Of a stretch of DNA of 24,887 nt, positions 1 through 24,887 are shown one piece after another. The position numbers and the translations under genes were made by a program. Source of the DNA: a virus; the IMG/VR virus record IMGVR_UViG_3300046006_002996, positions 1-24,887 of that record. One strand, written 5' to 3'. The notes beneath the pieces were generated by a model. That model did not search any database and had not been told where the DNA came from. It saw only the letters and a program-made list of their open reading frames with translations. Within the stretch, counting starts at the first letter, position 1, and each line of letters starts with the position of its first letter.

Positions 1-897
1 GAACTTAGCAATTCCCTCAAAGGTTGTTTTGATTTCAGCAGTACTCATAAGTCCTTTCGCTGCTGTATAGAAGTACGTGTATTGCTCGGTCAAAGTCTTA
101 ATCTCCACACCCCATTTTTCAGCAGTTGCAGTTACAAAGGCTTGGTTACTCGCAAACTCATCTTGCGTACCCGACACCATTTTAAGTGCTAAGTCTAATG
201 ATTGTAATGCTTTGGTAGTTTCGTAAATGTTTTTAGCAATATCAATAGCAAGGTAAATCCCTGTTCCTACTCCAAAAGCAGTCATTAAGTTACCTACACT
301 TGTTGCTAATCCGTTTATTTTACGGTTAGCATCGCTAAATCTACCCACCGCTTTATCTGCAGCAGCTACTTTTTTGTTAAGTACATCAAACTCTTGTTGT
401 GCTTTGCGTATTTCAGCGTTTGATGCTTTTTCAGAAGCAATTAAGTCTTGAAGTTTGTTTTTAGCTTTCTCCCTATTTGCAGTAAGTTGTACGTAGGCTC
501 GGTTTAGTTTTTCATTGGCTAATGCTGCCTTTTGCGCTTGTGCTATTTCTTCATTTTTCTGTTTATTCAAAGAAGCAATCATAGCTTGTTTGTCACGCAT
601 TTGCTTTAACTCTTTATCGCTTTTATAAGTTAATGCTTTATCGTTATCGGCAATTAATTTTGCCTCTTGTTCATATCTCTGTTTGTTCAAAGAAGCAATC
701 AAAGCTAATTTTGCTCTAGTTTGTTCTAATGTAGAGTTATATTCTTTTTGTTTGTTATCAGCACCACTAGGAGTATTAGCAGGTTTAAAGTTGTTTATGG
801 TTTTAATTTGGTCAGCAAGTTCCTTAACCAATGGCATTATATCATTGATTTGCTTTTTGGTTTGTTCCGAGATAATCTCTATAAATTCGTTTGCCAT
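1..897 (-). CDS. Tail tape measure protein, N-terminal part (runs off the left edge)
   Basis: The reading frame is open from an ATG at 897 to the window edge, giving 299 residues. The N-terminus (MANEFIEIISEQTKKQ) leads into a long Lys/Glu/Ala/Gln-rich stretch, roughly residues 50-150, with coiled-coil character. A Gly-rich hydrophobic segment follows (NLMTAFGVGTGIYLAIDIAK), then TTKALQSLDLALKMVSG, an order typical of siphovirus tape measure proteins. Such proteins set tail length inside the tail tube and help DNA passage. It is the last gene visible in the minus-strand tail module, and the three preceding small genes lie where tail-assembly chaperones usually are. It has its own promoter-and-hairpin leader (911-963). 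The C-terminal part lies outside the window. Confidence 0.85.
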   Translation of the reverse strand, partial: MANEFIEIISEQTKKQINDIMPLVKELADQIKTINNFKPANTPSGADNKQKEYNSTLEQTRAKLALIASLNKQRYEQEAKLIADNDKALTYKSDKELKQMRDKQAMIASLNKQKNEEIAQAQKAALANEKLNRAYVQLTANREKAKNKLQDLIASEKASNAEIRKAQQEFDVLNKKVAAADKAVGRFSDANRKINGLATSVGNLMTAFGVGTGIYLAIDIAKNIYETTKALQSLDLALKMVSGTQDEFASNQAFVTATAEKWGVEIKTLTEQYTYFYTAAKGLMSTAEIKTTFEGIAKF

Positions 898-910
898 AAC
901 TTATATGTTT

Positions 911-944
911 AAAATAAAAAATGCAACTCTTGTTGGAGTTGCAT
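911..944 (-). terminator. Hairpin with T-run in the tape measure leader
   Basis: A perfect 9-bp stem (ATGCAACTC at 921-929, GAGTTGCAT at 936-944) is followed on the minus strand by a T-rich run at 920-911. This is the form of an intrinsic terminator. It lies downstream of the minus-strand promoter at 956-963 and upstream of the tape measure ATG, so it may attenuate that promoter as well as stop read-through from upstream. Confidence 0.7.
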
Positions 945-951
945 TACATTC

Positions 952-980
952 AGTACAAATATAGTAATTATATTTGTACT
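952..980. repeat. Perfect 12-bp inverted repeat containing back-to-back -7 boxes
   Basis: AGTACAAATATA (952-963) and TATATTTGTACT (969-980) are exact reverse complements around a 5-nt centre. Each arm carries TATATTTG reading outward, so the palindrome could be two divergent promoters, an operator, or both. It lies between the plus-strand HNH unit and the minus-strand tape measure gene. Confidence 0.6.
956..963 (-). promoter_or_regulatory. TAnnTTTG promoter for the tape measure gene
   Basis: The minus strand reads TATATTTG, matching the Bacteroidetes -7 consensus TAnnTTTG. Transcription would start near 949, just before the leader hairpin. No good -33 TTTG was seen at normal spacing, so the call rests on the -7 box and position. 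Confidence 0.55.
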
Positions 981-998
981 ATGTATTATTTTTTTTTG

Positions 999-1006
999 TA
1001 TATTTG
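999..1006 (+). promoter_or_regulatory. TAnnTTTG promoter of the first HNH unit
   Basis: TATATTTG is followed by TATT, exactly as in front of the second HNH gene (9910-9917), and is preceded by a similar T-rich tract in both. The predicted start, about 1011-1014, is where the structured leader begins. Confidence 0.6.
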
Positions 1007-1010
1007 TATT

Positions 1011-1087
1011 GTCGAGGTCAAGCGATAAAACAATTTAATAAAATTCCCGATTATTAAGGACTTGACCCCTTTTTATTCGGGTTTTTT
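1011..1087 (+). ncRNA. Pseudoknot-like structured leader of HNH gene 1
   Basis: Two helices interleave. GGTCAAG (1016-1022) pairs with CTTGACC (1061-1067), and CCCGA (1046-1050) pairs with TCGGG (1077-1081), which is followed by TTTTTT. The order A-B-A'-B' is that of an H-type pseudoknot. The B/B' hairpin plus T-run alone would be a terminator. The element at 9922-10000 has the same layout, with A and B starting 30 nt apart in both, and its A/A' helix differs at four base pairs, all compensated. The leader ends 12 nt before the HNH start. Function is unknown; attenuation of the endonuclease gene is the simplest guess. I do not recognise it as a known RNA family. Confidence 0.65.
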
Positions 1088-1092
1088 GTATT

Positions 1093-1614
1093 ATGGAAAT
1101 TTGGAAAGACGTTGTAGGGTATGAAGGTTTATATCAGGTATCTAATTTAGGAAATGTTAAAAGATTGTCAGTTAACAAATTGAATGGTCGTTTTTTTAGT
1201 ATTTGTAAAGAAAAAATATTAAAAGATAAAAAAAATAAATATGGATATGTAAACATTACTTTAACTAATGACGGAAATGTAAAAACATTTTTATCACACA
1301 GGCTAGTCGCTATAGCTTTTATACCTAATCTAAAAAACAAACCTTGTGTTAATCACATTAATGGAATTAAATACGACAATCGTGTTGAAAACTTGGAGTG
1401 GGTAACAGCAAAAGAAAACACCAAACACGCTTATGATACTGGATTACAAAAATCAGTTAAGGGAGAATTACATTGTCAATCTATACTAACTGAAAAAAAA
1501 GTTTTAGAAATTAGAGCGAGTAATTTAAAACAAAAAGATTTAGCAGTTATTTATAATGTTGGGTACAAGTTAATAAGTCAAATAAAATTAAGAAAAACTT
1601 GGAAACACATTTAA
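1093..1614 (+). CDS. NUMOD4/HNH homing-type endonuclease 1
   Basis: This 173-aa protein begins with a NUMOD4 motif (W4-K5, GYEGLYQVSNLGNVKR at 9-24), a DNA-binding segment common in free-standing phage HNH nucleases. The HNH core follows: H69-R70, N87-H88, then NRVENLEWVT near 96-105. The C-terminal 50 residues (from about 123) look like a helix-turn-helix that may give target specificity. It would nick or cut DNA and drive spread of its own gene. It is oriented against the surrounding late genes and its stop codon overlaps tail-to-tail with the minus-strand gene ending at 1611, so it looks like an insertion between tail genes. The protein at 10011-10523 is a clear paralogue. It has its own promoter and structured leader. 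Confidence 0.9.
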   Translation: MEIWKDVVGYEGLYQVSNLGNVKRLSVNKLNGRFFSICKEKILKDKKNKYGYVNITLTNDGNVKTFLSHRLVAIAFIPNLKNKPCVNHINGIKYDNRVENLEWVTAKENTKHAYDTGLQKSVKGELHCQSILTEKKVLEIRASNLKQKDLAVIYNVGYKLISQIKLRKTWKHI

Positions 1615-2213
1615 CTTAATTTACTACCTATACTTTTTTTGCTTTGTGCTTTTATTTTATTATCACACATTTTTTCGTAATAAATAAATTTAATAAGTAA
1701 AATTTCATCAGGTAGATTCCTTTCTAAAATTGTTTCAAAATTTACAATAGTTTCAAAATAATCGAATTGTTTATTATCTTTAATTTTAGTTAAATTTTCT
1801 AAATCAAATTTAGCAATATTTAATTCATTTTCGATTAAGCCCAATTCCACTTGCAATACGTTTCTTATCTCATCTTCAAATTTTCCTTCTAAGTCTATTC
1901 CTATACCTATATCTTTTAAGGCTTGTAATAGCGTATTACGTATTTCTAAGTCGGTTTCATTGAACATTAAGAAGTCTAGTACTTGAACTACACTTTGTAT
2001 TTTATGTTCCATAAAATCAATCTCCTGACGTAATCTCAAAAACTCATTCGACCTATAATTATTCGATTTAACAAAGTAATCATCATAAATAGCTACAAAC
2101 ACTTCCTCTGCATCTTCTCCTTCTATCGGTTCAAGCAAGTTAAAATCCTTTGTTTCTAAAATATCGAAGAATAACTTTGCAGGGATATTGCTTATCGAGT
2201 TATACTTACTCAT
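1611..2213 (-). CDS. Unknown protein upstream of tape measure (tail assembly chaperone candidate)
   Basis: A 200-aa acidic, largely helical protein with no domain I can name. A long Leu/Glu/Lys-rich region (about 60-150) suggests coiled coil. Its start overlaps the stop of the preceding gene by 4 nt (ATGA), so the two are probably translationally coupled. It is the last late gene before the tape measure gene, the place where tail assembly chaperones (gpG/gpGT-like) usually sit. That role is inferred from position only; I did not find a frameshift extension. The HNH gene now separates it from the tape measure gene, which would explain why the latter has its own promoter. Confidence 0.6.
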   Translation of the reverse strand: MSKYNSISNIPAKLFFDILETKDFNLLEPIEGEDAEEVFVAIYDDYFVKSNNYRSNEFLRLRQEIDFMEHKIQSVVQVLDFLMFNETDLEIRNTLLQALKDIGIGIDLEGKFEDEIRNVLQVELGLIENELNIAKFDLENLTKIKDNKQFDYFETIVNFETILERNLPDEILLIKFIYYEKMCDNKIKAQSKKSIGSKLS

Positions 2214-2659
2214 TTTTTGTTAATTATTTTCTTTAAATCGGCTATGAATAATGGTTTTATAATCACATATTGGAAATCCTCAAAGGTTTGTTGCTCTAAA
2301 CTCATTATATTCCCAAACATATCTACTAATTTATCTCTTTTTGGATCTGTTGCTCCGAATATGTATTTATTCTGATTTGGTTTGTTTAATTTAAAACTAT
2401 TGATAAATGCTCCAGTTAATATTAAATCTACATTTCCATTAGCTCTTGGATTTTGTTGATATTTTTCATTACCATACCAATCCCATTTATATCTTCTTGT
2501 AGTTTTATTACTGTAAATATTTCCTTGCTCGTATTCTTCCTCTTTTAAATCTCTTAAAATATCCTCATTAGCCTTAATATGTACGTACACCATCTCTCTC
2601 AAAGTGGTTATCTTCGATACTGATTCAAGTCTGCGTAACATTTCGGCTGCACTTGCCAT
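2210..2659 (-). CDS. Unknown tail-region protein (possible gp10-like completion protein)
   Basis: A 149-aa protein abutting the 75-aa gene upstream (1-base step) and overlapping the next gene by 4 nt, so it belongs to a tight three-gene unit. The middle contains an Asn/Tyr-rich region (KYQQNPRANGNVDLILTGAF), then IFGATDPKRDKLVDMFG, and the C-terminus ends in a Lys-rich helix. The pattern of L-TG-F-S followed by a conserved G-rich turn recalls HK97 gp10-like or virion-morphogenesis proteins, but the resemblance is weak. The gene is certainly coding by context; function is not established. Confidence 0.6.
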   Translation of the reverse strand: MASAAEMLRRLESVSKITTLREMVYVHIKANEDILRDLKEEEYEQGNIYSNKTTRRYKWDWYGNEKYQQNPRANGNVDLILTGAFINSFKLNKPNQNKYIFGATDPKRDKLVDMFGNIMSLEQQTFEDFQYVIIKPLFIADLKKIINKK

Positions 2660-2887
2660 TTATTTTTTCTTTTTAACGTATGCTTTAATACTAATCTTTT
2701 GTTTTTTATCCCTGCAATCTAAACAATGTGCATCCTTTGTTATCTTGGGATTGCATATAAACTCCTCTATCAACTCTTCATTTGTTTGGTTGGTGTTGTG
2801 TAATATCCAAAATCTCTTTTGGTCTTTTGATAGTTTCAACCATTCGGTTGCACATTCTCCGAAAATCTGTACATTAAAAATTTCCAT
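2660..2887 (-). CDS. Small Cys-containing tail-region protein
   Basis: A 75-aa protein with a Trp/Lys/Glu-rich centre, a possible metal-binding CxxC (CLDC) near residues 55-58, two further cysteines earlier (ECA and ICNP), and a basic C-terminus. It is the first gene after the promoter and hairpin at 2904-2955 and runs directly into the 149-aa gene. I do not recognise a family. Four cysteines in 75 residues could hold one zinc ion, but the spacing is irregular and this is a guess. Confidence 0.55.
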   Translation of the reverse strand: MEIFNVQIFGECATEWLKLSKDQKRFWILHNTNQTNEELIEEFICNPKITKDAHCLDCRDKKQKISIKAYVKKKK

Positions 2888-2903
2888 TCTATTTAGGTTT
2901 TAG

Positions 2904-2937
2904 TTAAAAAAAATGCCAATCGTTTCTGATTGGCATT
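2904..2937 (-). terminator. Hairpin with T8 run in the leader of the 75-aa gene
   Basis: A perfect 10-bp stem (AATGCCAATC at 2912-2921, GATTGGCATT at 2928-2937) is followed on the minus strand by T8 (2913-2906). It is a textbook intrinsic terminator for the 462-aa gene ending at 2981, but the promoter at 2948-2955 lies upstream of it, so that promoter's transcripts also meet it before the next ATG. Confidence 0.8.
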
Positions 2938-2947
2938 ACATTCATTA

Positions 2948-2955
2948 CAAAGATA
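2948..2955 (-). promoter_or_regulatory. TAnnTTTG promoter upstream of the 75-aa gene
   Basis: The minus strand reads TATCTTTG, the same -7 box as at 5838, 15527, 15891 and 21497. The predicted start is near 2941, and the leader then shares GAATGTAATGC with the tape measure leader before entering the hairpin. Confidence 0.55.
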
Positions 2956-2980
2956 TACAAAATTTATTTGTAATCTACAT

Positions 2981-4369
2981 TTATACTAATTCTTTCCAAT
3001 TTATTGATGCAGCTAATAAAGCTCCTGCCCCTGCTGTTTGTAATGGACCAGCAGCCAATGCTAAGACGCTTGAACCTGTTATAGCGACTGTCCCTGCAGC
3101 ATTATATCCTATCACATTAGAGTTATCAGCTAACATAGACAAATCAAAAGTATAAACTCCGATTACGTTTGGAATTATTGCAGTCCAAATAGTTGTACCT
3201 GTTATTGCTGTCGATGCTGTGGCAGCTTGGTCAACCGTTGTAACCGACCCTGCTACCGTTGCAGCAAAAGTTGCTCCCGTATTTGGTGTTGGTAACATTA
3301 ATAATGCTACTGTAAGTGCTGTCGCTGTTGTTGCTGCTACAGCTACCGTTATTGATACTGATGTTGGTATAATTCTTGCTCTTTTTGTTAAATCATTTGT
3401 AGATGCTGCTCTTAATGATAGTATTGGGTAATAAGTATTAGCAGTCACCCCACCTACTTTTAAAGTTGCACCTGATGTACCGCCAAAATTTCTCCAACCT
3501 CTTATACTAACATCGCCTTCTTGAATAACTACACAATTAATCAATGTTAATTTACCTGGTTGAGCTAATACACCGTTAGAAACTATTTCAGCTCTTACAG
3601 GTAATGTTCCTGTTCTACTCCAAGAAGTTGATAAACCGTTTACAGATGATATTTCGTGAGCCCATACCATTCCATTATCTCCTGTCTCAAATCCATAACG
3701 AATTGTACCTACACCTAACCATTGGTATTCTACAACTAGATGTTGAGCTTTAGCCCAATCAAGCGTTATACCTGATGCTCCTGTGCCATCCATTTTATCT
3801 TTATTCCAATCATTTTGTAGTATTCTTTCTTCTGCTCCAGCAACGCCTGCCGTCATATATCGTCTTACTAATGATACTGATGCACCATCGGCTTCAATGT
3901 AAAATCCATCACCTACTGTTGAAGGATATATCCACTGGTCTGTAAACATTCCAACTCTTTGTCTAACATTAGTTATTAATTCGTTAAAATTAAATGTTAC
4001 TCTAAACAAAGTTGAGATACCAGGTGCATAACGAATATGGTTGTACGATTGAATCCAATATCCTGATGTGGCAGTAGTCAAAGTGTTCAACTCCAAACCA
4101 TATAAGTTAGTGGTTAATGCTTGTGTTCCTGATGCGGTTGCAGTAGATTCCCAAAGTTGTGTTAAGGTAGAAGTCAATACCGTGCCAAAAGTTTGCTCAA
4201 AGGCTATTCTAGCATCCGACACTCTTACTCTTTCAAATGAATCTAAAGTAAAATCATCGTGATTATATGTAGTTGTAGCAACGCCTTTTTGAATAACGTG
4301 TAAGGCTTTTTCTGTTGGATCTACCGTTGCTATCGTAGAATCAATCCCTGATTTTAAAACTGTACTCAT
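2981..4369 (-). CDS. Tail fibre or receptor-binding protein candidate
   Basis: A 462-aa protein rich in Ala, Thr, Gly and Ser. The N-terminal half carries RYAPGISTLFRVTFNF, then RQRVGMFTDQW, GFYIEADGASVSLVRRY, and QHLVVEYQWLGVGTIRYGF. This order (packed-particle strand, VGMF/D, GFYIE.DG, VEYQWLGVG.IRYG) is one I associate with phage tail or adhesin proteins of beta-sandwich type. The C-terminal third is a low-complexity Ala/Thr/Val region, as in surface-exposed virion proteins. It follows the collagen-like fibre gene by 3 nt and ends before a strong terminator, so the adaptor, fibre and this protein form one fibre block. A receptor-binding role is inference. Confidence 0.7.
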   Translation of the reverse strand: MSTVLKSGIDSTIATVDPTEKALHVIQKGVATTTYNHDDFTLDSFERVRVSDARIAFEQTFGTVLTSTLTQLWESTATASGTQALTTNLYGLELNTLTTATSGYWIQSYNHIRYAPGISTLFRVTFNFNELITNVRQRVGMFTDQWIYPSTVGDGFYIEADGASVSLVRRYMTAGVAGAEERILQNDWNKDKMDGTGASGITLDWAKAQHLVVEYQWLGVGTIRYGFETGDNGMVWAHEISSVNGLSTSWSRTGTLPVRAEIVSNGVLAQPGKLTLINCVVIQEGDVSIRGWRNFGGTSGATLKVGGVTANTYYPILSLRAASTNDLTKRARIIPTSVSITVAVAATTATALTVALLMLPTPNTGATFAATVAGSVTTVDQAATASTAITGTTIWTAIIPNVIGVYTFDLSMLADNSNVIGYNAAGTVAITGSSVLALAAGPLQTAGAGALLAASINWKELV

Positions 4370-4372
4370 TTT

Positions 4373-5479
4373 TTATATTTGTATTAGATATTTTACGGTA
4401 AAATTACCACTTGCGTTGTTAAATGCGGTTGCTCTTAAATCGAATGAAACATTATCAATTATATTTTCAATATTAAAAACAATGCCATTTAAATAGAAAT
4501 CATCTAAACTTGTTTCGCTTGTTTCTTGCGGTATAAACGATATATTTTTAATATTGGCATTAGTTATCAAAGCGTTTAAAATCGTTGCTATTTTGCTGTC
4601 TGTTTCGTTTCCTAAATCAATAACAGTTGTTCCTGTGATAGTGGTTATTATAGTTCCATCTGCTCCGTCGTCACCTTTTACACCCTGTATTCCTTGAATA
4701 CCCTGTGCGCCTGTTTCTCCTATATCGCCTTTCAATCCTTGAATCCCTTGTATGCCTTGTTCACCTTGCACTCCCTGAATCCCTTGACTTCCTGTATCGC
4801 CTTTTACACCTTGAACGGACATATCGGTTGTATAAGAATAAACTACACCATTCCAAAGGTATAATTTACCATTATCTACATCCGTTGGGTCAACTGTTGA
4901 AACGATTGCAAACTCTCCTGATGCTATTCCTGTTGGTGCTGTATCAGCTAATAAAGCTGCTAATGTAGTGTAAGTTTTTGAAATTTTAAAACCTTCTCCT
5001 GTTATCCCTTGCTCACCTTGAACTCCTTGTATTCCCTGAACTCCTTGTATTCCTTGTAACCCTGTGTTGCCTGTATCTCCTTTATCACCTTTTAAACCTT
5101 GTATGCCTTGAATACCCTGTATGCCTTGCGCTCCAACATCGCCTGTATCTCCTTTTGTACCTACTTCGCCTTGAACTCCTTGACTTCCTGTGTCGCCTTT
5201 TACTCCTGTTGCTCCTGTTGCACCATCGAAATAATCTATTCCCTTAATCGGTGTATATCCATCATCACCTGTATCTCCTTTAATTCCCTGTATGCCTTGC
5301 AATCCTTGAATACCTTGCTCTCCATCATCTCCTTTGTCGCCTTTTAATCCTTGCAGTCCAATATCAGATATTTCAATATAAATAGTTTCAGTTGTTTGAA
5401 CCACATCGATATTAATCTCCGATGTTAATTCATCAACCGTTAAGTTTACTTCTTGTACTATCGGAATTATCTCTATCAT
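4373..5479 (-). CDS. Collagen-like tail fibre protein
   Basis: A 368-aa protein dominated by Gly-X-Y triplets, mostly GIQ, GVQ, GLK, GDK and GDT. Collagen-like segments span about 41-75, 87-163 and 224-275. The first break carries YTPIKGIDYFDG, a motif frequent in phage fibres. A globular insert at about 164-222 (from FKISKTYTT, with KLYLWNGVVYSY) separates the second and third segments; similar inserts occur in other phage collagen fibres. The C-terminal 90 residues form a non-repetitive tip. Such proteins trimerise as rod-like fibres. The start overlaps the adaptor gene's stop by 4 nt. The repeats make the DNA itself repetitive, a likely site of length variation. Confidence 0.9.
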   Translation of the reverse strand: MIEIIPIVQEVNLTVDELTSEINIDVVQTTETIYIEISDIGLQGLKGDKGDDGEQGIQGLQGIQGIKGDTGDDGYTPIKGIDYFDGATGATGVKGDTGSQGVQGEVGTKGDTGDVGAQGIQGIQGIQGLKGDKGDTGNTGLQGIQGVQGIQGVQGEQGITGEGFKISKTYTTLAALLADTAPTGIASGEFAIVSTVDPTDVDNGKLYLWNGVVYSYTTDMSVQGVKGDTGSQGIQGVQGEQGIQGIQGLKGDIGETGAQGIQGIQGVKGDDGADGTIITTITGTTVIDLGNETDSKIATILNALITNANIKNISFIPQETSETSLDDFYLNGIVFNIENIIDNVSFDLRATAFNNASGNFTVKYLIQI

Positions 5480-5820
5480 ACTGTTTTAATAGTTACGTCT
5501 TGAATTACTTTCAAACTTCCTTTCATATAAGTTTGGCAAGTGCCATCTGCAAAAATTATCTGTAAATCATATACATAATTTCCAGCAGTAGGATTGAATT
5601 TATTTACTTGTTGCAATACTATTTCCCCTGTCAATGCGTTTGTAACCGTGATATTAGTACCTGTTTTCCACTCGTGAACTATCGTGGCGTTAGGTTGTGT
5701 TCTAATTTGACAAATAATTTCAGCACCCGTAACATCAAAATTAAACTTGATAGCCAATGGAGATAATGTCGAACCCTTGTAATGGTCTTGGAAATTATAA
5801 ATTGAAGGTATTGCACTCAT
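5476..5820 (-). CDS. Small beta-sandwich fibre adaptor (BppU N-terminal-like)
   Basis: A 114-aa protein whose pattern, hydrophobic strand, GAEIICQIRTQPN, TGEIVLQQV, then GNYVYDLQIIFADG and TYMKGSLKVIQDVT, matches small beta-rich phage proteins placed immediately before fibre genes and related to the N-terminal domain of baseplate upper proteins. It probably anchors the collagen-like fibre to the tail. It is the first gene after the promoter at 5838-5864 and is coupled to the fibre gene by a 4-nt overlap. The assignment rests on sequence pattern and position. Confidence 0.7.
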   Translation of the reverse strand: MSAIPSIYNFQDHYKGSTLSPLAIKFNFDVTGAEIICQIRTQPNATIVHEWKTGTNITVTNALTGEIVLQQVNKFNPTAGNYVYDLQIIFADGTCQTYMKGSLKVIQDVTIKTV

Positions 5821-5837
5821 TTTGTGATATTTTAAGT

Positions 5838-5864
5838 CAAAGATATAAAATATTTCGATACAAA
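5838..5864 (-). promoter_or_regulatory. Two-box promoter for the fibre block
   Basis: The minus strand has TTTG (5864-5861), a 15-nt spacer, and TATCTTTG (5845-5838). The start would be near 5831, about 11 nt before the ATG at 5820. It follows a terminator, giving a standard terminator-then-promoter junction. Confidence 0.7.
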
Positions 5865-5897
5865 TTAAAAAGCCGTTATATTTCTACAACGGCTTTT
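5865..5897 (-). terminator. Intrinsic terminator after the major tail protein gene
   Basis: A 10-bp stem, AAAAGCCGTT (5868-5877) with AACGGCTTTT (5888-5897), has a 10-nt loop and ends in a T-rich tract on the minus strand. It lies about 27 nt after the stop of the 309-aa gene. The arms also give a T-run on the plus strand, so it may be bidirectional. Confidence 0.8.
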
Positions 5898-5923
5898 CAA
5901 CTAATTAACAAAACACCTAATCT

Positions 5924-6853
5924 TTATGCTACTGTTACAGCAGTATTAGAAATTCCTTTATAGAATTTTGTCCCGATTTTTGCACAACTTACAGCATTTA
6001 CTGTGTCGTACAATTCCACAATTACCGTGTTAGTAGCTACTAAAACCGCAGTAGGAGTATATTGATACTCTTTTGTGGTTGCATTGTAGCTCAACGATGC
6101 AGCAGTAATTGTATCAACTACTCCGTTTACAGTAGAACGAAGATTTGCTATTGCAATTCCTCCTAATGTAGTGGCTCTATTCATTTCAAACACTGGTTTG
6201 AAGTAAACTTTAGCGTCTGATGCGTCTGCTCTTGCTGTGATAACAATGTCAGTTACAGGATTGATGTCTTGATTTACTTTGAAATCCAATGAATCGGCTT
6301 CCAAAATAGCTACATCTCTGTTAAACTGAACTTCGTTAATCAACTGCATTGATACAGTTACACTTGCGCTTGTTGATCCGTCAGTAAACATATATGTTCC
6401 TGTGTTCAACATTCCTAATTCAAAACCACTAAATGTAGTTCCGTTTGTTGCTCCTGCGATTGCTCCACTAGAGAATACAAACAATAGGTCAAATGCTTGG
6501 AATGAATTGTAAGTGTATAAAGCACTTGCAAATTTCCATCCACCTTTTAAGTATTTGAAACTGTATTCAGGAAGTCCATTACGAACTACTGATTTAACAC
6601 CTCCTTGATACTCTTCTGTTGTGGCTTCTGGCGTACCGTTGGTAGCTTCAATAGCTCCCAATACGGGAACAAAGTTACCATCTTGAATTTGCTCATTCAC
6701 ATAAGCTAAATCAAAGGTATCTGCGGTCAAGTCTATCGCCCAACCTTTAGGTACAATCATAAAACCTGTTAATCTACCCTCTTGGATGATACAGTCTGAA
6801 AGCCCTAAATTCTTTCTGCTTACTAAGCAGTCTTTTTGATTTATTAATACCAT
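5924..6853 (-). CDS. Probable major tail (tube) protein
   Basis: A 309-aa protein with alternating beta-prone segments and few charged helices. The N-terminus has LGLSDCIIQEGRLTGFMIVP, and the middle shows EYSFKYLKGGWKFASALY and TGTYMFTDGSTSASVTVSMQ, as expected for a tube subunit. The C-terminal 100 residues (from about VTDIVITARAD) look like an Ig-like add-on domain, which is common on major tail proteins. It sits after the 183-aa tail-terminator candidate and is followed directly by a strong terminator, which fits a highly expressed structural gene. No signature residues prove the assignment; a different tail structural protein is possible. Confidence 0.6.
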   Translation of the reverse strand: MVLINQKDCLVSRKNLGLSDCIIQEGRLTGFMIVPKGWAIDLTADTFDLAYVNEQIQDGNFVPVLGAIEATNGTPEATTEEYQGGVKSVVRNGLPEYSFKYLKGGWKFASALYTYNSFQAFDLLFVFSSGAIAGATNGTTFSGFELGMLNTGTYMFTDGSTSASVTVSMQLINEVQFNRDVAILEADSLDFKVNQDINPVTDIVITARADASDAKVYFKPVFEMNRATTLGGIAIANLRSTVNGVVDTITAASLSYNATTKEYQYTPTAVLVATNTVIVELYDTVNAVSCAKIGTKFYKGISNTAVTVA

Positions 6854-6872
6854 AATATTTCGTTTTTAAAAA

Positions 6873-7424
6873 TTAATAACAACTTGTTTGATTTATATCA
6901 TATTCTAAAATATCAATCAATACTTTAAAATAATGATACGGTTGCATATCGTCCGTACTTTCGTGCTCATAGTTTTGACTGATTCTACTGTTAAACCTTG
7001 CAAACACTTTATCTGAATTATGCTCTACTGTCGATACATTAATGCCTGGAATAGTGTTTAAAACATTCAAAACATCAACTCTAACTTCTTCATCTGCTCT
7101 ATGGTCTATACTTGGATAAACTTCATCCAAATTTAACATAAAATAAACTTCAATAGTTGTTTTGTAGTAGGTATTACTAATGTGTTCTATTGATTCTCCA
7201 GCTAATATGAAAAACTTGTTTTCCTCTGCAAAAATTAAAGAACCACTATACTCATTATCTCCTAAATAGGCTTCAATAGTTTTTTTTCCTTCTCGAACTA
7301 AAATTTGACATCTTGGATAACCATCTAATTCAACTTCCCATAAATCTTTTAATTCATAGATTTTTCGCTGGATATTGTCTATAACAACGTCAATTCCTAC
7401 TGGGTTTGTTTTTGTTAGATTCAT
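6873..7424 (-). CDS. Tail terminator or completion protein candidate
   Basis: A 183-aa protein with N-terminal helical part, a beta-prone centre and a C-terminal stretch DDMQPYHYFKVLIDILEYDI, a pattern I associate with small phage tail-completion proteins. It lies 3 nt after the 358-aa gene and 19 nt before the major tail candidate. That is the usual place of neck or tail-terminator proteins. Family membership cannot be proved by eye. Confidence 0.5.
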   Translation of the reverse strand: MNLTKTNPVGIDVVIDNIQRKIYELKDLWEVELDGYPRCQILVREGKKTIEAYLGDNEYSGSLIFAEENKFFILAGESIEHISNTYYKTTIEVYFMLNLDEVYPSIDHRADEEVRVDVLNVLNTIPGINVSTVEHNSDKVFARFNSRISQNYEHESTDDMQPYHYFKVLIDILEYDINQTSCY

Positions 7425-7427
7425 TTT

Positions 7428-8504
7428 TTATTGCAATGTGTAAGTTAAAAATTGTCTTGATTTTGTAAAACCTACTTTTAATTTCTTAACCTCTTGCTTT
7501 AATTGTGAGATTTCTCCAAGTGCTTGTTCTCTTAATCCCGTTACAGATATTAAACTATCACTTCCTTTTGTTCCCTCAATCTCTATCATTATTTTTTGAT
7601 AAAGCTCTTGGGATTTTGTTTCCTTGAAATTACTTCTAATTGATGAAACATACATTTGTAAGCATCGAATTGTGAACTCTAAACTTATTGCTTTTGCAAA
7701 CAACATTTTATTGTTTAGGATAAAATCTGTATAATCGTCATAAATCGATAAGTCCAAATTCAACCCCGTGTCTTGTGATAGTCCTTCTATTAGCGATAAA
7801 TCAAACAGTTGATTTCCTGTATAATTTTTCACAAACACTTTTTCTAAACACAATTCTTTAAAACTGCTCATTACACTAGCATTGTTCCATTCTCTTTTAA
7901 AAGGCTTTACCGCAATCCCTGTTGATACATATCCAATATAGTAGTCTCCTTTGTAAGTTGTGCCGGTATTGTCCAGCACCCAGTTTAGTTCTTCTACTTG
8001 ATTATCGGATGCGATTGTTATCAGTTTGCTCTGTAATGCACCTTTCTTCCCTGTGTTGAATAAGAGTAACGTAAAAGTACCTGTTTCGTTAAAATCAAGG
8101 ATTACTCTATTAATAGAGAAAGCCGTGTTTTTAGCATTTGAAACCTGTATTTTATATCCAACAAAACCATCTGGCAATGTTTCTACTTCCGTTTTATTTG
8201 AAGCGTTTTTATACACTAACCCTCTGTCAATAAAATCAAACTCATTAAAAACTTGACTGCAAACACTAACAATACTTGATTTCTGCATATTTTTCAACAG
8301 CAAATTAAAATCCAATACGTCAATATCCTTATAATCCTGATTGTCTTTTATAAACTCAATTTTTGCATAAGGGTTGTCGTTTATAAACAACCCTGATGTA
8401 CTTAAAATGTTGTCTGCATCCAATAAAGCATAGATAGGATTGTAAGGTTGTCTGAAACCTACAATTCCTAATAATTCATCCGCTATTTTGTTTGCTACAA
8501 ACAT
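7428..8504 (-). CDS. Unknown virion protein after the capsid gene
   Basis: A 358-aa protein whose start codon shares one base with the capsid gene stop (TAATG), so it is translationally coupled to it. The N-terminal third is mixed; the centre has beta-prone DYYIGYVSTGIAV; the C-terminal third is helical, including a coiled-coil-like stretch (REQALGEISQLKQEVKKLKV) near the end. By position it is a head completion, neck or capsid accessory protein. I do not recognise the family. Confidence 0.5.
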   Translation of the reverse strand: MFVANKIADELLGIVGFRQPYNPIYALLDADNILSTSGLFINDNPYAKIEFIKDNQDYKDIDVLDFNLLLKNMQKSSIVSVCSQVFNEFDFIDRGLVYKNASNKTEVETLPDGFVGYKIQVSNAKNTAFSINRVILDFNETGTFTLLLFNTGKKGALQSKLITIASDNQVEELNWVLDNTGTTYKGDYYIGYVSTGIAVKPFKREWNNASVMSSFKELCLEKVFVKNYTGNQLFDLSLIEGLSQDTGLNLDLSIYDDYTDFILNNKMLFAKAISLEFTIRCLQMYVSSIRSNFKETKSQELYQKIMIEIEGTKGSDSLISVTGLREQALGEISQLKQEVKKLKVGFTKSRQFLTYTLQ

Positions 8505-9532
8505 TATACTATTGCAAAAGCTAAAATTGGAGTAGTGTTGGCTACGCTTAATGGTGCTTTCACAAATGATAAATCTTGCGATACTTCATATTGTGTAACT
8601 ACGTCTTGTGTATAACCATTGTTTGCGCTATCGTCAGCACTTGTTGAATAGTAGTGCATTGCGTAAACTTCGCCATCCACAGGGTTCAAAATATTAGTAT
8701 AAGTTGCCAATGGAGCAGCTCCTGTAAATCCTCTTCTGTTTTGAATAGGAATCCAAGGTAAAGTTGCTACTGTTCCTGTTGGAACTACAATCCAGAAGCC
8801 TTTAGCATAAGCAGAAACTAACGCTGCGGCTAATGCACCTAATTCAACAGAGTGAACAAATGTTACACCATTAAATTGGAATGAAAGGTTAGTGCTGTTA
8901 GACGCTCCTTGTGCAGCTTGATACTCAAATTTAGCAAATGCGATACTATCACAGAAAATAGTGCATCCTGATGGATATTTATTAGCATCCAATGCAATTT
9001 TAGTGATTTGAATAGCTCTTGTTTCTTTTGCCTCGGCAATTTCAAATACATCATCTACTGCATCAAAAGTGCCTTCGGCAGTTGCCAAGTTAGCACCTGA
9101 ACGGTTTGCAAATAAATAAGCAGTTGCAGCAGTTTCATATCCTTCCATAAAGTTGGAAATGATGTTTTGTACTTCTAAATTCATTTGCTCTTGAGCATCA
9201 TAAATAGAAATGTCAGACTGTTTCAAAGACATATTGAATTTGTCGCTGTAAGTAGTCCAAGTTGGAGTAAGTACTGCGCTGTCTTGTTTAACCCCTGTGT
9301 GGTTGTGTGTTCTTGCACCTCCTAAAGCACGTGTTGCTCTAGTAGCGTAATTAGTCTCAACTGTTCTGTCCTCACGTGTTCTTAAAACATCGTAATTAGG
9401 AAACATAATAGGAGACATTCCTCTTAAAGCCAAGTAAGTGGCTGGAAATCTGAATCTAAGTTCAGAGGATTGGAAAGCAGCAATAAGTTTTGCTTGTGCT
9501 TTTACCAAATTTGCGGTGGTCATATTTGCCAT
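8504..9532 (-). CDS. Major capsid protein (HK97-fold candidate)
   Basis: A 342-aa protein, a normal length for an HK97-fold capsid protein without an N-terminal delta domain. Features include RTREDRTVETNYATRATRALG near residues 50-70, a beta-rich middle (KFNMSLKQSDISIYDAQEQM), a helical stretch ending in FMEGYETAATAYLFANRSGAN, and a long C-terminal domain with repeated aromatic strands (GFWIVVPTG, YAMHYYSTSADD). It is preceded by a strong two-box promoter right after a terminator, so it has its own high-level transcription start. The scaffold-like gene lies upstream, in the usual order of portal, scaffold, capsid. Confidence 0.75.
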   Translation of the reverse strand: MANMTTANLVKAQAKLIAAFQSSELRFRFPATYLALRGMSPIMFPNYDVLRTREDRTVETNYATRATRALGGARTHNHTGVKQDSAVLTPTWTTYSDKFNMSLKQSDISIYDAQEQMNLEVQNIISNFMEGYETAATAYLFANRSGANLATAEGTFDAVDDVFEIAEAKETRAIQITKIALDANKYPSGCTIFCDSIAFAKFEYQAAQGASNSTNLSFQFNGVTFVHSVELGALAAALVSAYAKGFWIVVPTGTVATLPWIPIQNRRGFTGAAPLATYTNILNPVDGEVYAMHYYSTSADDSANNGYTQDVVTQYEVSQDLSFVKAPLSVANTTPILAFAIV

Positions 9533-9544
9533 TGCTTTTTTGTT

Positions 9545-9612
9545 TTTATGTTAAAAATTCGTTTAAATTATTTGGCTATACCGCCTTTATCCGAATTAAC
9601 ATTACCGCAATT
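9545..9612 (-). promoter_or_regulatory. Long structured 5' leader of the capsid gene
   Basis: The transcript predicted to start near 9610 has about 75 nt before the ATG at 9532, longer than other leaders here. It contains an AATTCG ... CGAATT pair that encloses a small GGC-N6-GCC hairpin. The structure may stabilise or regulate this message; no known riboswitch motif is visible. Confidence 0.35.
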
Positions 9613-9617
9613 CTCTA

Positions 9618-9644
9618 CAAATATATAAATAAAATCTATACAAA
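9618..9644 (-). promoter_or_regulatory. Two-box promoter for the major capsid gene
   Basis: The minus strand has TTTG (9644-9641), a 15-nt spacer, and TATATTTG (9625-9618). Spacing is identical to the fibre-block promoter at 5838-5864. It directly follows the terminator at 9641-9677. Confidence 0.7.
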
Positions 9645-9677
9645 AAGAAAAAACCTATAAAAATAATTTATAGGTTT
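9641..9677 (-). terminator. Intrinsic terminator before the capsid promoter
   Basis: An 11-bp perfect stem, AAACCTATAAA (9651-9661) with TTTATAGGTTT (9667-9677), a 5-nt loop and a T-rich tail on the minus strand (TTTTTTCTTTTT). It ends the 64-aa gene. Confidence 0.85.
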
Positions 9678-9684
9678 CTTTTAT

Positions 9685-9879
9685 TTATTCAGTTGGTGCT
9701 TTTACGTATTTTTTTCTCCCCGAATATTTAGATAGATATTTTTGGTTTGCTTCCTTGATTTTAGCATACTTCAATATCTCTTTTTGTCGTTCTAAAAAAG
9801 CCTCTTGTTTTACCTTTTCCGCTTTTTTACGTAGAAATAAATTAAAAAACCATTCTATCGCTATAAATATATATTTCAT
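9685..9879 (-). CDS. Small hydrophobic-N-terminus, Lys/Glu-rich protein
   Basis: A 64-aa protein starting MKYIFIAIEWFFNLFLRKK: a hydrophobic or amphipathic first 16 residues that could insert in a membrane, followed by a strongly charged helical region and a basic tail. I chose the ATG at 9879 over the upstream one at 9936 because the longer start would overlap the promoter and first helix of the HNH leader. It lies between the second HNH insertion and a strong terminator. Function unknown; position between scaffold and capsid gives no firm hint. It could be a short membrane protein or a remnant. Confidence 0.45.
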   Translation of the reverse strand: MKYIFIAIEWFFNLFLRKKAEKVKQEAFLERQKEILKYAKIKEANQKYLSKYSGRKKYVKAPTE

Positions 9880-9909
9880 ATTTTTTATGTAAAGATAATA
9901 TATTTTTTG

Positions 9910-9917
9910 TATATTTG
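9910..9917 (+). promoter_or_regulatory. TAnnTTTG promoter of the second HNH unit
   Basis: TATATTTG followed by TATT, as in front of HNH gene 1, with a similar upstream T-rich tract. The predicted start is near 9922-9925, at the first base of the structured leader. Confidence 0.6.
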
Positions 9918-9921
9918 TATT

Positions 9922-10000
9922 AGTGAGTACGACCACTATTAAAATTTATTACAATTCCCGATTATTTAGAGCGTCGTACCTCTTTTTAATCGGGTTTTTA
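9922..10000 (+). ncRNA. Pseudoknot-like structured leader of HNH gene 2
   Basis: GTACGAC (9927-9933) pairs with GTCGTAC (9973-9979), and CCCGATTA (9957-9964) pairs with TAATCGGG (9987-9994), followed by TTTTT. The arrangement and spacing match the leader at 1011-1087; the 23-nt first loop is the same length. Between the two copies the first helix differs at pairs 2, 3, 5 and 7, and each change keeps pairing, while AATTCCCGATTATT is unchanged. The start codon lies 17 nt downstream. Function unknown. Confidence 0.65.
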
Positions 10001-10010
10001 ATTATATATT

Positions 10011-10523
10011 ATGGAAGTTTGGAAAGATATTGTTAAGTATGAAGGCATTTATCAAATAAGCAATCTTGGAAATGTAAAAAGTATGAGTTTTCAAAAAAGC
10101 GGAAAAGAAAAATTAATGAAAATGACAAAAGGACAAGCTGGTTATTTGAAAATAATTTTAAGACTAAACTCAATAAAACATACATATTCTATTCATAGAC
10201 TTGTAGCTATTGCATTTATTGATAATTTAGAAGAAAAACCACAGGTTAATCATAAAAACGGGATTAAAACTGATAATAGGGTTGAAAATTTAGAATGGAA
10301 TACAAGTAAAGAAAATATTAATCATTCTTATAATACTGGGCTAAAAAAAGGATATAAACTTGGACAAAAAGGAATAACAAATCCATCAAGTAAACTTAAC
10401 GAAAAAGATGTTTTAGAGATAAGAAATAGTACTTTAAGAGGTGCTGAATTAGCAAGAAAATATAATGTTAGTTCAACATTAATTTATAGTGTTTTAAAAA
10501 ATAAAATTTGGATTCATATATAA
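10011..10523 (+). CDS. NUMOD4/HNH homing-type endonuclease 2
   Basis: A 170-aa paralogue of the protein at 1093-1614. NUMOD4 motif at the N-terminus (W4-K5, KYEGIYQISNLGNVK at 9-23), HNH core H62-R63, N80-H81 and NRVENLEWNT at about 89-98, then a C-terminal helix-turn-helix-like region (EKDVLEIRNSTLRGAELARK). It is inserted on the plus strand between the scaffold and capsid regions, with its own promoter and leader, and ends at a bidirectional terminator. The middle segment between NUMOD4 and HNH diverges most from the first copy, as expected if the two recognise different sites. Confidence 0.9.
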   Translation: MEVWKDIVKYEGIYQISNLGNVKSMSFQKSGKEKLMKMTKGQAGYLKIILRLNSIKHTYSIHRLVAIAFIDNLEEKPQVNHKNGIKTDNRVENLEWNTSKENINHSYNTGLKKGYKLGQKGITNPSSKLNEKDVLEIRNSTLRGAELARKYNVSSTLIYSVLKNKIWIHI

Positions 10524-10554
10524 AAAAGCATTGCTTTTAAAACAATGCTTTTTT
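10522..10554. terminator. Bidirectional terminator between HNH gene 2 and scaffold gene
   Basis: A 12-bp stem, AAAAAAGCATTG (10522-10533) with CAATGCTTTTTT (10543-10554), gives a T-run on both strands. It separates convergent genes ending at 10523 (+) and 10564 (-). Confidence 0.85.
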
Positions 10555-10563
10555 ATATTTTTA

Positions 10564-11355
10564 TTATACTTTTAAAGTTCCATCTTTTATTCTCTTAGAC
10601 ATCTCTGTATTTTTTTGAGAATCATTCCATCCGTTTTTGATGGCCTCTTTTTCAAAACTTTCAAAAGAACCTTGTTTATACTGCTTGGCATCATCTCCTT
10701 TACCACTTCCCCCCTCTACTTTTGCTAAATATGGTGTTGCAAAGTTTGTTACCCAACTTGCAATGTCAATAGGAGATAAGGTTTTTTCGTCCTTCAACAC
10801 CTCTCCGTTTTGTTTTACAATGGTCTTTCCTTCTTCCCTTTCAAAAGAAAATCCTTTTTCCTTAGCTTCGGTAAAAATGGTAGATTTTGAAACAAGTGTA
10901 TTGTCTGGAATGTGTTTCGTGAAATCGTTTTTAATTTCTGAAAGTAGGTTTTGTTTTTCAATGTTTGTCTTGAATGCGTTAAATTCGTTTTCTTTTTCTA
11001 CTAAATTACCCTGTAATTTCTCAAAATCGGTCTTTAACGACTTGTATTTCTCCTCTGGCTCAATTTTACTATCGCTTTCAGTCTTTGCTTTGATTGCATT
11101 CACCAGGTTCTCCATTGTTTTTCCTGTAAACTCCAATCCTAATACGTTTCTCTGCTCTTTTACAGCCATTTCAAGTGCTGTTTTTGCAGTTTCTTTCTTG
11201 ATGTTCTCTAATCTTTCATCATAAATTGATTTTTTTTCTATCAACAACTCTGATAAATCAATTTTATGTTTCTCTTCACTTGTAATCATTTCCGTTAGCG
11301 TACCGCCTTCAATCCCTAGAGCTTTTTCAATCTCTAATACATTTTCTAATGCCAT
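10564..11355 (-). CDS. Capsid scaffold-like protein
   Basis: A 263-aa, highly charged, mostly helical protein. Lys/Glu-rich coiled-coil stretches cover about 25-65 and 90-145 (for example EEKYKSLKTDFEKLQGNLVE). A Gly/Lys-rich linker (KVEGGSGKGDDAKQ) near 213-226 is followed by a basic C-terminal helix, as scaffolds use to bind capsid subunits. It lies between portal and capsid genes, where scaffolds are normal. No protease domain is visible. Assignment is by composition and position. Confidence 0.6.
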   Translation of the reverse strand: MALENVLEIEKALGIEGGTLTEMITSEEKHKIDLSELLIEKKSIYDERLENIKKETAKTALEMAVKEQRNVLGLEFTGKTMENLVNAIKAKTESDSKIEPEEKYKSLKTDFEKLQGNLVEKENEFNAFKTNIEKQNLLSEIKNDFTKHIPDNTLVSKSTIFTEAKEKGFSFEREEGKTIVKQNGEVLKDEKTLSPIDIASWVTNFATPYLAKVEGGSGKGDDAKQYKQGSFESFEKEAIKNGWNDSQKNTEMSKRIKDGTLKV

Positions 11356-11358
11356 AAT

Positions 11359-11736
11359 TTACTTTTTAAGTTCGTCAATTAATTCGATTAATTTCTCTTC
11401 TTTCCACAAGTGATGAGCCTTTTTACCACTTAATTCCAAATACTCACCTCTTAATTTCTCAATTTCAGACGATGTTGTCATTTCAACGTCTTTAACCTCT
11501 TCAAATGCAACATACTCCTTAACTGTTTTGTATGGTTTTTTCTCCCAATACAGTTTTGTAGCTTTTACATCTTCCTCATACAACAATCCATTAATGTTTG
11601 ATTGTGCATTGATTTTCTCTGCATACTCGTGATGTACTACGTGCAAATCACGCTCCAACACCTTAATTGTCGGATCAAAATTCTCTCCGCTTAATCGCCC
11701 TAGTTTAAAAAGACGAAATACTCCTACTTGATTCAT
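11359..11736 (-). CDS. HeH/LEM-like domain protein between portal and scaffold
   Basis: A 125-aa protein with an unassigned N-terminal 85 residues and a C-terminal segment (about 92-125: EIEKLRGEYLELSGKK, then KEEKLIELIDELKK). That segment resembles the short HeH/LEM or Rho-N-like helix-extended-loop-helix found at the end of small phage structural proteins. It lies 13 nt after the portal gene and 3 nt before the scaffold gene, so all three are co-transcribed. It may be a capsid accessory or decoration-type protein; function is not established. Confidence 0.55.
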   Translation of the reverse strand: MNQVGVFRLFKLGRLSGENFDPTIKVLERDLHVVHHEYAEKINAQSNINGLLYEEDVKATKLYWEKKPYKTVKEYVAFEEVKDVEMTTSSEIEKLRGEYLELSGKKAHHLWKEEKLIELIDELKK

Positions 11737-11749
11737 AATATATATTTAT

Positions 11750-13387
11750 TTAATTAGTTACTACTTCCTTTAGTTCTGGCAATGTTACCTTATTCGCTTC
11801 AAACCATACGTCAAATTCTTTTTTAATCTTTTCAGTGTCTAAATAATTAGTCACTCCTATCCAATATTTTTGAAACAATATCTTTCTTTGTGCTTCTTCG
11901 TTCCCAAACACCTCCAACACTTGTGCTACTGTACTGTGTAAATAGGGTTCACATTTAGCCTTAGCCAAACTTATCTGCAAGTCAATAGGGTTGTTTCTAA
12001 ACTTGCTCCACAAATATTCTTCAAACAATTTGTCCAAGATAATACTGTTACAACTCGACTTAACTGCCATCTCATATCGTTCCAACAACACGTCATAACT
12101 TTCAATGATATACCTTCTTCCTAAGTTGATGGTAATCATACTCTCGAACTTATCCTTGCCCGTATCATACAAGTTCAATATCCACTCTGATAATTTCCAC
12201 TCGATATACTCCGCAAAATCAGCATATTTGTTTAGTTGATTCTCAAATGGCTGTTTGTCAAATAATATCTCTGTTGCTGTTTTCTCCACATTGTTGTTGG
12301 TTCTAATCCCAAAACTCGTACCCCAATGTGATTTGTACATTTTTTCTTCCAATATCAACAACTCATCATTGAACTGTGTCCAAGTGCTTAATTCAGGTGC
12401 TAAATACCCTCCAATGTTATCCCCTACCAACAACTTCTCATCTCCCTCTGGTAATGGTACTTCTATAACATCTGTTACATCATTCTTCCCTACATACTTT
12501 CCGTGTCCATTGCAAGTGCCACAAACTTCATCTCCTGTCTTGCCACTTCCCTGACAATCACCGCAAAATTGCACCACTTTCCAAAACAATGGCATTCCCC
12601 TGAATATTTTGTACAAAGTTAGTATGCTTTGGTTCTGTGCCAACTCTTTTGCTATTCCTATAACGCTGTCAATAGCAGCCACCTTTTCATCCTCCCCTAC
12701 ATAAGACAAATTACTACATATCAAAGCAGGTACTTCCCCAAATGGATGCGCAAAACTCAAATCTTTTACCAATGTAAATTGTCCGCCCTCTTGCAAGAAC
12801 GTTCTATCCATCACATCATCGACTATTCTCCATAATAACTTACTGCCACTTGGCAACTGCTTTGGCTCAAACAGTACATATTCCACCATTTGACCTTTAC
12901 TCTCGTAATGCCTTATACTGTTTATACTCTTATAAGTTGGGTAAACGTCTAACTTTGGAGTTGTAGTGTATTCCAAAAATATCAACCCATTAGGGTCTGT
13001 GTTAAATAATTCAATAGCCTTGTGTTGCACCCATTCAGCCAATGGCTTCCCATCACGAATACTTGCAATCTTTTTTATAAATGCTTCCTTGATAGTCGGG
13101 TTAATATCATAATCCTTAACCCCTCCTGTTGCGTAATAGATATTATCTATCGGTTGAAACAACCTACTGAACACATCTTTTATATCCCTAGAATACTTCC
13201 TTCTAGCTAATGCCTTCTTCTCACTTTCAATGATTTCAATCTTCTCAATCAACTCCTCTATAAAGTCCTCCCCATTCACTAATGCTCTCAACTCCTTAGA
13301 GTATTCACGCATTTCTAAAAAATCTTTACAAACTCTTTCGTGTGTTTTAATAACGTCTATCGCTTCTTGGTCGCTCTTGAAAATCAT
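11750..13387 (-). CDS. Portal protein with a DnaJ-type zinc cluster
   Basis: A 545-aa protein located between large terminase and scaffold, the normal portal position and size. The portal forms the dodecameric ring through which DNA enters and leaves the head. The C-terminal half is helical, with a stem-like SIITLD-type region and a long amphipathic tail. Unusually, residues 275-296 contain two CxxCxGxG units (CGDCQGSG at 275-282 and CGTCNGHG at 289-296), the zinc-binding pattern of DnaJ-type cysteine-rich domains. This sits in the middle of the fold and may form a zinc-stabilised knob. A TACATTTG box at 13410-13417 could start its transcript. Confidence 0.7.
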   Translation of the reverse strand: MIFKSDQEAIDVIKTHERVCKDFLEMREYSKELRALVNGEDFIEELIEKIEIIESEKKALARRKYSRDIKDVFSRLFQPIDNIYYATGGVKDYDINPTIKEAFIKKIASIRDGKPLAEWVQHKAIELFNTDPNGLIFLEYTTTPKLDVYPTYKSINSIRHYESKGQMVEYVLFEPKQLPSGSKLLWRIVDDVMDRTFLQEGGQFTLVKDLSFAHPFGEVPALICSNLSYVGEDEKVAAIDSVIGIAKELAQNQSILTLYKIFRGMPLFWKVVQFCGDCQGSGKTGDEVCGTCNGHGKYVGKNDVTDVIEVPLPEGDEKLLVGDNIGGYLAPELSTWTQFNDELLILEEKMYKSHWGTSFGIRTNNNVEKTATEILFDKQPFENQLNKYADFAEYIEWKLSEWILNLYDTGKDKFESMITINLGRRYIIESYDVLLERYEMAVKSSCNSIILDKLFEEYLWSKFRNNPIDLQISLAKAKCEPYLHSTVAQVLEVFGNEEAQRKILFQKYWIGVTNYLDTEKIKKEFDVWFEANKVTLPELKEVVTN

Positions 13388-13409
13388 TGTTTTGAATGTT
13401 TTTATCTAC

Positions 13410-13417
13410 AAATGTAA
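13410..13417 (-). promoter_or_regulatory. TAnnTTTG promoter upstream of the portal gene
   Basis: The minus strand reads TACATTTG, with a start expected near 13403, about 16 nt before the ATG at 13387. The identical box precedes the large terminase gene (14825-14832). No clear -33 box. Confidence 0.5.
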
Positions 13418-13441
13418 TAAATTTTTTTATATAAATTGTTT

Positions 13442-14805
13442 TTACCATAAAATTCTTGGTTTATGCTTCCCTTTTATCTCCACATAAGCCCTCATCATTA
13501 TCGCATCAGCAAAGTCAGGACTTCGTTTCAACCTCTCTTTCAAATCTACTTTCCTCTCTATCGCCAAGTACCCATCATCATCCAACGGTTTTCTATTTAT
13601 TTGCTCAAACTCCTCAATTATTTGTTTTGAATAAACTTTATCCTGTATAAATACCTTGCCATCCTTTACCAAATCCGCAAAGTAAAAATAACATTGTGCT
13701 TTCAAATTCTTATAGTTCTCTGTTTTCCCTGATACCTTAATCGCTCTGCCATTGTTCTTGAAACCTACAGCACCACTCAATACCCCAAACTTACTACTAA
13801 ACCTAGTAAACGTCTGCAATCCATCACTATCATAAATCACATTCTTAATTGGCACTCTATGCTCTATCCTCAAATCATTCAACTTCTTGCTTATCATTGT
13901 ATCGTCTATCTTGTCAATAGCGATTATCTTTATTGCTACCATCCCAGCCCATATCACTATTACAAACTTATCCGAACCTGTATAAGCAATATCCGCAGTG
14001 ATATATCTGTCCTCAGTTGGCTTAACCCACTCACTTGTAAACATCCCCAAGATATTCTCATAGTCAAACATAGCATAAGGATTGTCATCAAAATTCCAAT
14101 CTCCTTCTAATAACCTCTTCCTACTCGCTGTATCTAAACTCTTCAAAGTCTCTACATAACTCTCGTGCAAATGCGGATTGTCAGTTGGTAAAGCCTGTAT
14201 GAACTTCCTGTACTTTGGCAAACTATTACTCAAACTCGGATTGTAAAAGTTTGAATACGTCCAATTCTTAGCAGGATTACAAGTCATCAACATCTTAGGT
14301 ATCAACTTATACTCCCTCAATTTATACCTTATCCTACTCTTTACTATCTGTACTGCCTTCTCCGTACACTGATTGCACTCATCTACAAACGCACCCGTTA
14401 TCTCCAAAGACCCCAAACTGTCAAAATTAGGGTCACTCGGATATAGAAATAAATCCTTCAATAATATCTCACTACCATTCAACCAAGTTATAACATTAGT
14501 CTGACTATTGTATTTGTACTGATTAGCCAACCCTAAATCACTGCTCAACTGAAAAAATGTATTCAATGTAGTCTCCTTCAATGCCTTCAACTTCGCCCTA
14601 CCCATTAACCACCTCGTCTTTGGGTATTTCTGACATTGCTCCATTAACCACAACACACCCAATGCTGATTTTCCTCCATTCTTTACCCCCTAATATTGCT
14701 ACTAGGGGGTTAACAACCACCAGCCCCTCCGCCATAGAGAAGCTCGGTGGTTTCCGAATCGTTTAGGTAGTAAACTGCGTACTGTTGCTTTTTTAATAAC
14801 TCCAT
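13442..14805 (-). CDS. terL: Large terminase subunit, interrupted in the Walker A codons
   Basis: The packaging motor: an ATPase plus RNase H-fold nuclease. Translation from the ATG at 14805 gives an N-terminus ending ELLYGGGAGGC and then TAA (14712-14710). In another frame, from 14674 on, the sequence continues GKSALGVLWLMEQ and runs to 13442. Joined, YGGGAGG plus GKSALG restores a normal Walker A and a protein of about 440 aa, the usual length. Downstream are FVDEC (Walker B), LMTCNPAKNW, and nuclease acidic motifs ITADIAY, VIYDSDG and SPDFADAI. About 41 nt (14675-14715) carrying stops in both relevant frames separate the halves. The nearest in-frame alternative start downstream, TTG at 14662, would lose Walker A. 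Either the gene is broken, or the insert is bypassed, or the sequence is wrong there. Confidence 0.85.
14675..14715 (-). other. 41-nt stem-loop insertion inside the terminase Walker A codons
   Basis: Between GGT GGT (14721-14716) and GGA AAA TCA (14674-14666) lie 41 nt that do not encode terminase. They contain a perfect 8-bp GC-rich stem, ACCCCCTA (14710-14703) with TAGGGGGT (14692-14685), loop 10 nt. A TAA lies one codon after the last Gly codon, and a TAG (14692-14690) blocks the downstream frame from upstream. The length is not a multiple of three. If both flanking Gly pairs are kept, the insert is 38 nt. The downstream frame after the TAG reads GVKNGGKS, which also fits GxxxxGKS. Confidence 0.75.
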
Positions 14806-14824
14806 ACTAAATGTTTAATTTATA

Positions 14825-14832
14825 CAAATGTA
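14825..14832 (-). promoter_or_regulatory. TAnnTTTG promoter upstream of the large terminase gene
   Basis: The minus strand reads TACATTTG about 20 nt before the ATG at 14805. No -33 TTTG at the 15-nt spacing used by the two strongest promoters here. Confidence 0.5.
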
Positions 14833-14880
14833 AGCAAAAAAATAAAATTGATAACAAAAATTACTGTGGAGGGATATTAA

Positions 14881-14940
14881 ACCCATCTCGATTTCCTCTC
14901 AAGGGGGTGTACACCTCCGATATTCCTCTTTTAAGGGGGT
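14881..14940 (-). repeat. Two GC-rich imperfect stem-loops between small and large terminase genes
   Basis: On the minus strand each starts ACCCCCTT and continues with an AGAGGAA-containing segment. The first (14940-14913) closes ACCCCC with GGAGGT, one mismatch. The second (14908-14881) closes ACCC with GGGT and has an inner CTTGA/TCGAG pair. They resemble each other and share ACCCCCT with the stem-loop inserted in the large terminase, in an otherwise AT-rich intergenic region. Confidence 0.55.
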
Positions 14941-14952
14941 TACTTCTTTAAA

Positions 14953-15495
14953 TTACTCTTCTAGCTTCATCCCTCTACGCTTGTCTTTATATGATAGCTT
15001 TTGGACCGGTGCTGCTTCGGGTGTAACGTCGATATAGTCAGCATCTTCAGGCGGTTTGGTGCCTCCTCCCAACGATATGATGTTGATACTTTCCCCGTTT
15101 GTGGTCACGTCTAATTTATCTCCATACATTTTTGGGACGGCTTTTGCTAAATAGAATGTCATCTTATCAGTTATCAACCTGTCACGGGCTACGGCTGTAA
15201 GGCTGTCTTTTTCGTGTTGGTTTCCTCTTGCCGTTGTCAATAGGTCATCAAACAGTTGGTGTGCCTTAATTGCTCTTGCCTTCATATACATAGCGTTAAT
15301 CTTTTCATCGTCTACTAACCAACTGTAGAAGGTCATTACATTGCAGTATGGTTGCTCCCTTAGTATCTTGTTGAGTTCATTACCAGCAGCGAACTGTTCC
15401 ATTACGTGTTGAACTATCGCGAGACGTTGCTCAGGTGGTGTCTTAACCCCGTTAATTACGGGTTTTAAGTATTCGCTATAATCTTGTAGTTCCAT
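14953..15495 (-). CDS. terS: Small terminase subunit
   Basis: A 180-aa protein with an N-terminal helical DNA-binding region (EQRLAIVQHVMEQFAAG, then ILREQPYCNVMTFYSWLVDD, a helix-turn-helix-like pattern). A central helical oligomerisation part (KARAIKAHQLFDDLLTTARG, RDRLITDKMTFYLAKAVP) and an acidic C-terminal tail with DYIDVTPEA follow. This is the usual layout of Sf6-like small terminases, which recognise the packaging site and regulate the large subunit. It is the first late gene after the divergent control region. The gene is visibly richer in G+C (about half in parts) than the rest of the window. A short palindrome (ATAGAT-AAA-ATCTAT) overlaps the start codon. Confidence 0.8.
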   Translation of the reverse strand: MELQDYSEYLKPVINGVKTPPEQRLAIVQHVMEQFAAGNELNKILREQPYCNVMTFYSWLVDDEKINAMYMKARAIKAHQLFDDLLTTARGNQHEKDSLTAVARDRLITDKMTFYLAKAVPKMYGDKLDVTTNGESINIISLGGGTKPPEDADYIDVTPEAAPVQKLSYKDKRRGMKLEE

Positions 15496-15526
15496 AGATT
15501 TTATCTATTGTTTTGACAAAGATATA

Positions 15527-15534
15527 AAAAAAAC
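15527..15534 (-). promoter_or_regulatory. TAnnTTTG promoter of the small terminase gene
   Basis: The minus strand reads TATCTTTG, with a start expected near 15520, about 25 nt before the ATG at 15495. Confidence 0.6.
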
Positions 15535-15574
15535 TTATGCGCGTATTAATAAATGGTATGTATAAATTGTGTAC

Positions 15575-15590
15575 CTGCACCAGACTGCAC
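15575..15590. repeat. CTGCAC direct repeat with 10-bp period
   Basis: CTGCAC occurs at 15575-15580 and 15585-15590, one helical turn apart. It is a short, comparatively GC-rich patch upstream of the terS promoter. It may be a protein-binding site. Confidence 0.35.
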
Positions 15591-15593
15591 ATA

Positions 15594-15667
15594 ATAGATA
15601 ATTCTTATACTACAATAGATTTTCTTTATTATAGATAATTCTTATAATACAATAGATTTTCTTTATA
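15594..15667. repeat. Two tandem 37-bp repeats
   Basis: Copies at 15594-15630 and 15631-15667 both begin ATAGATAATTCTTATA and contain CAATAGATTTTCTTTAT. They differ at one internal base and the last base. Such iteron-like repeats between divergent modules are typical of regulator or replication-initiator binding sites. Only two copies and no spacers, so it is not a CRISPR array. Confidence 0.8.
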
Positions 15668-15770
15668 GTAGTAAAAGTATTGTTAAATTATACTTCTTTA
15701 ATATATATCTTTTTTTAAATAAATATAAGAATATGTTATAATAATATATGATTGTTATGATTTTTGTTGA

Positions 15771-15840
15771 TTGTTGCATTTGTAACAAGAATGTTATAAA
15801 TATCACAAAATAGAGCTACTGATTGTTATATCTGTAACAA
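15771..15840. promoter_or_regulatory. Pair of 18-bp TTGTT-N8-AACAA operator-like palindromes
   Basis: One site spans 15771-15788 (5-bp arms TTGTT/AACAA). The other spans 15823-15840 (6-bp arms TTGTTA/TAACAA). Their starts are 52 bp apart, about five helical turns, so proteins bound at both would face the same side. Half-sites (TTGTTA, ATGTTATAA) occur nearby at 15752, 15791 and 15853. They lie 50-120 bp upstream of the early promoter, so a repressor or activator of that promoter is the natural guess. Confidence 0.5.
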
Positions 15841-15890
15841 AATAGGGGTTGTATGTTATAAAAAAACGTGTATAAAGTTGCTTTGTGTTG

Positions 15891-15898
15891 TATCTTTG
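15891..15898 (+). promoter_or_regulatory. TAnnTTTG promoter of the early operon
   Basis: TATCTTTG on the plus strand, start expected near 15905, ahead of the 30-aa ORF and the 279-aa gene. No good -33 box, consistent with a need for an activator. Confidence 0.6.
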
Positions 15899-15943
15899 AG
15901 TAAGCAAATAAGGAAACGGATCTTTATTATAAAAACAAATATT

Positions 15944-16036
15944 ATGAAAGCATCAAACACAATCCAGGGTACAATTTTAGTAGTATTTTCAATTATCTTA
16001 ATACTTGTATTAAGTTTTGGCAATATGAATATATAG
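15944..16036 (+). CDS. 30-aa single-membrane-span microprotein
   Basis: The peptide begins MKASNTIQGT and continues with about 15 hydrophobic residues (ILVVFSIILILVLSF), ending GNMNI. It is the first ORF of the early transcript, with an A-rich stretch before its ATG. A second 30-aa peptide with the same plan lies at 18201-18293. It may be a membrane-acting early protein; sequence alone gives no function. Its shortness leaves some doubt that it is translated. Confidence 0.45.
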   Translation: MKASNTIQGTILVVFSIILILVLSFGNMNI

Positions 16037-16090
16037 GCAAAATTTCAACATCAAAACAAACAAATAAAACAACAATTAAAATTTATCATT

Positions 16091-16930
16091 ATGAAAACAG
16101 TATTTACAAACAGTACAGTAGTTACGCATTTATTCGCTCAACAAACACAAAGCGAAGGAAGGAGCTCAAACATATTTTTTAATCGTAATAAAATTTACTC
16201 TTATGGTTATCATTATTTACTAGGTGAATTTATCGAAAACAACAAAGGACAAAAAGCCATATTAATAAATGATAAAGGTTATAGTTCAACTACTTCAGGC
16301 CATATTTCAGACCTAAGACAAGCGACAAGACAATATAAACAGTTTTTTGTAACAGAAACAAATGTAGATTTTGTTTTACAGTCAATTGAAAGTAATGTAA
16401 ATAAACTAATTACAGCACGAAAAAAAGAACTGTATATAATTCCTTCGCAAAAATTATTTGAGTCATTAAACGAGTTTATTAAATGGCAAGAGAATAAAAT
16501 CACGCCAAAAACCGAACAGTATAAAAAAATTGTAAGGTTAATGAAGGTAATAAATGGCGACAATTTAACGGAATATTTAGAAAATGAATCCAAACGAATT
16601 AAGTCAGAAGCAAAAAAAGAAGCTAAAAAACAACTACAAAAACTTACTGAAAACATCGAAAAGTTTTATAATTATGATACGGATCGAGTTTATAACAGTA
16701 ACCAGGATTATGTAAGACTTTCACAAGACAACGAAAACGTTGAAACTTCGCAAAACGTAAAAGTATCACGCAAAGAAGCGAAAGTACTTTATAATCTAAT
16801 TGAAAACAAAAAAGATATTAAAGGTTTTGTTATCGGTGGTTATACTGTTATTTCGATTAATGGCACATTAACAATTGGCTGTCATCATATAAACATTGAA
16901 TCTATAAATAGAATCGGTAACCAATTGTAA
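16091..16930 (+). CDS. Unknown phage protein of the 'HLFAQQTQSEGRS' type
   Basis: A 279-aa protein. The N-terminal 80 residues show an order I associate with a widespread family of uncharacterised phage proteins: VTHLFAQQTQSEGRSS (11-26), then NKIYSYGYHYLLGEF, a short strand AILINDKGYSSTTSGHISD, and LRQATRQYKQFFV. The middle is Lys/Glu-rich and helical. The C-terminus ends with a strand pair and IGCHHINIESI, a GCH motif that recurs at the end of the 390-aa protein downstream. It is the first large gene of the plus-strand operon, so probably expressed early. No catalytic motif recognised. Confidence 0.6.
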   Translation: MKTVFTNSTVVTHLFAQQTQSEGRSSNIFFNRNKIYSYGYHYLLGEFIENNKGQKAILINDKGYSSTTSGHISDLRQATRQYKQFFVTETNVDFVLQSIESNVNKLITARKKELYIIPSQKLFESLNEFIKWQENKITPKTEQYKKIVRLMKVINGDNLTEYLENESKRIKSEAKKEAKKQLQKLTENIEKFYNYDTDRVYNSNQDYVRLSQDNENVETSQNVKVSRKEAKVLYNLIENKKDIKGFVIGGYTVISINGTLTIGCHHINIESINRIGNQL

Positions 16931-16943
16931 AAACTCAATCCTA

Positions 16944-16992
16944 TTCCTTTGAAACCTAAACAAGTTTATCAAATTGGCTATTTGCAAAGGAA
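16944..16992 (+). ncRNA. 49-nt three-helix RNA-like element, copy 1
   Basis: TTCCTTTG (16944-16951) pairs with CAAAGGAA (16985-16992). Inside lie AAAC/GTTT (16952-16955 with 16964-16967, 8-nt loop) and CAAA/TTTG (16970-16973 with 16981-16984, 7-nt loop), two bases apart. The copy at 18300-18348 has the same length and layout, with compensatory changes in four pairs. CTA follows both. There is no T-run, so it is not a terminator. It lies between the 279-aa and 390-aa genes, 34 nt before the next ATG. Confidence 0.6.
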
Positions 16993-17026
16993 CTAAAAAC
17001 AAATATTAATTTAATCTTTATTTATT

Positions 17027-18199
17027 ATGAAAACAATTTCAAAAATTAACGAAAAAATTTATTCTCTTGTGTCAGATATTTATTTTTTAGACGATGCAAC
17101 CCACGATTTTAACACTAGAGAAGGCAAAATTTGCGCAAATATTAGAGTTTCAGGATGGATCGACGAAGACGACGTTTTGAAAATTTGCGAAGACAAAAAC
17201 CTATCTAAAAAGCAAACTAAAAAAGTGTTGAAAGAGTTTAATGAAGACAGATTAAACAATGTTTATAATCACGTTTGTGAAGACGGTGTACGAAATTTAA
17301 AAGAGCAATATGAAGGTAATTGTGATTTATCAGATTATAATAAAATCTTTAAAGTTTGGCAATACTCAAACAACAAAGAAAACAACAACAAAGAGTATTT
17401 TTTAGAATCAGAATATTATAAAAATCAAAAATATTATATCAATCAATATTTTGATGCAGCTAAAAAATTCAAAACTCAAAAATCCTGGAATGCTCACATA
17501 ATAAAAAACAACGAAATAGAATTTAAGGAATTTTCTAAAAGAGCTCAAATAGATAAGTTTGAAGTTTGGCAATATGGTAGATCAGGCGGATGGTTATCAA
17601 TTTGCGATGAAGACGAGGCACAAAGTAATATTTTAGAAGATAACTACAGTTATTATATTTATGATGAATTAAAAGACTGTTACAACGACGATAATAATCA
17701 GGCTTTTAATAATGTTTTAAATGATTATTTAAGTAGAGAAACAAAAAACGATTTTATAAAAAATCTTGAAACACTTCTCAACCAACAAAACGAAAAAACA
17801 GAAGCAATAGAGCAAATTATCGAAGATATTGAAGGCCAAACAAAGTATTTTAAAGAAAATCTACTCAATGAATTAGATTATGAAATAGGCGAATTTGTAA
17901 GTACTGAATTTTCAGTAAATAAAACAAATGTAAAAATTTCAATAGTTGAAGACAAAGTAAAAACTTCTCTTGGTGTAACTGTAGATAAAGAAGAGTTTAT
18001 AAATGCTTTTACTCTTGCATTACCCAAAATAAATAAACTTGAAAGAAAAGAAAAGTTATCTATTAAAAAACAAGTAGGAAACTATTTTGTTGAGTATGCA
18101 AAGAAAACTAAAAACGATATTATCATTAAGGCCGGCTGTCACAGATTTAGTTTTAATAACATTATCGAAGTTTTAAATATCAATCCTATTGCATCATAA
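17027..18199 (+). CDS. Unknown 390-aa early protein
   Basis: An acidic, Asn/Lys/Glu-rich protein. Visible points are VSGWIDEDDVLKICED (about 41-56), a central FEVWQYGRSGGWLSICDEDEA, with the GRSGGWL turn I associate with several phage hypothetical proteins. A helical region QNEKTEAIEQIIEDIEGQ and a C-terminal stretch VKTSLGVTVDKEEFINAFTL, then IIKAGCHRFSFNNII, follow. The last segment has the same GCH-plus-hydrophobic pattern as the end of the 279-aa protein. It follows RNA element copy 1 and is followed at once by a 30-aa membrane peptide. No function assigned. Confidence 0.55.
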   Translation: MKTISKINEKIYSLVSDIYFLDDATHDFNTREGKICANIRVSGWIDEDDVLKICEDKNLSKKQTKKVLKEFNEDRLNNVYNHVCEDGVRNLKEQYEGNCDLSDYNKIFKVWQYSNNKENNNKEYFLESEYYKNQKYYINQYFDAAKKFKTQKSWNAHIIKNNEIEFKEFSKRAQIDKFEVWQYGRSGGWLSICDEDEAQSNILEDNYSYYIYDELKDCYNDDNNQAFNNVLNDYLSRETKNDFIKNLETLLNQQNEKTEAIEQIIEDIEGQTKYFKENLLNELDYEIGEFVSTEFSVNKTNVKISIVEDKVKTSLGVTVDKEEFINAFTLALPKINKLERKEKLSIKKQVGNYFVEYAKKTKNDIIIKAGCHRFSFNNIIEVLNINPIAS

Positions 18200-18200
18200 A

Positions 18201-18293
18201 ATGAAAACCAGGAGCAACCCAACACAAAACAAATGTATAGCTGCACTAATCTTTTTTAGTGCAGTAATTTTATTAATAATTATTCAAATTTAA
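18201..18293 (+). CDS. 30-aa single-membrane-span microprotein, second
   Basis: The peptide starts MKTRSNPTQNKC and continues AALIFFSAVILLIIIQI, one clear membrane span with a basic N-terminus. Its ATG is one base after the stop of the 390-aa gene, which favours coupled translation. Length (30 aa) and plan match the peptide at 15944-16036, although the sequences are not clearly related. RNA element copy 2 starts 7 nt after its stop codon. Confidence 0.5.
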   Translation: MKTRSNPTQNKCIAALIFFSAVILLIIIQI

Positions 18294-18299
18294 AAAAAA

Positions 18300-18348
18300 T
18301 TCCTTTGCAACCTTATGAAGTTGATACCGTTCGCTGCGGGCAAAGGAA
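18300..18348 (+). ncRNA. 49-nt three-helix RNA-like element, copy 2
   Basis: TTCCTTTG (18300-18307) with CAAAGGAA (18341-18348); CAAC/GTTG (18308-18311 with 18320-18323, 8-nt loop); CCG/CGG (18327-18329 with 18337-18339, 7-nt loop TTCGCTG). Compared with copy 1, the outer helix is identical and the two inner helices differ by compensatory changes, with one A-G mismatch at 18326/18340. It ends 24 nt before the ATG at 18373. Confidence 0.6.
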
Positions 18349-18372
18349 CTAGCAATTTAAAAAATAGAAATT

Positions 18373-18786
18373 ATGAAATCAACAAAACACATCAAAAGCA
18401 ACCAGTCAAAAATTGATTTTTACAATCGTATGACAAAAATTTGTCAACCACTGGACGGAGGCAGAAATTCAAGTCCTCAAAATTCAGGCGAAATAATGGC
18501 AAATATTCATTTATCACGCCCTATTTTTCGAAGCAATGGTAATTGTATCAAAAATGGAAGTTATGCTGATAGCCGACAAATTAGGGGTATTGAAAATGTA
18601 AAAACTTTGTTGTCTAAAATAACAGATGACGAATTGAAATATTTTCAATTTATGCAAATAACCGAAGCGAATTGTACCAATATTCATCGTGGAATCGTGG
18701 CTAAAAAATGGAATTGGATTTATTTTGAAAACAAAAGCGAAGTTTTGGAATTGATAAACGAAAATATCAAAATGTTGTCAAAATGA
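18373..18786 (+). CDS. Unknown 137-aa early protein
   Basis: First gene after RNA element copy 2. The N-terminal third is basic and Asn/Ser-rich (KSTKHIKSNQSKIDFYNR); the rest includes DDELKYFQFMQITEANC and KKWNWIYFENKSEVLEL. Four cysteines are scattered without a clear metal-binding pattern. Its stop overlaps the next gene's start by 4 nt (ATGA). No family recognised. Confidence 0.55.
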   Translation: MKSTKHIKSNQSKIDFYNRMTKICQPLDGGRNSSPQNSGEIMANIHLSRPIFRSNGNCIKNGSYADSRQIRGIENVKTLLSKITDDELKYFQFMQITEANCTNIHRGIVAKKWNWIYFENKSEVLELINENIKMLSK

Positions 18787-18992
18787 ATCCATCAAAAAAA
18801 ATCTTCGACCAATATAACCAGGAATTAAAGTCTAAATTAATTCCTGGTTCTAATGAACCAATTGAAACGAATTTTGTCACGGATTGTAATGATCCGATTT
18901 TTGACAAAAGTTTTGAGGAAATTAGAAAAATAATAGAGCATCAAGAATTTGATATTGAACTAGAGCAAATTAAAAATAATCTAAATTTATAA
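18783..18992 (+). CDS. Unknown 69-aa acidic early protein
   Basis: Starts in the ATGA overlap with the 137-aa gene. Acidic and helical at the C-terminus (EIRKIIEHQEFDIELEQIK). Small size and negative charge are seen in many host-takeover or anti-defence proteins, but nothing specific points to a function. Confidence 0.5.
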   Translation: MNPSKKIFDQYNQELKSKLIPGSNEPIETNFVTDCNDPIFDKSFEEIRKIIEHQEFDIELEQIKNNLNL

Positions 18993-18995
18993 AAA

Positions 18996-19247
18996 ATGAA
19001 AACTTATAATAAAACTTTCGAAATATACTTCGATGAAGTAAAAAATGAACTTATTTGTAATGATTGGAAATTACAAGACATTTATTCAATGAAAGGAAAT
19101 TTTCAAGACGATCACTACCAGGAAATTATTGAAAACGTAAAAAATGGTAGTTTAATTACTGAGGAAGTTTTTAATAGTTTAGATAGTATGAAACAATACC
19201 ATTTTAACAAACATTATAATTATTATAACGATAAAATTGTAAACTAA
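18996..19247 (+). CDS. Unknown 83-aa early protein
   Basis: Follows by 3 nt; its stop shares one base with the next ATG (TAATG). Rich in Asn, Tyr, Asp and Lys, with NDWKLQDIYSMKGNF near the middle and a Tyr/Asn-rich end (FNKHYNYYNDK). Not recognised. Confidence 0.5.
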   Translation: MKTYNKTFEIYFDEVKNELICNDWKLQDIYSMKGNFQDDHYQEIIENVKNGSLITEEVFNSLDSMKQYHFNKHYNYYNDKIVN

Positions 19248-19513
19248 TGAAAACTTTAATAAATGAATTAATCGACTATTTAAAAATAAGGAATGAAGGA
19301 ATAGCAAATGTTTTAAGTACTCGATTTTTATCTAATTACGAGCGTGATAGGTATAATGGAATGTATGATTTTAATGAAAGTCTTATTCTGGAATTAGAAA
19401 CTGAATATTTGCACCGAGAAAAAGAAAGGATTGAAACGGCTTTTGATTTTGGAAAAAATATAAATTATCTAAAAACTTCGGAGGAATTTTTTAATGAAAT
19501 GTATAAAATTTAA
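19247..19513 (+). CDS. Unknown 88-aa early protein
   Basis: Coupled to the preceding gene by a one-base overlap. Mostly helical and charged (ELIDYLKIRNEGIANVLSTR, LETEYLHREKERIETAFDFG). Not recognised. Confidence 0.5.
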   Translation: MKTLINELIDYLKIRNEGIANVLSTRFLSNYERDRYNGMYDFNESLILELETEYLHREKERIETAFDFGKNINYLKTSEEFFNEMYKI

Positions 19514-19517
19514 AAAA

Positions 19518-19664
19518 ATGAAAACAAAATTTAAAATTATCGAAATGTATTTAGACTATGTAAACAATTTTCTAACTGTTAAGGGCTTCGGGGATCATTA
19601 CGGATTAGACGAATTTGAGGCAAATATTATCATTAACGCTGGAAGAAAATTAAATAATCACTAA
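19518..19664 (+). CDS. 48-aa early ORF
   Basis: A complete ORF between the 88-aa and 61-aa genes: MKTKFKIIEMYLDYVNNFLT, then GFGDHYGLDEFEANI and a basic end GRKLNNH. The MKT start, the A-rich upstream sequence and the tight fit (4 nt after the previous stop, 11 nt before the next start) argue that it is real despite its length. Confidence 0.45.
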   Translation: MKTKFKIIEMYLDYVNNFLTVKGFGDHYGLDEFEANIIINAGRKLNNH

Positions 19665-19675
19665 AAAATCTAAAA

Positions 19676-19861
19676 ATGTATAACAGAAAATTCGATATTA
19701 AAAAAGACTTTCACGAACTTAACGATTTAGAAAATGAAATAATACCATTAATTGAAAAAATGGATTATAGAAACGCTTTAAACGATGAAGAAAATCAATT
19801 TAAAAAAGATTTATTGAAAAACTATATTAGAATAATATTTCACAATCAATTTAAAAAATAG
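19676..19861 (+). CDS. Unknown 61-aa early protein
   Basis: A helical, charged protein (DFHELNDLENEIIPLIEKMD, then NQFKKDLLKNYIRII). Its ATG follows an AAAAAATCTAAAA leader that is repeated before the ORF at 20077. Not recognised. Confidence 0.45.
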   Translation: MYNRKFDIKKDFHELNDLENEIIPLIEKMDYRNALNDEENQFKKDLLKNYIRIIFHNQFKK

Positions 19862-19865
19862 AAAA

Positions 19866-20060
19866 ATGAGAACAATCAAATTAACCCACGAAGAAATTGA
19901 ATTGATTAAAATTGCCTTAACGTATATATCCGATAAAAAACTGGATATAATTGCACAAAACAGGAATATTTTAACCGAAGAGGAACAACTGAAAATTTAC
20001 GAAAACTATAAAAAGTATTTTGATACTCAAAAAGTTTTCGATGGTGAAAGAGACGTATAA
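19866..20060 (+). CDS. Unknown 64-aa early protein
   Basis: A short helical protein starting MRTIKLTHEEIELIKIALTY and ending in a basic/acidic tail. Four bases separate it from the preceding stop. The amphipathic first helix recalls small phage regulators, but this is only an impression. Confidence 0.5.
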   Translation: MRTIKLTHEEIELIKIALTYISDKKLDIIAQNRNILTEEEQLKIYENYKKYFDTQKVFDGERDV

Positions 20061-20076
20061 CTAAAAAATCTAAAAA

Positions 20077-20322
20077 ATGAAAAATTCAGATATTAAAAAA
20101 TACTTTGATGTTTACGGTTATGATGTTATTTTAACCGATATAAAAAATAGATACTTTTTTGTTTCATTTTCAAAAAATTCAATTCCTTCTCCTGGAAGTA
20201 TGACTTTGAAAACCGACAAAATTAACGTTTTAAGCGATGCAAAAATCGAAAACGTGATCTTACATAGAAATAATAAAATAACCCTTAAAACTAATTACGG
20301 TTTTATGCAATTCTTTAATTAA
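20077..20322 (+). CDS. Unknown 81-aa early protein
   Basis: A beta-prone protein (YGYDVILTDIKNRYFFVSFS, SMTLKTDKINVL, ITLKTNYGFMQFFN), preceded by the same A-rich AAAAAATCTAAAA leader as the ORF at 19676. One base separates its stop from the next ATG. Not recognised. Confidence 0.5.
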   Translation: MKNSDIKKYFDVYGYDVILTDIKNRYFFVSFSKNSIPSPGSMTLKTDKINVLSDAKIENVILHRNNKITLKTNYGFMQFFN

Positions 20323-20323
20323 A

Positions 20324-20617
20324 ATGAAAATAGAAATAAATAATAATGGAATGTCTTTAGAATGTGGATTGGAAATAATTGCCAATGGAAAAAGATTATT
20401 AAATATCAATGCAAACGGTTTTAGACAATATGAATTTTCAGAAGATGAAATTTATCATATAATCGGAGAAAAGGAATTTGAAAAATTTAAAAAAATTGAA
20501 AAATTTATATTTGAAGTTCCTTTATGGAAATTAGATTGTGTATCTGGCAAAGGTTTAAAAAATGCTAATATGTTTCAAAATAAATGGTCGTACAATTACG
20601 GAGAAATAAAATCTTAA
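20324..20617 (+). CDS. Unknown 97-aa early protein
   Basis: N-terminal beta-prone half (GMSLECGLEIIANGKRLLNI), a short helical EDEIYHIIGEKEFEKFKK, then a Trp-containing end (PLWKLDC, NKWSYNYGE). Starts one base after the preceding stop. Not recognised. Confidence 0.5.
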   Translation: MKIEINNNGMSLECGLEIIANGKRLLNINANGFRQYEFSEDEIYHIIGEKEFEKFKKIEKFIFEVPLWKLDCVSGKGLKNANMFQNKWSYNYGEIKS

Positions 20618-20621
20618 AATT

Positions 20622-20891
20622 ATGAAAAATCTAAATGTTACCCGATTGAAAGAAATGATCCAAATGTCAAAAAAATTAAAAATTGACTTATTAAGTACTT
20701 ATAAGACTTTTGACAAAAATCGTGATTATAAAGTAGATATTTTCTACCACAAATTTGAAAATGAAAAACCTTTCGTTTGCTTGGTCCTCGTGACCGAAGA
20801 TTATACAACTACAAAACAGTTTTATGTGGACCAACTGAAAGAATGTGTTGAAGAAGTAAACCGATTTAATCTAACTGGTAAAATTTATTAA
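20622..20891 (+). CDS. Unknown 89-aa early protein
   Basis: A mixed alpha/beta protein: LKEMIQMSKKLKIDLLSTYK, then strand VDIFYHKFENEKPFVCLVLV and QFYVDQLKECVEEVNRFNLT. Four bases after the previous gene and two before the next. Not recognised. Confidence 0.5.
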   Translation: MKNLNVTRLKEMIQMSKKLKIDLLSTYKTFDKNRDYKVDIFYHKFENEKPFVCLVLVTEDYTTTKQFYVDQLKECVEEVNRFNLTGKIY

Positions 20892-20893
20892 TT

Positions 20894-21121
20894 ATGTTTT
20901 TTGAAAAATTTGAACAAATAGTAACGTACAATTTTGCAGGAGTGAAAGACGTACAACCGATTTTATTAGATATTGAAAGCGTTTCTTACTTCTCCCCGAT
21001 GGTCATCGTTAATGAAGAAGGAAATATTGTGAAAAAATACACAAAATTTCATTTAAAAAATGGTGATAGTGTTAATATAAATATTGAATTTGAATCTATT
21101 ATAAAAAAATTAAGTTTTTAA
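20894..21121 (+). CDS. Unknown 75-aa early protein
   Basis: Starts MFFEKFEQIVTYNF and has beta-prone segments VQPILLDIESVSYFSPMVIV and DSVNINIEFE. Two bases on either side separate it from its neighbours. Not recognised. Confidence 0.5.
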   Translation: MFFEKFEQIVTYNFAGVKDVQPILLDIESVSYFSPMVIVNEEGNIVKKYTKFHLKNGDSVNINIEFESIIKKLSF

Positions 21122-21123
21122 AA

Positions 21124-21312
21124 ATGAGAAATATAATTTTAAATAAAGTCTATATTACTACTCACGGAAAGGAAATTACGCCAATTGAAAAAATAGCTGT
21201 AAAAAACGAAGAAACAAAATTCATTTGTACTAATGGAAATATTATAAAAAAATCTAAACTTTTGTTTATTAAAGGTGAAAACCCTCCTAAACGACCAACA
21301 TCAACAATTTAA
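21124..21312 (+). CDS. Unknown 62-aa early protein
   Basis: A basic, beta-prone protein starting MRNIILNKVYITTHGKEITP and ending ENPPKRPTSTI. Not recognised. Confidence 0.45.
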   Translation: MRNIILNKVYITTHGKEITPIEKIAVKNEETKFICTNGNIIKKSKLLFIKGENPPKRPTSTI

Positions 21313-21325
21313 ATAAATAGAAAAA

Positions 21326-21505
21326 ATGAAAACAAATTATTATTGGAAAATTATCAGTTTGAGTGAAGCTAAAAAGCTGTTCAAGAAAAAATCTAAAGTC
21401 TATCAACTTTACGAAGATGAAAGTTACACAGAAATAGAAAATGACAGCGATTTTAACGATTGTAAAGAATCTAAATCAGATATTGGTATAAAGTGTTATC
21501 TTTGA
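21326..21505 (+). CDS. 59-aa early ORF
   Basis: An ORF between the 62-aa and 67-aa genes: MKTNYYWKIISLSEAKKLFK, then YQLYEDESYTEIENDSDF and an end with two cysteines (DCKESK, IKCYL). The MKT start after an A-rich stretch and close packing (13 nt after the previous stop) support it. The last codons overlap the promoter box at 21497-21504. Confidence 0.5.
   Translation: MKTNYYWKIISLSEAKKLFKKKSKVYQLYEDESYTEIENDSDFNDCKESKSDIGIKCYL
21497..21504 (+). promoter_or_regulatory. TAnnTTTG promoter before the last early gene
   Basis: TATCTTTG, with a start expected near 21511, about 12 nt before the ATG at 21523. It would let the 67-aa gene be expressed apart from the operon. It lies inside the end of the 59-aa ORF. 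Confidence 0.45.
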
Positions 21506-21522
21506 CATAAAAACGTCTTAAA

Positions 21523-21726
21523 ATGGATTTAATAACTAACGAGGAAATTAAGGAAACAGAAACTTTTAAAAATTCTGAAAAAATGTTTCAAAATCTATTG
21601 TTGCAATATGCAAACAAAAAGAAAATCAGTGAAGGGATTGTAATTTTTAAAAACTGTGGTGTTTATCCTGGTTTTTTAGGAGGAAAAAATCTAAAAATAG
21701 TAAAAGAATTAACCCAACCCCGATAA
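21523..21726 (+). CDS. Unknown 67-aa last gene of the early operon
   Basis: An acidic N-terminal half (EEIKETETFKNSEKMFQ), then a region with IVIFKNCGVYPGFLGGKNLK. Its stop codon lies inside the loop of the terminator hairpin at 21716-21740, so the last coding bases form one stem arm. Not recognised. Confidence 0.5.
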   Translation: MDLITNEEIKETETFKNSEKMFQNLLLQYANKKKISEGIVIFKNCGVYPGFLGGKNLKIVKELTQPR

Positions 21727-21740
21727 AACGGGGTTTTTTT
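21716..21740 (+). terminator. Intrinsic terminator of the early operon
   Basis: AACCCCG (21716-21722) pairs with CGGGGTT (21729-21735), 6-nt loop, followed by T-run to 21740. It separates the plus-strand operon from the convergent replication module. The opposite strand has the hairpin but no good T-run, so it is weaker for minus-strand transcripts. Confidence 0.85.
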
Positions 21741-21744
21741 ATGT

Positions 21745-22206
21745 TTAATTTTTAGCAATTATATTCCCGTTTTTTAAAAAATCTAAACGACTGTAAATTG
21801 GTGGAATGTCAAAATCTGGTTTATTCATTTTAGATGGGATTGTAATAAATTCGCATCTACTTTCGTAATGCAGCACCATAAAAATAATAGTTTGTTGATC
21901 ATCGTTTAATCGATGTGGTTTTGATGTGATAGGAACGATATTTTCTTTCGCTATAATATTAAGAATTGTTTGCTTATTTGTTCCTGTTATTGATGCGATT
22001 TCGTTAATAGTTCTTAATCCTTCATATTGGTTTATATTTTTATTATTTAATAATCTTTCAGCTATTAAGTTTTGTTGGAACTTATTATAATATCCTATTT
22101 TATTTTTTTTATCAATAGGAATTAAATTTAAACTTTGTTTTATTCGTAATATAGTATCGTAATGTACTTTGTGTATTTTCGATATTTCGTTTATTGATTT
22201 TAGCAT
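21745..22206 (-). CDS. Tandem helix-turn-helix protein
   Basis: A 153-aa protein with two similar HTH-like segments: SINEISKIHKVHYDTILRIK (4-23) and RTINEIASITGTNKQTILNI (65-84), each followed by a short I-P-I/V-P-I turn. This is like the helix-turn-helix plus wing of MerR/excisionase-type domains in duplicate. It probably binds DNA, perhaps a two-part site. It is the last gene of the replication module and overlaps the upstream 81-aa gene by 7 nt. A regulator of the early/late switch region is possible but not shown. Confidence 0.6.
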   Translation of the reverse strand: MLKSINEISKIHKVHYDTILRIKQSLNLIPIDKKNKIGYYNKFQQNLIAERLLNNKNINQYEGLRTINEIASITGTNKQTILNIIAKENIVPITSKPHRLNDDQQTIIFMVLHYESRCEFITIPSKMNKPDFDIPPIYSRLDFLKNGNIIAKN

Positions 22207-22445
22207 TTTGTAAGTTTTAAAAATTTATCGTAATAATCTATTTCTATTTCAAAAAATCCTCCTCTTTCGTCTAAATATTTAAAGGAATGAATCCAATGGT
22301 ATTTTTCTACTTTATCAATCCATTTTGGTGGAATTTGTAAATTTTTTCTAGTTCCTGAAAGTCTAAATTCCCTTCTGAGTTTTGATATTTGAGTTTCAAA
22401 ATTTAAAAAAATGTAAGTTTCTGAGTTAATTTTAATTTTTTCCAT
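22200..22445 (-). CDS. Unknown 81-aa protein
   Basis: A basic N-terminal half (KLRREFRLSGTRKNLQIPPK), a Trp/Tyr-rich centre (KYHWIHSFKYLDERGG) and an acidic strand FFEIEIDYYD. It lies 3 nt after the VRR-NUC gene and overlaps the HTH gene by 7 nt, so it belongs to the replication operon. Not recognised. Confidence 0.5.
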   Translation of the reverse strand: MEKIKINSETYIFLNFETQISKLRREFRLSGTRKNLQIPPKWIDKVEKYHWIHSFKYLDERGGFFEIEIDYYDKFLKLTKC

Positions 22446-22448
22446 AAT

Positions 22449-22736
22449 CTAAAAATCTAAATTAATATTATTTTGTTTGTCGTTTGGGTAAATAATTCCT
22501 TTTTTGTCCTGAATACAAAACGCTTTTTTCCCTGATGCGATTAATTGGTCTATTCTAAATTTCTGCAAAGGTTTCAAAGTATCGTTTATTTCTTTACACT
22601 CAATGTAAATATCAATTTCTCCTAACTTAGTACAAAGCAAATCGGGATAACCAGCTTGTGTTGTTTGATATTTAGTGACGGTATAACCTTCGGCTTGGTA
22701 TTGCTTCTTGATTTTTGTCTGGAATTTTGAACTCAT
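22449..22736 (-). CDS. VRR-NUC family nuclease
   Basis: A 95-aa single-domain protein with the VRR-NUC pattern: GYPDLLC (29-35, catalytic D32), the ECK motif (46-48) that gives the (D/E)xK part of the PD-(D/E)xK site, then LQKFRIDQLIASGKKAFCIQ. Stand-alone VRR-NUC proteins are common in phages next to helicases and act as structure-specific nucleases, probably in replication or recombination. It overlaps the preceding helicase gene by 65 nt, the longest overlap here; the ATG at 22736 is kept because it gives the normal N-terminal helix. A later in-frame Met is not available before the active site. Confidence 0.85.
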   Translation of the reverse strand: MSSKFQTKIKKQYQAEGYTVTKYQTTQAGYPDLLCTKLGEIDIYIECKEINDTLKPLQKFRIDQLIASGKKAFCIQDKKGIIYPNDKQNNINLDF

Positions 22737-23952
22737 AATTTTTTTTAAATACGTTTAAAGTAAAATCCTTTTTATTTAGAACGGTTCTATATATTTTTTC
22801 TTCAATACCTCCTTTTGAAAAAAGCCAATAAATTTGGTTTTCTTTTCGTTCCATTGTAGTCATACGATCTTTAAATTGAAAGTAGGTAGTAGCTGAAAAA
22901 TCTATATTTAAAGCTACAATATAATCGGCTTGTTTTAAAGAAAGTCCTTCTCTACCACTCAAAAACTGTAAAGCAATCCATTTATCACTATTATTAAATT
23001 CATCTAAATCGGTTGTAATTTTATCTTTTAAAACCTCTTTCAACATATTTAATTCCTCTTTAAATTTATAGAAAATCCCTATTTTATATTCTTTAAAATT
23101 TTCAAGGATATAATTAGCTTTTGAATAGTCTATAATCTTGCTTGTACCATCCTCAAATTTACAAGTTCCTGAGCTTAATTGGTGTATTTTCTGCATCAAT
23201 TTAACTCCTGTATCTGCTAAAATAATTTGTCCTGTTGAATTTTTTACAACTAAATCACGTTTTAATCTTTCTATAATTGTATTAGTTATTGGTTGCATAT
23301 CAACAAATAAAACCATTTCATTAACTGTTGAGGTAAACCCAGCTTCTTTTTGACTGAAAGTCAAAACGTAATATTTAATTCGTCTATTGATATGTTTAAT
23401 ATCTGCATCTGAATAATCGTTAACTTGTGCATAACCTAAATGCTTAATCTTTACATTAACAAAATCTTTCGCCCATTTATAAAAGTTTGAATATTCTTTA
23501 AACGGACTGTTGTCCGATAATTGGAATGAGTGATACCATTGTGAGTGACTTTCTGGGGTTGGTGTTCCTGATAGTAATATCATTGGTAAATGACTGTATT
23601 TTTGCTTTGCTAACTTTTGATATACACTTGCTTTTGGATATGCTGAAAAACCGTGAAATTCATCATAAATAACTAAATCAAAAGTATCATTTACTTTATG
23701 TAAACTTTCTTTATTGATAATAGTTAATTTAAAATCGTAGTCCATTTGGTCATAATCCCACTGTATAGACGAAAACGCTTTGATTTTAGTCACGAATAAA
23801 ACATTTTTAGCACCGTAATTCTGTACAGTTTGAAGTGCTGTTAATGTTTTACCCGTTCTTACCATCATTGCTAATACTACAATTTTTTTAGATTGTAGTA
23901 TTTCACAAGCCTCTTTTGCTAATTTAACTTGATAATCTCGAAGTTTTATCAT
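22672..23952 (-). CDS. Superfamily 2 DNA helicase
   Basis: A 426-aa protein with SF2 motifs in order: Q-motif-like LRDYQ (4-8), Walker A VRTGKT (31-36), motif II DEFH (97-100), motif III SGTPTPES (128-135), then in the C-terminal half FLSGREGLSLKQAD (motif V) and FQFKDRM (motif VI variant). The size and motif spacing are those of compact phage SNF2/UvsW-like helicases. It would unwind or remodel DNA during replication or recombination. It starts 2 nt after the stop of the SF3 ATPase gene and its last 65 nt overlap the VRR-NUC gene, so the three are one operon. Motif VI lacks the usual QxxxR pair, though D-R is kept. Confidence 0.85.
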   Translation of the reverse strand: MIKLRDYQVKLAKEACEILQSKKIVVLAMMVRTGKTLTALQTVQNYGAKNVLFVTKIKAFSSIQWDYDQMDYDFKLTIINKESLHKVNDTFDLVIYDEFHGFSAYPKASVYQKLAKQKYSHLPMILLSGTPTPESHSQWYHSFQLSDNSPFKEYSNFYKWAKDFVNVKIKHLGYAQVNDYSDADIKHINRRIKYYVLTFSQKEAGFTSTVNEMVLFVDMQPITNTIIERLKRDLVVKNSTGQIILADTGVKLMQKIHQLSSGTCKFEDGTSKIIDYSKANYILENFKEYKIGIFYKFKEELNMLKEVLKDKITTDLDEFNNSDKWIALQFLSGREGLSLKQADYIVALNIDFSATTYFQFKDRMTTMERKENQIYWLFSKGGIEEKIYRTVLNKKDFTLNVFKKNYEFKIPDKNQEAIPSRRLYRH

Positions 23953-23954
23953 AA

Positions 23955-24887
23955 TTAAAAATCTACATCGTCATTAATATCTTCTCCCTTGCTTTCAAAA
24001 CCTGATACTGAAAATTTACGAATACCTCCGTTTGTTGTATCTTCACGCTCCCATTTCTTTAAATCGAAATACATTCCCAACCATCGACCAAACCAGCTTA
24101 CATTCATATTTCTAGGAACTTCTCTATGTCCATCGCAATAGGTTTCTTTTATTTCTTTGGTAGTATAGAAATTATGCTCTTTCCATAAAAATTCATTTTC
24201 GCAAAAATCATAAAAATCCTCACAAGTATTTGCAATAAATTTCTTTGTTTTACCTGTTTTTAATTCTGATTTCTGCAATCCATTTTTAAAGTATAGCTGT
24301 AAATTACGAATCATATAATTAAAAAATCCGTTCCAATCATCTTTATTCCAATCATCAAAAAACATTTTTCCAAACTCTGTAAATGGTTTATATGATTTTG
24401 AATAATGCCTAAACAATTCTATTTCTATTTTTCTGTCATCGTGTGAATCTCCAACCCCAGAAAGAATATAGTTTGAAGTAAACAATATTTTAGGACTGCG
24501 TACAAATGGAATTTCAATAGGCTGCTGGAACTTCTTTTTTAAAGTTAAATTCCCTGTCATTATAGAAAACAAAGTTTCTAATTTAAAAGTCCTATCCATA
24601 TCATCGAAGCAAATAATATTATCGTCTAAGTTTACAATATCATAAGGAAAATTTCCTTTATTATCAAACTCTTTACCGTTTAAAGTAACAAGTTTACGCA
24701 TAGCTCCAAGTGCTTTTGATATGATTGTTTTACCTGTACGACCACTTGGGTTATCGTTTAATGTTTCATCATATAAAACAATAGCTAAACCTTCATCCTG
24801 TTTCTTAAATGTGCTTAAAAGATACCCTATTGCACTCTCTAAAATCATTTTTCTTTTTTCGTCTTTATTTGAAATATTTAAAATCCT
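23955..24887 (-). CDS. SF3-type (D5-like) helicase/primase C-terminal part, cut by the window edge
   Basis: The frame is open through the right edge; the ATG at 24848 is probably internal because 13 further codons (RILNISNKDEKRK) precede it without a stop, and the family has a longer N-terminus. About 310 residues are visible. Walker A is SGRTGKT, Walker B is IICFDDMDR, and a sensor-like LFTSNY follows, the layout of SF3 replicative helicases fused to primases in phages and plasmids. The C-terminal part (YTTKEIKETYCDGHREVP, WFGRWLGMYFD) looks like a small winged-helix DNA-binding domain. It would unwind DNA at the replication fork. The N-terminal primase part, if any, is outside the window. 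Confidence 0.75.
   Translation of the reverse strand, partial: RILNISNKDEKRKMILESAIGYLLSTFKKQDEGLAIVLYDETLNDNPSGRTGKTIISKALGAMRKLVTLNGKEFDNKGNFPYDIVNLDDNIICFDDMDRTFKLETLFSIMTGNLTLKKKFQQPIEIPFVRSPKILFTSNYILSGVGDSHDDRKIEIELFRHYSKSYKPFTEFGKMFFDDWNKDDWNGFFNYMIRNLQLYFKNGLQKSELKTGKTKKFIANTCEDFYDFCENEFLWKEHNFYTTKEIKETYCDGHREVPRNMNVSWFGRWLGMYFDLKKWEREDTTNGGIRKFSVSGFESKGEDINDDVDF

What the first reader, a model, noticed from the sequence alone, without database searches (positions are those of the whole stretch)
14675..14715. Large terminase split inside Walker A by a 41-nt stem-loop: lesion or programmed ribosome bypass
The sequence shows an N-terminal ORF ending YGGGAGGC-stop and, 41 nt later in another frame, GKSALG and the rest of terminase. 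Removing the 41 nt restores a normal terminase. The insert has a perfect 8-bp GC-rich stem, a TAA one codon after a Gly-Gly pair, and resumption at Gly codons. Known programmed bypass in T4 gene 60 (50 nt, stop next to the take-off Gly codon, hairpin, Gly landing codon) and the mobile byp elements of Magnusiomyces mitochondria share these features. Against it, take-off would be GGT and landing GGA, which are not identical codons. Simple inactivation, a palindromic insertion or a sequencing error are the alternatives.
Basis: partly seen in the sequence, partly recalled or inferred. Interest (0 to 1): 0.85.

Follow-up and report, generated by a model that had tools for sequence, protein, structure and literature searches.

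The report
Mobile ribosome-skipped hairpins in phage terminase
In this phage the gene for the DNA-packaging motor is cut in its most critical spot by a 41-letter hairpin; related and look-alike hairpins sit at neighbouring codons in other phages, and the evidence says ribosomes jump over them, as in phage T4 gene 60, so a decoding trick thought almost unique in phages looks like a spreading family.

Summary
In detail: on the minus strand, large-terminase (TerL) frame 1 ends YGGGAGG-C-stop and the rest resumes 41 nt later (14675-14715) in another frame, inside the Walker A (P-loop) codons. It is not a sequencing error. Two related contigs carry it, and a search of relatives found eight further, different hairpin inserts at P-loop codons 2, 4 or 6, on separate branches, with uninserted close sisters. 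All nine share one anatomy: take-off codon, 5 nt, a 10-bp hairpin with compensatory changes, 6-9 nt, and a landing codon for the same amino acid. Lengths (41-45 nt) cover all three phases. The coding sequence just before the take-off codon also folds into a stem-loop that uninserted relatives mostly lack (combined P about 6e-9), matching the 5' stem-loop of T4 gene 60. Both flanks stay under strong purifying selection, and no second terL was found. An HNH endonuclease gene lies directly 5' of several inserted terLs, as mobA does in T4. Best reading: HNH-linked, mobile ribosome-bypass elements. Translation itself is not tested. Five more HNH-adjacent terLs have 1-11 nt frame breaks at the same spot.

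The parts
14716..14805 (-). 5' part of terL (30 codons, ending at the take-off codon); the ORF closes at the TAA 14712-14710
   Evidence: 78% identical over 32 aa to intact TerL of L004
14716..14751 (-). 5' stem-loop in the coding sequence, its 3' arm ending in the take-off codon (15 bp, MFE of the last 50 nt -22.0)
   Evidence: uninserted sister L004 -5.0; none of 116 uninserted relatives as stable at this site
14716..14718 (-). take-off codon GGT (Gly, P-loop position 6)
14675..14715 (-). 41-nt insert: 38-nt gap plus landing codon
   Evidence: absent from close relatives
14710..14712 (-). in-frame stop TAA, one codon (TGT) after take-off
14685..14710 (-). insert hairpin: arms 14710-14700 and 14695-14685, 4-nt loop
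   Evidence: covariation across nine elements
14678..14684 (-). A-rich 3' spacer (AAAGAAT) between hairpin and landing codon
14675..14677 (-). landing codon GGA (Gly)
13442..14674 (-). 3' part of terL (410 codons after landing, starting GKSALG; Terminase_3)
14953..15495 (-). terS (Sf6-type small terminase), next gene 5' of terL

Best explanation
The 41-nt insert is a mobile programmed-bypass element. Ribosomes translate 30 codons of terL to the take-off Gly codon, where a hairpin starting 5 nt downstream hinders the A site. The peptidyl-tRNA lets go, the mRNA is pulled through with help from a coding stem-loop refolding behind the ribosome, and the tRNA re-pairs (first two bases) with a landing codon for the same amino acid 38-42 nt on, so that one full-length TerL is made. 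The insert's likely benefit is at DNA level: it breaks the conserved P-loop coding sequence that a neighbouring HNH endonuclease (still present beside some copies, lost or elsewhere in this phage) would otherwise cut, so endonuclease and element travel as a cassette, as proposed for T4 gene 60. Shown: anatomy, recurrence, RNA structures, selection, linkage. Inferred: ribosome bypass, endonuclease target, protection.
For: Nine different elements at P-loop codons 2, 4 and 6, six of them found by protein search with no structural criterion. Same helix in all, 95.6% of cells paired, 17 two-sided changes against 4.9 shuffled and at most 6 when slid. Insert lengths 41-45 nt in all phases, so no single frameshift or readthrough explains them. 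Same amino acid at take-off and landing 9/9, including Ile ATA/ATA in a distant TerL (L355). 5' stem-loop in all nine; fraction of 116 uninserted relatives as stable 0-0.07; Fisher 6e-9; every listed uninserted sister weaker. L175/L184 share an identical 40-nt gap while flanks diverge: N-part 7 syn/1 non, C-part 67/13, ratio about 0.045. Ten interrupted TerLs among 126 need 8 changes on the tree. HNH directly 5': 4/10 interrupted against 1/109 uninterrupted; 10 of 11 HNH-scan loci with terL just downstream are interrupted. No second terL found on nine records. T4 mechanism: PMC11194080, PMC5009743, PMC3014915; stem-loops hindering A-site tRNA binding: PMC7282821 (abstract).
Against: No protein, ribosome or RNA data. 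The stop codon near take-off is present in only 5 of 9 elements (L165, L175, L247, L355 lack it); third bases of take-off and landing differ in 6 of 9; no T4-like KKYK nascent-peptide signal is evident (the N-part looks like that of uninserted relatives); no common 3' stem-loop. The window itself and five other inserted contigs have no HNH gene beside terL. HNH genes upstream of terminase can serve packaging instead (HK97, PMC10448857). The 50-nt window of the 5' stem-loop test was chosen after a first look at W, L008, L165, L352 and L175; L110, L158, L247 and L355 were then new.
Confidence: 0.77

Rival explanations
1. RNA-level removal: the 38-45 nt hairpin is cut out of the mRNA by a nuclease and the ends are rejoined, a miniature intron.
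For: Explains all three phases and the restored protein equally well; the two hairpins flanking the 5' junction could be a processing signal. Splicing of a split terL is known in phage ICP1 (PMC10448857).
Against: About 40 nt is far below any known self-splicing intron (established knowledge); I know of no mRNA cut-and-ligate of this kind in bacteria; the repeated amino acid at both edges and the stem-loop ending at the take-off codon have no evident role in it.
Confidence: 0.1
2. The insert is real but TerL is made as two pieces (stop, then re-initiation at TTG 14662 or nearby) that assemble into an enzyme.
For: A TTG start is available for the second part in the window.
Against: The break is inside the Walker A loop, at different codons in different phages, so no piece would hold a whole P-loop; flanking codons on both sides are kept and together give the native P-loop.
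Confidence: 0.05
3. Dead gene: a recent palindromic insertion or assembly error inactivating terL, the phage depending on a helper or a second copy.
For: The insert is flanked by short repeats (TGG..TGG in the window, TGCT..TGCT in L008), as after a transposition-like event.
Against: Nine different elements in many samples; identical insert kept in L175/L184 while flanks diverge mostly synonymously; no second terL on the window or the 39.9-kb relative; terL is essential (established knowledge).
Confidence: 0.03
4. DNA-level switch: the element is excised in part of the population and only the empty form packages DNA.
For: Presence/absence varies between TerLs 96-98% identical (L110/L155, L175/L243).
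Against: No excision enzyme is linked to the element in the window; the 5' stem-loop in the coding flank would be pointless.
Confidence: 0.05

Closest known systems
T4 gene 60 programmed bypass (50 nt) with mobA HNH gene
   Same: Hairpin gap of 38-50 nt near the 5' end of an essential gene (codon 46 in T4, codon 30 in the window); same amino acid at take-off and landing; stem-loop behind the take-off codon; HNH endonuclease gene on the 5' side in several; gap absent from relatives (PMC3014915, PMC11194080)
   Different: Gene is terL, not topoisomerase; hairpin starts 5 nt after the take-off codon instead of including it; nearby stop not universal; third codon base often unmatched; no KKYK signal or 3' stem-loop seen; many insertions instead of one
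byp elements of Magnusiomyces capitatus mitochondria
   Same: Dispersed short inserts, take-off and landing often imperfectly matched, no evident dependence on a special N-terminal sequence (PMC5009743, PMC8211752)
   Different: Here in dsDNA phages, one gene and one site, with a coding 5' stem-loop and HNH linkage
Streptomyces phage Hau3 terminase (proposed bypass at UUA)
   Same: Terminase gene of a phage (PMC5009743)
   Different: Much shorter gap, different signals, rare-codon based
Collaborative homing (HEG beside an intron, e.g. ICP1 terL)
   Same: HEG next to an interrupted essential gene, interruption at the presumed cut site (PMC10448857)
   Different: Interruption is a hairpin of about 40 nt instead of an intron

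Membership tests
T4 gene 60-type programmed bypass | two ORF parts of one protein separated by an untranslated gap of tens of nt, relatives lacking the gap | tested here: met
   (that the gap is untranslated is inferred)
T4 gene 60-type programmed bypass | take-off and landing codons for the same tRNA | tested here: inconclusive
   first two bases and amino acid match 9/9; third base matches 3/9 (L008, L110, L355), window GGT/GGA
T4 gene 60-type programmed bypass | stop codon directly after take-off | tested here: not met
   stop is one codon later in the window (TGT TAA); present at that place in 5/9 elements only
T4 gene 60-type programmed bypass | stem-loop at the start of the gap | tested here: met
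   conserved, covarying 10-bp helix starting 5 nt after take-off; in T4 it includes the take-off codon
T4 gene 60-type programmed bypass | 5' stem-loop behind the take-off codon | tested here: met
   all nine, weaker in uninserted sisters
T4 gene 60-type programmed bypass | nascent-peptide signal (KKYK) | tested here: not met
   no such motif by inspection; N-part resembles uninserted TerLs
T4 gene 60-type programmed bypass | 3' stem-loop after landing | tested here: not met
   no common structure
T4 gene 60-type programmed bypass | single protein made from unspliced mRNA | not testable with these tools
   needs mass spectrometry and RT-PCR
Magnusiomyces-type byp elements | many dispersed mobile copies | tested here: inconclusive
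   three positions and 8 changes on the tree, but only in terL
HEG-linked mobile cassette | homing endonuclease gene adjacent to the interruption | tested here: inconclusive
   met for L008, L165, L352, L355 and short-break loci; not in the window, L110, L158, L175, L184, L247
HEG-linked mobile cassette | endonuclease cuts the uninterrupted site only | not testable with these tools
   needs purified enzyme
Group I/II intron or intein | intron core or intein motifs | tested here: not met
   insert is 41 nt with only a hairpin; inteins do occur at this site in other TerLs
-1/+1 programmed frameshift | one fixed phase and a slippery site | tested here: not met
   all three phases occur

The most novel reading that the evidence does not exclude
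Programmed ribosome bypass is not a T4 oddity: a family of portable, HNH-linked bypass elements has repeatedly invaded the P-loop codons of terL in phages (hosts inferred Bacteroidota), each time with a matching stem-loop built into the neighbouring coding sequence; related phages meet the same pressure with inteins, very short stop-hops or a +1 frameshift, making this one site a natural laboratory of recoding.
Probability: 0.68. Interest if true: 0.93.

Novelty: new variant of a known kind. Interest (0 to 1): 0.9.

Why it matters
Long-distance programmed bypass has one well-studied phage case (T4 gene 60) and one mitochondrial family. Nine natural, differently placed elements with uninserted sisters give the comparative data the field lacks: which signals are needed, how precisely codons must match, and whether endonuclease escape drives their origin. 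It also warns that split, frame-broken essential genes in metagenomic phages may be functional.

Tried and rejected
Sequencing error or lone lesion: rejected (identical in L002/L003, homologous inserts elsewhere). Frameshift or readthrough: rejected for the long class by phase. Repeat family spread through genomes: pattern and covariance-model scans of viral contigs, 84,980-species genome contigs, 396 genomes of one bacterial phylum and the held loci gave nothing scoring near the genuine 35-51 bits; best others 29 bits or less, and those inspected were mostly intergenic hairpins. HNH remnant in the terS-terL spacer of the window: only a suggestive ACATTTA/TATG similarity to HNH 3' ends, not pursued. 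Common 3' stem-loop: not found. Prophage copies of inserted terL in about 790 bacterial genomes: none (the TerL hits there have open frames, 36-45% identical). A first script with a wrong motif found nothing and was replaced.

Full report
WHAT IS THERE. The window is a 24.9-kb IMG/VR virus record of a phage whose TerL is 51% identical to that of Flavobacterium phage 11b. On the minus strand terL starts at ATG 14805. After 30 codons the take-off codon GGT (14718-14716) is followed by TGT TAA; 38 nt further comes GGA (14677-14675), and from GGA 14674 the frame is open to the stop at 13442. Leaving the 41 nt out would give a TerL of 440 aa with an intact P-loop. The insert folds into 11 pairs with a 4-nt loop (-18.2 kcal/mol, z -6.1). 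The same terL region is found letter for letter in two other contigs that differ elsewhere.

A FAMILY OF INSERTS. Relatives of TerL were fetched and the sequence before the P-loop read in each. L004 to L007, L009 to L012 and about 100 others are uninterrupted. L008 carries a homologous 42-nt insert two codons upstream of the window's position, and a pattern scan found a third in L110 four codons upstream. Protein-based searches, with no structural criterion, then gave L158, L165, L175 and L184 (same insert), L247, and, through the HNH gene, L352 and L355. In native numbering Y G1 G2 A3 A4 G5 G6 G7 K, take-off is at 2 (L110, L158), 4 (L008, L165, L175, L184, L247, L352, L355) or 6 (window). Insert lengths including the landing codon are, in the order W, L008, L110, L158, L165, L175, L247, L352, L355: 41, 42, 43, 44, 43, 43, 45, 43 and 41 nt, so all three phases occur. 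Take-off and landing pairs in the same order are GGT/GGA, GCT/GCT, GGT/GGT, GGT/GGA, GCC/GCT, GCC/GCA, GCC/GCT, GCT/GCA and ATA/ATA: same amino acid in 9 of 9, third base equal in 3.

RNA STRUCTURE. Aligned (A2), all nine share a 10-bp helix starting at the sixth nt of the gap: 95.6% of cells paired, 17 cells changed on both sides (shuffles 4.9 +- 1.6, none of 500 as high; slid structures at most 6), first pair A-U, G-C or U-A in three each. The distance from helix to landing codon is 6-9 nt, A-rich. [quoted passage not shown] Among 116 uninserted relatives at the same position the fraction as stable is 0 (W, L008, L175, L247, L355), 0.02-0.03 (L165, L110, L352) and 0.07 (L158); Fisher combined 6e-9. 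Listed uninserted sisters are all weaker, e.g. W -22.0 against L004 -5.0, L008 -18.6 against L005 -6.5, L110 -13.3 against L155 -4.3, L165 -14.7 against L185 -4.1, L175 -17.9 against L222 -6.8. Caveats: the idea and window length came from folding W, L008, L165, L352 and L175; L110, L158, L247 and L355 were then new. Fisher treats the elements as independent, though L175 and L247 share a stem-loop. T4 gene 60, measured the same way, gives -10.8, z -1.3. No common 3' stem-loop was seen.

SELECTION AND COPY NUMBER. L175 and L184, from different datasets, have the same 40-nt gap letter for letter, while their coding flanks differ by 7 synonymous and 1 non-synonymous changes (5' part) and 67 and 13 (3' part); the ratio of proportions is about 0.045 in both. 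So both parts are maintained as one protein with the insert in place, unless the insert was transferred very recently. No record examined has another terL; only the two pieces are found, though records may be fragments. On a tree of 126 TerLs the ten interrupted rows (short breaks L354 and L358 included) need eight changes, forced by well-supported branches (quick tree with some long branches).

THE HNH LINK. In L008 and L165 an HNH gene (HNH_3) ends right before the terL start; the two are 64% identical. Scanning viral contigs with their alignment gave further HNH genes directly before terL in L352, L354, L355, L356, L357, L358 and L407, and in L359 one overlapping the terL intein: every one has a P-loop broken by a hairpin insert (L352, L355), a short break (L354 one nt with GGG TAA; L358 and L407 eight nt, GGC-TGA-AW-GGT; L356 five nt or, if read from GGC to GGC, eleven; L357 unclear, one or four) or an intein (L359). 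The only HNH-scan exception is L415 = L005, with a more distant HNH. In terL loci HNH lies within 900 nt 5' for 4/10 interrupted against 1/109 uninterrupted, P 1.3e-4; 2/8 without HNH-scan loci, P 0.012. Hairpin inserts without HNH, the window included, may have lost it; this is inference. HEGs beside terminase genes and collaborative homing are known (PMC10448857), but an HNH upstream of terminase can also serve packaging (HK97, same paper).

MECHANISM. T4 gene 60 uses a 5' stem-loop, a take-off stem-loop filling the A site, a nascent peptide and matched Gly codons to slide over 50 nt (PMC11194080, PMC5009743), and sits beside a defective HNH gene mobA in a gene uninterrupted in other T4-like phages (PMC3014915). 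The present elements share gap size, hairpin, 5' stem-loop, same-amino-acid landing, nearness to the start codon, and in part the HNH neighbour. They differ in hairpin register, the missing nearby stop in four of nine, frequent third-base mismatch and absence of KKYK and a 3' stem-loop. They work like gene 60; strict membership is not claimed. RNA removal is the main rival and RT-PCR would settle it.

LIMITS. Everything rests on assembled metagenomic DNA. The host phylum is inferred from the nearest cultured phages. Short-class breaks are reported as seen; their decoding is not resolved.

Noticed in passing
L354 2981-2992, L356 ~715-722, L357 ~3110-3128, L358 ~3006-3014, L407 ~3058-3066: Second class: short frame breaks (1 to 11 nt), all but L357 with a stop codon right at the break, inside terL P-loops directly downstream of HNH genes; L358 and L407 have nearly the same 8-nt insert (TGAATGGT/TGAAAGGT) at different codons in distant TerLs, and no 5' stem-loop.
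   Followed up: partly
L039 1990-3060 and 2318-2878; L359 2047-3120 and 2369-2986: TerL P-loop inteins of this group carry the HNH gene in an overlapping, different reading frame within the intein linker.
   Followed up: partly
L249 (uninserted) upstream of the P-loop: Keeps the same 5' arm (GACAGCACCACCGAAGAAG) as inserted L247 and L175 and an unusually stable fold (-12.7), but has no insert: perhaps a former carrier.
   Followed up: no
L005 1337-1861: Closest relative of inserted L008 has a different HNH gene at the same terS-terL spot and an uninterrupted terL; the spot looks like a turnover site for HNH genes.
   Followed up: partly
window 1093-1614 and 10011-10523, + strand: Two NUMOD4-HNH endonuclease genes on the strand opposite to the structural genes.
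   Followed up: partly
window 11750-13387, - strand: Protein in the portal position contains a DnaJ-like CXXCXGXG zinc motif (Pfam hit below cut-off).
   Followed up: no
window 14825-14832, - strand: TACATTTG just before terL fits the Flavobacterium promoter motif TAnnTTTG (own knowledge); similar motifs precede terL in L110 and L006.
   Followed up: no
window 4373-5479, - strand: Collagen-like Gly-X-X repeat protein.
   Followed up: no
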